Origin: Ruminococcaceae bacterium YAD3003
GTDB lineage: Bacteria; Bacillota; Clostridia; Saccharofermentanales; Saccharofermentanaceae
Reading direction: 5' to 3'
Length of the DNA stretch: 64,000 bases
Assembly (NCBI GenBank): GCA_900107185.1
Contig: FNPA01000005.1
Coordinates: 124,001-188,000 of the forward strand
Made by a program: the position numbers and the translations under genes. Positions 1-64,000 of this stretch are shown here, in pieces. The notes beneath the pieces are model-generated. The model was not told the origin of the DNA and ran no database searches. It saw nothing but the letters and a program-made list of their open reading frames with translations. Numbering within the stretch: the first letter of the stretch is position 1; every line of letters begins with the position of its first letter.

Positions 1-108
1 ACGTCCGGCGCGGATAGTGTTGAGGTTCTCCTGAAGGTTATCGATGCACTTCTGCATTTTTGCTTCAATATCATCGTAATCTTTCTTTGTGATCTCGATC
101 ATAGCCAT
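1..108 (-). CDS. frr: Ribosome recycling factor, N-terminal part (cut by window edge)
   Basis: Only the first 36 codons are inside the window. They start MAMIEITKKDYDDIEAKM and continue into an amphipathic helix ending TIRAGR, which is the N-terminal helix of RRF (family knowledge: the NxxRxGR region binds the ribosome). RRF with EF-G splits post-termination ribosomes. The start is the ATG at 108, preceded by GGAGG with 7 nt spacing. It lies 23 nt downstream of pyrH on the same strand, the usual pyrH-frr operon order. Confidence 0.93.
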   Translation of the reverse strand, partial: MAMIEITKKDYDDIEAKMQKCIDNLQENLNTIRAGR

Positions 109-131
109 AATTCTGCCTCCTGTTATTTTTA

Positions 132-839
132 TTATTCAACGATTGTTCCGAGTTCTTCGCCCTTTGCGATCCTTACGATATTCTCAGGATCCTTCATAGA
201 GAATACGAGAATCTTTGTGTGGTTATCACGGCAAAGAGCAGCTGCTGTAGCATCCATAACCTTGAGATTAAGTCTCAATACTTCGTCATGGGATACCTTG
301 TCATACTTCTTGGCATCAGGGTAAACATTAGGATCTTTATCATAAACACCGTCAACCATAGTAGCCTTAAGGAATACATCAGCACCGATTTCAGTAGCTC
401 TTAATGCAGCACCTGTATCTGTTGAGAAGTAAGGGTTACCTGTACCACAAGCGAAAATAACGATTCTTCCCTTTTCGAGGTGTCTTACAGCTCTCTTTCT
501 GATATAAGGTTCAGCCATCTGTCTTACTTCAACAGCTGATAAAACTCTGGTAATGGCTCCCTGCTGCTCCAAAGCATCTGAAAGTGCAAGGGAATTCATA
601 AGAGTTGCGAGCATGCCCATGTGGTCTGCAGTAACTCTGTCCATCTTCTCGGAAGATCTTCCTCTCCAGAAGTTACCTCCGCCGACTACTATAGCAACCT
701 GAACACCGAGATCAGCTACAGCCTTGATATTTGTTGAGATTTCCTTGAGGATATCGTCATTAATACCGACCTTAGCATCTCCTGCCAGAGCTTCACCGGA
801 TATCTTCAGAAGGATACGGTTATATTTTTTCTCACTCAT
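132..839 (-). CDS. pyrH: UMP kinase
   Basis: 235 aa. It phosphorylates UMP to UDP in the cytoplasm. Seen: KISGEAL near residues 12-18, the GGGNFWRG loop at 53-60, DHMGMLAT at 72-79 and [10 protein letters not shown] in the second half, all typical of bacterial hexameric UMP kinases of the amino-acid-kinase fold. The start chosen is the ATG at 839, because GGAGG lies 10 nt before it; the frame stays open for ten more codons upstream without a ribosome site. It is followed by frr, and separated from tsf by a terminator and its own promoter. Confidence 0.97.
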
Positions 840-872
840 TAAATAAGGTCCTCCGCAAATTTTCTTCACTAG

Positions 873-901
873 ATTTTATCAATAATCGACGCATATGTGA
901 A
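873..901 (-). promoter_or_regulatory. Sigma-A type promoter for pyrH-frr
   Basis: On the minus strand a TTCACA -35 box (896-901) is separated by 17 nt from a TAAAAT -10 box (873-878). It lies between the tsf terminator and the pyrH ribosome site, about 30 nt upstream of the start codon, so it fits a separate pyrH-frr transcript. Confidence 0.6.
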
Positions 902-916
902 TTAAAAAAATAATTA

Positions 917-948
917 ATAAGAAAACCCCGCACTTAATTGTGCGGGGT
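917..948 (-). terminator. Rho-independent terminator after tsf
   Basis: Nine-base stem ACCCCGCAC / GTGCGGGGT with a six-base loop, followed on the minus strand by TTTTC. It ends the rpsB-tsf transcript 37 nt after the tsf stop. Confidence 0.85.
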
Positions 949-984
949 CTTAATTGGTTTAATCAAACAGTTGTCTGATAAGAA

Positions 985-1923
985 TCAGAGTCCAGCCTGC
1001 TTTCTTACTTCCTCAGCGAAGTCATCAACCTTCTTCTCGATACCTTCACCAAGACCGAAACGTGTGAAACGAACTACAGAAACGTTTGCACCGATAGCCT
1101 TGATTGACTGATCAATGTACTGGGAAATTGTGAGATCGTCATCTCTGAAGAATTCCTGATCAACGAGGCAGTTAAGCTTGTAGAAGTTCTTGATCTGTCC
1201 GGGAACGATTCTCTCCATAACGATCTTCTCAGGCTTACCCTCTTCGAGAGCCTTATTCTTGATGATATCAACTTCCTTGTCGAGCTCTGCCTGAGGTACT
1301 TCATCCTCAGTAACCCAGTTAGGTCTCATTGATGCAACCTGCATGCCGATGTTCTTAGCGAAATCAGCGAACTCAGGCTTTGTGATAACAGAATCATCAT
1401 CAGTTGTAACCTCAACGAAAACGCCGACCTTACCACCCATGTGGATGTAAGCTGCAACAGCACCGTTGCCCTCTACCTCATAGATAACGAATCTTCTGAT
1501 TGATGTGTTCTCACCGATATCAGCGATAGCTTCCTTCTGGAAAATCTCAACTGTCTTGGACTCATCATTGTAAAGAGGCTGAGCCATGAGCTCTTCGATG
1601 TTAGCAGGCTTCTTTGTAAGGATGTGTGTAGCAACTGTATCTGTGAAAGCCTTAAACTTATCTGTGTTAGCAGCAAAGTCTGTCTCGATGTTGATCTCAA
1701 CCAAAACGCCTGACTTCTTGTCATCAGCAATCTTAGCTACAACTGCACCCTCTGCAGCGATTCTAGCGGACTTCTTCTCAGCCTTAGCCATACCCTTCTC
1801 ACGAAGCCATGCCTTAGCCTTCTCGATATCACCATCGCACTCAGTAAGTGCCTTCTTACAATCCATGATGCCGCAATCTGTAAGCTCACGGAGTTCTTTA
1901 ACCTGCTGTGCTGTAATTGCCAT
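985..1923 (-). CDS. tsf: Elongation factor Ts
   Basis: 312 aa. It is the guanine-nucleotide exchange factor that regenerates EF-Tu·GTP. The N-terminal UBA-like region with LRELTDCGIMDCKKAL (about residues 11-26) is the family hallmark, and the TDFAANTDKF motif near residue 80 is the EF-Tu contact region. Length matches the longer two-subdomain form. The start ATG at 1923 has AAAGGAG upstream. It lies 37 nt downstream of rpsB and is followed by a strong terminator, so it is the second gene of the classic rpsB-tsf operon. Confidence 0.97.
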   Translation of the reverse strand: MAITAQQVKELRELTDCGIMDCKKALTECDGDIEKAKAWLREKGMAKAEKKSARIAAEGAVVAKIADDKKSGVLVEINIETDFAANTDKFKAFTDTVATHILTKKPANIEELMAQPLYNDESKTVEIFQKEAIADIGENTSIRRFVIYEVEGNGAVAAYIHMGGKVGVFVEVTTDDDSVITKPEFADFAKNIGMQVASMRPNWVTEDEVPQAELDKEVDIIKNKALEEGKPEKIVMERIVPGQIKNFYKLNCLVDQEFFRDDDLTISQYIDQSIKAIGANVSVVRFTRFGLGEGIEKKVDDFAEEVRKQAGL

Positions 1924-1960
1924 ATATATTCTCCTTTGCGATTTTAGTTAAGATTTGAAA

Positions 1961-2770
1961 TTAAGACTCAGAAGCGATCTCTTCGATAGACTTATCTTCA
2001 GCAGCCTCTGTAGCCTGCTCCTCAGCAACCTCTGCTGTAGCAGCCTGAGCCTCAGCTGAATCAAGATCCATACCCTCAGATGTAGCATCCTCACCCTGAT
2101 GAGCCTCGATAACAGCGTCAGCCATCTTAGCTGTGATGAGCTTAACTGCTCTGATAGCATCATCGTTACCAGGGATAACGTAATCTACTTCGTCAGGATC
2201 ACAGTTTGTATCAACAATAGCAACGATCGGGAGACCAAGTCTCTTAGCCTCTGCTACAGCATTGTGCTCCTTCTTTGTGTCTACGATGAAAAGAGCTGCA
2301 GGGAGCTTAACCATACCAACGATACCACCGAGGTTCTGGTCGAGCTTTGTCATCTCGAGCTTAAGCTTAGCAACTTCCTTCTTTGTTCTGAGTTCGAATG
2401 AACCGTCAGCTTCCATTCTGCGGAGCTCTTCGAGTCTTGCAACTCTCTTCTTGATTGTTACGAAGTTTGTGAGAGTACCGCCGAGCCAACGATAGTTAAC
2501 ATAGAACTGACCGCAACGCTGAGCTTCTTCCTTGATGGAATCCTGAGCCTGCTTCTTTGTACCAACGAAAAGGATATCACCCTTCTCAGCGAGCTCGCGC
2601 ATAGCGTCATAGGCCTCGTCGACCTTCTTGACTGTCTTCTGCAAATCGATAATGTGGATTGAGTTACGCTCCGTGAAGATGTACTCAGACATCTTAGGGT
2701 TCCAACGACGTGTCTGGTGACCGAAGTGTACACCTGCTTCAAGAAGCTGCTTCATTAAAATAACTGGCAT
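1961..2770 (-). CDS. rpsB: 30S ribosomal protein S2
   Basis: 269 aa. S2 binds the head-body junction of the small subunit. Seen: N-terminal [19 protein letters not shown] and the central FVGTKKQAQ and [11 protein letters not shown] motifs, all S2 signatures. After about residue 225 there is an acidic, Ala/Glu-rich tail of roughly 45 residues that the core S2 fold does not need; such tails are common in clostridia. The ATG at 2770 is chosen because GGAGG lies 8 nt upstream; an upstream in-frame codon lacks a ribosome site. First gene of rpsB-tsf. Confidence 0.97.
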
Positions 2771-2795
2771 AAAATAATCCTCCTGTTCTTTCTTC

Positions 2796-2850
2796 CGCAT
2801 ACATCAAAGTAATATTCAGCTCAAAATTGGCCACAGTCGGAATGTATGCG
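2796..2850 (-). promoter_or_regulatory. Candidate structured rpsB leader
   Basis: Two perfectly complementary 9-mers, CGCATACAT (minus strand 2850-2842) and ATGTATGCG (2804-2796), enclose 37 nt in the rpsB 5' untranslated region. The stem ends about 17 nt before the GGAGG ribosome site. Ribosomal protein operons are often controlled by the product binding such a leader; that this stem binds S2 is inference. Confidence 0.45.
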
Positions 2851-2868
2851 TGATTTTTATGCTCGAGT

Positions 2869-2897
2869 ATTCTAACAAATAGCCCCTGTCAAAGCAA
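2869..2897 (-). promoter_or_regulatory. Promoter for rpsB-tsf
   Basis: Minus-strand TTGCTT (2892-2897), 17 nt spacer, TAGAAT (2869-2874). It would start transcription near 2862, giving a leader of about 90 nt. The -35 box lies within the dfrA terminator hairpin. Confidence 0.5.
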
Positions 2898-2906
2898 GGG
2901 CTATTT
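2877..2906 (-). terminator. Terminator after dfrA
   Basis: Stem AAATAGCCC / GGGCTATTT (9 bp) with a 12-base loop, 27 nt beyond the dfrA stop on the minus strand, followed by a short T-containing run. It separates the thyA-dfrA transcript from rpsB. Confidence 0.6.
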
Positions 2907-2932
2907 TCATTATTTATAATATATAGAGTTGA

Positions 2933-3427
2933 TTACTTTCGTTTGTAATGACAAACGGTAAACTCCACACCTTTTTCGCTCATTACAGGGGGTTCTTCCT
3001 CTTCTAATTCCCACTCAGGATCTTCATCAAGATTCGGGAACCAGCAATCAGCCTCAAACTCAGCACGGATTCTTGTTATTATCGCCTTGTCACAAAGACT
3101 TATCAGCGAGTTATAAAGAGAAGCACCGCCGATAAGATAGACCTCATCAGAAGTAAGATCCAGGAAATCCTCGAGTTCTTCAACGGAATGAAGGACCATA
3201 GCACCTTCCTTCTCGTATTCAAAGCTCCTGGACATGATTACATTTACTCTGTTCGGCAGAAGTCTCTGACCGGGAAACGTCTCAAGAGTCTTCCTTCCGA
3301 AAACAACCGTGTGTCCGGATGTATATTTTCTAAAAACGCCTTTCTGATCTTCAGGTAATGAAATAAGGAGCTGGCCTTTGTTTCCGATTGCCCAATTCTT
3401 ATCTACTGCAGAAATTGCTATCATCAT
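2933..3427 (-). CDS. dfrA: Dihydrofolate reductase
   Basis: 164 aa, the normal length for bacterial type DHFR. It reduces dihydrofolate to tetrahydrofolate with NADPH. Seen: N-terminal MMIAISAVDKNWAIGNKG with the usual AIG loop, GRKTLETFPG (the NADPH-binding GRxTxxS/T segment), and VYLIGGASLYNSL near residue 105. The start is the ATG at 3427 (or the adjacent one at 3424), preceded by GAGGGG; the frame runs open further upstream into the previous gene. With thyA two genes upstream it regenerates the folate oxidised by thymidylate synthase. Confidence 0.95.
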   Translation of the reverse strand: MMIAISAVDKNWAIGNKGQLLISLPEDQKGVFRKYTSGHTVVFGRKTLETFPGQRLLPNRVNVIMSRSFEYEKEGAMVLHSVEELEDFLDLTSDEVYLIGGASLYNSLISLCDKAIITRIRAEFEADCWFPNLDEDPEWELEEEEPPVMSEKGVEFTVCHYKRK

Positions 3428-3431
3428 ATTT

Positions 3432-4145
3432 TTACCCCTCAAACAATTGTGTAAAGTATCCGGACTGTGACATGGGCTCACCTGCTTCTGTGAGATGTCT
3501 GCAGTCACTGAATGTCTGTACTCTGAATGTGGCTTCTCCCGGAATTCTCTCCTCAGAACCCAATACAGTCAGAGCCGTCGGCTGCATTATCATTCCCTGC
3601 CAGAGAACCGGAGCAGCTACACCGATAAGATGACTTACGATAAGCGCTGTAACACCAAAGTGACAGAAGAACACAATATTATCATCGTTGTGCTCAATAA
3701 CATCATAGAAACCCATGTCATTACGCTTATAGCCGTGCTTCTCAAGGAGAGCATCTATTCCGTCATAAACTTCTTTGGCGTGAGTAGCGAGATCACCTGA
3801 CTTCATGATATCTGTTTCAACCCACTTATCTTTGTCATGGAGCTCGTCCCAGTTATTGAAGTCTCTGGGATAAAAATCCCAGGCAATAGTCCACTGCTGC
3901 TCTTTCTCGTCCCAGATCCTGTAATAGAATTCCTGGAGCCAGTCATATGTAATTGCTTCTCTTCCCGTTTTCTTCAAAGAAACGGAACATGTGTCCTGAG
4001 CTCTGCCCATGGGAGAACAATAAATCTGCTTAATATCCCACTTAGCTACGCGTTCAGAGAGAATCTCAGCCTCGCGCCAGCCTTTTTCAGTAAGTGAATC
4101 TTTCTCGTAATCAGGATCACCGTGTCTGATGAAAATTAACTTCAT
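3432..4145 (-). CDS. Histidine phosphatase family protein
   Basis: 237 aa. The catalytic RHG motif is at residues 7-9 (start MKLIFIRHGD), and a second conserved histidine follows in FFCHFGV in the C-terminal half; these are the two histidines of the phosphoglycerate-mutase-like branch. LTEKGWREAEILSERV (about 18-33) and YCSPMGRAQDT are also typical. The substrate cannot be read from sequence. It sits between thyA (15 nt upstream) and dfrA (4 nt downstream), so it is probably co-transcribed with dTMP/folate genes. A nucleotide or folate-precursor phosphatase role is only a guess from context. Confidence 0.88.
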   Translation of the reverse strand: MKLIFIRHGDPDYEKDSLTEKGWREAEILSERVAKWDIKQIYCSPMGRAQDTCSVSLKKTGREAITYDWLQEFYYRIWDEKEQQWTIAWDFYPRDFNNWDELHDKDKWVETDIMKSGDLATHAKEVYDGIDALLEKHGYKRNDMGFYDVIEHNDDNIVFFCHFGVTALIVSHLIGVAAPVLWQGMIMQPTALTVLGSEERIPGEATFRVQTFSDCRHLTEAGEPMSQSGYFTQLFEG

Positions 4146-4160
4146 TCTATACTCCGTAAA

Positions 4161-4994
4161 TCAGACTGCTACAGGAATTCCCTTGATCTTGGGACCTGCC
4201 TCATAACCTTCGAGTCTGATGTTATCTGTAGTGAACTGATAGAAATCAGTGATACCTTCATCAAGAACGAGCTTCGGTGCCGGATACTTAGGCATTTCGA
4301 TAAGTTCCTTAACGATATCAACGTGTCTGTCATAGATATGGGCATCAGCGATTACATGAACGAATTCGCCAACTTCGAGGCCGGAACATCTGGCCATAAG
4401 ATGTACCAAAACAGCGTACTGACAAACGTTCCACGCGTTGGCAACGAGCATATCGTTACTTCTCTGATTAAGAATGGCATTGAGTTTATTGCCAGTAACA
4501 TTAAAAGTCATGGAATATGCGCAAGGATAAAGATGCATCTCGGAAAGATCCTGATGAACATAGATATTTGTCATGATTCTTCTGGACGAAGGATTATTCT
4601 TAAGATCGAAAAGAACACGGTCTACCTGGTCAAATTCGCCTTCCTTATACTTATGCTTTACGCCAAGCTGATATCCGTAAGCCTTACCGATGGAACCTGT
4701 CTCATCAGCCCACGCATCCCAGATATGAGAGTTAAGATCATTAACATTGTTGGATTTCTTCTGCCAGATCCATAAGAGTTCATCAACTGCAGCTTTGAAA
4801 TTGATCCAACGCTGAGTAAACATAGGGAATTCTTCTGCAAGGTTATAGCGGTTAACGATCGCAAATGCCTTATATGTATAAGCAGGTGCTCCATCATCAG
4901 CCCAATGGGGTCTGACCTTGTCATTAATAGTCGAATAGCCAGAATTAAGGATAGTTCTTATATTCTCGTCGAAAATATCATCTGCTCGGCTCAT
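4161..4994 (-). CDS. thyA: Thymidylate synthase (ThyA)
   Basis: 277 aa. It methylates dUMP to dTMP using methylene-tetrahydrofolate. Active-site Cys is C158 in LYPCAYSM; QRSND (phosphate-binding Arg), DELLWIWQKKSN, and HVIADAHIYDRH follow the ThyA fold. The residue after the catalytic Cys is Ala rather than the usual His, and the N-terminal DRTGTGT loop is replaced by DKVRPHW, as in a divergent clostridial ThyA clade. The start ATG at 4994 has AAGGTGG upstream. First gene of thyA-phosphatase-dfrA. A -10 TATAAT (5027-5032) preceded by TG is 30 nt upstream. Confidence 0.95.
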   Translation of the reverse strand: MSRADDIFDENIRTILNSGYSTINDKVRPHWADDGAPAYTYKAFAIVNRYNLAEEFPMFTQRWINFKAAVDELLWIWQKKSNNVNDLNSHIWDAWADETGSIGKAYGYQLGVKHKYKEGEFDQVDRVLFDLKNNPSSRRIMTNIYVHQDLSEMHLYPCAYSMTFNVTGNKLNAILNQRSNDMLVANAWNVCQYAVLVHLMARCSGLEVGEFVHVIADAHIYDRHVDIVKELIEMPKYPAPKLVLDEGITDFYQFTTDNIRLEGYEAGPKIKGIPVAV

Positions 4995-5026
4995 AGAAAT
5001 CCACCACCTTTAAATTGATAGTTTTG

Positions 5027-5035
5027 ATTATAACA
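5027..5035 (-). promoter_or_regulatory. Extended -10 promoter of thyA
   Basis: Minus-strand TGTTATAAT: an extended -10 (TG-N-TATAAT). No good -35 box is found 16-18 nt upstream. It overlaps the first arm of the adjacent inverted-repeat element. Confidence 0.45.
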
Positions 5036-5110
5036 AACATACGAGCAACTTGCTTGCAAGGGTTGCGAGTGTTTGTTATATCCGAGCGAAGCGAGGAATA
5101 TAACAAACAT
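5030..5110. repeat. Triple-armed inverted/direct repeat element
   Basis: Three copies of the arm ATAACAAACAT: forward at 5030-5040, inverted as GTGTTTGTTAT at 5069-5079, and forward at 5100-5110. Arms 1 and 2 frame a hairpin with CGAGCAAC / GTTGCGAG inside; arms 2 and 3 frame a second hairpin around CCGAGCGAAGCGAGG. The two folds are mutually exclusive because they share arm 2. Arm 1 overlaps the thyA -10 box. Confidence 0.6.
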
Positions 5111-5129
5111 ATGGAAAACTTTACGGACA

Positions 5130-5166
5130 AAAAAATAACCTTCGCACAAAGAGCGAAGGTTATTTT
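5130..5166 (-). terminator. Terminator of the tRNA-Pro transcript
   Basis: 12-bp stem AATAACCTTCGC / GCGAAGGTTATT with a 7-base loop, followed on the minus strand by a run of Ts. It sits 10 nt beyond the 3' end of tRNA-Pro(AGG). Confidence 0.9.
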
Positions 5167-5174
5167 CTGAGTAA

Positions 5175-5251
5175 TGGTCGGAGTGACGGGACTTGAACCC
5201 ACGACCTCTTGCTCCCTAAGCAAGCACTCTAGCCACCTGAGCTACACCCCG
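5175..5251 (-). tRNA. tRNA-Pro (anticodon AGG)
   Basis: 77 nt with encoded CCA. Acceptor CGGGGTG pairs with CACTCCG (one G-U). D stem GCTC/GAGT, anticodon stem CTTGC/GCAAG with loop TTAGGGA, T stem GTGGG/CCCGT with loop TTCAAGT. Positions 34-36 are A-G-G, so it reads CCU. A at position 34 is rare in bacterial tRNA-Pro. It shares a transcript with the next tRNA-Pro, from which it differs mainly in the anticodon stem. Confidence 0.93.
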
Positions 5252-5279
5252 ATGATCACGCTAATGTTAAAGAAAAAGT

Positions 5280-5355
5280 TGGTCGGAGTGGCGGGACTTG
5301 AACCCACGGCCTCCTGCTCCCGAAGCAGGCACTCTACCACCTGAGCCACACCCCG
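5280..5355 (-). tRNA. tRNA-Pro (anticodon CGG)
   Basis: 76 nt with encoded CCA. Acceptor CGGGGTG/CACTCCG, anticodon stem CCTGC/GCAGG with loop TTCGGGA (anticodon CGG, codon CCG), T loop TTCAAGT. It is the upstream member of a tandem tRNA-Pro pair and differs from the AGG gene by few bases, which suggests local duplication. Confidence 0.95.
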
Positions 5356-5423
5356 ATGGAGTATTCCTCTAACAAGCCTATAAATCTTATAACAACGAAT
5401 AAAAATATGCAAGGTCAAATTGC

Positions 5424-5460
5424 AATAAAAAATAAAAGCCGCATCCAAAGCGGATGCGGC
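5424..5460 (-). terminator. Terminator after ispH-rpsA
   Basis: Nine-bp stem GCCGCATCC / GGATGCGGC with a 5-base loop, followed on the minus strand by a long T-rich run. It is 24 nt beyond the stop of the IspH-S1 gene. Confidence 0.9.
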
Positions 5461-5483
5461 CTTATAAATCAAGTGTTTTAAGC

Positions 5484-7511
5484 TTATGCCTGCTCGTCTG
5501 AAGACTCAGCTGCTTCCTCTGCGGGAGCCTCAACTGCTTCTTCCTCAGGAAGCTCAGGATCGATAGGAGCTACTTCCTTGATGGAAATAGAGATTCTTCT
5601 TGCTTCGGGTTCAATCTTGATAACCTTAGCCTGAACAACCTGACCTACTGAGAGTGCATCCTCAGGCTTCTCAAGTCTTCTGGAAGAGATCTGAGAAACG
5701 TGGCAGAGAGCGTCGAGGTCGGGCTCAAGCTGAACGAAAGCACCGAACTTTGTAAGACGAACAACTGTACCCTGTACAATGCATCCTACAGGCATTCTCT
5801 CTTCAATATTGTAGTAAGGATCATCCTCGAGCTTCTTGTAGCCCAAAGAAATCTTCTTTGTTTCCTTATCGAAAGACTTAACGAATACGTCGATCTCATC
5901 GCCAACCTTGAGAACATCAGAAGGCTTAGCGTTACGGCTCCATGAGAGCTCAGAAACGTGAACGAGTCCGTCAACACCGCCGATATCGATGAATGCACCG
6001 AAATCAACAAGGCTTCTTACAACACCAGTATAGTGCTTGCCTTCTTCAATGTTGTCCCAGATCTCTGCAGACTTCTTACGACGCTCTTCAGAAACGATAA
6101 CTCTGTGGCTGCCGGAGATTCTGAGTCTGCCCTTCTCTGTATCAAACTTAGTAATGAGTACCTCGAGAACCTGACCAACATAAGACTCGAGATCCTTAAC
6201 CTCGCCTGTCTTAATCTGTGTTCTGTGAATATAGATATCAACACCCTTGTAAGCACCGATAACGCCGTCCTTAACAGTACGTGTGATCTTTACTTCGATA
6301 GGAGTCTTATTCTTATATGCTTCTTCGATCTCGGCTCTGCCCTTCTCGGACTCTACATCATTCTTAGAAAGGATGATTTCCTTGCCCTGATCGGAATTCT
6401 TGATGCTTCTGACCTTAACGGTAACTTCTGTGTGCTCGGCAATTGCCTTGTCAAGATCAAAGTCAGGATCCGAATCAAACTCCTTACGTGAAATTCTTCC
6501 TTCGGACTTATCATGTACGTCTACATATACATAATCGTCGTCTGCAGATGTGATTGTGCCCTTAACAACAGCACCTCTTCTAACCTGCGCAATTAAATCG
6601 ACAGCATTGGCAAATTCTGTGTCAAAGCCCTGATTTGTGATCTTCTCTTCTTCGTTCATTTGTTGAACAACCTCCAAAATTATAGCTTCCGGTGTAGATG
6701 CACCCGCTGTAATCCCAACTTTATCAGTAGGAAGTATTTTCCCTTCCGAGATAAGACATCCTACTTCTGCGCCAGAATTAACAAGGAATGTTCTTGCACA
6801 GCGACCTTTGCAGATTTCCAAAAGCTTAGTGGTGTTCGAACTGTGAGCCGAACCGATGACTATCATCGAATCCGATAACTCAGAGAGCGAAGCGGCTTCC
6901 TTTTGCCTACTTTCAGTCGTAATACATATTGTATCAAAAAGATTATATTTTTCAATTTTATTTTTAACACTCTGGCAAATTTTTTTAAACATAGCGCTCG
7001 AAAACGTAGTTTGTGAGATCAATATTGCACTTTCGAGCGGGAAATCGAGGTTGTCCAGATCCTCAGGACACTTAATTACAGCGCATTTAACGCCTGTTCC
7101 CTCTGCCTCTCCCAGAATACCGGTAACCTCAGGATGGCCCTTGGTTCCTGCGATAATTATGTTCATTCCATTCTGGGCGTTCTCGCGGACGATCTTGTGG
7201 ATCTTCGATACAAAAGGACATGTCATGTCCCTTATCTCACAGTTTTTGGACTTCAGAATGTTAATATCCTCAGGCGGAACACCGTGTGCCCTGACAATTA
7301 CCAGCGAACCTTCTGGACAGTCTTCTGCCTTATCACAGATCGTGAAACCGCCTTCAATGAGCTTATCCACAACATATCTGTTGTGAACGATCTCGCCAAG
7401 CATAACAAGTTTCTTGCCATCAGAACCTTTTTCTACAGCTTCTTCAGCGGCAGATACGGCATTTTTAACTCCAAAGCAGAAACCTGAAGATTTGGCGACG
7501 GTTACTCTCAT
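5484..7511 (-). CDS. ispH: Bifunctional 4-hydroxy-3-methylbut-2-enyl diphosphate reductase / ribosomal protein S1
   Basis: 675 aa fusion. Residues 1-285 are IspH, the last MEP-pathway enzyme (HMBPP to IPP/DMAPP): the three 4Fe-4S ligands are C12 (SSGFCFGV), C98 (DMTCPF) and C196 (FDTICITT), with H43, AHG at 75-77 and HPEV at 126-129. From about 310 there are four S1 RNA-binding repeats; the third and fourth are clearest (FGAFIDIGGVDGLVHVSELSW; FGAFVQLEPDLDALCHVSQIS). An acidic Ala/Glu tail closes the protein. This fusion is known from clostridia. The ATG start overlaps the cmk stop by 4 nt, so it is translationally coupled. A strong terminator follows. Confidence 0.96.
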   Translation of the reverse strand: MRVTVAKSSGFCFGVKNAVSAAEEAVEKGSDGKKLVMLGEIVHNRYVVDKLIEGGFTICDKAEDCPEGSLVIVRAHGVPPEDINILKSKNCEIRDMTCPFVSKIHKIVRENAQNGMNIIIAGTKGHPEVTGILGEAEGTGVKCAVIKCPEDLDNLDFPLESAILISQTTFSSAMFKKICQSVKNKIEKYNLFDTICITTESRQKEAASLSELSDSMIVIGSAHSSNTTKLLEICKGRCARTFLVNSGAEVGCLISEGKILPTDKVGITAGASTPEAIILEVVQQMNEEEKITNQGFDTEFANAVDLIAQVRRGAVVKGTITSADDDYVYVDVHDKSEGRISRKEFDSDPDFDLDKAIAEHTEVTVKVRSIKNSDQGKEIILSKNDVESEKGRAEIEEAYKNKTPIEVKITRTVKDGVIGAYKGVDIYIHRTQIKTGEVKDLESYVGQVLEVLITKFDTEKGRLRISGSHRVIVSEERRKKSAEIWDNIEEGKHYTGVVRSLVDFGAFIDIGGVDGLVHVSELSWSRNAKPSDVLKVGDEIDVFVKSFDKETKKISLGYKKLEDDPYYNIEERMPVGCIVQGTVVRLTKFGAFVQLEPDLDALCHVSQISSRRLEKPEDALSVGQVVQAKVIKIEPEARRISISIKEVAPIDPELPEEEAVEAPAEEAAESSDEQA

Positions 7512-8182
7512 TTATCTTCCTCTTCCAAATGGCTGAGAAGGAATTCTCTTGTGCCTTCGATAGTATATTTACCGGTATCAATGACAATTGCTTCAGGTAC
7601 CTGGATAAGCGGAGATGCAGCTCTCTTGGAATCCTGCTCGTCTCTGTAATTAATATCTCTTAATACCTCTTCAAATGTCTGTGAGTTATCTCCTGCAGCC
7701 TGGAGCTCAGCAAGTCTTCTCTCTGCTCTGACCTCAGGCGCGCATACAACAAAGAACTTATATTTAGCATCAGGAAGTACTACTGAAGCAATATCTCTTC
7801 CGTCGAGTACGAATGTCTGATTCTTTGCTATTTCTCTCTGCAATGAGACCATTGCTGTTCTTACAAAAGGAAGAGCTGAAATATCAGATGCTGCAATTGA
7901 TGTCTGGGGTGTTCTTAATTCACCAGTTACATCTTCGCCATCAAGGATCATGTGCTGTACACCATCGATGAAACGGACTTCGATCTTTACTTCATCCATC
8001 ATCTTCTTAACAGCATCAGCATCTTTGGGATTAATACTCTTCTTAATGGAAGCAACTGCGCATGTACGGTACATTGCACCTGTATCAAGATACATAATAC
8101 CGAGCTCTTTTGCGATTCCCTTTGCAAGTGTACTCTTGCCTGATCCTGAAGGTCCGTCGATTGCAATCTGATAAATGCCCAT
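7508..8182 (-). CDS. cmk: Cytidylate kinase
   Basis: 224 aa. It phosphorylates CMP and dCMP. Seen: P-loop IDGPSGSGKST at residues 8-18, MYLDTGAMYR after it, and VLDGRDIASVV (CMP-binding GRDI). Length is normal. Its stop overlaps the ispH-rpsA start (ATGA). The order cmk-ispH/rpsA mirrors the common bacterial cmk-rpsA pairing. The RpiR regulator gene ends 11 nt upstream. Confidence 0.97.
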   Translation of the reverse strand: MGIYQIAIDGPSGSGKSTLAKGIAKELGIMYLDTGAMYRTCAVASIKKSINPKDADAVKKMMDEVKIEVRFIDGVQHMILDGEDVTGELRTPQTSIAASDISALPFVRTAMVSLQREIAKNQTFVLDGRDIASVVLPDAKYKFFVVCAPEVRAERRLAELQAAGDNSQTFEEVLRDINYRDEQDSKRAASPLIQVPEAIVIDTGKYTIEGTREFLLSHLEEEDK

Positions 8183-8193
8183 AGTTTTTCTCC

Positions 8194-9081
8194 TTATAAA
8201 ATACCGCCGTCTTCTGTAGTGCGGTCTCTGCCTGTTTCATATACACGGTACTGCGACCACAAAGTCTCCAATGATTCCAATGATGACTGGATATGTTCTT
8301 TTCTGTGCATTCCAAGTGATACCAGGAGCGCATTGATCAAAGATAAAGGTGCAGTTAGTGAATCAACAAAAGATGCCATAGACGACTTCGCGAAAAGCTT
8401 AATGTCAGCATATTCAGTCATTGCTGTATCATCCTTATCCGTAATGGCAATGATTGTTGCACCCTTTTTCTTGGCATATCCCATTGAGTTAATGGTTCTG
8501 GCAGAATATCTCGGGAAAGATATTCCGATCATTACATCGCCCTTTCCAATAGGCATGATCTGCTCGAAAAGTTCATTTGTACATGTGCTTCTTACGAGAA
8601 CAACATCATCGAAAAGAAGTGTCATGTAAAAGTGCATGAACTCTGACAAAGGAGCAGAAGCCCTGATGCCCATGATGTATATCTTCCTGGCACCGAGCAA
8701 AGAATTGACAGCATTAGTGAATTCTTTCTCATCAATGGAATTAAGTGAATCTCTTAAATTAGAAATATCCTGTGCGACAACAGATCTTAATGCGTCGCCG
8801 TCATTATCGAATTTCTCGGTAAGACCGAGTCTTTGTACTGATGTTAATTTTGATTTCAGATCTTCCTGAAGAGCCTTCTGGAATTCAGGATATCCTTCAA
8901 ATCCGAGCTCAGTAGTAAATCTGACAACTGTTGATTCTGAAACGCCGACTTCTTCGCCGAGTTTTGCAGCAGTCATGTAAGCAGCTTTGTCATAAGACTC
9001 AAGGATGAAATTTCCTATAGCCTTATGGCCTTTGCTCATATTAGAGACTTCTCTCTCGATAAGTTCAAGCGTCCCCGTCAT
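8194..9081 (-). CDS. MurR/RpiR family transcriptional regulator
   Basis: 295 aa. N-terminal winged HTH_6 domain (about 1-75, with ESTVVRFTTELGF as the recognition helix) followed by a SIS sugar-phosphate-binding domain (about 120-250). Family members regulate sugar-phosphate or amino-sugar genes in response to a phosphosugar; the effector cannot be read here. It begins inside the end of scpB (17 nt overlap) and precedes cmk, so it has no obvious sugar operon next to it. Confidence 0.9.
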   Translation of the reverse strand: MTGTLELIEREVSNMSKGHKAIGNFILESYDKAAYMTAAKLGEEVGVSESTVVRFTTELGFEGYPEFQKALQEDLKSKLTSVQRLGLTEKFDNDGDALRSVVAQDISNLRDSLNSIDEKEFTNAVNSLLGARKIYIMGIRASAPLSEFMHFYMTLLFDDVVLVRSTCTNELFEQIMPIGKGDVMIGISFPRYSARTINSMGYAKKKGATIIAITDKDDTAMTEYADIKLFAKSSMASFVDSLTAPLSLINALLVSLGMHRKEHIQSSLESLETLWSQYRVYETGRDRTTEDGGIL

Positions 9082-9736
9082 CCTTTTCTCCCTCTTCTGA
9101 TTCTTCTCTCTCAGGCTTCATGAGGCTCTCGATGGAAATCTGCTTATCCTCACCTGCTGTTGCTTCTTTTAAAGAGTTCTCCATATCTCTGATCGTCTGA
9201 TAACTCATGAGTTCGAGCGGCGGCAGATCTCTTACTGATTCAATTCCGAATTCAGTTAAGAACTTTTTGGATGTCTTAAACAGAGACGGTCTTCCCGGAG
9301 CATCAAGGTTACCGGCTTCTTCGATCCAACCTCTGTCCAATAATCTGGAGATGATCGAATCTGAAGAAACACCTCTTACGAGCTCTACCTGTGCTCTGGT
9401 ACAAGGCTGGTTATAAGCGATAACTGCCAACGTCTCATAAGATGCCTGTGATAACGGCGGTGACTGTCTGGGACCAAACATTCTGTCTAATATCTTTTTC
9501 TGGGATGGTCTCGTCATCATTGCATAAGAATCTTCAGTTCTTCTTATCTCAAGTCCGCTCCACGGATTAGATGAATATCTCTCCGTAAGGGATTTCAACG
9601 CCTCCATAATGGCGTTCTTAGAACAATTAAGAATATCAGCGAGCTTGTCAACAGAGACCGGATCTCCCGAAATAAACAATATTGATTCGATTGCAGCCGG
9701 CAATTCCTGCGCAGTTACTTTAAAATCATCTTCCAT
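9065..9736 (-). CDS. scpB: Segregation and condensation protein B
   Basis: 223 aa. ScpB forms a dimer of winged-helix tandem domains that binds the kleisin ScpA in the SMC condensin. Seen: AIESILFISGDPVSVDKLADIL at the start, SYETLAVIAYNQPCTRAQVE and GWIEEAGNLDAPGRPSLF in the second wing, all diagnostic. A charged C-terminal tail follows. It begins 1 nt after scpA ends and overlaps the RpiR gene. Confidence 0.95.
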   Translation of the reverse strand: MEDDFKVTAQELPAAIESILFISGDPVSVDKLADILNCSKNAIMEALKSLTERYSSNPWSGLEIRRTEDSYAMMTRPSQKKILDRMFGPRQSPPLSQASYETLAVIAYNQPCTRAQVELVRGVSSDSIISRLLDRGWIEEAGNLDAPGRPSLFKTSKKFLTEFGIESVRDLPPLELMSYQTIRDMENSLKEATAGEDKQISIESLMKPEREESEEGEKDDGDA

Positions 9737-9737
9737 A

Positions 9738-10496
9738 TCAGATCTTCTTCTCCTCTATCGATATCTCACCGAAGTTTTTATCCTGTTCAACGTTTATCTT
9801 ATTATCTCTGACGAGTTCAAGAACAGCCAGAAAACTGACAACCTTATCCATCTTCTCGGCCTTTTTGCCAAAGAGACTGCTGAACAATATCTTACCTTTG
9901 CCTGTGATACTGCGCCAAATTGATTTAATCCTCTCTTTGACCGACATCTTGTCTTTTCTCAAAATGTGTTTGATCTTGGCAGTAATATCAGTAAAACGGC
10001 TCTCGTTGCGTTCATTGATCACAGCGACAGCATCATTGAATTCCTCAATCGAGAAAGACTGTTCTGCAGGTGCAATGGTAATACCCAAAGATTTGGCAGT
10101 TGATGCATAACGGAATCTGGCACCGTCAAATTTTTCTCTTCTATCCTTGAGGTCAGATGCGAAAATACGGCATCTCTTATATCTCATAAGTGAAATAACG
10201 AGCTCTTCTCTAGGGTCGACAACATCCTCTCCAGGAACAAGACTGCTGGTCATTCCCGGAAGCATCATTCTGGACTTAATAGAGACAAGTGTTGCACCCA
10301 TAACAAGGAAGTCCGATGCGAGTTCCATATCGAACTCCTGCATAGACTCAATATATTGCATGTACTGGGCAGTAATGGTACTTATCGGAATATCGTAAAT
10401 GTCGACATCATTCTTCTCAAGAAGGTGCAAAAGAAGGTCCAGAGGGCCTTCGAATTGTCTTAGCTTGATGTCCGGTTTTATCGCTTGTTCAAGCAT
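9738..10496 (-). CDS. scpA: Segregation and condensation protein A (kleisin)
   Basis: 252 aa. ScpA bridges the SMC heads. The N-terminal FEGPLDLLLHLLEKNDVDIYDIPI (residues 14 on) is the SMC-neck-binding helix of the family, and MELASDFLVMGATLVSIKSRMMLP follows. The C-terminal winged helix reads VVSFLAVLELVR. It lies 3 nt from the M50 protease gene and 1 nt from scpB; the order protease-scpA-scpB is common in Firmicutes. Confidence 0.95.
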   Translation of the reverse strand: MLEQAIKPDIKLRQFEGPLDLLLHLLEKNDVDIYDIPISTITAQYMQYIESMQEFDMELASDFLVMGATLVSIKSRMMLPGMTSSLVPGEDVVDPREELVISLMRYKRCRIFASDLKDRREKFDGARFRYASTAKSLGITIAPAEQSFSIEEFNDAVAVINERNESRFTDITAKIKHILRKDKMSVKERIKSIWRSITGKGKILFSSLFGKKAEKMDKVVSFLAVLELVRDNKINVEQDKNFGEISIEEKKI

Positions 10497-10499
10497 GAT

Positions 10500-11231
10500 T
10501 TATAATCCCATTACTTGGAAAAGAAGATAGAACGGCGTAGCAAGTAAATTTATGAGCATAACAAACGGAGTCTTAATCGCACTTACAAGATTGCTCAAGA
10601 GAGGGATGTTTGTGAAAGTGCTGGCAAGGAATACCACCAAAATTATAGTTGGTGAAATACGCTGGAACTTTCTATATCCCTCTGAATATCTGACTTTGTA
10701 AGGAAGCAGTTCCTCCAATACGTGGAATCCGTCGAGAGGCGGAATCGGCAAAAGGTTAAATGCAAGAAGCATCATCGAGAAAGTAAATGTGTATTCAAAT
10801 GCTTCTGCTATTGCATTTAAGCCAAATGATGCTCCGGAAAACTTGACCGCAAGACTGGCAAACATTATAAACAGGACATAAGACAAGTATCCGAGTATAA
10901 AGTTGCCCGTAACACCAGCGAGATGAACCATTATGTTCATCGCGCGGTGACTCTTGAAACGGTTAAGTCTGTTGGGGTTATAAACAACAGGCTTACCCCA
11001 ACCAAAACCTGCTACGAGCAGAAGTATTGTTCCAAAGGGATCCATGTGTGCAATAGGGTTAAGTGTGAGTCTGCCCATATTCTTAGGCGTATCATCACCA
11101 AGCCAGACTGCAACAGCCGCATGCATAAACTCATGAAATGAGAATGAAAGCGTAAGCGCAAACAGGAAGATAATCAGGTAATAGATTATCTCCTGTATGG
11201 TTAATCCCGATCTGAACAGATCAACTATCAT
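10500..11231 (-). CDS. Site-2 protease family (M50) membrane metalloprotease
   Basis: 243 aa, with hydrophobic segments near 15-35, 68-80, 100-130, 150-165 and 190-215. Zinc-binding HEFMH is at residues 33-37 inside a membrane helix, and the third ligand Asp is in IPPLDG (D167). This is the compact YwhC/FtsH-independent branch of the M50 family without a PDZ domain. The substrate is unknown. The start ATG at 11231 has GAGGT upstream. It is 8 nt from ileS and leads into scpA-scpB. Confidence 0.9.
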   Translation of the reverse strand: MIVDLFRSGLTIQEIIYYLIIFLFALTLSFSFHEFMHAAVAVWLGDDTPKNMGRLTLNPIAHMDPFGTILLLVAGFGWGKPVVYNPNRLNRFKSHRAMNIMVHLAGVTGNFILGYLSYVLFIMFASLAVKFSGASFGLNAIAEAFEYTFTFSMMLLAFNLLPIPPLDGFHVLEELLPYKVRYSEGYRKFQRISPTIILVVFLASTFTNIPLLSNLVSAIKTPFVMLINLLATPFYLLFQVMGL

Positions 11232-11239
11232 AAATTACC

Positions 11240-14200
11240 TCAAGCCTTAACAACCGAGAATGTGATTTCCTCACCGTTGACATTCCACTTCTTGGAATTG
11301 TCTCCTGTGCCCTTTGAGATCTCAACCGCAAGTACTTCAGAAGCAAGGAAATCCTTCTTCTTCTCAATTACTTCAGCCAGCTTATCGTTTCCGTCATACT
11401 TAAGAACGATACGGTCAGATACTGTAAGACCTTCTGTCTCCTTACGGTGATTCTGGATCTTGGAGATCATCTCTCTTACGAGACCGTCTTCAATGAGCTC
11501 GTCAGTAAGAACAGTTGAAATAGATACTGTAAGGTTGCCGGATGTCTGTGTTGAGAAACCCTCAGGCTGTGTTGTCTCGATGAGGAAGTCTTCTTCTGTC
11601 ATCTCGTACTCTTCACCATTAACAGTAATCTTTACTGAACCCTGCTTAAGAGCAGCATATGTCTCCTTACCCGGGAGATTTGCAATAACGTCTTTAGCGT
11701 CATTCAAGTTCTTACCGAACTTTCTTCCGCATGTTCTGAGCTGAGGCTTGAAGCTGTAATCTACAAGAGTTGAAGCATCGCTTAATACTTCCATCCTGCG
11801 GATGTTGAGCTCGTCAAGGACTATCGGCTTATATTCATCGTCAAGACCGATCTCTGAAACAACATAGATCTCAGAAAGAGGCTGACGGTTCTTGATAGAA
11901 GCTGCTTCACGGCAGCTGTGTCCGAGTGTAACGATCTCCTGAACGAGTTCCATCTCTTCTTCGAGCTTGGCGTCGATGAGGCTCTCATCAGCAACAGGAT
12001 ACTTAGCAAGATGAACAGAGATAGGAGCATTCTTATCAACTGAGCATACGATGTTCTGATAGATCTCTTCGGTCATGAACGGAACAAAAGGAGCACAGAG
12101 TCTTGTGAGATTATCGAGTACTGTGTAGAGAGTCATATAAGCATTTACCTTATCCTGAGTCTCTTCTGCACCCCAATATCTGTCACGGCAGCGTCTTACA
12201 TACCAGTTAGAGAGTTCCTCTGTGAAATCCTGGATAAGTCTGGCTGACTGAGCGATGTCATAAGCATCCATCTTCTCATTAACTACCTTAATGAGAGTAT
12301 TAAGACGTGAGAGAACCCATCTGTCCATAGCTCCCAAAGAAGCCTTATCGAGAGTGTGCTTTGTAGGATCAAAGTTATCGATATCTGCATACATAACATA
12401 GAAAGCATATGTATTCCAGAATGTACCGATGAACTTCTTGATACCGTCATTTACAGCTTCCTTAGAGAATCTTGAAGGAAGCCAAGGCTGGTTAGCTGTA
12501 TAGAAATACCATCTGGCAGCGTCAGCACCCTGAGAATCAAGAACATCCCAAGGATCAACAACGTTACCTAAGTGCTTACTCATCTTGATACCGTCCTTAT
12601 CCTGAACGATACCCATAACGATACAATTCTCGAACGGTGCTCTGCCGAAGAGAACTGTTGAAATAGCGATAAGTGAATAGAACCATCCTCTTGTCTGATC
12701 GATACCCTCAGAGATGAACTGGCAAGGATAGTGTGTATCAAAGAATTCCTTGTTCTCAAAAGGATAGTGATACTGAGCGAAAGGCATTGAACCAGAGTCG
12801 AACCAGCAGTCGATAACTTCTGTAACTCTCTTCATCTGGCCTCCGCACTTAGGGCACTTGATGTGTACATTATCAACATAAGGCTTATGGAGCTCAATAT
12901 TATCCGGACAATCGTCACTCATTGACTTCAATTCTTCAATTGAGCCGATGCAGTGTCTGTGACCGCATTCGCACTCCCATACCGGAAGAGGTGTACCCCA
13001 GTAACGCTCACGGGAGATACCCCAGTCGATAACGTTTCTAAGGAAGTCACCCATACGGCCGTCTCTGATTGTCTCAGGCATCCAGTTAACCATGTTGTTG
13101 GACTTCAGGAGCTCATCTCTCTTCTTGCTCATCGCAATGAACCATGTAGATCTTGCGAAATAGATGAGAGGTGTGTCGCATCTCCAGCAGAAAGGATACT
13201 CGTGCTCGAACTTAGGAGCTGAGAAAAGGAGTCCTCTGCCGTCAAGATCCTTAAGAACCTCAGGATCTGCATCCTTTACGAACAAACCTGCGAAAGGTGT
13301 TTCCTCTGTGAGGTTACCTCTTGTATCAACAAACTGTACCATCGGGAGATCATTGTCTCTGCCGACTCTGGCGTCGTCTTCACCGAATGCGGGAGCGATG
13401 TGAACGATACCTGTACCGTCTTCCATCGTTACATAATCATCGCAAACTGTGTAATGAGCCTTTTTCTTCTGCTTGGCAGCTTCATCAGAAGCACCCTGAT
13501 AGAGTGCAACATAAGATCTGCCTGCGAGGTCAGAACCCTTATAAGATTCGAGGATCTCATAAGCCTTCTCACCGTCTTTTGCGAGACTGCCGAGTACAGA
13601 ATCGAGCAAAGCCTTAGCCATGTAGTATGTATAACCATCACAAGCCTTTACCTTGCAGTATTCAGCCTCAGGATTAAGGCACAAAGCAACGTTTGAAGGA
13701 AGTGTCCAGGGTGTTGTTGTCCATGCGAGGAAGTAAGCGTCCTCATCAACACACTTGAATCTAACGACAGCAGATCTCTCCTTTACTGTCTTATATCCCT
13801 GAGCTACCTCGTGTGAAGAGAGAGCTGTACCGCATCTCGGGCAGTAAGGAACGATCTTGTGACCCTTATAGATGAGGTCCTGATCCCACATCTGCTTGAG
13901 TGCCCACCACTCTGACTCGATATAGTTGTTATCGTATGTAACGTAGGGATTCTCCATGTCAGCCCAGAAACCAACGCGGTCACTCATGTGCTCCCACTGG
14001 TCCTTATATGTCCAAACGGATTCCTTACACTTCTTGATGAAGGGCTCTACACCGTAACTCTCGATCTGAGGCTTACCATTGATACCCAAAGCCTTCTCAA
14101 CTTCCAACTCTACAGGAAGTCCGTGAGTATCCCAACCTGCCTTGAAGACGATCGTCTCGCCCTTCATTGCATGATATCTAGGGATTACATCCTTAATGAC

Positions 14201-14389
14201 TCTGGTCTTAATGTGTCCGATATGAGGCTTACCGTTAGCCGTCGGAGGACCGTCATATAAAGTAAAAGTCGGAGCGCCGTCAGCCTTAGGAGCGATGCTC
14301 TTCCTGTAAATGTCGTTCTTCTTCCAGAAATCGAGAACATTTTTCTCTCTGTCTACGAAATTAAGGTCTTTTGAAACTTTGTTGTACAT
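11240..14389 (-). CDS. ileS: Isoleucyl-tRNA synthetase
   Basis: 1049 aa, class I. Seen: GPPTANGKPHIGH with HIGH at 56-59, editing-domain stretch with AFGEDD, and KMSKHLGN in the second half. Metal-binding cysteines occur in CPRCGTALSSHE and CPKCGGQMKR. The Thr in GPPTANG (instead of Tyr), the length over 1000 and the lack of the C-terminal zinc finger suggest the eukaryote-like IleRS2 type. The ATG at 14389 has AGGTG upstream. No T-box leader is present in the 69 nt before it; a sigma-A promoter is found instead. Confidence 0.96.
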   Translation of the reverse strand: MYNKVSKDLNFVDREKNVLDFWKKNDIYRKSIAPKADGAPTFTLYDGPPTANGKPHIGHIKTRVIKDVIPRYHAMKGETIVFKAGWDTHGLPVELEVEKALGINGKPQIESYGVEPFIKKCKESVWTYKDQWEHMSDRVGFWADMENPYVTYDNNYIESEWWALKQMWDQDLIYKGHKIVPYCPRCGTALSSHEVAQGYKTVKERSAVVRFKCVDEDAYFLAWTTTPWTLPSNVALCLNPEAEYCKVKACDGYTYYMAKALLDSVLGSLAKDGEKAYEILESYKGSDLAGRSYVALYQGASDEAAKQKKKAHYTVCDDYVTMEDGTGIVHIAPAFGEDDARVGRDNDLPMVQFVDTRGNLTEETPFAGLFVKDADPEVLKDLDGRGLLFSAPKFEHEYPFCWRCDTPLIYFARSTWFIAMSKKRDELLKSNNMVNWMPETIRDGRMGDFLRNVIDWGISRERYWGTPLPVWECECGHRHCIGSIEELKSMSDDCPDNIELHKPYVDNVHIKCPKCGGQMKRVTEVIDCWFDSGSMPFAQYHYPFENKEFFDTHYPCQFISEGIDQTRGWFYSLIAISTVLFGRAPFENCIVMGIVQDKDGIKMSKHLGNVVDPWDVLDSQGADAARWYFYTANQPWLPSRFSKEAVNDGIKKFIGTFWNTYAFYVMYADIDNFDPTKHTLDKASLGAMDRWVLSRLNTLIKVVNEKMDAYDIAQSARLIQDFTEELSNWYVRRCRDRYWGAEETQDKVNAYMTLYTVLDNLTRLCAPFVPFMTEEIYQNIVCSVDKNAPISVHLAKYPVADESLIDAKLEEEMELVQEIVTLGHSCREAASIKNRQPLSEIYVVSEIGLDDEYKPIVLDELNIRRMEVLSDASTLVDYSFKPQLRTCGRKFGKNLNDAKDVIANLPGKETYAALKQGSVKITVNGEEYEMTEEDFLIETTQPEGFSTQTSGNLTVSISTVLTDELIEDGLVREMISKIQNHRKETEGLTVSDRIVLKYDGNDKLAEVIEKKKDFLASEVLAVEISKGTGDNSKKWNVNGEEITFSVVKA

Positions 14390-14432
14390 AAAACCGCTTC
14401 ACCTTTAAATATATATAATTTAGCAAGATAAA

Positions 14433-14462
14433 ATTATAGTATTTAGCGGTTATCAAAGTCAA
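14433..14462 (-). promoter_or_regulatory. Promoter of ileS
   Basis: Minus-strand TTGACT (14457-14462), 18 nt, TATAAT (14433-14438). The -35 box overlaps the last codons of the upstream pseudouridine synthase gene. Confidence 0.65.
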
Positions 14463-15151
14463 GCAAAAAGGCTCCAGGGGTAACCTTCCGGAAAAGGTGC
14501 CTCAAAGCTCATGATTTCGCGCTTTACAGGGTGTTCAAAGCTCAGTTTGAATGACTGGAGCGCAACATCTTTTGCCAAATTGTCCTTTTTGCCGTATTTC
14601 TGGTCACCGATCAGTGGATATCCAAAATGAGACATCTGGGCTCTAATCTGGTGGCTCCTGCCCGTTCCGAGCTTAATTTCCGTGAGCGTCAGTCCGTCCA
14701 CTGTCTTTATAGGCTTATATTCCAAATTACAGAACTTAAATCCCGGTTTCTCCGTATCAATAACAGTCGCAATATTACGATTCTCATCTTTGGAAATATA
14801 GTTTTCGAGATGACCTGCCCCTTCTAAAACACCCTGTACAACACATCTGTACAGCTTTTCGATTTTATTGGTCCTTATTTGCTCTGATAATCTGGAAGCG
14901 GCTTTGCTGGTACGCGCGAAAACCATAACGCCAGAAACAGGTCGGTCCAGCCTGTGAACAAGACCCAGATATACCTCTCCGGGCTTCTCATACTTCTCTT
15001 TGATATAAGCTTTGAGAATAGTGAGCATATCAGAAGCTTTGCTACCGTCACTCTGAGACAATACACCAGCAGGTTTAACTGCAACGATTATATGGTTGTC
15101 CTCATAAAGGACATTTACGCCATATGGGAGATCTGTCACTTTGCTGACCAT
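14459..15151 (-). CDS. RluA family pseudouridine synthase (no S4 domain)
   Basis: About 230 aa. Catalytic motif HRLDRPVSGV (Asp is the nucleophile), preceded by KPAGVLSQSDG and followed by GRSHQIRAQMSHFGYPLIGDQKYG, the RluA-family C-terminal signature. It isomerises uridine in rRNA or tRNA; the target is not readable. The start is taken as the ATG at 15151, which lies 16 nt inside the end of the upstream methyltransferase; an upstream TTG (15169) is possible. No clear ribosome site, so coupling is likely. Confidence 0.88.
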   Translation of the reverse strand: MVSKVTDLPYGVNVLYEDNHIIVAVKPAGVLSQSDGSKASDMLTILKAYIKEKYEKPGEVYLGLVHRLDRPVSGVMVFARTSKAASRLSEQIRTNKIEKLYRCVVQGVLEGAGHLENYISKDENRNIATVIDTEKPGFKFCNLEYKPIKTVDGLTLTEIKLGTGRSHQIRAQMSHFGYPLIGDQKYGKKDNLAKDVALQSFKLSFEHPVKREIMSFEAPFPEGYPWSLFA

Positions 15152-16035
15152 CTTGCAGTCTGTCCGCAAGGGAGCAGAACGCCCATCTTTGATACAGGCA
15201 GCATTAATTCTTCTGCTTCAACCTTACCGTCCGGAATAGCCAGTTTAAATATCTGACCAGATGCCTGTGCCGTTATTCCTGTAGCATAGGAACTCGCAAT
15301 AAAGAACAACGGATCATCAGAAAGCACATTAGTACAGAGCTTAACGAGATCGTAGAAAGAATCTTCCAGTTGCCAGAGTTCACCCTTAGGGCCTCTGCCG
15401 TATGAAGGCGGATCCATTATGATTCCATCGTATTTACGGCCTCTTCTGATCTCACGCTCAACAAATTTCATACAGTCTTCTGCTATGAATCTGACGTAAT
15501 TACCTTCGAGACCGGATAATTTAATATTCTCCTTTGCCCAAGCAATCATGCCTTTAGATGCATCAACATGAACTACTTCATCTGCACCATGAGCACTGCA
15601 CGCCAATGTCTGGGCACCGGTATATGCAAACAGATTAAGGATCCTGATATCCTTCTTACCTGCTGCCTTAGCCTTTTCGATAAGATTTCCGCAGAAATCC
15701 CAGTTTGATGCCTGTTCAGGAAAAAGACCGGTATGCTTAAAAGCCGTCGGTTCGATTCTGAAAGTGAGTTTCTTACCAAGCGAATCGTAATCTATCGTCC
15801 ATGTAGACGGGAAATTCTTAAGTTTTGTCCATGCGCCTCCGCCCTTGTCACTTCTCGTATAAAGAGCATTAGGCTTTGGCAGGTCATCCATAGAGGTAGC
15901 ATTGCCATCAATTACAACGGGCCATACAGCCTGGGGATCAGGTCTCCTGAGCGTAACATTTCCCCAGCGCTCGTATTTCTCACCACCACCGCAATAGAGC
16001 AGCTCATAGTCTTTCCAATTATCTGAAATAAACAT
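15136..16035 (-). CDS. Class I SAM-dependent rRNA methyltransferase, RlmI-like
   Basis: 299 aa. SAM-binding motif LNLFAYTGAQT begins at residue 133, the acidic adenosine loop is VVHVDASKGM, and the catalytic motif is DPPSYGRG at 208-215. This combination matches the C-terminal domain of the RlmI/RlmK 23S rRNA cytosine/guanine methyltransferases, but the N-terminal PUA domain of RlmI is absent. Target base is unknown. It overlaps the RluA-type gene by 16 nt, so two RNA-modifying enzymes are coupled. Two nt upstream lies a lipoprotein gene stop-start junction. Confidence 0.85.
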   Translation of the reverse strand: MFISDNWKDYELLYCGGGEKYERWGNVTLRRPDPQAVWPVVIDGNATSMDDLPKPNALYTRSDKGGGAWTKLKNFPSTWTIDYDSLGKKLTFRIEPTAFKHTGLFPEQASNWDFCGNLIEKAKAAGKKDIRILNLFAYTGAQTLACSAHGADEVVHVDASKGMIAWAKENIKLSGLEGNYVRFIAEDCMKFVEREIRRGRKYDGIIMDPPSYGRGPKGELWQLEDSFYDLVKLCTNVLSDDPLFFIASSYATGITAQASGQIFKLAIPDGKVEAEELMLPVSKMGVLLPCGQTARWSAK

Positions 16036-16037
16036 TT

Positions 16038-16646
16038 TCAGGTTACCTCTATAGGGTCAGAAACCGCGATAACTTCATCAAAATATACCAATTGGATGGT
16101 ATATATTCCCGGACTAAAAGTACCAAATCCTTCCAGACCGGCACTAAAATCAACTTCAGCAGTAACGTTATTCTTCAATACGACTTCCTTTGTCAGGAGG
16201 AGCTCATCATTTTGATAAAGTCTTGCTTCGAAGGAAACAGTAATCGGCGTATTGAAGTAGAATGCATTCTTTAAGGCATAAGCATCTTCTGAAGAAATAC
16301 TGTTGTAATCCACCGGATTGTCATCAATAACGTCATACCACGTTGTATATATATATATGCTTCTTAAATATTCGGCATCGACATCCATAATCTCAACAGG
16401 TTCAGTTGTATATGTTCCTGTCGGTTCAAATGTTTCATAGGAAGTCTCATATGTATAAGTGGTCTGGACGATGTCAGTTCCACGTCTGTCGTCATCATCA
16501 TCGTCATTGCCGCCCCTCATATCCTCTTCCATTTGTTCCCTGATGTCTTCAATAAATGAACAGGAAGCAAAGCAAAAAGCAAGAGACAATGACAAAGTCA
16601 CTGCCGGAATCCTAACCAAAATCTTCTGTAATCTGCTGTTTGCCAT
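16038..16646 (-). CDS. Lipoprotein of unknown function, Ig-like region
   Basis: 202 aa. N-terminal basic segment, hydrophobic stretch and lipobox ending FCFASC (Cys about 29), so a membrane-anchored lipoprotein. A highly acidic linker with D-repeats (GGNDDDDDDRR) follows, then a Thr/Tyr-rich segment and a beta-rich region ending in FSPGIYTIQLVYFDEVIAVS. That end resembles the central beta domain of the 455-codon lipoprotein at 18152. I do not recognise a family. An extended -10 (TGTTATAAT) lies just upstream, and GAGGA precedes the ATG. Confidence 0.75.
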   Translation of the reverse strand: MANSRLQKILVRIPAVTLSLSLAFCFASCSFIEDIREQMEEDMRGGNDDDDDDRRGTDIVQTTYTYETSYETFEPTGTYTTEPVEIMDVDAEYLRSIYIYTTWYDVIDDNPVDYNSISSEDAYALKNAFYFNTPITVSFEARLYQNDELLLTKEVVLKNNVTAEVDFSAGLEGFGTFSPGIYTIQLVYFDEVIAVSDPIEVT

Positions 16647-16690
16647 AAATCCTCTATAACAACTGATGGTTAGAATTATAACAGGGATTG

Positions 16691-18052
16691 TTACTCTATA
16701 ACATCTCCACTGGTTTCTTCTACAACAATGCAGGAAGCCGTAAATACAATATGCTTCTTGGAAGCGTCACTGTATAAAACGAGTCCGTAATAACCCGGAG
16801 TTAATCCCTCTTCAGGTGTAAAATCAAGATCGTAGCAGGCCTGGTCATCATAAACAGAAGGCTTGCATGCTGACTCAAATAAAGGCTCATCTGTATTTAT
16901 ATCACTGAAATCTGATTCTTCAGAAAAATAGTATTCATAATACAATTCAGAATCATTCTCTTTGCTAACTGCCAAAGAGAAGCCCAGAGTCTTTGTATTG
17001 GACGCAAAAGCACTCTTACCTACAGATGTTCCGTCATAATCCCACCATCCGGAATTATAGACAAATGTGTGTGTCATCAGATCATCATCATTAAACTCAT
17101 AAACGAGATTAGCCAGATAATGGTCTTTCTTATGAGACCCGAAAGAAACTACGTCTTTCTCAATATCCTCATTTACTACTGTACATTCAACAGCAGTGAT
17201 TTCTTTTGAATGTTCATCGTATACTGTGAATTTATAAGTACCATCAATCAGGAATCCATCTTCACTAACATAGGAATCATCTACCATTTCCGATGTAAGA
17301 TCAAACCTGATACTATTCTCTTCAAGATAGAAGATGTCTGATGCATATAAAGCATCTGAACCGCTTGTAACGGTATATTTAACACCGGGCACAAAACGGA
17401 AATTAAATAAATCATCAGAGAAATAAACTCTTACACCGATTGAATCAGAATTTGTATATGTTCCCTTAGGAGCCAGAACGAGCTCACACCCGGTGTAGTA
17501 CTCAGACAGCAATCCCGGGAACACATTGTTTTCAACCGATGAATAGGAATAAACTGCGTCTATTAGAGCCTTAGGGTTCGTAAGGAATGCGTGATCAGAA
17601 TTAAGATCAACTTTTAGCTCAAAAGGAATCACCTTGCTGGAGGAACTTATAGCTGTCTTAAACTCCTGAATATTTGAAGCAGCCAAAGCGGCATCACATG
17701 AATAATCACCGATACTCCAATTAACGAGAACTGTGGCGGTCTTTGTTTTCGAATCATAAACAGGCTTCTCGATACTGTAAGTAATCGTTTCTTTGATTGC
17801 TTCATAGTAAGATGTCTGTTCGCTGTTAAGATCACCAGGATAAATGACTGATCTCAAATCATCTTCAGAAACAGTGTTATCGGAAATATAAGTCATCAGT
17901 TCACTGGTATCGCCGGCCTTAACCTGTTCGCAAAATGAAGTAGCCAATGTAACAGCTTCATTATTCATTTTCGAAGAGTCACAGCCGAAGAGAGACAGGC
18001 TTAACGCTCCAACCAACAAAACTGATAATAATTTATCCTTCAAATTCTTCAT
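16691..18052 (-). CDS. Lipoprotein of unknown function (paralogue of 18152 gene)
   Basis: 453 aa. Signal peptide with lipobox LSLFGC. Residues about 25-170 form a helical/beta N-terminal module (FCEQVKAGDT; YYEAIKETITYSIEKPV; IGDY), then a beta-rich Ig-like middle part, then a C-terminal module (WWDYDG; FSLAVSK; SVYDDQACYDLDF; PGYYGLVLYSDAS). All three modules match the order in the gene just upstream, so the two are paralogues with strong divergence. Either an ATG at 18052 or an adjacent TTG at 18055 is the start. Function unknown; the N-terminal module resembles DUF5105-type extracellular domains. Confidence 0.8.
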   Translation of the reverse strand: MKNLKDKLLSVLLVGALSLSLFGCDSSKMNNEAVTLATSFCEQVKAGDTSELMTYISDNTVSEDDLRSVIYPGDLNSEQTSYYEAIKETITYSIEKPVYDSKTKTATVLVNWSIGDYSCDAALAASNIQEFKTAISSSSKVIPFELKVDLNSDHAFLTNPKALIDAVYSYSSVENNVFPGLLSEYYTGCELVLAPKGTYTNSDSIGVRVYFSDDLFNFRFVPGVKYTVTSGSDALYASDIFYLEENSIRFDLTSEMVDDSYVSEDGFLIDGTYKFTVYDEHSKEITAVECTVVNEDIEKDVVSFGSHKKDHYLANLVYEFNDDDLMTHTFVYNSGWWDYDGTSVGKSAFASNTKTLGFSLAVSKENDSELYYEYYFSEESDFSDINTDEPLFESACKPSVYDDQACYDLDFTPEEGLTPGYYGLVLYSDASKKHIVFTASCIVVEETSGDVIE

Positions 18053-18078
18053 CAAAAATCATTTTCCTTACATTTAAG

Positions 18079-18103
18079 TGGCGCCTTGCAAGAAGGCGCC
18101 ACC
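18079..18103 (-). terminator. GC-rich intergenic hairpin between lipoprotein genes
   Basis: Nine-bp stem GTGGCGCCT / AGGCGCCAC with a 7-base loop. No T-run follows on the minus strand, so it may be a weak terminator, an attenuator or an RNA-stability element that sets the ratio of the two lipoproteins. Confidence 0.5.
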
Positions 18104-18151
18104 ATTTTCCGATTATTATATCAGACTTGCTAAATTTAAATTAGGCAGATA

Positions 18152-19516
18152 TTAGACAACCTCACAATATCCGTAAAGGAGGATCTCGCCTGTGCTAGCA
18201 TCTGAAACTACCAACATATAGTAACCTGTCTGAGCTCCACCATTTACAGGATAGTCGAGGTCATAGTACTTACCGTTAGAATATGTTGTAGGTGTTACTG
18301 TATTTGTATACAAAGGATTGTTAAGAGCATCCTTAATAGCATCGCTGGATCCCTGATCAGTCCAAGCATAGAAATATGTAATGGACTTATTGCAGTCATC
18401 AGTAACCTGGATAGAGAAAGCGATTGTCTGAACATCAGATGTATATGTGTAATCGCCAGTCATATATCCATCATAGTCAAACCAGTCAGCTTCGATAACA
18501 TAATTCTTGAATGATGTGTCATAGTAGTCGAAGTAAACGCCTTCACCAGGTGATGAAGTTCCACCGCCGTTTCCACCGCCACCGGGGGTAGAAGTAGGCT
18601 CAGGTGAAACCTGAACAGATACTGACTGTGAATCAATCAGATCACCGTCACTCATATGAAGCTCGACAGAATATGTACCTGCATCAAATACAGATGTCTT
18701 ACCAGTCTGGACATCAGAAACCTCAACACGGCAGCTAATACTTGTTGAACTGCCAAAGAGAATTTCTTCACTTGTGAAAACAGCAACTCCATCTTTCAAA
18801 AGAGTGTAGTAAACATAAGTGCCACGGTCTGAATACTCCAAAACTGCAGAATCAAAATAGTAATCATACTCAATGAAGTCTGTGTCGAAATATGTTCCGT
18901 CGCTTGTAAGCCAGAAAGCGCTCATTGTCTTGTCAATGAAGCCGGCAATCATATCAGCTGTCAAAGCAAGATTGATCTCGCTATAACGATACTCATAGAG
19001 CTTCATGAATTTCTTGCTGCCAACGTTATCACAGATCCACTCTTTATCTTCCTGAACGAATTCAGCTGTAAATGTGATCTCTTTTGTATCAGCCTTCTTA
19101 ATAGCACTTGTGAGCTCATTGATGTCAGTATAGTTCTCATCGAGAACTGATGCATAATCAGCAATTGTGAAAGTGATATCGATGGAAGCCTCACCCTTGC
19201 TGACATTGCATGTATCTTCTTCAACAACATATTCGATCGAGCCTTCAACAGCCTTGAAATAAGCCAACTGATCATCCGAATAGTCGCCGCCGTCAAGCAA
19301 TTCTGTTAATGTAGTTGCCTCATCACTCTTTTTATCGAGTGTTGAGCTCTTAATAAGCTTGCTGGCACTAGCAGAAACCATATCTGATGCTAAAGCATCT
19401 GCAGCTTCGATAACAGCCTTTTTGCCGCCACCGAAGTTCAAACATCCTGCTAAACCGAACAAGAGAGCACCTGTCATTACAACAGAAACTGCTTTCTTCA
19501 ATGAATTTCTAATCAT
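18152..19516 (-). CDS. Lipoprotein of unknown function, three-module
   Basis: 454 aa. Lipobox FGLAGC at about residue 26. N-terminal module to about 175 (AYFKAVEGSIEYVVEE; FTIADYASVL), middle Ig-like module to about 305, a flexible Pro/Gly/Ser linker (PTSTPGGGGNGGG), and a C-terminal module with ADWFDYDG, FSIQVTDD and TGYYMLVVSDAST. Extracytoplasmic, probably a binding or sensing protein. The ATG at 19516 is chosen over the adjacent TTG because GGGAGG is 8 nt before it. It is divergent from a two-component system and has a good promoter. Confidence 0.82.
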   Translation of the reverse strand: MIRNSLKKAVSVVMTGALLFGLAGCLNFGGGKKAVIEAADALASDMVSASASKLIKSSTLDKKSDEATTLTELLDGGDYSDDQLAYFKAVEGSIEYVVEEDTCNVSKGEASIDITFTIADYASVLDENYTDINELTSAIKKADTKEITFTAEFVQEDKEWICDNVGSKKFMKLYEYRYSEINLALTADMIAGFIDKTMSAFWLTSDGTYFDTDFIEYDYYFDSAVLEYSDRGTYVYYTLLKDGVAVFTSEEILFGSSTSISCRVEVSDVQTGKTSVFDAGTYSVELHMSDGDLIDSQSVSVQVSPEPTSTPGGGGNGGGTSSPGEGVYFDYYDTSFKNYVIEADWFDYDGYMTGDYTYTSDVQTIAFSIQVTDDCNKSITYFYAWTDQGSSDAIKDALNNPLYTNTVTPTTYSNGKYYDLDYPVNGGAQTGYYMLVVSDASTGEILLYGYCEVV

Positions 19517-19549
19517 CAAAGCATCCTCCCTTATTTGTATTATTTGAAT

Positions 19550-19578
19550 ATTTTATATTTCTTTTAGACAAAACTCAA
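19550..19578 (-). promoter_or_regulatory. Promoter of the lipoprotein genes
   Basis: Minus-strand TTGAGT (19573-19578), 17 nt, TAAAAT (19550-19555), 34 nt before the start codon. The 39-bp palindrome begins 6 bp upstream of the -35 box. Confidence 0.6.
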
Positions 19579-19583
19579 TAAAT

Positions 19584-19622
19584 TTGATAATTTAATTTGA
19601 TTTTCAAATCCTAAATTATCAA
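19584..19622. promoter_or_regulatory. 39-bp nested palindrome, candidate operator
   Basis: Outer arms TTGATAATTTA (19584-19594) and TAAATTATCAA (19612-19622), inner arms ATTTGA and TCAAAT around TTT, so 17 bp of complementarity interrupted only by CC. A further TTATCAAAA at 19637 repeats the outer-arm sequence 21 bp (two helical turns) downstream of the copy at 19616. This layout suits an OmpR-type regulator; that it is bound by the adjacent response regulator is inference. Confidence 0.5.
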
Positions 19623-19652
19623 AACCGGTTTCACTTTTATCAAAAACAATAA

Positions 19653-19658
19653 TATAAT
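19653..19658 (+). promoter_or_regulatory. Candidate -10 box for the two-component operon
   Basis: TATAAT 29 nt before the response-regulator ATG. The -35 region (TTTCAC at 18 nt) is poor, which fits a promoter needing an activator. Confidence 0.35.
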
Positions 19659-19687
19659 AACTATAACTAATTTGGGGGTCTTGGGAA

Positions 19688-20374
19688 ATGTCTGCAGCAC
19701 CTAATATTCTTATTTGTGATGATGATCCGGTCGTACACGAGTCATTAAGTCTCTATCTTGATAACGACAATTTCACTCACACGGACGCTTATGATGGAAA
19801 AGAATCACTCGAGATGGCTCAGGCTGTAAAGCCTGATCTTATTCTTCTCGACGTAATGATGCCTGAGATGAGCGGTCTGGATGTTTGCCGTGAGATCAGA
19901 AAGACTATGGCTACCCCTATCATTATGCTCACTGCCAAAGGTGAAGAGATTGATAAGATCGTCGGACTTGAATTAGGTGCAGACGATTATATTGTTAAGC
20001 CTTTTTCTCCCCGTGAGGTAATCGCTCGTGTTAAGGCCGTTCTCCGTCGTTTCGGGGACACACCCAAGCAGTCTTCTGTTCTTACTTTCGACGGTCTTGA
20101 GATAAACCTCAATAACTATGCTGTTAAATCCAATGGAGAAGGTGTTCCCTGCACTCCTAAGGAAGTTGAAATATTGTACCTTCTCGCATCTCATCCGGGT
20201 CAGGTCTTCGGACGTGACCAGATTTTGGAAGCAGTATGGGGCATTGATTATAATGGTGACTCCAGAACTGTTGATACACATATTAAGCGTATCAGACAAA
20301 AGATTACTTACGATAACGCTCCCTGGTCTATTCAGACCATTTATGGTATCGGTTACAAATTCGAGGTTAACTAA
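19688..20374 (+). CDS. OmpR/PhoB-family response regulator
   Basis: 228 aa. Receiver domain 1-120 with acidic pair D11-D12, phosphoacceptor D55 (LILLDVMMPEMSG), T and K switch residues in MLTAKG and IVKPFSP. A winged-helix DNA-binding domain follows (about 130-228; SRTVDTHIKRIRQKI; IYGIGYKFE). The ATG at 19688 follows a GGGGGTCTTGGG stretch. The sensor kinase gene begins directly after the stop codon. Its targets probably include itself and the divergent lipoproteins. Confidence 0.95.
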   Translation: MSAAPNILICDDDPVVHESLSLYLDNDNFTHTDAYDGKESLEMAQAVKPDLILLDVMMPEMSGLDVCREIRKTMATPIIMLTAKGEEIDKIVGLELGADDYIVKPFSPREVIARVKAVLRRFGDTPKQSSVLTFDGLEINLNNYAVKSNGEGVPCTPKEVEILYLLASHPGQVFGRDQILEAVWGIDYNGDSRTVDTHIKRIRQKITYDNAPWSIQTIYGIGYKFEVN

Positions 20375-22177
20375 ATGTTTCAAAGCACGCTTCTAAAGCG
20401 AACGATGACTCTTGTCGTAGTATCACTCCTGGCTTCTGCCTTGCTCGCGACAATTGCGTTTATTGTAGCCGGAAGAAGTGCAACCATTAGCCTCGAGGCA
20501 GATAATGCCATTAAACAGGATATCCGTTACAAGGAAGTCTTAACCAGTCATCCGGAATATTTTGAGAGCGTGGATTTCCGCCTCTTCTTCTTTGATTCCA
20601 GTTATGCGACCGGGCATGATTATTATTTGATAAACGAAGAAGGAGACATAATAAACTCCACCAGTTTGGAGCATAGAACTCTTAGCAAGACTGATACATA
20701 TAATCTCGTACCTTTGTTAAATACACTTCAGTATGACGATCTCGATGGTATGGGTTATACAGTCGAGAATTCTTCTAATGTTGAAACACTTATCTTTGTT
20801 GCTAAAATACCGGTTACGATTGAAGGCAATGCTTTTAATCTGTACTCGTTATCTTATCTCAATGGCTATAACAGCCTTGTTGGAAAATATCTCAACATTC
20901 TCCTGCTCTCTACTCTCATGGCAGCGGCATTCATGCTCGTTCCTGCATATGCATTTGTAAGCCGAATGGTTTTGCCTCTACAGGAAATCAACGAAGTTGC
21001 TATGGAATATGGTAAAGGAAACTTCAGTATCAGGGCTGATGAATCACATAAGGGTGAAATCGGAGAACTCGGTCAGTCATTCAACTTCCTTGCTGACAGA
21101 CTCTCAAAATCCATCAATGACCTTACTGCAGAGCGTAACCAGTTGCAGGATATATTCGACGTAATTTCCGACGGTATCGTTGTTGTTGATAACAATTCAG
21201 TTCCTATCACCACCAACAAAGCTATTCACAATCTCTTTGACCGTGCTGAGAAAAATAATATGTTCACCGAAAGACTCCAGCTAATTCCTTTCGATGATGT
21301 ATGGAATGATTTTGAAGAATGTATCGCTACAGGTGAAACCAAAACACGAAGAATCGATAACCGTGACTATGCTTATCAGTGCACGATTATTCCTAAATAC
21401 AACACTACTGACAATTCAATTATCGGAGCAACAGGATTCTTCCGTGATATTTTCGAAGAGCAGAAGAACGAACGCTTCCGTCAGGACTATGTAGCCAATA
21501 TCTCACACGAGTTGAGAACTCCTCTTCAGACCCTGCGTGGTCTTATTGAGCCTCTCTCTGACGGCATGGTTAAGAAAGAGGAAGACCGTCAGCGTTATTA
21601 CCAGATCATTTTGAACGAGACAATGAGATTGTCACGTCTCATCGACGACATGTTAGAGTTGTCAAAACTCCAGTCCAGAACGCTCGCGTTCAAGACCTTC
21701 CCTTTCAACCTGAACACTTTGATTTCTAATATTGAGATCAGATTCAAACCGATAATGAAAGAAGCAGGAATTAAATTCTCTGTTCAGAATAACTACGGAG
21801 AATTGCCTACAGTTGTCGGTAACCCTGACCGTGTAGAACAGATCCTTGTCATTCTTTTGGACAACGCTAAGAAATACACTCCTAAGGGCAAAACTATTAC
21901 GATTTCAACCGATTATATCGAGACAGAGAAAAAGGTTTATGTATCTGTTGCTGATACAGGTCTTGGTATTCACGAATACGATATCGGTCATATCTTTGAC
22001 CGTTTCTTCAAGGCTGACCGTGCCAGAGGTAAGAAGGGTTCAGGCTTAGGCTTATCTATTGCAAAAGAGCTCTTGACTTACATGGGTGAAACTATCACGG
22101 TTAACAGTAAATACGAAGAAGGATCTACCTTCACATTTACTTTGACCAAAGCAGAGGTTCCGGATGCCTGGGACTGA
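20375..22177 (+). CDS. Sensor histidine kinase (PhoR/WalK-like)
   Basis: 600 aa. TM1 about 11-32, extracytoplasmic domain about 33-170, TM2 about 172-195, HAMP 196-250, PAS about 255-360, HisKA with phosphoacceptor H378 (ANISHELRTPL), and HATPase_c with N box NPDRVEQILVILLDNAKKY, G1 ADTGLGI, and G2 GSGLGLSIAKELL. This architecture is that of PhoR/WalK-type kinases. The stop and start abut the response regulator. The extracellular loop of about 140 residues is the likely sensing part. Confidence 0.95.
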   Translation: MFQSTLLKRTMTLVVVSLLASALLATIAFIVAGRSATISLEADNAIKQDIRYKEVLTSHPEYFESVDFRLFFFDSSYATGHDYYLINEEGDIINSTSLEHRTLSKTDTYNLVPLLNTLQYDDLDGMGYTVENSSNVETLIFVAKIPVTIEGNAFNLYSLSYLNGYNSLVGKYLNILLLSTLMAAAFMLVPAYAFVSRMVLPLQEINEVAMEYGKGNFSIRADESHKGEIGELGQSFNFLADRLSKSINDLTAERNQLQDIFDVISDGIVVVDNNSVPITTNKAIHNLFDRAEKNNMFTERLQLIPFDDVWNDFEECIATGETKTRRIDNRDYAYQCTIIPKYNTTDNSIIGATGFFRDIFEEQKNERFRQDYVANISHELRTPLQTLRGLIEPLSDGMVKKEEDRQRYYQIILNETMRLSRLIDDMLELSKLQSRTLAFKTFPFNLNTLISNIEIRFKPIMKEAGIKFSVQNNYGELPTVVGNPDRVEQILVILLDNAKKYTPKGKTITISTDYIETEKKVYVSVADTGLGIHEYDIGHIFDRFFKADRARGKKGSGLGLSIAKELLTYMGETITVNSKYEEGSTFTFTLTKAEVPDAWD

Positions 22178-22877
22178 TTCTGAAGGTATTAGACTCAACA
22201 AATATATTGCTTCATCAGGCCTTTGTTCCAGACGCGAGGCTGATACTCTCATCGAGAGCGGAAAAGTAACGATCAACGGAGTCGTTGCTGTTCAGGGAAC
22301 AAAAGTCAAAAGCGGTGATGTTGTTGAAGTTTCCGGCAGGAAGATTACACCTGATGATTCCATGGTTTATATCGCTTTTAATAAACCGCTTGGTATCACA
22401 TGCACAACTGACACAAGAGATCCTTCGAACATTATCGATTACATCGGATACGGAGAGAGGATCTTTCCTGTCGGCAGACTGGATAAGAATTCATCAGGTC
22501 TCATACTTCTCACCAATGACGGTTCGATCGTTAATAAATTACTCCGCGCAGAGAACGGACACGAGAAAGAGTATGTTGTCACTGTAAACAGACCATACGA
22601 CAGCAAATTCATTAAGTCGATGGAATCAGGTGTTCCCGTTCTTGGCCAACTTACTCTCCCCTGTAAGCTTAAACCGGTTAACGATAAAACGTTTAAAATC
22701 ATCCTTCATCAGGGATTAAACCGCCAGATCAGACGCATGTGCGAGTATCTTGGATTTAAGGTTACAAGGCTTAAGCGAATAAGATTCATGAATATAAAGC
22801 TCGGTGATCTCGAAACCGGAAAATGGCGTCACCTTACAGCTGAAGAAAAAAAAGAATTATTAAAAGATATTACATAA
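22164..22877 (+). CDS. RsuA/RluF-family pseudouridine synthase
   Basis: 237 aa. N-terminal S4 RNA-binding domain (IRLNKYIASSGLCSRREAD, residues 9-27) and a catalytic domain with VGRLDKNSSGLILLTNDG (Asp nucleophile) and LNRQIRRMCEYLGF. The pattern matches the RluF/RluB branch acting on 23S rRNA. It overlaps the kinase gene by 14 nt, so a rRNA-modifying enzyme is coupled to a two-component system. A bidirectional terminator follows. Confidence 0.9.
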   Translation: MPGTDSEGIRLNKYIASSGLCSRREADTLIESGKVTINGVVAVQGTKVKSGDVVEVSGRKITPDDSMVYIAFNKPLGITCTTDTRDPSNIIDYIGYGERIFPVGRLDKNSSGLILLTNDGSIVNKLLRAENGHEKEYVVTVNRPYDSKFIKSMESGVPVLGQLTLPCKLKPVNDKTFKIILHQGLNRQIRRMCEYLGFKVTRLKRIRFMNIKLGDLETGKWRHLTAEEKKELLKDIT

Positions 22878-22912
22878 AAAGGAGTTGCAATATTGCAACT
22901 CCTTACTTTTTA
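22877..22912. terminator. Bidirectional terminator
   Basis: 12-bp stem AAGGAGTTGCAA / TTGCAACTCCTT with a 2-base turn, T-rich on the plus side (ACTTTTTATAAT) and T-rich on the minus side (TTTTTATG). It separates convergent genes ending at 22877 and 22931. Confidence 0.85.
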
Positions 22913-22930
22913 TAATCAACTATAAGATTA

Positions 22931-23725
22931 TTACTCTTCTGCTTTATCTTCAGGCTCTTCTGACTCTTCTGCTTCTTCAGTCTCAGCTTCAGCTTCTTTA
23001 GCAGCTTCTTCAGCAGCGATTCTTGCTTCTTCAGCAGCTGCTCTGGCAGCAGCCTCAGCTTCCTCGTCAGCCTTCTTCTCAGCCTTAACCTCTTCGATCA
23101 TTGCGTCAACATCAGTTGAACCCTTGTCCTTCGGCTTTTCTTCGTCCTTCTCATAATAGAACTTAACCTTGTCTTCACTGTTGCGTGCACCGTAAGCTTC
23201 AGCAATCTGAAAGCACTCTTCACGGAGCTTCTTGAAATCATCAATAGACTCAAGATCAGATGAAGAAGTCTGATAGCAAGCATCTTCGAAAACATCATCA
23301 AGAACAAGATAGAAAACTGAATCCTTCTTAAAATTCTTATTAATAAGAGCCTCTGCCTGGTCAGGTGAGCCGTCTCTTCCGTCAAAATTCTCGAAAGGAA
23401 TAGCAATCTTGCTGTAACGGTATCTGAGAACAACATTCTTCTCGTTATAGTCAACTGCTACACGGAACTTTGCAATAAGGAATGATTGTGCAAAAACAAG
23501 AACACTGATCAATGCACAAAGAGCACCTACTGCGATAAATACAATCTTCAAAATAGTATCACTTGCCTTAATAAGACCAAATACTACCAACGCAATACCG
23601 ATTACAAAGAAAATAGCTGAAACTACTCTGTTTGTTGTGATCTTGGAAGGGTTAGCCGGATAGCAATGCACACCTTCCTGCGGTAATTTAGCGATTAATT
23701 CATTGTTCCCCAACTCATCTGCCAT
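22931..23725 (-). CDS. Membrane protein with PH-like region and acidic Ala/Glu coiled-coil tail
   Basis: 264 aa. Two membrane helices, about 35-53 and 58-82, follow a short cytoplasmic head. The next segment (about 85-180, FRVAVDYNEKNVVLRYRYSKIAIPFENF) looks like a bacterial PH-type beta domain. From about 195 the protein is a low-complexity Glu/Ala/Lys stretch predicted as a coiled coil. No family is recognised with certainty. It lies 16 nt downstream of valS. Confidence 0.7.
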   Translation of the reverse strand: MADELGNNELIAKLPQEGVHCYPANPSKITTNRVVSAIFFVIGIALVVFGLIKASDTILKIVFIAVGALCALISVLVFAQSFLIAKFRVAVDYNEKNVVLRYRYSKIAIPFENFDGRDGSPDQAEALINKNFKKDSVFYLVLDDVFEDACYQTSSSDLESIDDFKKLREECFQIAEAYGARNSEDKVKFYYEKDEEKPKDKGSTDVDAMIEEVKAEKKADEEAEAAARAAAEEARIAAEEAAKEAEAETEEAEESEEPEDKAEE

Positions 23726-23741
23726 AATAGATCCTCCTTGA

Positions 23742-26396
23742 TTATTTACTTAAAACTTCAATTCTTTCTGCAAGGCTTGCGTACATTTCTTCGTACTTAG
23801 CAAGCTTAGCTCTCTCCTGCTCAACAACTGCTGCAGGTGCTTTGCTTACGAATGACTCATTAGAGAGCTTGCCGTTAAGTCTCTTGATCTCGCCATCCAA
23901 ACGTGATTTTTCTTTATCAAGACGCTCAAGTTCCTTAGCAATATCAATAAGGTCTTCGAGCGGGATGTAGATCTCACCGCCGCCAAATACTGCAGCAACG
24001 GCAGTTGAAGGAATTCCCGCCTTCTCTTTTCTAGTCTCAAGACTGCTTACAGATGCGAGTCTCTCAAGGAAAGCTTCACCCTGAGTGAACATATCAGCAA
24101 TCTTGTCAGATGATGTAACTACAATGATGTGAGCCTTACGTGAAGGAGCAACGTCCATATTCTTACGTACAGCACGGATACCTCTGATAGCATCGATCAT
24201 TGTATTCATCATCTCTGCATCTTCAGTGCTGGACATTACCTTATCAGCCTCAGGCCATTCAGCGATCATGATAGATTCAGCCTTATCAGCAACAACGAGA
24301 TTTGAATATACCTCTTCAGTAATGAACGGCATGAAAGGATGTAAGAGCTTCATTGCTTCGCTCAATACGTAGTTAAGGAGATAGATTGCGTTATTTCTGG
24401 TCTTGCATTCCTTATCGTAAAGTCTGCTCTTAGTAATCTCGATATACCAGTCGCAGAAGTTATCCCAGAGGAAGTCAACAATCTTGCTCAGAGCAACACC
24501 AAACTCATAGTTATCAAGGTTAACAGTAGCTTCAGCGATAAGATTATGGAGCTCAGTAAGGATCCACTTATCTTCAGTTGTAAAGATAGATTCATCAACA
24601 AGGTCAGGTGTGAAATCGTCATCAGTATTCATAACAACGAATCTCATAGCATTCCAGATCTTATTGGAGAGGTTTCTACCCATCAGGATCTTATCTTCCT
24701 GGAATCTCTGGTCATTACCGGGAGCATTACCGGTAACAAGAGCAAATCTCAATGCATCGCATCCGTTCTGCTCGATTACTTCAAGAGGATCGATACCATT
24801 ACCCAGAGACTTACTCATCTTACGGCCCTGAGAGTCTCTTACAAGACCATGGATAAGAACGTCATGGAACGGTACATCATCCATATGTGCAAGACCTGCA
24901 ACAATCATTCTGGATACCCAGAAAGTGATGATGTCATAACCTGTAACGAGTGTATCTGTAGGATAGAACTTTGCGAGATCTTCAGTCTTCTCAGGCCAAC
25001 CCAATGTTGAGAAAGGCCAGAGCGCAGATGAGAACCATGTATCAAGAGTATCAGGATCCTGTCTCATCTCCTTGCCGCACTTAGGGCATGTGCATGTTGC
25101 TTCTTTTGTAACAACGAGCTCACCGCAGTCATCACAATAGAATGCAGGGATTCTGTGTCCCCACCAGAGCTGTCTGGAAATACACCAGTCTCTGATATCT
25201 TCCATCCAGTTGAAATAGTTCTTTGAGAATCTCTCGGGAACGAATCTGATAGAACCGTTTCTAACAGCCTCAATAGCTGGTTTAGCGAGTTCTTCCATCT
25301 TAACGAACCACTGGAGTGATACACGGGGTTCAATTGTAGTACCGCATCTGTAGCATGTACCAACGTTGTGTGAATAGTCTTCGATCTCTGTGAGATATCC
25401 GCCATCCTGGAGATCCTTAACGATAGCATCACGTGCTTCGTATCTGTCCATTCCGGCATACTTCGGATAATCCTCAGTAATCTTTGCATCCTCAGTAAGA
25501 ACAGTGATTACCTCAAGACCATGACGCTGACCTACTTCGAAGTCGTTAGGGTCATGAGCAGGGGTAATCTTAACGGCACCTGTACCGAATTCGATATCAA
25601 CATAATCATCTGCGATAACAGGAATCTTACGTCCAACCAGAGGAAGAACCAGCATCTTGCCTACAACGTCCTTATAACGCTCATCCTTAGGGTTAACAGC
25701 AACAGCTGTATCACCTAACAATGTCTCAGGTCTTGTAGTAGCGAGATCAATATATCCTGAACCATCTTCGAAAGGATATCTTAAGTGCCAGAAGTGACCA
25801 GCCTGATCTGCATAATCTACCTCAGCATTTGAGATAGATGTAAGGCAATGAGGACACCAGTTGATGATTCTCTCACCTCTGTAGATCAAACCCTGATTGT
25901 AGTACTTAACGAAAACTTCTTTAACTGCTTCAGAGCATCCTTCATCCATTGTGAAGCGCTCTTTTGACCAGTCGCATGAAGAGCCGATCTTCTTGAGCTG
26001 CTCAACGATTCTTCCGCCGTACTGTGCCTTCCATTCCCAAGCTCTCTCGAGGAACTTATCACGGCCGAGGTCATCTTTTGTGATGCCTTCCTTACGCATA
26101 GCCTCAACGATCTTAGCTTCTGTAGCGATAGATGCGTGGTCAGTACCGGGCAGCCAGAGTGTCTCGTAGCCAGCCATTCTCTTATATCTAGTGAGGGTAT
26201 CCTGCAATGTGTTATCCAAAGCATGACCCATGTGGAGTTGTCCAGTAATATTCGGCGGAGGCATCACGATAGAGAACTTCTTCCCTGTCTTACCTGCCTT
26301 AGGCTGAAAATAGTTGCTTGTCATCCACTTTGTATAAAGCCTTGTCTCGGCCTCATTGGGATCAAATGCTTTGCTGATAGAATCAATTCTTGCCAT
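23742..26396 (-). CDS. valS: Valyl-tRNA synthetase
   Basis: 884 aa, class I. PPPNITGQLHMGHALDN (HMGH) at about 45-61, KMSKSLGNGIDP in the catalytic domain, and GTGAVKITPAHDPNDFE in the editing domain. Zinc-like CDDCGELV and CPKCGKEM pairs are present. A C-terminal coiled-coil (EEL ... ERLDKEKSRLDGEIKRLNGKL) is the tRNA-binding arm. Start ATG 26396; no T-box leader. The ROK kinase gene ends 31 nt upstream. Confidence 0.97.
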   Translation of the reverse strand: MARIDSISKAFDPNEAETRLYTKWMTSNYFQPKAGKTGKKFSIVMPPPNITGQLHMGHALDNTLQDTLTRYKRMAGYETLWLPGTDHASIATEAKIVEAMRKEGITKDDLGRDKFLERAWEWKAQYGGRIVEQLKKIGSSCDWSKERFTMDEGCSEAVKEVFVKYYNQGLIYRGERIINWCPHCLTSISNAEVDYADQAGHFWHLRYPFEDGSGYIDLATTRPETLLGDTAVAVNPKDERYKDVVGKMLVLPLVGRKIPVIADDYVDIEFGTGAVKITPAHDPNDFEVGQRHGLEVITVLTEDAKITEDYPKYAGMDRYEARDAIVKDLQDGGYLTEIEDYSHNVGTCYRCGTTIEPRVSLQWFVKMEELAKPAIEAVRNGSIRFVPERFSKNYFNWMEDIRDWCISRQLWWGHRIPAFYCDDCGELVVTKEATCTCPKCGKEMRQDPDTLDTWFSSALWPFSTLGWPEKTEDLAKFYPTDTLVTGYDIITFWVSRMIVAGLAHMDDVPFHDVLIHGLVRDSQGRKMSKSLGNGIDPLEVIEQNGCDALRFALVTGNAPGNDQRFQEDKILMGRNLSNKIWNAMRFVVMNTDDDFTPDLVDESIFTTEDKWILTELHNLIAEATVNLDNYEFGVALSKIVDFLWDNFCDWYIEITKSRLYDKECKTRNNAIYLLNYVLSEAMKLLHPFMPFITEEVYSNLVVADKAESIMIAEWPEADKVMSSTEDAEMMNTMIDAIRGIRAVRKNMDVAPSRKAHIIVVTSSDKIADMFTQGEAFLERLASVSSLETRKEKAGIPSTAVAAVFGGGEIYIPLEDLIDIAKELERLDKEKSRLDGEIKRLNGKLSNESFVSKAPAAVVEQERAKLAKYEEMYASLAERIEVLSK

Positions 26397-26427
26397 AAAC
26401 TGTTCTGATATCCTCTCTTACTTTTAC

Positions 26428-27384
26428 TTACTTCTTTATCATCGAGAGCGCTCCATAGAGGATGGAATCATCACCCAGAGCCGCTTTCTTAAATTCAACT
26501 GTTTCTCTGATCGAAGGCATGCAGTATCTGTCTACTTCAGCCAGGATCTTCTCAAGGAAAATATCTCCTACAGCCTCAATAACGCCGCCGCCATATACAA
26601 CAACATCAGGGCTGAAAGTGTTAACGAGGTTGCCGGATGCGATTGCGAGATAATGACATGCACGGTTAACTGCTTCAATTGCTACTGCATCACCTTCAGC
26701 TAAGGCATTCTTAAGAACCTTAGACTTAAATACTCCGTTTTCAACAGCTTCTGCCATAGATGACTTTCTGCCTCTGGACACCTGCTGTCTGATATAAGAA
26801 GACATTCCCTGCTTACTGGAGAAAGCTTCCAAACAGCCTCTCTGACCGCAATTACACAGAGGGCCCTCAGAATCAAGGATCATATGACCATATTCGGCAG
26901 CCTTAAACTTATTACCCGTAAAGAGCTCGCCATTAAGGATAAGTCCTCCGCCCATACCAGTGCCGACAAAAAGTCCTACAACGTTCTTATAGCCTTTAGC
27001 AGCGCCATATTTATACTCACCCAAAACACCGACGTTAACATCGTTGCCGATATAGAAAGGGCAACCGAATTCATCTTCGATCGGTTTTCTGATGTTGTAA
27101 TTTCTCCAAGGAAGATTTGGTGAGAAGAGAACAACACCTGTCTCCTGATTGATGACACCGGGAGCACCAGCTGCGATAGCATGTATGTCGCTCTTCTTTA
27201 TCCCGGAAGCACTGATAAGTTCTCTTACCACATTGATGATTACTTCCTCGACGTTCTCAGAAGATTCCCCGCCGGCTTTGGTTTTTTTCTTAAGTCTGTA
27301 CACGACTTCTTTCTTGGAATTGAAAACAACACCAAGAACTTTGGTTCCGCCTATATCGAGACAAAGATTATAAGAGCCTGCCAT
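26428..27384 (-). CDS. ROK family sugar kinase (glucokinase-like)
   Basis: 318 aa. DIGGTK near residues 10-15 (phosphate loop), catalytic Asp in GNDVNVGVLGE, VGTGMGGGLI, and the zinc motif CNCGQRGCLEAF typical of the ROK family. It lacks an N-terminal DNA-binding domain, so it is a kinase rather than a repressor. It phosphorylates glucose or a related hexose; the exact substrate is not shown. Upstream of valS and downstream of clpX (41 nt). Confidence 0.92.
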   Translation of the reverse strand: MAGSYNLCLDIGGTKVLGVVFNSKKEVVYRLKKKTKAGGESSENVEEVIINVVRELISASGIKKSDIHAIAAGAPGVINQETGVVLFSPNLPWRNYNIRKPIEDEFGCPFYIGNDVNVGVLGEYKYGAAKGYKNVVGLFVGTGMGGGLILNGELFTGNKFKAAEYGHMILDSEGPLCNCGQRGCLEAFSSKQGMSSYIRQQVSRGRKSSMAEAVENGVFKSKVLKNALAEGDAVAIEAVNRACHYLAIASGNLVNTFSPDVVVYGGGVIEAVGDIFLEKILAEVDRYCMPSIRETVEFKKAALGDDSILYGALSMIKK

Positions 27385-27425
27385 AGTTTACTGTCCTCCT
27401 CTGATGATTCGTTTTAGTTTAAATA

Positions 27426-28748
27426 TCAGCCTACATCAACTGATATTCCGGGTGTTGATACACCAATATTCTTTTCTGAAGTACCGTTCTTGTAGACCAG
27501 AACAGGCTGCTTACCATCAACGATGGTTTCTTTCTTAATGATGCATTCCTTAACATCCTTCTCAGAAGGAATATTAAACATAACATCTCTCATTGACTCT
27601 TCAATGATGGCTCTCAAGCCACGCGCACCTGTATTCTGTTCGATGGCTCTGTCTGCAATTGCATTAATTGCATCTTCCTCGAAAATGAGTTCGACATCAT
27701 CCATCTTGAGCATCTTCTTATACTGCTTGATAATCGCATTCCTGGGTTCTGTAAGAACTCTAACGAGTGCATCTCTGTCGAGCTTATCCAAAGCAACAGT
27801 AACAGGAAGACGACCGATAAACTCAGGAATAAGACCGAACTTCATAAGGTCATCAGGCTTAACATCATGGAAATAGAAACCGCTGTTACGGTCCTTCTTG
27901 GACTGTACTTCAGCACCGAAGCCGTACTGCTTCTGCTCAACTCTCTGGGCAATGATCTCATCAAGGCCGTCAAATGCACCGCCAACGATGAAGAGGATGT
28001 TAGTTGTATCGATCTTAATGCACTCTTCGTTAGGATGCTTTCTGCCGCCCTTAGGAGGTACGTTAGCTACTGTGCTCTCCAAGATCTTGAGCAATGCCTG
28101 CTGTACGCCCTCACCGCTTACGTCACGTGTGATTGAAACGTTCTCTGACTTCTTGGTGATCTTATCGATCTCATCGATATAAACAATACCTGTCTGGGCA
28201 CGCTCGATGTCATAATCAGCAGCAATGATGAGCTTCAAAAGGATATTCTCAACGTCTTCGCCGACATAACCTGCCTGTGTGAGGCTGGTAGCATCAGCAA
28301 CTGCGAAAGGAACATTAAGAATTCTTGCAAGTGTCTGAGCAAGGAGTGTCTTACCTGAACCTGTAGGTCCGAGCAAGAGGATATTACTCTTGGAAATTTC
28401 AGTATCATCTGTCGGAAGATCTGAATAAACACGCTTATAGTGATTGTACACAGCAACAGAAAGAGCAATCTTAGCATCATCCTGGCCGATAACATATGAA
28501 TCAAGCTTCTCCTTAATCTCACGAGGTGTAACCAGTTTCTTCGGCTTGATATTGCGCATCTTACGCTTCTTATTGACCTTCTCCTCTTCAGCTACGATGC
28601 CGTAAGCAGTTCTGATACAGTCAATGCAAATATAGCAGTTAACGCCGGAGAAAAGTCTCGGTACTTCGTATTCTGACTTACCGCAAAAAGAACAACTCAA
28701 TACTTCTCTTGAGTCACCACCATAATTGCCATTCTTAGAATTAGCCAT
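27426..28748 (-). CDS. clpX: ATP-dependent protease ATP-binding subunit ClpX
   Basis: 440 aa. N-terminal zinc-binding domain with C19, C22, C41 and C44 (CSFC and CIDC), P-loop [13 protein letters not shown], Walker B IDEIDK, and the ALLKILE and GYVGEDV motifs of the AAA+ unfoldase. The start at 28748 is chosen because GGGAGA lies 7 nt before; a longer in-frame extension lacks a ribosome site. It unfolds substrates for ClpP; no clpP or tig is in the window. Own promoter upstream. Confidence 0.97.
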
Positions 28749-28785
28749 TAGAAATCTCCCGAAAATCAATATTCGTAGTCATGTT

Positions 28786-28813
28786 ATTCTACCACTACTG
28801 GCCATTTTAACAA
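28786..28813 (-). promoter_or_regulatory. Promoter of clpX
   Basis: Minus-strand TTGTTA (28808-28813), 16 nt, TAGAAT (28786-28791). A perfect 22-bp AT palindrome (AAATAATATAT / ATATATTATTT, 28813-28834) abuts it on the upstream side. Confidence 0.55.
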
Positions 28814-28876
28814 AATAATATATATATATTATTTCAAAAAAATGATATTTTCGGGCTGAAATAAGTCAAACAGGCG

Positions 28877-29323
28877 TTAAATGTCCTCAGAATCGAGGAT
28901 AACGGTAAAAGGACCGTCATTAATAAGGCTTACCTGCATATCTGCACCAAATACGCCGAGGTCAAGTTTCTTTACCTGCGGTCTTATAGTGTCAGCGATG
29001 TAATTATAGAGTTCTTCAGCTCTCTGGGGGCCCATACTGTTTGTAAATGAAGGCCTGTTACCATGTTTGCAGTCGGCATATAACGTGAACTGCGACACGA
29101 GCAGCATCTCGCCGTTAATATCTGACAAACTGAGATTAGTCTTACCATTCTCATCAGAGAATATACGCATCTTAAGGAGCTTGGCGATCATCTTATCAGC
29201 CACTGCTTCATCGTCTTCTTTGCCGATACCGCATAAAACCAGCATTCCCTGGCCAATCTTACCTACAGTTTTACTATCAATATCAACAGAAGCCTGTTTA
29301 ACGACCTGAATACAAAAACGCAT
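28877..29323 (-). CDS. dtd: D-aminoacyl-tRNA deacylase
   Basis: 148 aa. It hydrolyses D-amino acids from tRNA. Seen: MRFCIQVVKQASV at the start, SQFTLYADCKHGNRPSF with the SQFTLYA motif, and the NDGPFT catalytic loop near the C-terminus (family Gly-cisPro region). It starts 2 nt after the lipoprotein gene stop. Confidence 0.96.
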   Translation of the reverse strand: MRFCIQVVKQASVDIDSKTVGKIGQGMLVLCGIGKEDDEAVADKMIAKLLKMRIFSDENGKTNLSLSDINGEMLLVSQFTLYADCKHGNRPSFTNSMGPQRAEELYNYIADTIRPQVKKLDLGVFGADMQVSLINDGPFTVILDSEDI

Positions 29324-29325
29324 AA

Positions 29326-29868
29326 TTAAGTCCCCGTCTGGCCAACAACGCCTTCCAACATATACCAGGAACCGTTGACCTCATACACATAAAAACTGAA
29401 ATCAGCCTCGACAGTCTCGACACTATTGGTAAAGCATGCCTTGATCTTCTGGATACGGATCTGACCGACTTCAGAATACTCAAAACCCGTAACATGACAG
29501 ATTCTGGATTTCATGCCGGCCTCGTCATAGCCGTTAGCCAGAGTATATTCAACATAGCCGTCATTTCTGGTACCGACTATATCGCCGTTGATCCTCAGCG
29601 TATCTCTGTAACGCTCGAAAACATTAACATCGTTGATTTCTTCGAGTCTGTCAATAAAACCATCCGGATAACATTTATCGAACATCGCCTCATCGCCAAG
29701 GAACAAAGATTCCAAATAAGCTCTGGCAACATACTGACCATCGGTATTGACCTGTTCCATAGATACAGGCAGGTCAACCTGAATTGTGGGTTTAGTATCT
29801 TTCGAGCAGGCAGAAAACAGCATAACAACTGCAATCATCAGAGCCAATAATGTAGTGATCTTACGCAT
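29326..29868 (-). CDS. Lipoprotein of unknown function (DUF4878-like)
   Basis: 180 aa. Signal peptide and lipobox VMLFSAC (Cys about 21). The rest is an alpha+beta domain with DGQYVARAYLESLFLGD and ending YVYEVNGSWYMLEG, a pattern like NTF2/DUF4878 lipoproteins. Function not known. Its start overlaps the rarA stop by 8 nt, and dtd follows 2 nt after, so it lies in a rarA-lipoprotein-dtd unit. Confidence 0.75.
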   Translation of the reverse strand: MRKITTLLALMIAVVMLFSACSKDTKPTIQVDLPVSMEQVNTDGQYVARAYLESLFLGDEAMFDKCYPDGFIDRLEEINDVNVFERYRDTLRINGDIVGTRNDGYVEYTLANGYDEAGMKSRICHVTGFEYSEVGQIRIQKIKACFTNSVETVEADFSFYVYEVNGSWYMLEGVVGQTGT

Positions 29869-31171
29869 TTCCCTTCTCCCTGTCGATCATCTTTTTAACG
29901 TAATCAAGATATTCATTTACCTTACGCTCGTAACCGATATCTGTAGGCTCATAGTACTTCTTACCAAGAGTCTTATCAGTCATATACTGCTGCTCTGTAA
30001 CGTGTCCCGGGAAATCATGAGGATACTTGTATCCAACACTGTAACCGAGTTCCTCCATGCCCTTTGCAGGCGCATTTCTGAGATGCATAGGTACAACACC
30101 AGTGTCAGCATTACGCGCATCATTAAGAGCTCTGTCGACAGCAAGATAAGCAGCATTTGATTTAGGTGATGTTGCTACCGTAATACATGCTTCTGCCAAC
30201 GGGATTCTGGCTTCTGGCATACCAACCGACCTCGCGCATTCATATGCAGCAACAGCAACAAGAAGCGCATTAGGATTAGCCATTCCGACATCTTCAGCAG
30301 CGCAGATCATAATTCTCCTTGCCAGGAATTCTATGTCTTCGCCTGCCGCCAATGCACGTGCCAGATAAAGGATAGCAGCGTTAGGATCAGAGCCTCTCAT
30401 AGACTTGATCATTGCGCTGATGTTGTCGTAGTGATACTCACCGTCTTTATCGAAAAGAACGGCCTTTGTCTGAATGCATTCCTTCATTACTTCGTCAGTA
30501 ATAACAATGGAACCGTCAGCAGATGGCGGCGTAGTAATTACGGCCAATTCAATGCTGTTTAATGCAGTTCTGGCATCACCATTAGAGTATTCTGCTATCT
30601 TAAGAAGCGTTTCATCGGATATCTTAACATCCATTGAACCGAAGCCACGTTCTTTGTCAGACAAAGCATTTCTTAGGACTTTGACGATATCTTTGCCTTC
30701 AAGAGGTTTTAACTGGAAAACAGTAGATCTGGATACCAGAGCCTTGTTTACTTCAAAAAACGGATTCTCGGTTGTCGCACCTATCAGGATAACTGTACCG
30801 TCTTCAACATAAGGCAGCAGAGCATCCTGTTGGAGTTTATTAAAACGATGGATCTCGTCGATAAACAGAACAGTTTTGCGTCCTTCAGACAGAATCGGAT
30901 TTGAGGCGTCTGCAACAACTTTCTTAATATCAGCAACACCTGCAGTTACCGCATTTAACTGTTCGAATCTGGAGCTCGTGGAATGTGCAATAACACGCGC
31001 GAGAGCTGTTTTTCCGACTCCAGGCGGACCAAACAAAATGATCGAAGACAGTCTGTCTGCCTCGATCATTCGTCTGAGCATTTTGCCTTTGCCGATAATA
31101 TGTTCCTGACCCGCATACTCATCCAGGGTCATTGGAGACATTCTGTAAGCAAGCGGTGTATTGTTTTCCAT
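29861..31171 (-). CDS. rarA: Replication-associated recombination protein RarA (MgsA)
   Basis: 436 aa. AAA+ ATPase with P-loop FGPPGVGKTALA, Walker B FIDEIHRFNK and sensor GATTENP, and the conserved RarA C-terminal half (LYLARALAAGEDIEFLARR; PHDFPGH). It acts at stalled forks. No clear ribosome site precedes the ATG at 31171. It follows glyA by 32 nt. Confidence 0.95.
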   Translation of the reverse strand: MENNTPLAYRMSPMTLDEYAGQEHIIGKGKMLRRMIEADRLSSIILFGPPGVGKTALARVIAHSTSSRFEQLNAVTAGVADIKKVVADASNPILSEGRKTVLFIDEIHRFNKLQQDALLPYVEDGTVILIGATTENPFFEVNKALVSRSTVFQLKPLEGKDIVKVLRNALSDKERGFGSMDVKISDETLLKIAEYSNGDARTALNSIELAVITTPPSADGSIVITDEVMKECIQTKAVLFDKDGEYHYDNISAMIKSMRGSDPNAAILYLARALAAGEDIEFLARRIMICAAEDVGMANPNALLVAVAAYECARSVGMPEARIPLAEACITVATSPKSNAAYLAVDRALNDARNADTGVVPMHLRNAPAKGMEELGYSVGYKYPHDFPGHVTEQQYMTDKTLGKKYYEPTDIGYERKVNEYLDYVKKMIDREKGNA

Positions 31172-31203
31172 ATTATCAGCGCATCAAGCTAAAAGCCTGG
31201 TAA

Positions 31204-32445
31204 TTATACGATATCCGGATATACAGGATACTTGTCTGTAAGAGCCTTAACTCTCTTAATGGATTCTTCCTTCTTGTTATCGTAATCGAAGATGCAGTCA
31301 GCAATGATGTTTGCAACTTCAACGAAGTCCTCTTCCTTGAAACCTCTTGCTGTAGCAGCAGGTGTACCAATACGTACGCCAGATGTAACTGTCGGCTTCT
31401 CAGGATCGAAAGGAATTGTGTTCTTGTTAGCTGTGATATTTACATCATCAAGACGCTCCTGGAGCATAGCACCTGTAACGCCTGTGCCTCTCAAGTCGAT
31501 GAGCATGAGGTGGTTGTCTGTACCGCCAGAAACGAGGTTAACGCCTCTGGCAATAAGAGCCTCGCTCATAGCTTTTGCATTCTTAATGATCTGCTCAGCA
31601 TATAATCTGAACTCAGGAGAGAGAGCTTCCTTAAATGCAACAGCCTTAGCAGCGATGATGTGCATGAGGGGGCCACCCTGCTGTCCGGGGAATACTGCTG
31701 AATTGATCTTCTTAGCATATTCCTCTTTGCACATGATGATACCGCCACGAGGTCCTCTCAATGTCTTGTGAGTTGTTGTTGTAACGAAATCAGCATACGG
31801 AACCGGATTGGGGTGAAGTCCTGCAGCAACGAGTCCTGCAATGTGAGCCATATCTACGAAGAGGTATGCGCCAACTTCATCTGCTATCTCTCTGAACTTC
31901 TTGAAATCAATGATTCTGGGGTATGCAGAAGCACCGGCAACGATTACCTTAGGCTTGCACTCGAGTGCCTTAGCACGGATTGCATCGTAATCGAGCATCT
32001 GTGTCTTCTCGTCAACCTGATAGAACTCAGAATGATATGTTCTACCGGAAACGTTGATCTTCATACCATGTGTTAAGTGACCACCGTGTGAAAGGTCCAA
32101 ACCGAGGATTGTATCGCCGGGTTCGAGGATAGCAAAGTAAACTGCTGTGTTAGCCTGTGCGCCGGAGTGGGGCTGTACGTTAACGTGCTCAGCACCGAAA
32201 AGCTGCTTAGCTCTGTCAATAGCGAGCTGCTCTACGATATCCACATACTCGCATCCGCCGTAATAACGCTTTCCCGGGTAACCCTCTGCATACTTGTTTG
32301 TGAGAGGTGAACCAGCAGCTTCAAGAACTGCCTCAGATACCATGTTCTCAGATGCGATGAGCTCGATTTTGTTTCTCTGACGTTCAATCTCCTGCATAAT
32401 TGCGGAGTAAACTTCAGAATCCTCAGCCTTAATGTGGTCGTACAT
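31204..32445 (-). CDS. glyA: Serine hydroxymethyltransferase
   Basis: 413 aa. It converts serine and tetrahydrofolate to glycine and methylene-tetrahydrofolate, feeding thymidylate synthase. PLP lysine is in [22 protein letters not shown] and [15 protein letters not shown] are family signatures. ATG at 32445 with GAGGAG upstream. The 175 nt before it hold no riboswitch that I recognise, only an AT-rich TATAAT-like -10 (about 32490). Confidence 0.97.
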
Positions 32446-32620
32446 ATATAATCCTCCTCAAGGGTAATAATCAACGCGTAATATTTTATTATAAGGGTCT
32501 GTTTCAATCAAGCCGAAATAAGATATAAAGAAGTGTATTTCGTGCATAGATTTTAACTATATCAGGCAGCGTTTTTAGGTAAAAATCACTTCGGCACAAA
32601 AAGGGCCCCGTGAACCGGTC

Positions 32621-33649
32621 TCAGATCTTGTAGATCTCGTCAGCAGAAGGAGCAGGCATGGGTCTTGTAACACCGTCAAGTCCGATGGTCTTTGCGCCTT
32701 CTGAAGCTTCTGTGAATTCGCCAATTACCGTAGCCTTAATGCCTTCTTTAGCCAAAGCACCGATAACCTTGTCAGGTTCAGATGAGGCGATCATGAGAGC
32801 ACCTGAAGATATAAGCCTGAACGGATCAAGGCCTAACGCACTGCATATTGCCTTTGAGCAATCGGTAAAAGGAACCAGACGCTGATCAAGTGTAACGCCT
32901 GTCTTGGAGAAGTCGGCCATCTCAAAAGCTGCACCTTCAACACCGCCCTCTGTAACGTCATGCATAAGATTTACACATGATCTGGGGAACCCCTCGAAAG
33001 TAATATTGCTGTTGGAGGACTTCAGAGGTCCTAAGATCGTACCCTCTTTTACAACAGAGATAAGTGAACTGTATGTTTTCGCTTCCTCAATCAGCTCAGG
33101 ACTGACCTTGCCTTCGAGTTTATCAGAATGCTCATTAGTGGCAATAAAACTGCCCTCAATAGCTGCAGTCTTGGTAATCAGGAGTTTATCACCGGGCATA
33201 GCATGTCCGAGAGGTACCGGACTGCCCTTCTCTACAACTCCGAATGCCGTTGATATGACGACAAACCGGTTTACACAATCTGAAACTTCTGTATGACCGC
33301 CGACTATATCAACACCAAGCTTCTGAGCCTCACGGCTGGCCTGATCTACGATTGAAACGATTTCCTGTTCCGTAGCGTTAGGCGGTGCAATGATTACGAT
33401 CAAAATTCCAGTAGGTTGAACGCCACAGGCAGCAATATCGTTACAGGAAACATGAATAGCCAATGTTCCTGACTCACTGCCTCCTGCAGTTATGGGATCT
33501 GATGAAGTTACCAGAAGATTCTCTCCAGTTTTAAGCCAGGCGCAGTCTGCACCTATTCCGGCCCCGGAAAGAGTCTTACTGGATAATTGCGGCAGTCTGG
33601 ACAGGACAAGCGACTCCAACTGCTCATCTGTTAGCTTACCTATCCTCAA
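32621..33649 (-). CDS. AIR-synthase-like protein (HypE/PurM/ThiL superfamily)
   Basis: 342 aa. The N-terminal half has GADCAWLKTGENLLVTSSDPIT and the ACGVQPTGILIV stretch of the PurM fold; the second half has HDVTEGGVEGAAFEMAD and LISSGALMIAS as in HypE. No hydrogenase genes are nearby, so a HypE role in NiFe maturation is unlikely. The start is TTG at 33649 with AGGAGG 5 nt before. Head-to-tail with thiI (29 nt). Confidence 0.8.
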   Translation of the reverse strand: MRIGKLTDEQLESLVLSRLPQLSSKTLSGAGIGADCAWLKTGENLLVTSSDPITAGGSESGTLAIHVSCNDIAACGVQPTGILIVIIAPPNATEQEIVSIVDQASREAQKLGVDIVGGHTEVSDCVNRFVVISTAFGVVEKGSPVPLGHAMPGDKLLITKTAAIEGSFIATNEHSDKLEGKVSPELIEEAKTYSSLISVVKEGTILGPLKSSNSNITFEGFPRSCVNLMHDVTEGGVEGAAFEMADFSKTGVTLDQRLVPFTDCSKAICSALGLDPFRLISSGALMIASSEPDKVIGALAKEGIKATVIGEFTEASEGAKTIGLDGVTRPMPAPSADEIYKI

Positions 33650-33678
33650 TTCTGCCTCCTAAAACGTACTGAATTAAA

Positions 33679-34881
33679 TCAGAACGGATTGATCTCAATA
33701 TCTTCTGTTCCTGCAACGCCGGATTCAACCAAAAGCTCAATATCAAGATTTTTCTCTGCTTCGATTATATCCTCAGGATGCGGGTGTGTCTTCGGGTGTT
33801 TTGCAACAAATACAGTACAACAATCTTCATAAGGAAGAATTGAAGTCTCAAATGCTCCGATATCACGTGAAATATCACATGTAGCCTGCTTATCCAGACC
33901 GATAAGAGGTCTTAATATAGGCATCTTAACGACTTCATTAGTAGCTGCTATAGCTTCCATGGTTTGGGAAGCTACCTGTCCAAGGCTCTCACCTGTAATA
34001 AGACACTTACAATCGTACTTTTGGGCGAGTCTTTCAGCGATCTGGAGCATGACCCGGCGCATAGTAACCGTGAGCATGTCCTGAGGTGAATTCTTATAAA
34101 GATCCAACTGGATCTGGGTAAAGTTAACGACATGAAGAGTCATACGTCCGGAATAACCTGACACGATCTTTGCCAGATCAATAACCTTCTGCTTCGCCAT
34201 ATCGCTGGTATACGGATATGAATGGAAATAAACGGCATCAAGAGGCATACCTCTGGAAGCCATCATGAAGCCTGCTACAGGGCTGTCGATACCACCTGAC
34301 AAAAGGAGCATTCCCCTTGCGCATGTTCCGACAGGAAGTCCTCTGTGTGCCATCATCTTGCCTGAGTAGATGTAGTTGGACTCACGGATCTCAACATTTA
34401 AGATGAAATCAGGATTCTTTACCTTAACCGTAAGTTCAGGGAAATGCTGGAGGATCTGATAACCAAGTTCTTCACAGATTTCAGGAGATGTCATGGGGAA
34501 AGTCTTGTTTCCACGCTTACTCTCAACCTTGAATGTCTTGTAATCAGGATTACGTGCGAGGAGTTCCTCAACACACTTAAAAGCATTCTCCTTAACAGAT
34601 TCAAAATCGCCTTCGAACTTTCTGGCAAGACTTACGGAAACAATACCGAAGACCTGACACACTGCCTTCATTATCTCTTCTGCTGAAGACATACTCTCGA
34701 AATTCGGATTATTCTCTTCCTTAGGCTCGATCCAGATTCTGCTCTGACTCTGGTAGATCTTCAGATCACCAAATCTCTTAAGTCTGTATTTGAGATTGCT
34801 CTTGAGCTGAATCTCAAATGAACCTCTGTTTAGGCCTTTGAGGGTTATCTCACCCATTCTTGCCAAAAGGACATTACCCAT
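33679..34881 (-). CDS. thiI: tRNA 4-thiouridine / thiazole sulfurtransferase ThiI
   Basis: 400 aa. THUMP RNA-binding domain (about 60-170) followed by a PP-loop ATPase with LLLSGGIDSPVAGFMM. It lacks the C-terminal rhodanese domain found in E. coli, as in Bacillus ThiI, which gets sulfur from a dedicated cysteine desulfurase. The desulfurase gene lies 9 nt upstream, which fits. It makes s4U8 in tRNA, with a possible role in thiamine. Confidence 0.95.
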   Translation of the reverse strand: MGNVLLARMGEITLKGLNRGSFEIQLKSNLKYRLKRFGDLKIYQSQSRIWIEPKEENNPNFESMSSAEEIMKAVCQVFGIVSVSLARKFEGDFESVKENAFKCVEELLARNPDYKTFKVESKRGNKTFPMTSPEICEELGYQILQHFPELTVKVKNPDFILNVEIRESNYIYSGKMMAHRGLPVGTCARGMLLLSGGIDSPVAGFMMASRGMPLDAVYFHSYPYTSDMAKQKVIDLAKIVSGYSGRMTLHVVNFTQIQLDLYKNSPQDMLTVTMRRVMLQIAERLAQKYDCKCLITGESLGQVASQTMEAIAATNEVVKMPILRPLIGLDKQATCDISRDIGAFETSILPYEDCCTVFVAKHPKTHPHPEDIIEAEKNLDIELLVESGVAGTEDIEINPF

Positions 34882-34890
34882 TCTGTTTCC

Positions 34891-36030
34891 TCACTTAATC
34901 AGAAATTGTTCGTAAATTTCATCAACGCGCTTAATAAACTCAACTGCTTCTTCCATTGTATTGCTTCTGGAGAAACTGAGTCTTACTGCATTTGCGGCAA
35001 TCTTACGGTCCACACCGCTCTCGAGAAGGACATAAGATACCTTCTTTGTTTTCGCAGAGCAGGCAGAAACCGTAGAAACATATATATCGTAGATCTCAAG
35101 ACAATGCAGCATTGTCTCAGATTCAAAACCATCGAAAGAAACATTCAAAACATAAGGAAGAGCATCATCAGGAGACAGGATTTTTGCACCTCTGTCTGCT
35201 AATTCCTTTCGAAGGAAATTATTGATCTCAGAAACTTTCGCAAATGATTCATCTATTTCGGTGCTCACTTCCTTCAATGCCTCGAGGAAAGCACCTGCGA
35301 GAACAGGGCTCTGCGTACCGGATCTCATACCATCCTGCTGTCCGCCGCCAACGATGAGCGGATCAATCCTTACGCCCTTTCTGACATATAAGACTCCGTT
35401 TCCCTTAACGGAATGGATCTTATGTCCGGAGAAAGAACACATATCAGCACCCAGTTTTGACAAATCAACAGGCATCTTTCCCAATGCCTGCACGCAGTCA
35501 AGATAGATAGCCGTTGCAGGAGATTTAGCCTTTATCGTTTTAAAAATGTCCTCAAAAGGAAGAACTGAACCTGTCTCGTTATTAACAAGAGTAAAACAAG
35601 CGAGAGCAACATCACCCTTACCGAGTTCCTCTTCGAGGCTCTCAATAAGAGGCTTCCCGTCAGGACCAACCTTAACAAATCTGATCTCGTATCCGAGTTT
35701 TGCCAGATACTCAAGACACTCAAGAGTTGCCTTATGTTCAGTTCTGGTTGAAATGACAGCATTACCGGATCTCTTGTTGCGGCTCATGTAACCTTTGATA
35801 GCAGTGTTGGCACTCTCAGTAGCACAAGACGTAAAGAAAATCTCTTCAGGCTTTGCACCTAAGAGTCCGGCAGTTTCTTTACGGATACCTTCGCAAATAT
35901 CAGCAGCTCTGTTTCCAAGCTTATGAAGAGCTCCCGGATTAGCAGATAATGAATCTTCCGTGAGCTCGATAATCTTGTTTCTTACACCCTGTGAAACAAA
36001 GGTAGTTGCACTGTTATCAAAATAAATCAT
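34891..36030 (-). CDS. Cysteine desulfurase (NifS/IscS family)
   Basis: 379 aa. PLP-dependent enzyme releasing sulfur from cysteine. N-terminus MIYFDNSATT is the family start; the PLP Lys is in SGHKIHSVKGNG, and the catalytic Cys loop reads VSACSAKTKKVSYVL. The start is the ATG at 36030, with no Shine-Dalgarno, and a promoter placing the +1 at or next to the start codon (see findings). With ThiI it forms a sulfur relay to tRNA. Confidence 0.93.
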   Translation of the reverse strand: MIYFDNSATTFVSQGVRNKIIELTEDSLSANPGALHKLGNRAADICEGIRKETAGLLGAKPEEIFFTSCATESANTAIKGYMSRNKRSGNAVISTRTEHKATLECLEYLAKLGYEIRFVKVGPDGKPLIESLEEELGKGDVALACFTLVNNETGSVLPFEDIFKTIKAKSPATAIYLDCVQALGKMPVDLSKLGADMCSFSGHKIHSVKGNGVLYVRKGVRIDPLIVGGGQQDGMRSGTQSPVLAGAFLEALKEVSTEIDESFAKVSEINNFLRKELADRGAKILSPDDALPYVLNVSFDGFESETMLHCLEIYDIYVSTVSACSAKTKKVSYVLLESGVDRKIAANAVRLSFSRSNTMEEAVEFIKRVDEIYEQFLIK

Positions 36031-36037
36031 GTCGGTC

Positions 36038-36066
36038 AGTATATATAAAATAAGATTAGACTTCAA
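36038..36066 (-). promoter_or_regulatory. Leaderless-type promoter of the cysteine desulfurase
   Basis: Minus-strand TTGAAG (36061-36066), 17 nt, TATACT (36038-36043), then 7 nt to the ATG. The predicted transcription start is the ATG or one base before it. Confidence 0.6.
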
Positions 36067-36110
36067 TAGTAACTTTAATCGAAAATACATTGATATAAAT
36101 TTGGTATTTT

Positions 36111-36125
36111 ATGAAAGCTTTTCAT
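36111..36125. promoter_or_regulatory. 15-bp palindrome upstream of the GH51 gene
   Basis: ATGAAA-GCT-TTTCAT. It lies 40 bp before the chosen start codon; a possible operator for sugar control. No partner regulator is identified. Confidence 0.3.
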
Positions 36126-36164
36126 GTTAATATTTTTCTATTCTCATCAATATACGGAGGCATT

Positions 36165-37676
36165 ATGTACAAGCTCGTAATCAACCCCAGCAAAGAACAA
36201 GGACATATCAACCCGGAAATTCAGGGACATTTTTCAGAGCATCTGGGAAGATGTATTTACGAAGGTGTTTTCGTAGGTGAAGATTCGGACATCCCTAACA
36301 CAAAAGGTATGCGCAACGATGTTGTTGAAGCTTTAAAAGAAATGAAGATTCCGGTCCTCCGTTGGCCGGGCGGATGCTTCGCAGATGAATATCACTGGAA
36401 AGACGGAATCGGTCCCAAAGAATCAAGAAAAAAGATGATCAATACCAACTGGGGCGGCGTCACTGAAGATAACAGCTTCGGTACTCACGAGTTCATGGAA
36501 CTCGCTGAGCAGCTCGGTTGTAAGACTTATGTCAACGGTAATATCGGCAGCGGTACTGTCCGTGAGATGAGCGAATGGGTTGAGTATATGACTTTCGATG
36601 GTGTCTCTCCTATGGCTGATCTCCGTAGAGCAAACGGCAGAGAAAAGCCCTGGACAGTTGACTATTTTGCAGTCGGCAATGAGACATGGGGCTGCGGCGG
36701 CAACATGGTACCTGAATACTATGCAAACCTCTACAAGCACTATCAGACATTTGTTAAGCAGTACAATCCCGACAAGAAGATCAAGAAGCTCGCCGTTGGT
36801 CCTACAGACAAGGATTACAACTGGACTGAGACAATGCTCAGAGAGTGCTTCAGACAGCAGGGATCAACCCCTCAAAACTTCGGTTATATGGACGGTCTTA
36901 CTCTGCACTATTACACTCTTCCCTACGACTGGGACAAGAAAGGCAGTGCTACTAAATTCAACGATAAAGAATGGTACATGACCCTCTCGAAAACTTTCGC
37001 TATGGAAGAATTCATCGAGAAGCATTCAGCTATCATGGACAGGTACGATCCTGACTGCAGAATCGGTCTTATGGTCGATGAATGGGGTACATGGTACGAC
37101 GTTGAAGAAGGTACAAACCCTGGATTCCTCTATCAGCAGAATACTATCCGTGATGCACTTATCGCAGGCATCAACCTAAACATCTTCAACAAGCACTGCA
37201 AACGTGTAAAGATGGCTAACATCGCTCAGCTCGTCAATGTTCTTCAGGCTGTTATCCTTACTGAGGGCCCGAAGATGATCAAGACTCCTACCTACTACGT
37301 CTTCAAGATGTATAGTGCTCATCAGGATAACGAGTTGCTCGAGAGCTCCATTGATACAGATACTATCGGACTCGAGAAAGAATATATGGTTCCTAACCTT
37401 ACCGAATCTGTTTCCAAGGACAAGGATGGCAAGATTCACATTACTCTTACTAACCTCTCTGCAACTGACTCTTATGAGATCGAATCCAGCATCGTAGGCA
37501 GCAGCATCAAATCAGCTACAGGTTCAGTAGTTGCAGGTGCCATCACTGCCCATAACACTTTCGATGAGCCTGATGTTGTTAAGGAAGAAGCATTTGATGC
37601 ATTTGAGACAAACGGTGACAAGCTCACATTTAAGATTCCCGCATCAAGCGTAATGCACATCGAAGTTACAGTATGA
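36165..37676 (+). CDS. Alpha-L-arabinofuranosidase, GH51
   Basis: 503 aa. Removes arabinose side chains from arabinoxylan fragments. Acid/base E173 in AVGNETWGCGG, nucleophile E306 in VDEWGTWYD, and the RWPGGCFADEYHWKDGIG segment (about 66-83), all typical of GH51. No signal peptide, so cytoplasmic. Start is the ATG at 36165, preceded by GGAGG at 4 nt; an upstream in-frame ATG (36111) has none. The gene overlaps the next one by 4 nt. Confidence 0.96.
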   Translation: MYKLVINPSKEQGHINPEIQGHFSEHLGRCIYEGVFVGEDSDIPNTKGMRNDVVEALKEMKIPVLRWPGGCFADEYHWKDGIGPKESRKKMINTNWGGVTEDNSFGTHEFMELAEQLGCKTYVNGNIGSGTVREMSEWVEYMTFDGVSPMADLRRANGREKPWTVDYFAVGNETWGCGGNMVPEYYANLYKHYQTFVKQYNPDKKIKKLAVGPTDKDYNWTETMLRECFRQQGSTPQNFGYMDGLTLHYYTLPYDWDKKGSATKFNDKEWYMTLSKTFAMEEFIEKHSAIMDRYDPDCRIGLMVDEWGTWYDVEEGTNPGFLYQQNTIRDALIAGINLNIFNKHCKRVKMANIAQLVNVLQAVILTEGPKMIKTPTYYVFKMYSAHQDNELLESSIDTDTIGLEKEYMVPNLTESVSKDKDGKIHITLTNLSATDSYEIESSIVGSSIKSATGSVVAGAITAHNTFDEPDVVKEEAFDAFETNGDKLTFKIPASSVMHIEVTV

Positions 37677-37921
37677 CTAAGATCTGCACCAGGTGTCTTC
37701 TAAAAGATTTCAATAAAGAACAATATGAGGCCATTGTTACCAATGGCCTCTCTTCACTTCCAAAAGAAGACTTAACCGGAAGCGATATAACTGAAAAAAG
37801 GCTGGCCGTTTGCCGCGACTGTGACAAACTCAATCAGGGAACGTGCCTGGCATGCGGCTGCTTTGTAGAGATCAGAGCCTCGCTAAAAAAAGGCAAATGC
37901 CCATATGATCTGTGGAAATAA
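37673..37921 (+). CDS. Small zinc-ribbon protein (DUF6171-like)
   Basis: 82 aa. Cys-rich: CTRC at 5-8, then CRDC at 47-50, CLACGC at 58-63 and a final Cys at 76. The arrangement suggests two metal-binding sites. The name DUF6171 is from memory of the family pattern and function is unknown. ATGA overlap with the GH51 gene shows coupling to arabinoxylan use, though it may be incidental. Confidence 0.75.
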   Translation: MTKICTRCLLKDFNKEQYEAIVTNGLSSLPKEDLTGSDITEKRLAVCRDCDKLNQGTCLACGCFVEIRASLKKGKCPYDLWK

Positions 37922-37928
37922 GTCAACG

Positions 37929-37960
37929 AAAAAGCCTCGCAATCATATGCGAGGCTTTTT
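37929..37960. terminator. Bidirectional terminator
   Basis: Stem AAAAAGCCTCGCA / TGCGAGGCTTTTT with a 6-base loop. It ends the GH51 operon on the plus strand and, with T-rich sides, the tRNA-Leu transcript on the minus strand. Confidence 0.9.
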
Positions 37961-37961
37961 A

Positions 37962-38048
37962 TGGTGCAGATGGCGGGACTTGAACCCGCACGAGATTGCT
38001 CCCACTAGCACCTGAAGCTAGCGCGTCTGCCAATTCCACCACATCTGC
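37962..38048 (-). tRNA. tRNA-Leu (anticodon CAG)
   Basis: 87 nt with encoded CCA and a long class II variable arm. Acceptor GCAGATG/CATCTGC, anticodon stem CTAGC/GCTAG, loop TTCAGGT, T loop TTCAAGT. Reads CUG. Confidence 0.97.
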
Positions 38049-38059
38049 GTGCGGGTTAG

Positions 38060-38088
38060 ATTTTATATCATAGGACAATAATTTTCAA
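38060..38088 (-). promoter_or_regulatory. Promoter of tRNA-Leu
   Basis: Minus-strand TTGAAA (38083-38088), 17 nt, TAAAAT (38060-38065), with predicted start about 5 nt before the tRNA 5' end. Confidence 0.6.
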
Positions 38089-38126
38089 TAACGGCTATTT
38101 TAAGGTATAAAGCTCCCCTATCTCCT

Positions 38127-38154
38127 TTGAGATGAAGAGCAGTAATATTATAAT
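38127..38154 (+). promoter_or_regulatory. Leaderless-type promoter of the helicase
   Basis: TTGAGA (38127-38132), 16 nt, TATAAT (38149-38154), then 6 nt to the ATG at 38161. No AGGAGG-like site lies between; the 6 nt CTCCTT resemble an anti-Shine-Dalgarno sequence. Confidence 0.65.
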
Positions 38155-38160
38155 CTCCTT

Positions 38161-40530
38161 ATGAATAAGATTAGTGTTTCCGTTACAGATTTGGCTTCTT
38201 ATATCTCCCGGCGCGGCAATCTCGCCGGCGGTTCCTACGGATCTGTTTCCGGAATCGAAGGCACCAGACTCCACCAGAGAGTCTTTTCCGACCTTAAGAA
38301 GGCTTATGGAGACGTAGTCTTTACCGAAGAAACTTTGGTTTACGACTATATATCAGGTTCAGGGATCTGCCTCAGTGTCAACGGACGGTTCGACGCTATG
38401 CTCCTGAATCCCGGCAAGACTCCTATGCTTTTTGAGATCAAATCATTTAACTCAACCAAAGAGAGCTTTGATGCGTTAGTACGTCCTGAACACGTTACCC
38501 AGCTAAAGCTCTATGGTGCCATGTATCTCCTTACAAACTCTGATGTCCTGGACATCGCTCTCACATTAAGATATGTTTCCATAACCACATTGGACAGCTA
38601 TGAGAATACATACCATATGTCTTATGAGGAGGCAGAGAAGTATTGGGAAGAAATCTGCTCTGAATACTGCGTATTTGCCCAGACGCTCCTCGATTACCAG
38701 AGCAGTCTTATGGACACGGTTACTCAGATGAGATTTCCTTTCGACACTATCAGACCGGGCCAGAAAGAATTTATGAAGAAAGCTCTTCTGGCACTGAATT
38801 CACAGGAAGCATTCTTTGTTGAGGCACCAACCGGTATCGGCAAAACCGTTTCCGTTCTCTACCCTGCAATCAAGGGTCTGGTTAAGAACAGATACGACAA
38901 AATATTCTATCTGACCGCAAAAGAAGCAACCCGCGGCGTCGCAGAGAACACACTTAATCAGATGCGTAAATCAGGACTTATCCTGAGATCCATCACGTTA
39001 AGATCCAAGGAGAAGATGTGTCCTTACGGAACTGAATGTGATGCCAAATTCTGCCCTCTCGCCAAGGATTACTATGGCAAGCTCAAGGCTGCGCTTAATG
39101 AATCTCTGGCTTTTGATGAGATAACACCTGAGAAAATTACCGAAATCGCGTTAAAACACGGTATATGTCCTCATGAGTTCATGATCGATACCATGAATTA
39201 CTGCACAGTTATTATCGGAGACTATAACCATGTCTTCTGCCCGAGAGTATCACTCACTTCAATGGAGCCGGGAAACCAGAGAATTGCCGTTCTCGTAGAC
39301 GAGGCCCACAACATGATAGACAGAGGACGAGATATGTTCTCTGCCTCGTTCTCATTGAGCCTTATCGACGAGATGATAAAAGACTTCAAAGGCAGAGACG
39401 CAAAAACCGAGGCTCTGCTCCAACAGCTCAGAAACTATTTCGTGAATATCGGATCATGTTTTGATTCATCCAGTTCATGTTTCCGTTTATTGGAAGAGGC
39501 TGATGAACGCAAGGTTCTTATGACCGAGAATTGGGAAGCAGTAAGACAGCCGCCACGTCAGTTATATGCAAAACTTTGGTATACGATAAGACGTTTATCG
39601 CCAGTATTAGATGACCTCGAACAAGGACCTTGTAGAAAGACTGCAGTCAAATTCTTCTTTGAGGCCAGATACTTCCTTACTGTATTAGAGCACTATTTTG
39701 ATACTGCTTATATAACTACTGCTTCAAGAGATCACGGCGAGATAACGATTACTTTGGATTGCCTCGATTGCGCATCTAAACTCGATTACATAATCAGGGA
39801 CAGAATGTCTGTTATATTCTTCTCTGCTACTTTCACGCCTTACGAATACTATCGCAACTGTCTGGTAGGACCAGATTGCGACTATTCATCATTCCTGAAG
39901 CTCCCGTCTCCGTTCCCTCCTGAGAATCTGGAGATAATGATCGATTCAGAGATATCAACGGCATATAAGAACCGTTCTATTACGCAGGATGAATTGTCAT
40001 CTAAAATAGCCGATTGCCTTAAGGATAAGACAGGCAATCACATGATATTCTTCCCGTCGTTTGAATACATGAATCAGATCATGCCAAAGATCGAACAGGA
40101 TCTGAAGAGCCGTGGCGTTTCCAAATACAGGATAATCTCACAGATATCTGAAATGACAAATACCGAGAAAGAAGAATTCCTCGAGAGTTTTAAGGAACCC
40201 TACGACGGACTTCTCATCGGTGCAGCTGTTTTAGGCGGTCATTTCGGAGAAGGAATCGATCTTGTAGGAGACAGACTCACAGGTGTCGTTATCGTTGGAG
40301 TCGGTCTTCCCAAGATATCTCCCGAACGTCAGATCCTAAGTAATTACTACTCTGAAAAATTCGGTGACGGATTTGCTTTCGCGTACAGATTCCCCGGCTG
40401 GCAGAAGGTCCTCCAGGCTGTAGGCAGAGTTATCCGTACAGAAACAGATACGGGCTTTGCGCTCCTGATTGATGAGAGACTGGCAAAGCCCGAATATATT
40501 ATGCTATTTCCTGATCACTGGAAGATCTGA
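38161..40530 (+). CDS. PD-(D/E)XK nuclease–XPD/DinG-type DNA helicase fusion
   Basis: 789 aa. Residues 1-180 form a RecB/Cas4-like nuclease: H38 (EGTRLHQR), D78 (NGRFDAM), E92-x-K94 (FEIKS), Q114 and Y118 (QLKLYG). The helicase follows: P-loop APTGIGKT at 222-229, four Fe-S cysteines C287, C293, C298 and C336, DEAH at 380-383, and motif VI GRVIRTETDTG near the C-terminus with GEGIDLVGDRL. Superfamily 2, Fe-S class, so 5'-3' polarity is likely. Its substrate is unknown; a repair role is inferred. No RBS; leaderless start. Its end overlaps the GH10 gene by 16 nt, convergent. Confidence 0.92.
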   Translation: MNKISVSVTDLASYISRRGNLAGGSYGSVSGIEGTRLHQRVFSDLKKAYGDVVFTEETLVYDYISGSGICLSVNGRFDAMLLNPGKTPMLFEIKSFNSTKESFDALVRPEHVTQLKLYGAMYLLTNSDVLDIALTLRYVSITTLDSYENTYHMSYEEAEKYWEEICSEYCVFAQTLLDYQSSLMDTVTQMRFPFDTIRPGQKEFMKKALLALNSQEAFFVEAPTGIGKTVSVLYPAIKGLVKNRYDKIFYLTAKEATRGVAENTLNQMRKSGLILRSITLRSKEKMCPYGTECDAKFCPLAKDYYGKLKAALNESLAFDEITPEKITEIALKHGICPHEFMIDTMNYCTVIIGDYNHVFCPRVSLTSMEPGNQRIAVLVDEAHNMIDRGRDMFSASFSLSLIDEMIKDFKGRDAKTEALLQQLRNYFVNIGSCFDSSSSCFRLLEEADERKVLMTENWEAVRQPPRQLYAKLWYTIRRLSPVLDDLEQGPCRKTAVKFFFEARYFLTVLEHYFDTAYITTASRDHGEITITLDCLDCASKLDYIIRDRMSVIFFSATFTPYEYYRNCLVGPDCDYSSFLKLPSPFPPENLEIMIDSEISTAYKNRSITQDELSSKIADCLKDKTGNHMIFFPSFEYMNQIMPKIEQDLKSRGVSKYRIISQISEMTNTEKEEFLESFKEPYDGLLIGAAVLGGHFGEGIDLVGDRLTGVVIVGVGLPKISPERQILSNYYSEKFGDGFAFAYRFPGWQKVLQAVGRVIRTETDTGFALLIDERLAKPEYIMLFPDHWKI

Positions 40531-41726
40531 ACTGTTGCTTTTGAAGGTTCAGATCCTATTGTTATTACACCTTCTGCACCTTCGATCTCATAAGTACCCT
40601 TAGTACCTCTGATAGGTACAAAACCACCGCTGTTTGTGCGAATGATTTGACTCTCGGTCCACCACTCACCCTTAACCAGGTTATAAAGTCTTTCGTATGC
40701 AGGCTTTAATCTGTTCTCTACAGTTACGAGACCACTCGGAGCATTAAGCCATGCACCATCAGCAAAATCCCAACCTGTAATAGCCTTAACATTAGGATCA
40801 TTAAAAAGGATCTTGTACATCTCTTCCCATTCTCTGGCCTGTCTCTCTTCACCTTCTTCAGTTGTAGGCCATTTCTCGACCTGCCAGTCGTTGAGATCCT
40901 CAATATAATCAGGCATTATTTCACCTGAAATAAGAGTATTCTCCGTAAAATGGATAGGCAGTCCGAATCTGCCAAAACGCTTGAGAACATCGTAGAGTTT
41001 TTCAGATCCCCAATAGCCCTGGTGCTGGTGAGACTGAATACCGATTGCAGATATCTGAACGCCTGCATCTAAACATTCTTCAATGAGCTTCTCATATTGC
41101 GGAGAAGTATTGAAATCGTTAATGAGGAAAGTACCATCAGGATTAGCTGCTCTGGCGCAATCAAATACTTCCTTAACAAGCGTAACTCTTCCGTATTTAT
41201 TGCAGATTCTGGTAACTGCATTATCGTACTTATCGAACACCGGCATGATAACAACTTCATTGATAACATCCCATATATCGATTACACCTTTAAACGCAGT
41301 AACCTCTCTGGTTATTCTTTCGAGCTGCTTATCCATTATGACTTCATCTGAATACTTTAAGAGCCAGTCAGCACATACGGTATGCCAGCAAAGAGGATGT
41401 CCTTTGAGAGTTACATTATTGCTTCTCAAAATATCAGCGGCAGCTTTTCTCTGGTCAAAAAGAATTTTACCTTCTTCAATCTCATACTGTCCCCAATAGA
41501 AAGGAAGTGTTCCGTAATTAAACAGTTTAAGCCATTTTTGTGTCCTATCCTGATCGAGACCTTTTCCTGACCAATCGACAAAATCGAAAGCACCTGAACC
41601 GAATAAAAATTCATGGGATTTTTGTTTTAAAACGAGTTCCTTGTCAGCTACAGGATTGCCGTTTCTGTCTGTTACCCGAACCATACATTCGCCAATGCGG
41701 TGCGAAGGGGTGGAAATTGAATTCAT
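40515..41726 (-). CDS. Endo-1,4-beta-xylanase, GH10
   Basis: 403 aa. Acid/base E157 in DVINEV and nucleophile E262 in HFTENTLI, with HPLCWH at 110-115. A small beta N-terminal region (about 10-45) precedes the barrel and a C-terminal beta module follows the barrel. No signal peptide or membrane anchor, so intracellular; it probably cuts imported xylo-oligosaccharides. It follows recO by 37 nt on the same strand; the AAGGAAGG stretch serves as a loose ribosome site. Confidence 0.95.
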   Translation of the reverse strand: MNSISTPSHRIGECMVRVTDRNGNPVADKELVLKQKSHEFLFGSGAFDFVDWSGKGLDQDRTQKWLKLFNYGTLPFYWGQYEIEEGKILFDQRKAAADILRSNNVTLKGHPLCWHTVCADWLLKYSDEVIMDKQLERITREVTAFKGVIDIWDVINEVVIMPVFDKYDNAVTRICNKYGRVTLVKEVFDCARAANPDGTFLINDFNTSPQYEKLIEECLDAGVQISAIGIQSHQHQGYWGSEKLYDVLKRFGRFGLPIHFTENTLISGEIMPDYIEDLNDWQVEKWPTTEEGEERQAREWEEMYKILFNDPNVKAITGWDFADGAWLNAPSGLVTVENRLKPAYERLYNLVKGEWWTESQIIRTNSGGFVPIRGTKGTYEIEGAEGVITIGSEPSKATVQIFQ

Positions 41727-41763
41727 GCCTTTATTTTCCTTCCTTTTTCCTAACTTACAAAAA

Positions 41764-42501
41764 TTATAAGTTATTCAAAACGGAAAGGCTGTCATATATC
41801 TTGTCAAAATGTATAGATAAATAATCTGTTGTGAATTCTTTCAGGTCCTGTTCGGTCTTTTTGTCAGCATTCGAAGTAAACATTCTCTTCAGATCACATG
41901 TAGCGAAAAAGTTTAACGCTCTGACAGCAGGCTCATCAAGAAGTCTGTTAAATGATCTGTTCTGACTGCTCTCTGAACCTCCGGAGATATTGATCATGTA
42001 TCTTCCCTGTTTATCACCTGATGCCTTATATAGCGGATCGTCGAGATCATATAAAACCGTGAAGCCGGCTATAGTCAGGAGTCTCCAATTAAATGCTGAA
42101 TAAATAAGAAGATATTTATCCTTGTTATTAGCCAGCATATAGTAAGCATAAACTGCCAGTTCATATGCTTCTTTGGCATTCTCACTTTGAAGAGTGCAAT
42201 CCATAAGACAGGATGAAATATGCGCGGCAACTGTCATTTGTTCCAGACTGTCCATAATCTTTGAATTGCTCTCAATTATCGATGCGTCTTTGAGATAGTA
42301 GTATCCGTGTGAAACAGATACAACAAAATCACAGAGCATATAAGGCATTGAGAAACAGCCTAATGAACTGCCCGGTTTAGAAACACCTTTCGCGCAGATG
42401 GTAATAAGACCCCTGTCTGCAGTTAAAACAGATAGGAGCCTGTCCTTATCCTTGTATTCATTTGAACGGATAATGAGACCGCGGCAGTTAAAAGGATCCA
42501 T
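41764..42501 (-). CDS. recO: DNA repair protein RecO
   Basis: 245 aa. N-terminal OB-fold region (CRGLIIRSNEYKDKDRLLSVLTADRG) and helical C-terminal part. The usual zinc-binding CxxC cluster of many Firmicute RecO proteins is not seen. It loads RecA with RecF and RecR. Its start overlaps the YbeY-Era stop by 1 nt; order Era then RecO is standard. Confidence 0.9.
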   Translation of the reverse strand: MDPFNCRGLIIRSNEYKDKDRLLSVLTADRGLITICAKGVSKPGSSLGCFSMPYMLCDFVVSVSHGYYYLKDASIIESNSKIMDSLEQMTVAAHISSCLMDCTLQSENAKEAYELAVYAYYMLANNKDKYLLIYSAFNWRLLTIAGFTVLYDLDDPLYKASGDKQGRYMINISGGSESSQNRSFNRLLDEPAVRALNFFATCDLKRMFTSNADKKTEQDLKEFTTDYLSIHFDKIYDSLSVLNNL

Positions 42502-44039
42502 TATTCATCAATATCTTTGCCGAGGCCCGTCTCACCTAACAGAGCATCGTTGTTCTGCCAGTCGTTTCTGACCTTAACATAAAGATCGAGAAAGACTTTG
42601 CAGTCGAGCATCTTCTCGATATTTCTTCTGGCGGCGGTACCAATTCGCTTGATCATCTGGCCGTCTCTGCCGATAATGATTCCCTTATGAGAGTCTCTGG
42701 AACAGATAATATCGGCCTTGATTACAGCGATAGAACGGTCGTCACCATCAGTTATCTCTCCATCGTCATTCTTCTCTTTGAACTCAGTGATAATAACAGC
42801 TGTACCATGAGGGATCTCCTGATCAGTGTAGTGGAGAACCTGTTCACGGATGAGTTCAGCAGCAATGACACGCTCTGTCTGGTCAGTCATATATTCACTG
42901 TCGTAGAGCCTCGGTCCTTCAGGCAGCATCTTGGTAATTACAGATAACAGGAGATCAACATTCTTACCTGTCTTCGCACTTATCGGAACTACATCTTCAA
43001 ATGAATAGAGTTCTGAATACTTCTTCGTAAGAGGCAGGAGCTTTGCCTGTCCGGCTTCATCATACTTATTGATAGCAAGAATTACTTTCTTATTGCTGTC
43101 CTTCAAAAGAGACATCAGTTTCTTCTCAACTGATCCGGGTTCAGGGAATCTGCCGTCCGCAATAAGTACTACGCAGTCAGCACCCAGCGCAGCCTTATAT
43201 GATCTGTCGACCATAAACTCACCCATCTTGGATGTAGGCTTATGGATACCAGGTGTATCAGTAAAGATGATCTGTGTATCTTCAGTATTGTAAATTGTTC
43301 TGATATTGGTTCTGGTAGTCTGAGGTTTATGAGATACGATAGCAATCTTCATTCCTGTTATGTAATTAAGTAGTGTTGATTTACCGACATTAGGACGGCC
43401 CAGCAATGCAACTGTTCCGCAATGCGCACAGGGAGTTCCTGCAGGAATCAACACATCATCAGAAGTGTTATCCCTGTGGTTATCCATTTCATAGATATCT
43501 TTTATCTCATCATCGAAAGCAAGATCCAATTCTTTCATCAGTCTCTTCTGTCGGTCGATCATAATCTTCTCATCTATAGGATCGATATGATCGTATCCGA
43601 GCAAATGCAAAGTAGAATGAGCAATCAGGAACATCGCTTCTCTCTCAAATGAATGGCCAAAACTCTCAGCCTGCGCCTCGCATGCAACAGGATTGATCAA
43701 GATATCTCCATAACACAGAACCTGATTACCATCTTCGTCAGTCTCAAAATCACCGCTGTCAGGAATCAGTTCGAACTCACCTTCGTTGAGTTCGAGCATC
43801 GGGAAAGAAAGACAATCTGTCTCCTTATCTATTTCACGCTGCTCACGGTTGATCTCCCGAATCTCATCAGGTGTCACATAAGTCAAGGTAGCATATGCAT
43901 CTTTAAGTGATCTCGCTACCTGCGGTGAACAGTAATCGTCACCGGAGATTACCTCACTTAACTTCGCTATATAACCTTCAAGAGATGTCAGTTTCTCTTC
44001 TGAAAAACCTTCTGCATTATTAACAATATTTATTTTCAT
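42501..44039 (-). CDS. era: YbeY endoribonuclease–Era GTPase fusion
   Basis: 512 aa. Residues 1-185 are YbeY: zinc ligands H141, H145 and H151 in HSTLHLLGYDHI. A linker with CAHCG at 204-208 leads to Era: G1 GRPNVGKS at 214-221, G3 DTPG 261-264, G4 NKYD 324-327, and the KH domain (GIIIGRDGQMIKRIGTAARR) near 450. Both domains mature 16S rRNA and assemble the 30S subunit. In most bacteria they are separate genes, with diacylglycerol kinase or cytidine deaminase genes between. The start overlaps the 7TM-HD gene by 4 nt. Confidence 0.94.
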   Translation of the reverse strand: MKINIVNNAEGFSEEKLTSLEGYIAKLSEVISGDDYCSPQVARSLKDAYATLTYVTPDEIREINREQREIDKETDCLSFPMLELNEGEFELIPDSGDFETDEDGNQVLCYGDILINPVACEAQAESFGHSFEREAMFLIAHSTLHLLGYDHIDPIDEKIMIDRQKRLMKELDLAFDDEIKDIYEMDNHRDNTSDDVLIPAGTPCAHCGTVALLGRPNVGKSTLLNYITGMKIAIVSHKPQTTRTNIRTIYNTEDTQIIFTDTPGIHKPTSKMGEFMVDRSYKAALGADCVVLIADGRFPEPGSVEKKLMSLLKDSNKKVILAINKYDEAGQAKLLPLTKKYSELYSFEDVVPISAKTGKNVDLLLSVITKMLPEGPRLYDSEYMTDQTERVIAAELIREQVLHYTDQEIPHGTAVIITEFKEKNDDGEITDGDDRSIAVIKADIICSRDSHKGIIIGRDGQMIKRIGTAARRNIEKMLDCKVFLDLYVKVRNDWQNNDALLGETGLGKDIDE

Positions 44040-46108
44040 TCAGGGTACTTGATCCTTTCGTGGAAGACACCGGCATATACCTGCTTGAACGCAACGACAA
44101 TCTGTTCGAGATCGTCAAAAGACAAACCGGAATTGCTTAACTGGTCCTGATCGATCTTATCTTTGATAAGTGCACGGATAAGCTGCTCTGCACTCGAAAC
44201 GTCAGTAGTCTTCATTGATCTAACTGCAGCTTCACATGTATCAGCGAGCATAACAATAGCAGATTCTCTGGAAGACGGTATATGTCCTCTGTACTTAAAA
44301 TTATTAATATCCGGCGGTTCCAATCCTCTCGCCTTAGCATCTTCTACAGCCTTACGGTAGAAATACGAAGGATATGTAGTACCGTGATGCTCATCAATGA
44401 TCTTAATAATCACATTAGGAAGTCTCTCCTTCTTTGCGAGCTTAACACCGTCTTCAGGATGCTTTGTAATTATCGCAACACTCTCCATAACAGTAAGCTT
44501 GTCATGAGGATTAATTCCGTCATGCTGGTTCTCTGTAAAATACTCAGGGTTCTCGAGCTTACCGATATCGTGGTAATAAGCAGCAACTTTACAAAGCAAT
44601 GCATCAGCTCCGATAGCTTCAGCTGCAGAGTCTGCAAGATTTGCAACCATCATAGAGTGTGAATGTGTACCTGTAGCCTCGAGGAACAATCTCTTGAGAA
44701 GATGCTGGCCGGGCTGGCTCAAACTGATGAGCTTAACCGGTGATGCAGCATTACTGATGAGCTCGTAGATAGGTGACAAACCGATAGCAGCTACCAGTGA
44801 GGCGATGCAGCTTATGAATGTATAGATAACTGAATTCAGGAATGATGTTCTCGCATTACCGATAAGGAAGTTATAGGAAATGCTGGCACCGATAGTTGCG
44901 AGCGTCGGGAAAAAGATGAGCGCTGCGTTGTTAATGATCCTGTCTGTCCTGCCCGCAAAAATCGAACAAAGAACGATACCTACAAGGCTGATAAAGAACA
45001 TTTCAGGATCAAAACTGTACATCGGCCATACGAACAACAGGTTCAAAACAGACAAGATGATACCGTCCTGTGTTCCAAGATACATAGCGCATACAGCCGC
45101 AAAGAATATAACGATACAAAGAAGTGATGATATCGTTGAAAGATATACGGATGCTCCGATAGTGATAAGGAATGTAACGAGGAGCATGTAGAAGATCGGC
45201 ATGCTGATCTTCAGTTTCTTTCGCTCGATATTAAGATAAACCAGAGCGCAAGCTGCAACGATCAAGACATAAAAAGCAGCTCTGATAAGAATGACCAGGT
45301 TAAATGAGGAATCTCTGATGAGCTCCAATTCAACAAGGTTACTGTAGATATGCTCATCGATAATGGATCCTGCCTCAACGAGTCTGGAACCCTTATCTAT
45401 CATGACAGGATCATTTAATACCGCAATATAAGCATTGTTTGCAGAATCAGCAGTTGCCTTCTCATCGAAAACCGTATTGGGTTCGAGAGTTGCAGAAAGG
45501 ACAACGGACATTGCATCAGCATATTTTGAATAAGAAGGATTTGCCTCGCGGAATGAATTAATCTGTTCCTCAATCTTAGTGCTGAGAACTGCTTCATTAA
45601 CATCACCCAGCATAATGAGTTCAGCCAAACCGGTTGTCTTCTCTCTAATGTAGGTAAATGTAGAACCGGACATTTCAAAAAATACAGCGATTTTTTCAGG
45701 TTCAACCTTAACATTAAGTGTCTGATCAACGTTTGCAGCTAACTGGTTGGCAGCTTCTGCAGCTGCTACAGGTGATGAAGTGAGTCTGGACTGAGTAACG
45801 ACCTGTCTTTGCTGTTCTGTGAGGTCAAAGAAATCATCAACTCTGTCGATGCATTCTTCAGACTGCTTATCAGATCTTACGAAAATATCATCAACAGTAT
45901 TTCTCGCAACAATAGCACGTCTCTCAGTCTCATAAGAGTCAGCAAAAGTTCTGGGAGCATATATATCCTGGTTAGCTATGGAACCAACCTCATAGTCATA
46001 ACTGGTCGGAAGAGATCCGGTAAAAACCAGGAATACAATAGTAAGTGCCGCAAGCACTAGCGATATGATCTGATGGAATTGCGGTTTTACAGATTTGTTA
46101 TTACTCAT
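44036..46108 (-). CDS. pgpH: 7TM-HD family phosphohydrolase (PgpH-like, c-di-AMP phosphodiesterase)
   Basis: 690 aa. TM1 about 14-32, extracellular 7TMR-HDED domain to about 270, seven membrane helices about 275-460, then a cytoplasmic HD domain with YYHDIGKLENPEYF and HHGT. PgpH homologues degrade c-di-AMP. Overlaps phoH and the YbeY-Era gene by 4 nt each; the order phoH-pgpH-ybeY-era-recO is conserved in Firmicutes. Confidence 0.92.
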   Translation of the reverse strand: MSNNKSVKPQFHQIISLVLAALTIVFLVFTGSLPTSYDYEVGSIANQDIYAPRTFADSYETERRAIVARNTVDDIFVRSDKQSEECIDRVDDFFDLTEQQRQVVTQSRLTSSPVAAAEAANQLAANVDQTLNVKVEPEKIAVFFEMSGSTFTYIREKTTGLAELIMLGDVNEAVLSTKIEEQINSFREANPSYSKYADAMSVVLSATLEPNTVFDEKATADSANNAYIAVLNDPVMIDKGSRLVEAGSIIDEHIYSNLVELELIRDSSFNLVILIRAAFYVLIVAACALVYLNIERKKLKISMPIFYMLLVTFLITIGASVYLSTISSLLCIVIFFAAVCAMYLGTQDGIILSVLNLLFVWPMYSFDPEMFFISLVGIVLCSIFAGRTDRIINNAALIFFPTLATIGASISYNFLIGNARTSFLNSVIYTFISCIASLVAAIGLSPIYELISNAASPVKLISLSQPGQHLLKRLFLEATGTHSHSMMVANLADSAAEAIGADALLCKVAAYYHDIGKLENPEYFTENQHDGINPHDKLTVMESVAIITKHPEDGVKLAKKERLPNVIIKIIDEHHGTTYPSYFYRKAVEDAKARGLEPPDINNFKYRGHIPSSRESAIVMLADTCEAAVRSMKTTDVSSAEQLIRALIKDKIDQDQLSNSGLSFDDLEQIVVAFKQVYAGVFHERIKYPE

Positions 46109-47049
46109 AAATCACCTTTGCTGTTCTTAGCATTCTCATAAGCTTTAACTATCCTTGCAACAAGGCTGTTTCTTACAATATCCGTATCATTTAATCTGAC
46201 GATCTTAATGCCCTCAACGTCCTGCAAAACAGTTATGGCATCCTTAAGTCCGCTCTCAATTCCTCTGGGCAGATCGATCTGTGTAAAATCGCCGCAGACA
46301 CATGCCCTGCAGTTAACACCCAATCTGGTAAGGAACATCTTCATCTGTTCAGGAGTCGTATTCTGCGCTTCATCCAAGAGGACAAAACAATCATCAAGAT
46401 TTCTGCCGCGCATAAATGCCAACGGAGAAACTTCAATTACACCCTTATCGTAATAGCGCTCGAACATTTCCTGTCCTAACAGAGCAGACAGAGCATCATA
46501 GATAGGACGCATGTACGGATTTACTTTTTCTTCAATATCTCCGGGCAGGAAGCCTAAACGTTCACCTGCTTCAATTGCAGGTCTGGTCAGAATGATTCTG
46601 GAGACTTCCCTCGCCTTCAGCGCCTTCACAGCCATAGCAACACCAAGAAATGTCTTACCCGTACCGGCAGGGCCGCTGCAAATAACCAGTTCAGATTGCT
46701 TAAGAGAATCAACATACATTCTCTGGCCAAGTGTTCTGGCCTTGATAGCGCGGCCGGAAGGAGTCATATAGAAAACTTCGTCTGATGTCTTAAGGAATTC
46801 TTCGAGTCTGCCGTCTTTGGAAAGATTCATTATGTAGAGAATATCAGTTTCATCTATTTCAGTATCGGAAGACAACTTATCGAGAGCAATGAAAGCATCT
46901 TTGGCGCATATTACATTACGGGCATCACCTGAAAAGACAAAACCCTTTCCGTCATGCTCAATACCGACTTCAAAAAAGCCGGCGACTCTTGCAGCATAAA
47001 CGCCTGCTGTATTAGCTGAATTAATGAGTTGTTCTATTCTGTCTTCCAA
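46105..47049 (-). CDS. phoH: PhoH-like ATPase
   Basis: 314 aa. P-loop CSGPAGTGKTFLG and Walker B VLLDEAQNTTPEQMK. PhoH/YbeZ works with YbeY in RNA maturation. The start is TTG at 47049, preceded by AGGAG. Its stop overlaps the next gene start by 4 nt. The rluD gene ends 45 nt upstream. Confidence 0.94.
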   Translation of the reverse strand: MEDRIEQLINSANTAGVYAARVAGFFEVGIEHDGKGFVFSGDARNVICAKDAFIALDKLSSDTEIDETDILYIMNLSKDGRLEEFLKTSDEVFYMTPSGRAIKARTLGQRMYVDSLKQSELVICSGPAGTGKTFLGVAMAVKALKAREVSRIILTRPAIEAGERLGFLPGDIEEKVNPYMRPIYDALSALLGQEMFERYYDKGVIEVSPLAFMRGRNLDDCFVLLDEAQNTTPEQMKMFLTRLGVNCRACVCGDFTQIDLPRGIESGLKDAITVLQDVEGIKIVRLNDTDIVRNSLVARIVKAYENAKNSKGDL

Positions 47050-47094
47050 ATATTCTCTCCTATAACCGAATTATTATTCTAAATAAAAATATCG

Positions 47095-48015
47095 TCAACC
47101 ATTACCCTTAAGACTATTAAGTAGAGCGCTGTAGTAATCAGGAAGATCAACTTTGAAATGCATAGTCTCTCCTGTTCTGGGATGAACAAAAGTAATTGCC
47201 TGGCTATGCAAAGCCTGTCCTGCCAAACCATAGTTCTTACGTCTTGATGCATAAACAGGATCACCAACAACAGGATGACCGATATATGCCATATGTACTC
47301 TGATCTGATGTGTTCTGCCCGTCTCGAGAACTAACTTAAGATCAGTCAGTTCACCTAATCTGTCTACCACCTCGAAATGAGTAACAGCAGACTTCCCATC
47401 CTTAACAACAGCCATCTTACGTCTGTCATTAGCAGAGCGTCCGATAGGTGCATCTACCATTCCCCTGTCTTCTTTAACATATCCGTATACCAACGCTCTG
47501 TACTCACGGACAATCTCATGTCTCGAGAGCATATCAGCCAGTTTCAGATGCGTAAAATTATTCTTGCAGGCGAGCATAAGACCTGATGTATCCTTATCGA
47601 TTCTGTGAACGATACCGGGTCTTAAAACGCCATTGATATCGGATAACTCATCTTTGCAATGAGCAAGAAGCGCATTAACGAGAGTTCCGTCACTGTGACC
47701 TGCAGCCGGATGAACTACCATTCCCTGAGGCTTATTAATTACGAGGAGATCCGAATCTTCATAAACGATATCAAGAGGAATATCCTGTGCAACAAAAGAT
47801 TCATCTTCAACAGGTGCAGGAATATCGGCTTCAACGACATCACCGTTTGAGAGCTTTGTTCCTGCCTTGGTAATCACATTACCGTTAACAGTAATCTTAC
47901 CGTCATCGATGAGTCTTTTATAAAACGACCTGGAATAAGTCGTATCAAACGATTCTGTAACAAAGCTGTCGAGCCTTACGCCGTCCTGATCACATACTTT
48001 AGAATCAATCGGCAT
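47095..48015 (-). CDS. rluD: RluD-like 23S rRNA pseudouridine synthase
   Basis: 306 aa. N-terminal S4 domain (RLDSFVTESFD; KTVNGNVITKAGTKLSNGD) then HRIDKDTSGLMLACKN (catalytic Asp) and ETGRTHQIRVHMAYIGHPVVGDPVY. Matches the RluD type that modifies helix 69 of 23S rRNA. Overlaps the end of lspA by 11 nt, the standard lspA-rluD order. Confidence 0.93.
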   Translation of the reverse strand: MPIDSKVCDQDGVRLDSFVTESFDTTYSRSFYKRLIDDGKITVNGNVITKAGTKLSNGDVVEADIPAPVEDESFVAQDIPLDIVYEDSDLLVINKPQGMVVHPAAGHSDGTLVNALLAHCKDELSDINGVLRPGIVHRIDKDTSGLMLACKNNFTHLKLADMLSRHEIVREYRALVYGYVKEDRGMVDAPIGRSANDRRKMAVVKDGKSAVTHFEVVDRLGELTDLKLVLETGRTHQIRVHMAYIGHPVVGDPVYASRRKNYGLAGQALHSQAITFVHPRTGETMHFKVDLPDYYSALLNSLKGNG

Positions 48016-48565
48016 CTTTTACCTTCTTCTTGAAAAGGAGATTCCAGAATTCTTCAAAAGACTTAGAAGCAAATATGATTATGCAAATGAGAAGGATCGT
48101 TCCCACAACTGCGCAAATATCTGCAAAATTGAAAATCGGGAAAGTATATGAACCGAAATCAAATCTTAAATAGTCAACAACATATCTGAGCAGGAATCTG
48201 TCTACAAAGTTGCCGAACGCACCTGAAGACAAAAGGCAGAAAGCCAATGAAATGAGCTTCATTCCCTTTCGAGATGCGATGATCATGAAAACAAAGATAA
48301 CTACGCCAAGCAAAAGAGAAATGCCGGACAGAAAATAAATACCCCATGCCTTATCTGCCAAGAGTGAGAACGCGCTGCCTGTATTACGGCAATGGTAAAG
48401 TGAGAAGAAACCCTTGATAATATCTATCTGTTCATAGAGTCCGATATTCTCAACAACAACCTTCTTAATAAACTGATCAATCGTAATAAGCAGGATCGAA
48501 AGGAAAATATAAAAAACCAATACATCCAATCCTGATGAAACTTTCTTTTTTACAACGTCACTCAT
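48005..48565 (-). CDS. lspA: Signal peptidase II (prolipoprotein)
   Basis: 186 aa, four membrane helices. It cleaves the signal peptide of lipoproteins, of which there are four in this window. NTGSAF at 61-66, catalytic D122 (FGNFVDRF) and D149 (FNFADI). The start ATG at 48565 overlaps the ymdB stop by 8 nt; a longer in-frame stretch has no site. Confidence 0.95.
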   Translation of the reverse strand: MSDVVKKKVSSGLDVLVFYIFLSILLITIDQFIKKVVVENIGLYEQIDIIKGFFSLYHCRNTGSAFSLLADKAWGIYFLSGISLLLGVVIFVFMIIASRKGMKLISLAFCLLSSGAFGNFVDRFLLRYVVDYLRFDFGSYTFPIFNFADICAVVGTILLICIIIFASKSFEEFWNLLFKKKVKDAD

Positions 48566-49340
48566 ATTCACAAAACCGTTTAATTTCAATACACCTTCCG
48601 TTTTTATTGGTCTCAAAGATAATACCACATACAAAACCGGGACCGTCTGCCGGTTCGTATTTAGCAGGAAGCTTGTACGCCAGCCTCTTTATAGATGTAT
48701 CAACATCCATTCCAAGTACTGATTCCTTAGCTCCCGTCATGCCGCAGTCAGTAATGTATCCGGTACCATTAGGCAGGATATCATCGTCAGCTGTCTGAAC
48801 ATGTGTATGAGTACCTGCAACAACAGATACTTTGCCGTCAAGATAATAACCCATTGCACACTTCTCAGATGTGGCATCACAGTGGAAATCCAAAACAATG
48901 GTATTACAGCCTTCAACCCTCTTAAGCCTGTCTACGATCTTATCTGCACATGAGAAAGGATTATCCGGAAGAACATTGGCATAAACCTGGCCTAAGAGGT
49001 TAAATACGCCTATCTTCTCCCCATTCTTCTCGAAAGTACAAAAATCATTACCGGGCCAGGATGGGCTGAAATTGGCAGGCCGGGCCACATTATCAAGCTT
49101 TGATATCTGGCTGATGAATTCTCTGTTGGAAAAAGTATGATTACCCATAGTAAAAAGATCGGCACCGGATGATTCCAACTCTCTGATTATGTTAGTTGAA
49201 GCTCCCAAACCGTGAACGCTGTTCTCAGCATTCACTATGCAGCAATCTATCCTGTTATTCTTTAAGAACCCTGGCATTACAGTGCGAAAAGCACGACGTC
49301 CCGCAAATCCGACAACATCGCCAACGAAGCAGACTCTCAA
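48558..49340 (-). CDS. YmdB-family metallophosphoesterase
   Basis: 260 aa. Starts MRVCFVGDVV with metal ligand D8, followed by NAENS, GNHTF and AGTHTHVQTAD, the YmdB calcineurin-like ligands (2',3'-cyclic nucleotide phosphodiesterase). Start is TTG at 49340 with AGGAGG 8 nt before. In Bacillus ymdB lies downstream of rny, as here. A terminator separates it from rny and a TATAAT box lies just after that terminator. Confidence 0.93.
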   Translation of the reverse strand: MRVCFVGDVVGFAGRRAFRTVMPGFLKNNRIDCCIVNAENSVHGLGASTNIIRELESSGADLFTMGNHTFSNREFISQISKLDNVARPANFSPSWPGNDFCTFEKNGEKIGVFNLLGQVYANVLPDNPFSCADKIVDRLKRVEGCNTIVLDFHCDATSEKCAMGYYLDGKVSVVAGTHTHVQTADDDILPNGTGYITDCGMTGAKESVLGMDVDTSIKRLAYKLPAKYEPADGPGFVCGIIFETNKNGRCIEIKRFCEYE

Positions 49341-49381
49341 AGCAATAACCTCCTAAAATAAATAATTAAGAAAATTATAAC

Positions 49382-49437
49382 AAAAAAAGGACCTCAGGTC
49401 AGTATCTTCTGATACTGACCCAAGGTCCTGATTTTTT
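49382..49437 (-). terminator. Terminator after rny
   Basis: A long imperfect hairpin with arms AGGACCT...GGTCAGTATC and GATACTGACC...AGGTCCT, followed by TTTTTTTG on the minus strand. It lies 55 nt beyond the rny stop. Confidence 0.9.
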
Positions 49438-49492
49438 GTTTGGAACGATGATACTAACGAGTTAAATAAATATATATGAAAACGTAAAATAA

Positions 49493-51064
49493 TTATTTAG
49501 CAACGTCAGTTGCCCTCGTCTCTCTGATGACATTTACTTTGATCTGTCCGGGATAATCGAGTTCATCCTCAATCTTCTTGCAGATATCACGAGCCTTGAG
49601 CGTCATCTCATCATCTGAAACCTTATCAGGTGAAACGATAACACGAATCTCTCTGCCTGCCTGAATGGCGAAGCTCTTTTCAACACCCTCAAAGCTTGTT
49701 GCGATCTCTTCAAGCTTCTCAATTCTCTTGATGTATGTCTCGAGATTCTCTCTTCTTGCGCCTGGTCTGGCTGCAGAAATAGCATCTGCTGCTGCAACCA
49801 ATACAGCCTCTGCGGTCTGAGGTTCAACATCTCCGTGATGCGCCTCGATGCAGTTGATGACCGCAGGACTCTCATGAAATTTCTTGGCAATGTCGACACC
49901 GAGCTGGATATGTGTTCCTTCCTGCTCGAAATCCACAGCCTTACCAATATCATGTAAGAGGCCTCCGCGTCTTGCAAGATTACTGTCAAGTCCGAGTTCG
50001 TCCGCCATCATTGCTGCGATCCATGATACTTCAATAGAATGCTGCAGTACGTTCTGTCCGTACGATGTGCGGTAATGCAGACGGCCTAAAAGCTTAATTA
50101 CTTCAGGATGCAGGTTCATAACACCCGTATCAAATGCTGCCTTCTCACCCTCGGCTTTAATAGTATTATTGAGTTCCTTCTTTGCCTTACCGACCATTTC
50201 TTCAATTCTGGCCGGATGGATTCTACCATCTGCTACAAGTCTTTCAATCGTTAATCTTGCGATCTCTCTTCTGATAGGATCGAACGATGAAAGAACGATT
50301 GCTTCAGGTGTATCGTCGATGATCAGATCGACGCCCGTTATTGTCTCGATTGCTCTGATGTTACGTCCCTCACGACCGATGATTCTACCCTTCATCTCAT
50401 CGTTAGGAAGACTTACGACAGATACTGTTACTTCAGAGACGTAGTCGGATGCATAACGCTGAATAGCATTAACGATAATATCTTTTGCAACCTTATCGGC
50501 ATCCTGCTTGGTCTTTTCTTCCATTTGCTTGAGCATCAAAGCCATATCATGTGTATATTCACGCTTTGCTTCATCAAGTACTAAGCTTCGGGCATCTGCA
50601 ATTGTAAGACCGGAAACTCTCTCGAGTTCACTCTTCTTACGCTGCTCGTAATCCTTGGCTCTGGCTTCGAGTTCGGCAACATTCTGCTGACGCTTCTCGA
50701 TTTCCTCCTGCTTGCGTTCACAATTAGCTTCAATACGATTGATATTCTCTTCTTTCTGCTCGAGCCTATTGCGTTCCTTTGCAAGCTCCTGTTTCTTTTC
50801 TCTTGCCTCACGCTCCAACTCGGAACGGACACGGGAAACTTCTTCTTTTGCCTGCAAAAGCAAATCACGTTTGTTGTTCTCAGCTTCTTTCTGTGCATTT
50901 GCAAGAAGCACATTACTCTCCTCTTTAGATTTAGCAATGTCCTCCTCAAGTCTCTTTTGCTCGCCGGAAATACCGGATTTGAAATAGACTGTTGCGATTA
51001 TAATACCCAGAATAAGACCAACAACGCCCGCGATTATTGCATAATAAAACGGTAACTGTGGCAC
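49493..51064 (-). CDS. rny: Ribonuclease Y
   Basis: 523 aa. Membrane helix about 7-28, a long coiled coil to about 195 with Glu/Lys/Arg heptads, a KH domain ([15 protein letters not shown]), and an HD domain ([20 protein letters not shown]). This endonuclease starts mRNA decay on the membrane. The start is taken as GTG at 51064, with GGAGGTG ending 9 nt before it; an upstream TTG overlaps the ribosome site. Confidence 0.95.
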
Positions 51065-51168
51065 GTTGGTACTCACCTCCAAAAATATTTAGTTGTCAAA
51101 GAACGTATAAAATGGCTCTGACAAGCCATTGAATATTGTAGAAATAAAACCCCTTTCTGTCAATAATT

Positions 51169-51183
51169 TGTTAGAATGTAACA
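51169..51183 (+). promoter_or_regulatory. Extended -10, leaderless-type promoter
   Basis: TG-T-TAGAAT (51169-51177), then 6 nt to the ATG at 51184. No -35 match and no Shine-Dalgarno site. Confidence 0.5.
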
Positions 51184-52080
51184 ATGAAAATAGATTATTT
51201 TGTTCAAAATGAATATAACGGGTGTGAGATCCAGCAAATTATGAGGCGCGAGTTCAAGATGAGCACCACCTGGGTCAAGCGTGTAAAACTCTATGGTACG
51301 GTTGAACTTAACGGAGTTCATGCCAGAGTAAAAGACAGGGTAAATACCGGTGACAGACTATATTTTGAATATGAAGAGAACTCTGCTGCGCTCACTCCCC
51401 CGCCTAATGTTGCAATTGTATATGAGGATGAACATTATGCCGTCGTAAACAAGCCTGCAGGCATGGTAACCCACCCCTCACACGGCCATCTTGATGATTC
51501 TCTTCTTACAAGTCTTTCAAACAACACCCTGCATCCAGTCATGCGTCTGGATAGAGAAACATCCGGTCTTCTAATAGTCGCCAAGGACGGTTATTCGCAT
51601 AATATGCTCGCTACGACCGACATCAAAAAGCGTTATAAGGCATTAGTCTATGGCAGGTTCGAACCCGTCGACGGAACAATGGACTTCCCTATCGCCAGGC
51701 GCCCTGATTCGGTCATGATCAGAGACTGTGTACCGGACGGTAAGCCGTCAATCACTCACTACAAAACCATCGCTTATTATGAAAAGGCTGATATATCACT
51801 TGTAGAATACGAGCTCGAAACCGGCAGATGTCACCAGATAAGGACTCATTCGTGCCATGTCGGTCATCCGCTTCTGGGTGATGGTCTCTATGGACCTCTA
51901 TCAGATGACAATCCTAATGATTCACTCAAAGACCTAGCCGGTATTTACGATAAGAAAATAGGAAGAGTTGCTCTTCATGCATACAGGATCGAATACAAGG
52001 ACCCTTTCGATGAGGAAATCAAAGTTTTTGAAGCTGAAATACCTTCAGACATGCAGAAAGTAATAGAAGAAATTAACTAA
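51184..52080 (+). CDS. RluA family pseudouridine synthase
   Basis: 298 aa. S4-like N-terminal region (about 1-65), then KPAGMVTHPSHG, RLDRETSGLLIVAKDG (catalytic Asp) and ETGRCHQIRTHSCHVGHPLLGDGLYG. Target unknown. This is the third RluA-type gene of the window. It has no ribosome site and is probably translated from a leaderless message. Its last 8 nt overlap the end of recN, convergent. Confidence 0.9.
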   Translation: MKIDYFVQNEYNGCEIQQIMRREFKMSTTWVKRVKLYGTVELNGVHARVKDRVNTGDRLYFEYEENSAALTPPPNVAIVYEDEHYAVVNKPAGMVTHPSHGHLDDSLLTSLSNNTLHPVMRLDRETSGLLIVAKDGYSHNMLATTDIKKRYKALVYGRFEPVDGTMDFPIARRPDSVMIRDCVPDGKPSITHYKTIAYYEKADISLVEYELETGRCHQIRTHSCHVGHPLLGDGLYGPLSDDNPNDSLKDLAGIYDKKIGRVALHAYRIEYKDPFDEEIKVFEAEIPSDMQKVIEEIN

Positions 52081-53761
52081 AAGAAGAAATAAGATCTTCA
52101 GAAAGCTTTAACGAAGATTCAGAGTCGCTGCCTGAGAGCAGTCTGGAAACTTCAACAATCTTATTATCTCTATCAAGAACAGTACAAACAGTTTCAGTGT
52201 TGCCGCCCGAAACTTTCTTAGTAAGAACAAATCCTCTGTCAGATGCAGCGGCGATCTGTGCTGTATGAGTAACGCACAATACCTGATGCACTTCTGATAT
52301 AGCCTTAAGTTTATTTGCAATAGCAAGAGATGCCTTACCGGAAACTCCTGTATCAATCTCATCGAAAATAAGAGTTGAAATCTGATCAACTCTGCTTAAG
52401 ACATTCTTTATCGCCAGCATGATTCTTGATGCTTCACCGCCTGATACGATGGCGGACAGAGCTCTTACCTGCTGGCCGGGGTTTGCGCTGAATCTGAATG
52501 CTATATCATCAATGCCTGACATTGAAAAGAACTTTGCTTTTTCTCTTCTTACGAAGCTTACTTCAAATATTGCATCAGGCATCTCGAGATCAGACAACTC
52601 CTGGGTGATAGCTTTCTCAAGTTGTTTAGCGCATTTCTTGCGTTCATCAGAGAGCTTTTCTGCAATATCAAGGAGTTCTTTCTCCTTAACAGTACGCTGC
52701 TTTTTCAATTCCTGAAGTATATCTTTATTCTTTTCAATAGCATCTAATTCAGTTTTCGAATCTGAGGCAAACTTATTTATCTCAGAAATTGTAGAACCAT
52801 ACTTAGCCTTCAGCTCGTAAAGAAGTCCGATACGCTGCTCGGTGCGCTCCTTTAATCCCTCATCGTAATTGCGGTCAGACAAAACCTTGTCGACATCAGA
52901 AGCCAACGCATCAAGATCAAGGGCGAGTGCCTGGGCGCGTTCAGCAATATCTTTGAGGCTTGCATCATTCTGGGCTGCCTTGATAAGTTCGCGGCTGGCC
53001 TGATTAACAGAATGGACAGGGCTCTGATAGTTATTCTCCGCATTAAGAAGGTCTCCTGCATTCTTAAGACTCTCGAAAAGAACCTCATTCTGGGATAACT
53101 TCTTCTTTGTGTCGTGGAGGAGCTCTTCTTCACCATCCTTAAAGTCTGCGGCTTCGATCTCATTTACGGCAAACTCCAAATAATCGCGGCGACGCTCAAG
53201 GTAATCAGGTGATGAGGAAATATCCTTGATACGTAAAACGAGTTCTTTGAATTCCTGAAGACTCTTAACGTAATCCTTATGAAGATTAATACACTTCTCA
53301 CCAGCAAAACGGTCAAGGAGATTTACGTGTGTCGATTCATCGAAGATAGCTTGTGTGTCATGCTGGCCATGGATATCAACAAGTCTGGAAGAGACATCTT
53401 TTAAGATAGCATTGGTAACACCAGTTCCGTTTACTCTGGCAACAGATTTACCGCTGTCGTAAACAGTTCTGCTGATAATGAGCATTCCATCATCATCTTC
53501 AATTCCATTATCTTCAAGGATCTTTTTGAACTCTTCATCGTTAATGTCAGAACAATCGAAAACTGCTTCCGCGAACGCAGAAGGACTGCCTGTTCTTATG
53601 AGATTCCTGGATGCTTTTGCTCCTAATATGAGGCCGATGGCGTCAACAATAAGGCTCTTACCGGCACCTGTCTCACCGCTTATTACGTTAAGACCTTTAC
53701 CGGGTTCGAAAACGATATTACTAATAACAGCAAAATCTCTAATTTCAAGTCTTACGAGCAT
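52073..53761 (-). CDS. recN: DNA repair protein RecN
   Basis: 562 aa. SMC-like ABC ATPase with GETGAGKSLIVDAI near the start, coiled-coil arms about 150-380, and the ABC signature ALSAIVSGGEASRIMLAI with Walker B STLIFDEIDTGVSG. It acts in double-strand break repair. It begins 4 nt after argR; argR-recN order is conserved. Confidence 0.95.
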   Translation of the reverse strand: MLVRLEIRDFAVISNIVFEPGKGLNVISGETGAGKSLIVDAIGLILGAKASRNLIRTGSPSAFAEAVFDCSDINDEEFKKILEDNGIEDDDGMLIISRTVYDSGKSVARVNGTGVTNAILKDVSSRLVDIHGQHDTQAIFDESTHVNLLDRFAGEKCINLHKDYVKSLQEFKELVLRIKDISSSPDYLERRRDYLEFAVNEIEAADFKDGEEELLHDTKKKLSQNEVLFESLKNAGDLLNAENNYQSPVHSVNQASRELIKAAQNDASLKDIAERAQALALDLDALASDVDKVLSDRNYDEGLKERTEQRIGLLYELKAKYGSTISEINKFASDSKTELDAIEKNKDILQELKKQRTVKEKELLDIAEKLSDERKKCAKQLEKAITQELSDLEMPDAIFEVSFVRREKAKFFSMSGIDDIAFRFSANPGQQVRALSAIVSGGEASRIMLAIKNVLSRVDQISTLIFDEIDTGVSGKASLAIANKLKAISEVHQVLCVTHTAQIAAASDRGFVLTKKVSGGNTETVCTVLDRDNKIVEVSRLLSGSDSESSLKLSEDLISSFS

Positions 53762-53765
53762 CTAA

Positions 53766-54230
53766 TCAGCCTTTTTCAGTCATGTCATTAATGGTAATAA
53801 GAAGAGCCTTTGCTTCTTCTATTCCGGGGCAGGCTGCAAAGATCGTATCGTCACCTGCAATAGTTCCTACGCACTCTTCCAAATGCATTGAATCAAGAGC
53901 AGATGCAGCTGCGCTGGCCATACCCGGCAATGTCTTAATTACGATCATGTTCATTGCCTGGCTGACTGAAATAATACTATTGGTAAATACTGCGAGAAGT
54001 CTTCCGGGTGCTGTATCACCAGTTCTGTCCAATACACAGTATTTTGTAGCCTTATTAGGAAGAGTGATCTTGATGATTCCCAATTCCTTGATGTCACGTG
54101 AGATAGTAGCCTGAGTTGCTTCAAAACCTGACTGGTTAACCTTAGCGGTGAGATCTTCCTGTGTGGAGATCTCATTCTCTCTGATGAGAGATAAAATGCG
54201 TTCCTGTCTTGAATTCTTATCGGTTTTCAT
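53766..54230 (-). CDS. argR: Arginine repressor ArgR/AhrC
   Basis: 154 aa. N-terminal winged helix (RQERILSLIRENEISTQEDL; TQATISRDIKELGI) and C-terminal hexamer domain with GTIAGDDTIFA, which binds arginine. It regulates arginine genes; no such genes are in the window. Its start overlaps the nadK stop by 14 nt. Confidence 0.95.
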   Translation of the reverse strand: MKTDKNSRQERILSLIRENEISTQEDLTAKVNQSGFEATQATISRDIKELGIIKITLPNKATKYCVLDRTGDTAPGRLLAVFTNSIISVSQAMNMIVIKTLPGMASAAASALDSMHLEECVGTIAGDDTIFAACPGIEEAKALLITINDMTEKG

Positions 54231-55098
54231 AGAAGTAACCTCTCTGTACTATCTTCTTTCTGACATTACTGAAGAAACCATCCTTCTTCAGACAAACGGT
54301 CTTAAGGACCTTGTCATATCTTGTTATTACAATTGAATCGTAGCTCTGAAGATCCACAAAATCTCTTCCGTCCGGACAGATCATAGGAGCTGTCTCAATT
54401 TCCTCAAGAGTAATCTTTATCTCACTCTCAGGTGTAGCTACATATGTATATCCGTTCAGTGTATGTGAACAGATAGGAGTAACAATAATATCCTTCATCT
54501 CAGGCATCAGAATAGGTCCACCAGCAGACAGATTATAAGCAGAAGAACCTGTTGCCGTTGAGATAACGAGGCCATCACCTCTGAATCTCTCGATTATCTG
54601 TCCGTCGATTGCGAGAACAAGTGTCGTGATATGCGGTTTGGCACCTCTTACAATGATGATGTCATTAAGACATACACTGCTTCCCTTTAATTCACCATCT
54701 TTATTAAACACATCACACTTGAGCTGTGTTCTGTCAATCGTGTTATAGTCGCCGCTGACGAGTTGCTTTAGATCGTTTTCCAAGTTGTCATAACCAATCT
54801 CATTAAGGAATCCGATAGAACCTAAATTAACACCAACGAATTCAGTGTCCAGATTTCTGTATTTTGCTACTTTCGACAAGAATGTTCCGTCACCGCCGAT
54901 GGAAATAATCGTCTTGATAGATGTTTTCGAAAAGTCCTCGAAAACAACTCCCGGAATATTCTTAAGATTGGGACAAACTTCATCCATGCCAGCTTCAAAT
55001 ACCGGTACAGAACCGAGGCTCGCAATAATATCTGCAACCCTGATAGCTGTCTCGTATCCGGTATCTCTTGAACCATTGGAACAAATTCCGTAATTCAT
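54217..55098 (-). CDS. nadK: NAD kinase
   Basis: 293 aa. Diacylglycerol-kinase fold with GGDGTFLS near 62-69 and GSIGFLNE, and TATGSSAYNLSAGGPIL near 160. It makes NADP. The ATG at 55098 has AGGAGG 9 nt before; an earlier in-frame codon has none. Between dxs and nadK the usual rRNA methylase gene tlyA is missing. Confidence 0.95.
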   Translation of the reverse strand: MNYGICSNGSRDTGYETAIRVADIIASLGSVPVFEAGMDEVCPNLKNIPGVVFEDFSKTSIKTIISIGGDGTFLSKVAKYRNLDTEFVGVNLGSIGFLNEIGYDNLENDLKQLVSGDYNTIDRTQLKCDVFNKDGELKGSSVCLNDIIIVRGAKPHITTLVLAIDGQIIERFRGDGLVISTATGSSAYNLSAGGPILMPEMKDIIVTPICSHTLNGYTYVATPESEIKITLEEIETAPMICPDGRDFVDLQSYDSIVITRYDKVLKTVCLKKDGFFSNVRKKIVQRGYFYENR

Positions 55099-55173
55099 GA
55101 AGAAATTCCTCCTGGTATGAAGCTCCATATATTTAAACATTTTACTGCATAAAAATACAGAAGCAAATTATAT

Positions 55174-57057
55174 TTACTTATTAAGAAAATCTTTTATTAC
55201 CCTGGAAACGGTATCGCTGTCGAGGCCGCAATAAGCAAGCTGCTCCTTAGGAGACATTGCTCTGACAAGAGGATTCTTTACTCCGAACGGAATTACTTCG
55301 CCAACATGACCGGCATACTGGAGCTCACGTTCGAGTGCTTCACCGAAGCCGCCGCTGATAATTCCTTCTTCAATACTGAAAATATTATTTGTATCGCCGA
55401 TAAGTTCCAGAATCTCTTTGGCAGGAATAGGCTTGATCAATGAAACATTGATATGTTTACCGCAAATACCCATTTCCTTCAGATTCTCTACAGCCTTATC
55501 AGCTTCTTCGCATATTCTTCCTGTAGATACAATAGCGAAATCATTTCCGTAATCCTGAACCATATGAGGCTTTACGCAATCGCCCAGATACTTATAAAGA
55601 GGTCCCTCTGTTTCAAAAGGTGATGTTCCTCTCGGATATCTGATAGCAACAGGTCCCTTTATGCTGTCAACAGCATATGTCAGACACCATACAAGATCCT
55701 TATAATCTCTCGGCGAGAAAACGGTCATATTGATCATGGAATTGAGATAGGAAATATCCAAAAGACCATGGTGTGTATGTCCGTCGTTACCAACGAATCC
55801 TGAACGGTCAATGGCAAAGATAACGTGGCTGTTCATGAAGCAGCAGTCAGTGATCATCTCATCATATGCTCTCTGAAGGAATGACGAATAGATTGCTACA
55901 ACAGGGATAAAGCCTGATACAGCCAGACCGCCTGCCATAGTTACACTATGCTCTTCTGCAATACCGCAATCGAAGAATCTTGACGGGAATTTCATCTGGA
56001 ATCGGTCAAGACCTGTACCAAGAGTCATGGCAGCAGAAATAGCAATAATCTTATTATTATGAGAAGCAATGTCTACCATTGCACCTGCGAAAACAGAAGT
56101 ATAACTTCCCTTACCGGTACCGGTAACACCGGTCGCAAGATCAAAAGGTCCAACGCCGTGGTAATCAGAAGGATTCTGTTCAGCAGGCTCATAGCCCTTA
56201 CCCTTCTTTGTAAGAACGTGAATCAGAACAGGAGATCTGATTTCTTTGGCTGCTTCAAAAGCCTTAATAAGATCATCCATATTATGACCATCAACAGGGC
56301 CATAATAGTTAAGACCAAGATCTTCAAACATTGAAGGCTTCTTTCTATAGAGAAGGAATCTGAAGAAGTCCTTGATCGCAAGGATGATCTTAATAAGTCC
56401 CCTTCCGAAGAAACCAAGTTTACGGAGGAAAGACTCCGTTGTCTGCTTAGCAGAAATATATCCCGTAGATATTCTGAGTTTTGACAGATACTTGGAAAGT
56501 CCCCCAACGTTCTTATCAATACTCATCTCGTTATCATTCAGGATGATTATCATCTTAGTCTTGGCATGGCCCAGATCATTGATTGCCTCGTAAGCCAGGC
56601 CGCCTGTGAGAGCTCCGTCACCGATAATCGCAACAACTTCATTCTTTTTGCCTTCGAGATCTCTTGCCCTGGCAATACCCATGGCAGCAGAAATGGAAGT
56701 CGAACTGTGACCAGTATCAAATGCATCGTAAGGTGACTCAGAAATTCTCGGGAATCCTGAGATTCCGTCTCTTTGACGGAGAGTGTTAAATCTGTCAAAT
56801 CTTCCCGTAAGGAGCTTATACGAATAAGACTGGTGTCCTACATCGAAAACGATCTTATCCGTCTTATAATCGAACACGGACAAAAGAGCAACCGTGAGCT
56901 CAACAGCACCGAGGTTACTGGCCAGATGTCCGCCGTTATGAGAAACAGTATTAAGGATTTTATCTCTCAGTTCGGCACACAATTGAACACGGTCTTCAGA
57001 CGACATTGCCTGAAGAGTCTCAAATGTTATTTCCTTTCCGAGAAATTTATATTCCAT
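55174..57057 (-). CDS. dxs: 1-deoxy-D-xylulose-5-phosphate synthase
   Basis: 627 aa. First enzyme of the MEP pathway, TPP-dependent. FDVGHQSYSYKLLTGR, GDGALTGGLAYEA and NDNEMSIDKNVGGLSKYL (TPP/Mg site) and the transketolase C-terminal domain. Starts inside the ispA stop (1 nt), so coupled to FPP synthase. Confidence 0.97.
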   Translation of the reverse strand: MEYKFLGKEITFETLQAMSSEDRVQLCAELRDKILNTVSHNGGHLASNLGAVELTVALLSVFDYKTDKIVFDVGHQSYSYKLLTGRFDRFNTLRQRDGISGFPRISESPYDAFDTGHSSTSISAAMGIARARDLEGKKNEVVAIIGDGALTGGLAYEAINDLGHAKTKMIIILNDNEMSIDKNVGGLSKYLSKLRISTGYISAKQTTESFLRKLGFFGRGLIKIILAIKDFFRFLLYRKKPSMFEDLGLNYYGPVDGHNMDDLIKAFEAAKEIRSPVLIHVLTKKGKGYEPAEQNPSDYHGVGPFDLATGVTGTGKGSYTSVFAGAMVDIASHNNKIIAISAAMTLGTGLDRFQMKFPSRFFDCGIAEEHSVTMAGGLAVSGFIPVVAIYSSFLQRAYDEMITDCCFMNSHVIFAIDRSGFVGNDGHTHHGLLDISYLNSMINMTVFSPRDYKDLVWCLTYAVDSIKGPVAIRYPRGTSPFETEGPLYKYLGDCVKPHMVQDYGNDFAIVSTGRICEEADKAVENLKEMGICGKHINVSLIKPIPAKEILELIGDTNNIFSIEEGIISGGFGEALERELQYAGHVGEVIPFGVKNPLVRAMSPKEQLAYCGLDSDTVSRVIKDFLNK

Positions 57058-57983
57058 TATTTATTCCTGTTCTCAAGATAGTCGATCAATGTTTCGTAGT
57101 CAGTTGTGTTATAACCCTTATCTTTGAAATTCGAAAGAATGGATTTTGCACAATTTATCTCTTCTGATAATCTGCTCTCCGCACCTTCAAGGCTAAGGAG
57201 AGTAACAAACGTAGCCTTTGAATCTCTCTCGTCTTTACCTGTACTCTTTCCGAGCACGCTGCTATCTGATATTACATCAAGGATATCATCTCTAATCTGG
57301 AACGCCAGTCCGATATGGGATGCAAGTTTTCTTAATTCGATAGCTGTCTTATCAACAGTACTCTCTTCCCTCGTTAACTTCTTAAACAAATAGTAAGGAG
57401 TTACTACAGAAGCCTCGATAAGAGCGCCTGTCTTCTTCTCCTGAAGTTCGATGAGGCGTTCGATCGGAATCTCCTTCTCAGTTGACGAAATGTCAATGCT
57501 CTGTCCGCCAATCATACCATAGATTCCCGCATTTGCCGCCATTGCTGATGCAGCATAAATGTATCCGGGATTCTTCTCGCTGATAAGGAACAATCTCTCC
57601 ATAGCAGAATTAAGGAGCAGGTCGCCTGCAAGAGTAGCAATACCCTCGCCATAAACCATGTGGCATGTAGGCTTGCCTCTTCTCATTTCATCATTATCCA
57701 TTGCAGGCAAATCATCATGGATAAGAGAATATGTATGTATCATTTCCAAAGTAGCAGCGAAATACTTAACATCGGAATCAATCTCATCACCGATTCCGAG
57801 CATCTGAGAAGTAAGACGCATCATCATCGGTCTCAATCTTTTTCCACCGGCAAACAGGCTGTAAGAAGCAGCCTTAACGGTAATATCATCATTAAGGTCA
57901 CTATCGAAAACCCTCTCGAGTTCAGGCGTGATCCACGCCTCTGTCTTCTCCATCAGAGAATTGATATCAGACTTACTCATCAT
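57057..57983 (-). CDS. ispA: Farnesyl/geranyl diphosphate synthase
   Basis: 308 aa. Polyprenyl synthase with first Asp-rich motif HDDLPAMDND at 89-98 and the second as FQIRDDILDV. Condenses IPP with allylic diphosphates. ATG at 57983 follows AGGAGTG and overlaps the xseB stop. Confidence 0.95.
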   Translation of the reverse strand: MMSKSDINSLMEKTEAWITPELERVFDSDLNDDITVKAASYSLFAGGKRLRPMMMRLTSQMLGIGDEIDSDVKYFAATLEMIHTYSLIHDDLPAMDNDEMRRGKPTCHMVYGEGIATLAGDLLLNSAMERLFLISEKNPGYIYAASAMAANAGIYGMIGGQSIDISSTEKEIPIERLIELQEKKTGALIEASVVTPYYLFKKLTREESTVDKTAIELRKLASHIGLAFQIRDDILDVISDSSVLGKSTGKDERDSKATFVTLLSLEGAESRLSEEINCAKSILSNFKDKGYNTTDYETLIDYLENRNK

Positions 57984-58225
57984 TACACTCCTGTCTCACT
58001 GATATTGAGAGGATCTGTAGTTCCGTTAGCTTTATTTACAGCTTCAATTCTAGCAGTAACTTCATTTAGTCTCTTCTCGCAAATGCCGACAAGTTCAATG
58101 CCACGCTCGTACAGTTTCAAAGATTCATCAAGAGTTGCTTTTCCTTCAGACAGCTTTGCAACAGTCTGGCGCAATTCAGTCATTGCTGCTTCATAAGTCA
58201 TCTCTGGTTCTTTTGATTTAGGCAT
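57983..58225 (-). CDS. xseB: Exodeoxyribonuclease VII small subunit
   Basis: 80 aa. Two-helix protein with YEAAMTELRQTVAKLSEGKATLDESLKLYERG, diagnostic of XseB. It overlaps xseA by 8 nt and ispA by 1 nt. Confidence 0.95.
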   Translation of the reverse strand: MPKSKEPEMTYEAAMTELRQTVAKLSEGKATLDESLKLYERGIELVGICEKRLNEVTARIEAVNKANGTTDPLNISETGV

Positions 58226-59441
58226 CTTTAATACCTCCGTCCTTATCTGCTATATCTTTGATCTCACTTAACAATGTACCATCGGACAAAACAATGTTTA
58301 CGTTGTCTCCTCTGCTGACATTCTTAACAGATTCGATGGCATTGCCGTCCTTATCACAAACGTATGAATAACCTCTTCTCAAAACGTTATCCGGATTAAG
58401 AGCATCGAGTCTTACCTTAACCTGATTAATCTCAGACGTTGTCTGTTCGATCTTCTTACCTGATAAAGCATCAAGTCTTGTTTTGAGTTCTCTTACAACA
58501 GCACGCTGTTCCATTGCGTAATACGCAGGAGAATGAAGAGCCTTGTGATTCTTATAAGCTTCGAGAGCTTTACGTCTCAGATCTACATACTGGTTGATTG
58601 CAATATCGAGATTAAGCGCGAGATTATCTATCTCTTTCTTCTGGTCATCATAGGAAGCAATAACCATCTCACCGGCTGCAGTAGGAGTAGCAGCTCTGAT
58701 ATCAGCAACATAGTCAATAATTGTGTAATCAGGCTCATGTCCGATTGCTGAAATAACAGGTATCTCACTCGCATAAACCGCTCTGGCGATTCCCTCATCG
58801 TTGAAGCAGAATAATTCTTCATAAGAACCACCGCCTCTGGCAACGATAATTACATCAACGTTCTTTTCCGTATTGAAGTAATTGATTCCTGCGATTACCT
58901 CAGGAGGACATTCAACACCCTGAACACTAGCAGGATAAAGGAGAATGTCATGATGAGGATTTCTCTTTCGAATTGTATTAACGATATCTGAAATTACTTT
59001 TCCAGATGAAGAAGTAACAACACCTATTCTTCTGGGAAGTATCGGAATTGGCTTTTTATGGTCACCGGCAAACAATCCCTCATCTTGAAGTTTTTTGAAC
59101 AGCTTATTGAACTGCTCGTGAAGATCTCCGCTGCCCAGATCTTCAATATCAGTGGCAATGATCTGGAGACGTCCGCCCTGCGCATAAAAATCCACGCCAC
59201 CGTAGACTTTTACCTTCATTCCGATCTCCGGAGTAATCTTAAGCTGGCTTCTGTTTCTCGAGAAAATAACACAGTTGATTACACACTGATCGTCTTTAAT
59301 GGAGAAATAAGCATGATCTCTGGCTGACACAGTATACTGTGATATCTCACCAACAACAGAGAATTCAGCAAGATAAGGATTCTCCGTCAGGGACTGTTTT
59401 ATGTAGCCGTTTAGCCGGCTTACACTATCAAAATCGAACAT
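58218..59441 (-). CDS. xseA: Exodeoxyribonuclease VII large subunit
   Basis: 407 aa. N-terminal OB fold (FSVVGEISQYTVSARDHAYFSIKDD), catalytic region with GVVTSSSGKVISDI, and ARGGGSYEELFCFNDE, then a coiled coil. Works with XseB on single-stranded DNA. It ends 8 nt into xseB and begins 4 nt after nusB. Confidence 0.95.
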   Translation of the reverse strand: MFDFDSVSRLNGYIKQSLTENPYLAEFSVVGEISQYTVSARDHAYFSIKDDQCVINCVIFSRNRSQLKITPEIGMKVKVYGGVDFYAQGGRLQIIATDIEDLGSGDLHEQFNKLFKKLQDEGLFAGDHKKPIPILPRRIGVVTSSSGKVISDIVNTIRKRNPHHDILLYPASVQGVECPPEVIAGINYFNTEKNVDVIIVARGGGSYEELFCFNDEGIARAVYASEIPVISAIGHEPDYTIIDYVADIRAATPTAAGEMVIASYDDQKKEIDNLALNLDIAINQYVDLRRKALEAYKNHKALHSPAYYAMEQRAVVRELKTRLDALSGKKIEQTTSEINQVKVRLDALNPDNVLRRGYSYVCDKDGNAIESVKNVSRGDNVNIVLSDGTLLSEIKDIADKDGGIKDA

Positions 59442-59445
59442 GAGT

Positions 59446-59844
59446 TCAGAGGCTCTTTACAAAATTGCTTAAAACACCGTTGATATATGAAGATGAACTG
59501 TCTGTTCCATACTTCTTAGCAAGCTTAACAGCCTCGTTAATAGAAACTGAAACAGGAATATCTTCAACTACAGTAATCTCATATACAGCTATCTCAAGGA
59601 TGATACGGTCAGTCATGGGAAGACGCTCTAACTTCCATCTCTTAAGGAAAGGAACGAACTTCTCGTCGAGCTCATCTCTCTTGTTGATTACACCATAAAC
59701 GATATCAAGGAAATAAGGCTCGTCTTCAATGATCTCAGGATTAGCTTCTCTGAATAATTCAATCTGATCACTTATAGGATCATTTCTAAAATCGCTCTGG
59801 AACAGGAATTCCATAGCATGCTCACGTGTTTCAATTCTACTCAT
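59446..59844 (-). CDS. nusB: Transcription antitermination protein NusB
   Basis: 132 aa, all helical. EHAMEFLFQSDF at the start and SINEAVKLAKKYGTDSSSSYINGVL at the C-terminus are NusB signatures. It binds boxA in rRNA leaders. Overlaps the DUF2273 gene by 4 nt. Confidence 0.95.
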   Translation of the reverse strand: MSRIETREHAMEFLFQSDFRNDPISDQIELFREANPEIIEDEPYFLDIVYGVINKRDELDEKFVPFLKRWKLERLPMTDRIILEIAVYEITVVEDIPVSVSINEAVKLAKKYGTDSSSSYINGVLSNFVKSL

Positions 59845-60077
59845 CTGAACCTCCCGGGAGGCAAAATTCTATCAAGGAATTTCTTGAATCTGCTCGTATC
59901 GGAAAAGAGGAACGAACCAACGAAGAAGCCTACCAAAGAAAAAAGTATTATAAAGAGGGTCTTAAACAACCCGAATATACAAAGTAAAAGTCCGACTATA
60001 AAAAAGAGGACAGCAAATATAACACCAGCCTTGGTGTTACGAAGTTTCTCGAAAAGCTTAGATAAAAACCTTTCCAT
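59841..60077 (-). CDS. Small membrane protein (DUF2273)
   Basis: 78 aa with two membrane helices (about 16-36 and 38-58). Matches the DUF2273 proteins that lie between amaP and nusB in Firmicutes. Function unknown. Two nt after the amaP stop. Confidence 0.85.
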   Translation of the reverse strand: MERFLSKLFEKLRNTKAGVIFAVLFFIVGLLLCIFGLFKTLFIILFSLVGFFVGSFLFSDTSRFKKFLDRILPPGRFR

Positions 60078-60079
60078 CC

Positions 60080-60634
60080 TTACCTGCTCTCAACTCTGGC
60101 CTGAGCCTGCTCAACCTTAGATACTCTGACAATTACAGATTCAACGGCAATACCGGTAAATCTCTCAATATCCTTCTTAACCTTCTCCTGTACCTTTGAC
60201 ATAGCAGAAGGAATTTCAACGTTTGAATAAAGTTCGCAGGTAACTGTTACTCTCAAAGACTGGTTCTTACCGGGAGCAACACGGCATCTGGCACTCTTAA
60301 TACCAACCTGTGCAGATTTAGCGGCATTAAGTGCAACGTTCTCAATAGCATCAGGTCCGATATCAACTGTACCGATATCATTCTTACGAAGTCTTGTACG
60401 GTTAAGTCTTCCGGAAGTGATGATATTAGTAATTGAGATGATTGATGTAACAAACAAAAGCATAAGGATGCCGAGATAGATGTATTTACTTACAGGGCCT
60501 GTAACGATCGTAGACAAAGGTGACAGGATATCAGCAAAGATACCGTCATCTACAAGCGCATAAAGCAGAACAACCGAAATAACGGCAATTACTACTGAAT
60601 ATATGAACATCAATGCTCTGATAAAGGAATTCAT
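60080..60634 (-). CDS. amaP: Alkaline shock response membrane anchor AmaP
   Basis: 184 aa. Two N-terminal membrane helices (about 8-28 and 52-70), then an Asp23-like cytoplasmic domain ending VKKDIERFTGIAVESVIVRVSKVE. It anchors Asp23 to the membrane. Overlaps the asp23-like gene by 4 nt. Confidence 0.88.
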   Translation of the reverse strand: MNSFIRALMFIYSVVIAVISVVLLYALVDDGIFADILSPLSTIVTGPVSKYIYLGILMLLFVTSIISITNIITSGRLNRTRLRKNDIGTVDIGPDAIENVALNAAKSAQVGIKSARCRVAPGKNQSLRVTVTCELYSNVEIPSAMSKVQEKVKKDIERFTGIAVESVIVRVSKVEQAQARVESR

Positions 60635-60999
60635 GAAACCTCCTCAACCCCGCAAACATAAACGTCGACACTCTCTACCGTAAGTCCGGTAAATCGTTCG
60701 ACGTCCTTTTTAACTCTCTCTTGAATCATCCATGCAATCTCAGGAATAATCATTCCGTATTTAACTACAGGATAAACTGTAATTGAAACAGAGCCCTGTT
60801 CGGTATCACCGAAAACGACTCTTACACCTTTGCCCTCATGGACAACGCCCGCTTTTTCTTTCAATGCGACCGCGAAAGAAGGAACCAATGACAAGACACC
60901 GTCTATCTGGAGCGCTGCTTCAGATGCGTATTGGGCAACAAAGCCCTGTGTCATTGATCGATCGCCTTTTATGGATTCGATGTTAGTATTGTCTTCCAT
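60631..60999 (-). CDS. Asp23/Gls24 family envelope stress protein
   Basis: 122 aa. ASEAALQIDGVLSLVPSF, GVRVVFG and VKKDVERFTGLTVESVDVYVCGV are Asp23 family features. Cell envelope stress protein acting with AmaP. First gene of the asp23-amaP-DUF2273-nusB-xse operon after efp. Confidence 0.92.
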   Translation of the reverse strand: MEDNTNIESIKGDRSMTQGFVAQYASEAALQIDGVLSLVPSFAVALKEKAGVVHEGKGVRVVFGDTEQGSVSITVYPVVKYGMIIPEIAWMIQERVKKDVERFTGLTVESVDVYVCGVEEVS

Positions 61000-61034
61000 A
61001 TCGGTTCCTTAAATGATCTAAACTTTAAAGGTGC

Positions 61035-61077
61035 AGATAAAATTAACTGCCGTAAGCAGATAATCCGCTTACGGCAG
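61035..61077 (-). terminator. Terminator after efp
   Basis: 11-bp stem CTGCCGTAAGC / GCTTACGGCAG, loop of 9, followed by TTAATTTTATC on the minus strand. Confidence 0.8.
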
Positions 61078-61089
61078 ATGTAATAACAA

Positions 61090-61647
61090 TTAAGCTCTCT
61101 CGAGGTATTCGCCTGTTCTTGTGTCAACCTTGATCTTCTCGCCCTGGTTAACGAAGAGAGGTACCTTAACAACAGCGCCTGTCTCAAGTGTAGCGTACTT
61201 AGAAGCGTTGTTTGCTGTATCGCCCTTAACACCAGGCTCGCACTCAGTGATCTCAAGAACAACTGTGATAGGAAGCTCTACCTGGAAAATGTCACCCTTG
61301 TAAGAAACAACCTTGCAGATCATCTCTTCCTTAAGGAACTTGATACCGTCACCAATCTTATCCTGGTGAATAGGTGTCTGCTCATATGTTTCAGCATCCA
61401 TGAAGTAATAGAGGTCACCATCTGAATAGATGTACTGCATATCCTGTCTGGTAAGCTGAGCCTGCTCAAACTTCTCGTTAGGGTTGAAGGATCTTTCAAC
61501 TACTGATCCTGTCTTAACATTCTTGTACTTTGTTCTTACGAATGCAGCTCCTTTACCGGGCTTAACGTGCTGGAATTCAACGACCTGATAAACCTGATCG
61601 TCCATCTCAAAACACAAACCGTTTCTGAAGTCTCCTGCGCTGATCAT
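61090..61647 (-). CDS. efp: Elongation factor P
   Basis: 185 aa. Relieves stalling at proline runs. Conserved modified-loop position is K32 in [27 protein letters not shown] at the C-terminus. Bacterial length. Strong promoter upstream, terminator downstream. It may work with the proline tRNAs of the window, an inference only. Confidence 0.97.
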
Positions 61648-61688
61648 AAATACTTCTCCTTTTTTATTAATATGCGTTTAACTAAGTA

Positions 61689-61717
61689 ATTTTACTTGAA
61701 AGAGTTTTTTTACGCAA
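61689..61717 (-). promoter_or_regulatory. Promoter of efp
   Basis: Minus-strand TTGCGT (61712-61717), 17 nt, TAAAAT (61689-61694), 42 nt before the ATG, with AAAAAGGAG as the ribosome site. Confidence 0.6.
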
Positions 61718-61742
61718 GTATTCGGCACTCAATTAAACAATA

Positions 61743-62240
61743 TCAGAACTTTCCTACAAGTCTGACAAGTTTTTCGAATGGTCTTTTAAGCAAAACATAC
61801 CAAATCTCGGATTTATAAAGCTTCTCAACCATGAACGTTCTGCATCCTGACCTGTTGCCTGCAATGACATCGGTAAATACCTGATCGCCTACCATAACTG
61901 ATTTATCTGCTGTTGTTTCCATCAGGGCAATAGCTTTTAACACACCAGAAGTACCCGGTTTATTCGCATAAGTAACACACGGCACTCCGAGCATTTCAGC
62001 TATCTTTGCAGATCTTCCCGACTTTGCATTGGAAACAAGGCAACACCTTATTCCCAACTCTTTGATCATCTTTATACATTCAAAACTGAATTCTTCAGGT
62101 TCGGTAGCATGATCTTTGCCGAGCGTATTATCAAAATCAAGAAGAGCAGTATCTATACCGCTCGATTTAAGCTCGCTCCAGGGGATCTGTTTAAGATTAC
62201 GATATACTTTCTCGGGCTTCATCGCCTTAAAAATGTTCAA
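61743..62240 (-). CDS. YqeG-family HAD phosphatase
   Basis: 165 aa. HAD motif I DFDNTL at 35-40, SNA motif (LVSNAKSG), and GDQVFTD as motif III-IV. Matches YqeG IIIA phosphatases. Start is TTG at 62240 with AGGAG 7 nt before. Substrate unknown. It lies upstream of efp. Confidence 0.88.
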   Translation of the reverse strand: MNIFKAMKPEKVYRNLKQIPWSELKSSGIDTALLDFDNTLGKDHATEPEEFSFECIKMIKELGIRCCLVSNAKSGRSAKIAEMLGVPCVTYANKPGTSGVLKAIALMETTADKSVMVGDQVFTDVIAGNRSGCRTFMVEKLYKSEIWYVLLKRPFEKLVRLVGKF

Positions 62241-62372
62241 TATTAATCTCCTGATGTTGGCAAATCTATTACAGATAGACGAAATTTATGCATCAATATA
62301 ATTATAATATTATATTTTCGTGCTTGTGATATTATATTAAGGCTAAAGACAAGTCAAGGAGCTATAAATACT

Positions 62373-63725
62373 ATGAAAGTTACTAAATTCGGCGGATCAT
62401 CTCTTGCCAACGCATTCCAGATCCAAAAGGTCTGCAACATTCTTCTCGCAGATGAAGACAGAAGAATTATGGTTGTTTCTGCACCTGGTAAGCGTACTAA
62501 GGACGATACAAAGGTAACAGACCTCCTCATTGCAGTTGCAAAAGCAAGAATCGCCGGTGAATCATATGATAAAGAAGTCAGCGCAGTTCTCGCCCGCTAC
62601 GAAGAGATCGCCGATGAACTCAATGTCGAAAAGGTTCTTCCTGACATCGAAGAAAGACTCCTCAAGATCGTTAAGGCTGACTATACAGAAGATATCGCTT
62701 ACCTTGACTCTGTTAAGGCAATGGGTGAAGACTGCTGCGCAAGACTCGTAGCTTTCTACCTCACATCAACAGGCCACCCTGCTAAATACTGCAACCCCGA
62801 AGAATGCGGTCTTTACTTAGAGCACGACGAAGCAGGCAAGGCAGTAATCCTCCCTGAGTCATACGATAACCTCGCAAAGCTCAAGGATGAGAAAGATGTT
62901 ATTCTTGTTTTCCCCGGTTTCTACGGTGTATCCAAGACAGGTAAGATCATCACATTCTCAAGAGGCGGTTCTGATATCACAGGTTCTATCCTCGCTGCTT
63001 CTGTTGGCGCTGATGTTTATGAGAACTGGACTGACGTAGACAACGTTTTCGCTGTTAATCCGAACCTCGTAAAGAACCCGTTCCCTATCACTGAGATTAC
63101 TTATGACGAAATGAGAGAGCTCTCATATGCAGGATTTACTGTTCTTCACGAAGAAGCAATCTATCCTGTATTTGCACGTGGAATTCCTCTCAACATCAAG
63201 AATACAAATAACCCTTCCGCTAAGGGAACAATGATCGTATCAAAGCGTTCTCATTACGATTCACTCGTAACAGGTATCGCTGGTGATAAGGGATTCTGCA
63301 CGGTTACAGTAAGCAAGTACATGATGAACCGTCAGGTTGGCTTCCTTGCAAAGCTCCTTGAGATCTTCGCTGATGAAGCTATTTCAATCGAGCACCTCCC
63401 TTCCGGTATTGATACAGTTACAATCATTATCCGTAAGAAGTATTTCACAGAGGAGAAGGAAGCTGTCATCGTTGACAGAATCCAGAAGGAACTCGAAGCT
63501 GACGTTAAGGTAGACAGAGACCTCGCTATCGTAATGATCGTTGGTGAAGCTATGGCTAATTCAGTAGGTATCATGGCACGAGCTGCTTCTGCACTCTCTA
63601 ACGCAGGTATCAACTTAAGAATCGTTAACCAGGGTGCATCTGAGATCTCCATGATGTTCGGTGTATCTGAATCTTACTGTTCATATGCCGTAAGAGTTCT
63701 GTACAAAGAGCTCTTCCGTTATTGA
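62373..63725 (+). CDS. lysC: Aspartate kinase
   Basis: 450 aa. Starts with KFGGSSL (5-11), has GRGGSDITGSILAAS-like FSRGGSDITGS and EEAIYPVFARGIPLNIKNT, and two ACT domains at the C-terminus (about 300-450). First enzyme for lysine, threonine and methionine. AAGGAG precedes the ATG. Terminator follows. Confidence 0.95.
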   Translation: MKVTKFGGSSLANAFQIQKVCNILLADEDRRIMVVSAPGKRTKDDTKVTDLLIAVAKARIAGESYDKEVSAVLARYEEIADELNVEKVLPDIEERLLKIVKADYTEDIAYLDSVKAMGEDCCARLVAFYLTSTGHPAKYCNPEECGLYLEHDEAGKAVILPESYDNLAKLKDEKDVILVFPGFYGVSKTGKIITFSRGGSDITGSILAASVGADVYENWTDVDNVFAVNPNLVKNPFPITEITYDEMRELSYAGFTVLHEEAIYPVFARGIPLNIKNTNNPSAKGTMIVSKRSHYDSLVTGIAGDKGFCTVTVSKYMMNRQVGFLAKLLEIFADEAISIEHLPSGIDTVTIIIRKKYFTEEKEAVIVDRIQKELEADVKVDRDLAIVMIVGEAMANSVGIMARAASALSNAGINLRIVNQGASEISMMFGVSESYCSYAVRVLYKELFRY

Positions 63726-63750
63726 TCAATAGCGATAACCAATTGGAATC

Positions 63751-63778
63751 AAAAAGCGGGAATCACTTCCCGCTTTTA
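63751..63778. terminator. Bidirectional terminator
   Basis: Stem AAAAGCGGGAA / TTCCCGCTTTT with a 4-base loop, T-rich on both sides, between convergent lysC and the GGDEF-like gene. Confidence 0.85.
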
Positions 63779-63790
63779 TTTTACTTTGTT

Positions 63791-64000
63791 TTACTGACGA
63801 TAAACCATTTCCGGATGTTCCGTATAGTAACGGTTTTTATCTTCATACATTTTCTTATCCGCTACACGCATCGCCTTCAGGGAATTCATCATCGGCATGG
63901 AAGATACCTTCTCTGCTGGATTTAGCAAACATATGGCAACGCTTTTCATCGTGATTGAGATGAACAACACAGCACTCATCTGAATCACAGATTTCGCGGA
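63791..64000 (-). CDS. C-terminus of a GGDEF-like protein (partial, cut by window edge)
   Basis: The last 69 codons in this frame, open to the window edge. AMRVADKKMYEDKNRYY followed by TEHPEM resembles the very end of GGDEF diguanylate cyclase domains (ADxxMYxxK). The preceding residues are not clearly GGDEF-like and a second open frame runs alongside (see findings), so a frameshift is possible. GC and codon use are not unusual. Confidence 0.5.
   Translation of the reverse strand, partial: SAKSVIQMSAVLFISITMKSVAICLLNPAEKVSSMPMMNSLKAMRVADKKMYEDKNRYYTEHPEMVYRQ

What the first reader, a model, noticed from the sequence alone, without database searches (positions are those of the whole stretch)
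16038..22177. Three related lipoproteins divergent from a two-component system
Three minus-strand lipoproteins share modules (N-terminal domain, Ig-like middle, C-terminal WFDYDG...PGYY module in two of them). They face a PhoR-like kinase and its regulator across a 170-bp region. This looks like a self-contained surface-sensing or envelope-stress module of unknown purpose, possibly undescribed.
Basis: partly seen in the sequence, partly recalled or inferred. Interest (0 to 1): 0.6.

Follow-up and report, generated by a model that had tools for sequence, protein, structure and literature searches.

The report
Modular lipoproteins beside conserved sensor kinase
Three related surface lipoproteins sit head-to-head with a sensor kinase and its regulator in a clostridial bacterium; the regulator pair is an old system, while the lipoproteins are a fast-evolving later addition that probably works in the cell envelope and may tune the kinase.

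Summary
Three lipoproteins (LP1-LP3, 16038-19519) face a response regulator and kinase (19688-22177) across 168 bp. Profile comparison confirms shared modules: an N domain (probably NTF2-like) in LP2 and LP3, an Ig-like module in all three, a WxDYDG...GYY beta-sandwich in LP2 and LP3. None has a Pfam or NCBIfam family. LP1 lies divergent from the regulator in 50 of 50 complete same-genus loci. But the module is not self-contained: the kinase occurs in 173 of 188 genomes of the order, none of 12 loci from other families holds these lipoproteins, and paralogues lie away from it. The intergenic region holds a conserved element between two putative promoters. The kinase's outer domain has diverged as fast as the lipoproteins, and LP2 covaries with it beyond an unlinked, equally fast control. 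Best reading: a lineage-specific lipoprotein cassette added to a core WalK/PhoR-type system, comparable to C. difficile walA-walRK-truA2. Regulation and contact with the kinase are inferred.

The parts
16038..16646 (-). LP1: lipoprotein, disordered spacer, one Ig-like domain (about 91-202)
   Evidence: ORF; AF2 model, block pLDDT 66-94 from residue 91; profile match to LP3 middle module; in 50 of 50 complete genus loci (49, L144)
16691..18055 (-). LP2: lipoprotein, N module + Ig-like middle + WWDYDG/PGYY C module; likelier start ATG at 18052
   Evidence: full N-mid-C form in 24 of 50 complete genus loci
18152..19519 (-). LP3: lipoprotein, N module (about 30-180, probably NTF2-like) + Ig-like middle + WFDYDG/GYY C module; likelier start ATG at 19516
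   Evidence: an N-module protein besides LP1 in 42 of 50 complete genus loci
19550..19578 (-). putative LP3 promoter TTGAGT-N17-TAAAAT
   Evidence: scan (where promoter-like sites are no more frequent than in shuffles: 18 against 18.3); seen by eye in the alignment; my pattern for it occurs in 6 of 25 close loci, shuffle mean 0.67, maximum 4
19583..19605 (.). candidate shared operator, TTTGATAATTTAATTTGATTTTC
   Evidence: TTTGATTTT in 15 of 25 close intergenic regions, window included, shuffle mean 0.21, maximum 2; 0 of 8 in a sister clade; the 22-base stretch is the only exact copy in the genome
19630..19658 (+). putative regulator promoter TTCACT-N17-TATAAT
   Evidence: the TTGCA-type -35 with TATAAT occurs in 13 of 25 close loci, shuffle mean 0.06, but not in the window, which has TTCACT
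19688..20374 (+). OmpR/PhoB-type response regulator
   Evidence: PF00072 and PF00486 over cut-off
20375..22177 (+). membrane histidine kinase: TM, ectodomain (about 34-172), TM (these three by eye), HAMP, PAS, HisKA, HATPase
   Evidence: matches at E <= 1e-60 in 173 of 188 genomes of the order
22164..22877 (+). pseudouridine synthase (RluF/RluB type, name by eye), overlaps the kinase gene by 14 bp
   Evidence: follows the kinase directly in nearly all loci (not in L165, L166)
15136..16035 (-). SAM-dependent methyltransferase-like gene (name by eye), 2 bp after LP1, so likely co-transcribed with the LPs

Best explanation
An old two-component system (OmpR-type regulator plus WalK/PhoR/ResE-type kinase, followed by a pseudouridine synthase gene) gained, in this family and mainly in this genus, a divergently transcribed cassette of modular lipoproteins. 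The lipoproteins are anchored outside the membrane. An NTF2-like pocket domain (LP2, LP3) and Ig-like beta-sandwiches (all three) bind a cell-envelope ligand. The regulator is proposed to control both divergent promoters through a shared element, and at least LP2 is proposed to touch or tune the kinase ectodomain, as accessory envelope proteins are thought to do for Wal systems. Shown: genes, modules, conserved linkage, conserved intergenic element, fast ectodomain. Inferred: the NTF2 assignment (probable), regulation, ligand, contact with the kinase.
For: Synteny IleS-RluD-MTase-LP1-LP2-LP3 <> RR-HK-RluF (gene names by eye). LP1 in 50 of 50 complete genus loci, and all LP genes found there divergent from the regulator. 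TTTGATTTT in 15 of 25 close intergenic regions against a shuffle mean of 0.21. N module: 15 of 58 members hit PF25155 NTF2_YvbJ (best E 1.4e-4) and 7 of 58 PF05223 MecA_N (best 0.062), all below cut-off; the LP3 model aligns with the PBP2a N-terminal domain, Z 7.7-7.9, 94-106 residue range of matches (98-106), rmsd 2.8-3.4. Kinase ectodomain mean identity 0.500 against 0.956 for the catalytic part and 0.472-0.530 for the LPs, 19 genomes. LP2 distances covary with the ectodomain after controls that include an unlinked, equally fast lipoprotein: partial r 0.46, leave-one-out 0.34-0.55, 17 genomes; 0.42 with LP1 and LP3 controlled too; 0.57, 0 of 999 permutations, in a first run on 15 genomes. 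Best WalK-profile match in the genome, 296 bits against 178 for the next. Precedent: C. difficile walA(lipoprotein)-walR-walK-truA2(pseudouridylate synthase), PMC9210968, passages seen, whose authors suspect that WalA modulates WalK.
Against: TTTGATTTT is missing in 10 of 25 close loci and in 8 of 8 of a sister clade; the pattern was picked after seeing the alignment and the loci are related, so the shuffles flatter it. LP1 and LP3 lose most of their covariation with the ectodomain once the unlinked control is added (0.14 and 0.24; 0.09 and 0.28), and many such tests were made. The system does without these lipoproteins in 12 of 12 complete loci of other families. An LP3-like gene (57% identity) lies away from the system in one 84%-complete, 7%-contaminated genome. 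No B. subtilis-type WalR box in the intergenic region. NTF2_YvbJ misses 43 of 58 N modules, the window's own among them, and the single lowest E-value in that scan is to another family (SlpA_C, 7.8e-6, one member). Several terminator-like sites on the LP strand fall inside the LP genes. No call gives expression or binding.
Confidence: 0.45

Rival explanations
1. The lipoproteins are ordinary envelope proteins of the IleS-RluD-methyltransferase gene row; their place opposite the two-component system is inherited synteny with no regulatory or physical link.
For: LP1 ends 2 bp before the methyltransferase starts. In two sister genera (2 of 6 complete loci) an N-module lipoprotein sits at the methyltransferase with other genes, among them a transporter-like one, between it and the regulator. 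Paralogues are spread through the genome. The surrounding gene order is mostly kept.
Against: Of the block proteins compared the LPs are by far the most diverged (0.47-0.53 against 0.81 or more for the other whole proteins), yet they stay at the divergent promoter; the conserved element; the LP2-ectodomain covariation beyond the unlinked control.
Confidence: 0.35
2. The lipoproteins are targets of a WalRK-like cell-wall regulon and modulate peptidoglycan hydrolases (an IseA-like role) without touching the kinase.
For: Weak PF16800 (IseA DL-endopeptidase inhibitor) matches: 12 places in 10 of 78 genus genomes at E <= 0.05, 3 of the 12 inside LP3 orthologues of G047, G018 and G009; 3 of 58 N modules, best E 0.0011. 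That IseA is a WalR target is recalled, not looked up. One LP3-like gene lies near an MreB-like gene (MreB by eye).
Against: 0 of 78 genomes have a match over the family cut-off, while the B. subtilis control does; the three loci belong to one clade, so may be one event; NTF2 families match more members; no WalR box.
Confidence: 0.12
3. The system is a true WalRK orthologue and the lipoproteins stand in for the usual WalK accessory proteins. (Compatible with the best explanation, not exclusive of it.)
For: The kinase aligns with the WalK profile from residue 83 to 591 and is the best match in the genome; it is near-universal and nearly always single-copy in the order; gene order resembles the C. 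difficile wal operon.
Against: 296 bits against a cut-off of 725, and 235.6 against 340 for YycF; PnpS and MtrA come nearer to their cut-offs (274 of 400, 235 of 300). Another regulator in the genome scores slightly higher for YycF (242.4). Matches to this kinase at E <= 1e-70 were seen in 10 of 196 class genomes, 8 in the order and 2 outside it.
Confidence: 0.2

Closest known systems
C. difficile wal operon walA-walR-walK-truA2 (PMC9210968, passages seen)
   Same: A lineage-specific lipoprotein gene beside an OmpR-type regulator and membrane kinase, with a pseudouridine synthase gene downstream
   Different: walA is one co-directional gene with a predicted beta-propeller lyase domain; here three divergent genes with NTF2-like and Ig-like modules. 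C. difficile WalK lacks the intracellular PAS domain; this kinase has a PAS region (below cut-off here, over it in three orthologues)
MtrAB-LpqB of Actinobacteria (search listing and one sentence; LpqB domains recalled)
   Same: Conserved two-component system with a partner lipoprotein
   Different: LpqB is built from other domains (recalled); this regulator does not reach the MtrA cut-off (234.9 of 300)
Extracellular NTF2-like lipoproteins (DUF3828/DUF3887/DUF4878; PMC3924330, passages seen) and YvbJ/TcaA-type zinc-ribbon proteins (TcaA layout recalled)
   Same: Lipobox or zinc-ribbon-membrane proteins with an outside NTF2-like domain, proposed to bind ligands; a paralogue here (L078:6826-7821) is zinc ribbon, membrane helix (by eye), C module
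   Different: Only sub-cut-off sequence matches; the WxDYDG...GYY module has no family in the libraries searched
N-terminal domain of PBP2a (MecA_N, NTF2-like in Pfam's description)
   Same: The N part of the LP3 model aligns at Z 7.7-7.9 with 14-15% identity
   Different: No transpeptidase; the tool warns that Z under 8 may be only a common arrangement

Membership tests
WalRK | WalK and WalR/YycF equivalog models over cut-off | tested here: not met
   296.2 of 725; 235.6 of 340; 0 of 59 relatives over the WalK cut-off, 1 of 14 control genomes over it
WalRK | Kinase with HAMP, HisKA and HATPase domains | tested here: met
   All over cut-off
WalRK | Intracellular PAS domain (B. subtilis type) | tested here: inconclusive
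   Below cut-off in the window (PAS_8 16.4 of 21.8); over cut-off in orthologues L154, L164, L165, not in L161
WalRK | Extracellular Cache/PDC domain | tested here: inconclusive
   No Pfam hit for the ectodomain; not folded
WalRK | WalR box TGTWAH-N5-TGTWAH at target promoters | tested here: not met
   None in the intergenic region; 6 sites with one mismatch in the window, 8.5 expected
WalRK | Essentiality; phosphotransfer | not testable with these tools
   -
PnpRS/PhoPR | Equivalog models over cut-off | tested here: not met
   PnpS 274.1 of 400; PhoR 210.2 of 334.2; PhoB 227.1 of 296.2
PnpRS/PhoPR | Linkage to pst/phoU | not tested
   No such gene noticed by eye in the window ORFs; no family search was made
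Extracellular NTF2-like domain | Sequence model over cut-off | tested here: inconclusive
   Sub-cut-off only: NTF2_YvbJ in 15 of 58, MecA_N in 7 of 58, DUF3828 in 2 of 58 N modules; none for the window's own
Extracellular NTF2-like domain | Fold | tested here: inconclusive
   PBP2a N-terminal domain Z 7.7-7.9 on a model with block pLDDT 76-90 at residues 31-180; the domain was not folded or searched alone
Bacterial lipoprotein | Signal peptide with lipobox cysteine | tested here: met
   Read by eye in LP1-LP3; the cysteine (C26 of LP3) is invariant in 34 aligned family members
IseA endopeptidase inhibitor | PF16800 over cut-off | tested here: not met
   0 of 78 genus genomes over cut-off; B. 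subtilis control over it

The most novel reading that the evidence does not exclude
A lineage-specific set of NTF2/Ig lipoproteins has become the signal-receiving part of a core, near-universal WalK-like kinase: LP2 binds envelope fragments with its NTF2-like pocket and docks on the fast-evolving kinase ectodomain, while the regulator feeds back on the lipoproteins through one shared operator.
Probability: 0.18. Interest if true: 0.65.

Novelty: new variant of a known kind. Interest (0 to 1): 0.4.

Why it matters
If the link is real, it would be a further independent case, beside walA and lpqB, of a core cell-envelope two-component system with its own lipoprotein partner. It would give a concrete, rapidly evolving lipoprotein-ectodomain pair in which to ask what such kinases sense. 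It also marks out a lipoprotein family, with a WxDYDG...GYY module, that the searched copies of Pfam and NCBIfam do not hold.

Tried and rejected
WalR box search: no enrichment. PDB sequence searches with LP3 and with a 58-member N-module profile: nothing significant; best for the profile 5kpe, a de novo beta-sheet design, E 0.19. Foldseek with the whole LP3 and LP1 models: beta-sandwich proteins with low TM-scores (RbmA, LILRB, C3b for LP3; UNC119 and PDE6D for LP1), read only as 'beta-sandwich'. Pfam scans of wider sets: 1 of 6 members hit DUF4878 at E 0.076; 2 of 34 hit NTF2_YvbJ and 3 of 34 A2M_BRD (best 3.7e-4); among 58 N modules other families also ring weakly, one of them (SlpA_C, one member) at 7.8e-6. 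A first covariation test seemed to tie all three LPs to the ectodomain (partial r 0.44-0.64); an unlinked, equally fast lipoprotein showed a similar effect (0.44) and a second unlinked one 0.39, so the claim was cut back to LP2; with the control the LP3 middle module still has 0.35 and the LP2 middle 0.34. Searching the intergenic element through the genome gave one further place with 3 mismatches, some 300 bp upstream of a gene that looks by eye like a substrate-binding lipoprotein; too little to call. Kinase tree against named Firmicutes: no named reference sequences were at hand. Literature: the titles listed by searches (8 of 13 shown; 10 of 2,229 shown) include none on this lipoprotein-TCS pairing; that covers only the held open-access library and those terms.

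What was left out of counts: one search examined 77 loci; 9 had no regulator/kinase or no far end in the fetched stretch (L045, L057, L065, L073, L075, L076, L134, L150, L166), leaving 50 of the genus, 6 of sister genera, 12 of other families. L134 carries the system at another place without lipoproteins. LP1 of L144 and LP3 of L068 overran the gap edge and are counted. The loci of the genus were picked because LP3 or the kinase had matched, not at random. The N-module alignment took the window's module and 57 of the 98 modules from outside the close group that one search listed. One search used 19 of 25 close loci (3 left out by hand for contig ends or short kinases, 3 for lack of one protein); searches used 15 and 17 of the 19 genomes searched.
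Full report
What is there. The window lies in a 2.67-Mb genome in 30 contigs, 99.9% complete. Two named relatives found by LP3 are MAGs filed as Ruminococcaceae bacterium RUG13376 and Oscillospiraceae bacterium SIG422. Gene order (names of the flanking genes by eye) is IleS, RluD-like, methyltransferase-like, LP1, LP2, LP3, all minus, then 168 bp, then response regulator, histidine kinase and pseudouridine synthase, all plus. LP1 stops 2 bp before the methyltransferase starts, and the scan shows no terminator-like site between the LP genes, though several lie inside them; one operon with the methyltransferase is likely.

Modules. No Pfam family (E up to 1) or NCBIfam family (E up to 0.1) matches the three lipoproteins. 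Profile-profile comparison of 11 parts, the LP profiles built from 24-25 close sequences, finds LP3N-LP2N 98.0, LP3mid-LP2mid 95.8, LP3C-LP2C 99.4, LP1-LP3mid 93.9 and LP1-LP2mid 23.5, and nothing else above 5.4% probability. In 20 of the 50 complete genus loci LP1 itself carries an N module, so the window's LP1 may have lost one. The modules are shuffled elsewhere: two N modules in a row in L077:10364-11911 and L079:1088-2206, and the C module behind a zinc ribbon in L078:6826-7821.

Folds. LP1 residues 91-202 are modelled as a beta-sandwich (block pLDDT 66-94). The LP3 model (mean pLDDT 66.1, six sequences) is fair at 31-180, fair to weak at 365-455 and poor in the middle and linkers. Its N part (34-176) aligns with the N-terminal domain of PBP2a: six entries, Z 7.7-7.9, rmsd 2.8-3.4, 98-106 aligned, 14-15% identity. 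Of 58 N modules, 15 match NTF2_YvbJ (best E 1.4e-4) and 7 MecA_N (best 0.062); the window's own matches neither at E 0.5, and one member matches SlpA_C at 7.8e-6. All NTF2 matches are below the curated cut-offs. An NTF2-like fold is therefore probable, not proved. Published work proposes ligand binding for extracellular NTF2-like domains in lipoproteins and zinc-ribbon proteins (PMC3924330, passages). An NTF2 domain of Pgp2 is reported to bind peptidoglycan (PMC8038945, title and start of abstract in the listing).

Conservation. LP3 as query matched in 66 of 118 genomes searched, the own one included, all in the same genus; this search is less sensitive than profiles, and weaker N modules do occur in two sister genera. 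The kinase matched at E <= 1e-60 in 173 of 188 genomes of the order, 27 of 30 genera, nearly always once, and in nearly all fetched loci it is followed by the RluF-type gene. Of 50 genus loci with both ends of the gap in hand, 50 hold LP1 and all lipoprotein genes found there point away from the regulator; 42 hold a further N-module lipoprotein and 24 a full LP2. Of six such loci of sister genera two hold an N-module lipoprotein at the methyltransferase; of 12 loci of other families none does. The simplest reading is that the kinase pair is older and the lipoproteins were added.

Regulation. The aligned intergenic regions suggest two divergent promoters; the pattern I wrote for the LP3 promoter is found in 6 of 25 close loci (shuffle mean 0.67) and a TTGCA...TATAAT pattern for the regulator in 13 of 25 (0.06), the window not among the latter. 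TTTGATTTT occurs in 15 of 25 (shuffle mean 0.21, maximum 2), and followed by CAAA in 12 of 25 (shuffles 0), but in 0 of 8 of a sister clade. These patterns were chosen after seeing the alignment. The exact 22-base stretch occurs once in the genome, with one further place at 3 mismatches. This is a candidate shared operator; binding by the regulator is inference.

Covariation. Over 19 genomes the kinase ectodomain is 0.500 identical on average, the catalytic part 0.956, the regulator 0.943 and the lipoproteins 0.472-0.530. Fast sensor domains are common (recalled), and distances between fast proteins can correlate for trivial reasons. I therefore added an unlinked lipoprotein of the same speed (0.54). 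It took away most of the LP1 and LP3 signal (0.09 and 0.28; 0.14 and 0.24). LP2 kept 0.57 (0 of 999 permutations, 15 genomes) and 0.46 (leave-one-out 0.34-0.55, 17 genomes); its N module 0.43 against -0.08 for the LP3 N module, while the LP3 middle module keeps 0.35. This makes LP2 the first candidate partner. It is correlational, exploratory, and rests on related genomes.

Which system. The kinase scores best against WalK (296 of a 725 cut-off) and PnpS (274 of 400); the regulator against YycF, MtrA and PhoB, all below cut-off. The locus kinase is the top WalK match in this genome by 118 bits, and 0 of 59 relatives pass the cut-off. Another regulator of the genome scores slightly higher for YycF. 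Matches at E <= 1e-70 came in 10 of 196 class genomes, 8 of them in the order. I do not file it as WalRK; it is built on the WalK/PhoR plan.

Verdict. The 'self-contained module' is not: an older system with a younger, modular, fast-changing lipoprotein cassette beside it. The best precedent I found is the C. difficile wal operon with its lipoprotein WalA and a pseudouridylate synthase gene (PMC9210968, passages).

Noticed in passing
L078:6826-7821 (minus; own genome C15): Zinc ribbon, Ala/Pro/Glu-rich stretch, membrane helix (by eye), then the LP C module: a YvbJ/TcaA-like layout. 19 of 19 close genomes searched have a match at E <= 1e-25.
   Followed up: partly
L045:6983-8344: LP3-like gene (57% identical) between a rho gene and an HD-domain gene, with an MreB-like gene (by eye) next, without the two-component system; genome 84% complete, 7% contaminated, so it may be a stray contig.
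   Followed up: partly
L076, L174, L175, L176, L182, L183: Rows of four to five N-module lipoprotein genes in four genus members (G017, G062, G048, G006), as if locally amplified.
   Followed up: no
L170:750-1400 (own genome C11): Intergenic stretch with many repeats of a GATGCATCC-type motif, origin unknown.
   Followed up: no
29326-29868 (minus): Another small lipoprotein-like gene without a Pfam family over the cut-off, away from the finding.
   Followed up: no
L147-L149: In sister genera a transporter-like gene (by eye) sits in the gap between methyltransferase and regulator, in L147 and L148 with further genes co-directional with the regulator.
   Followed up: no
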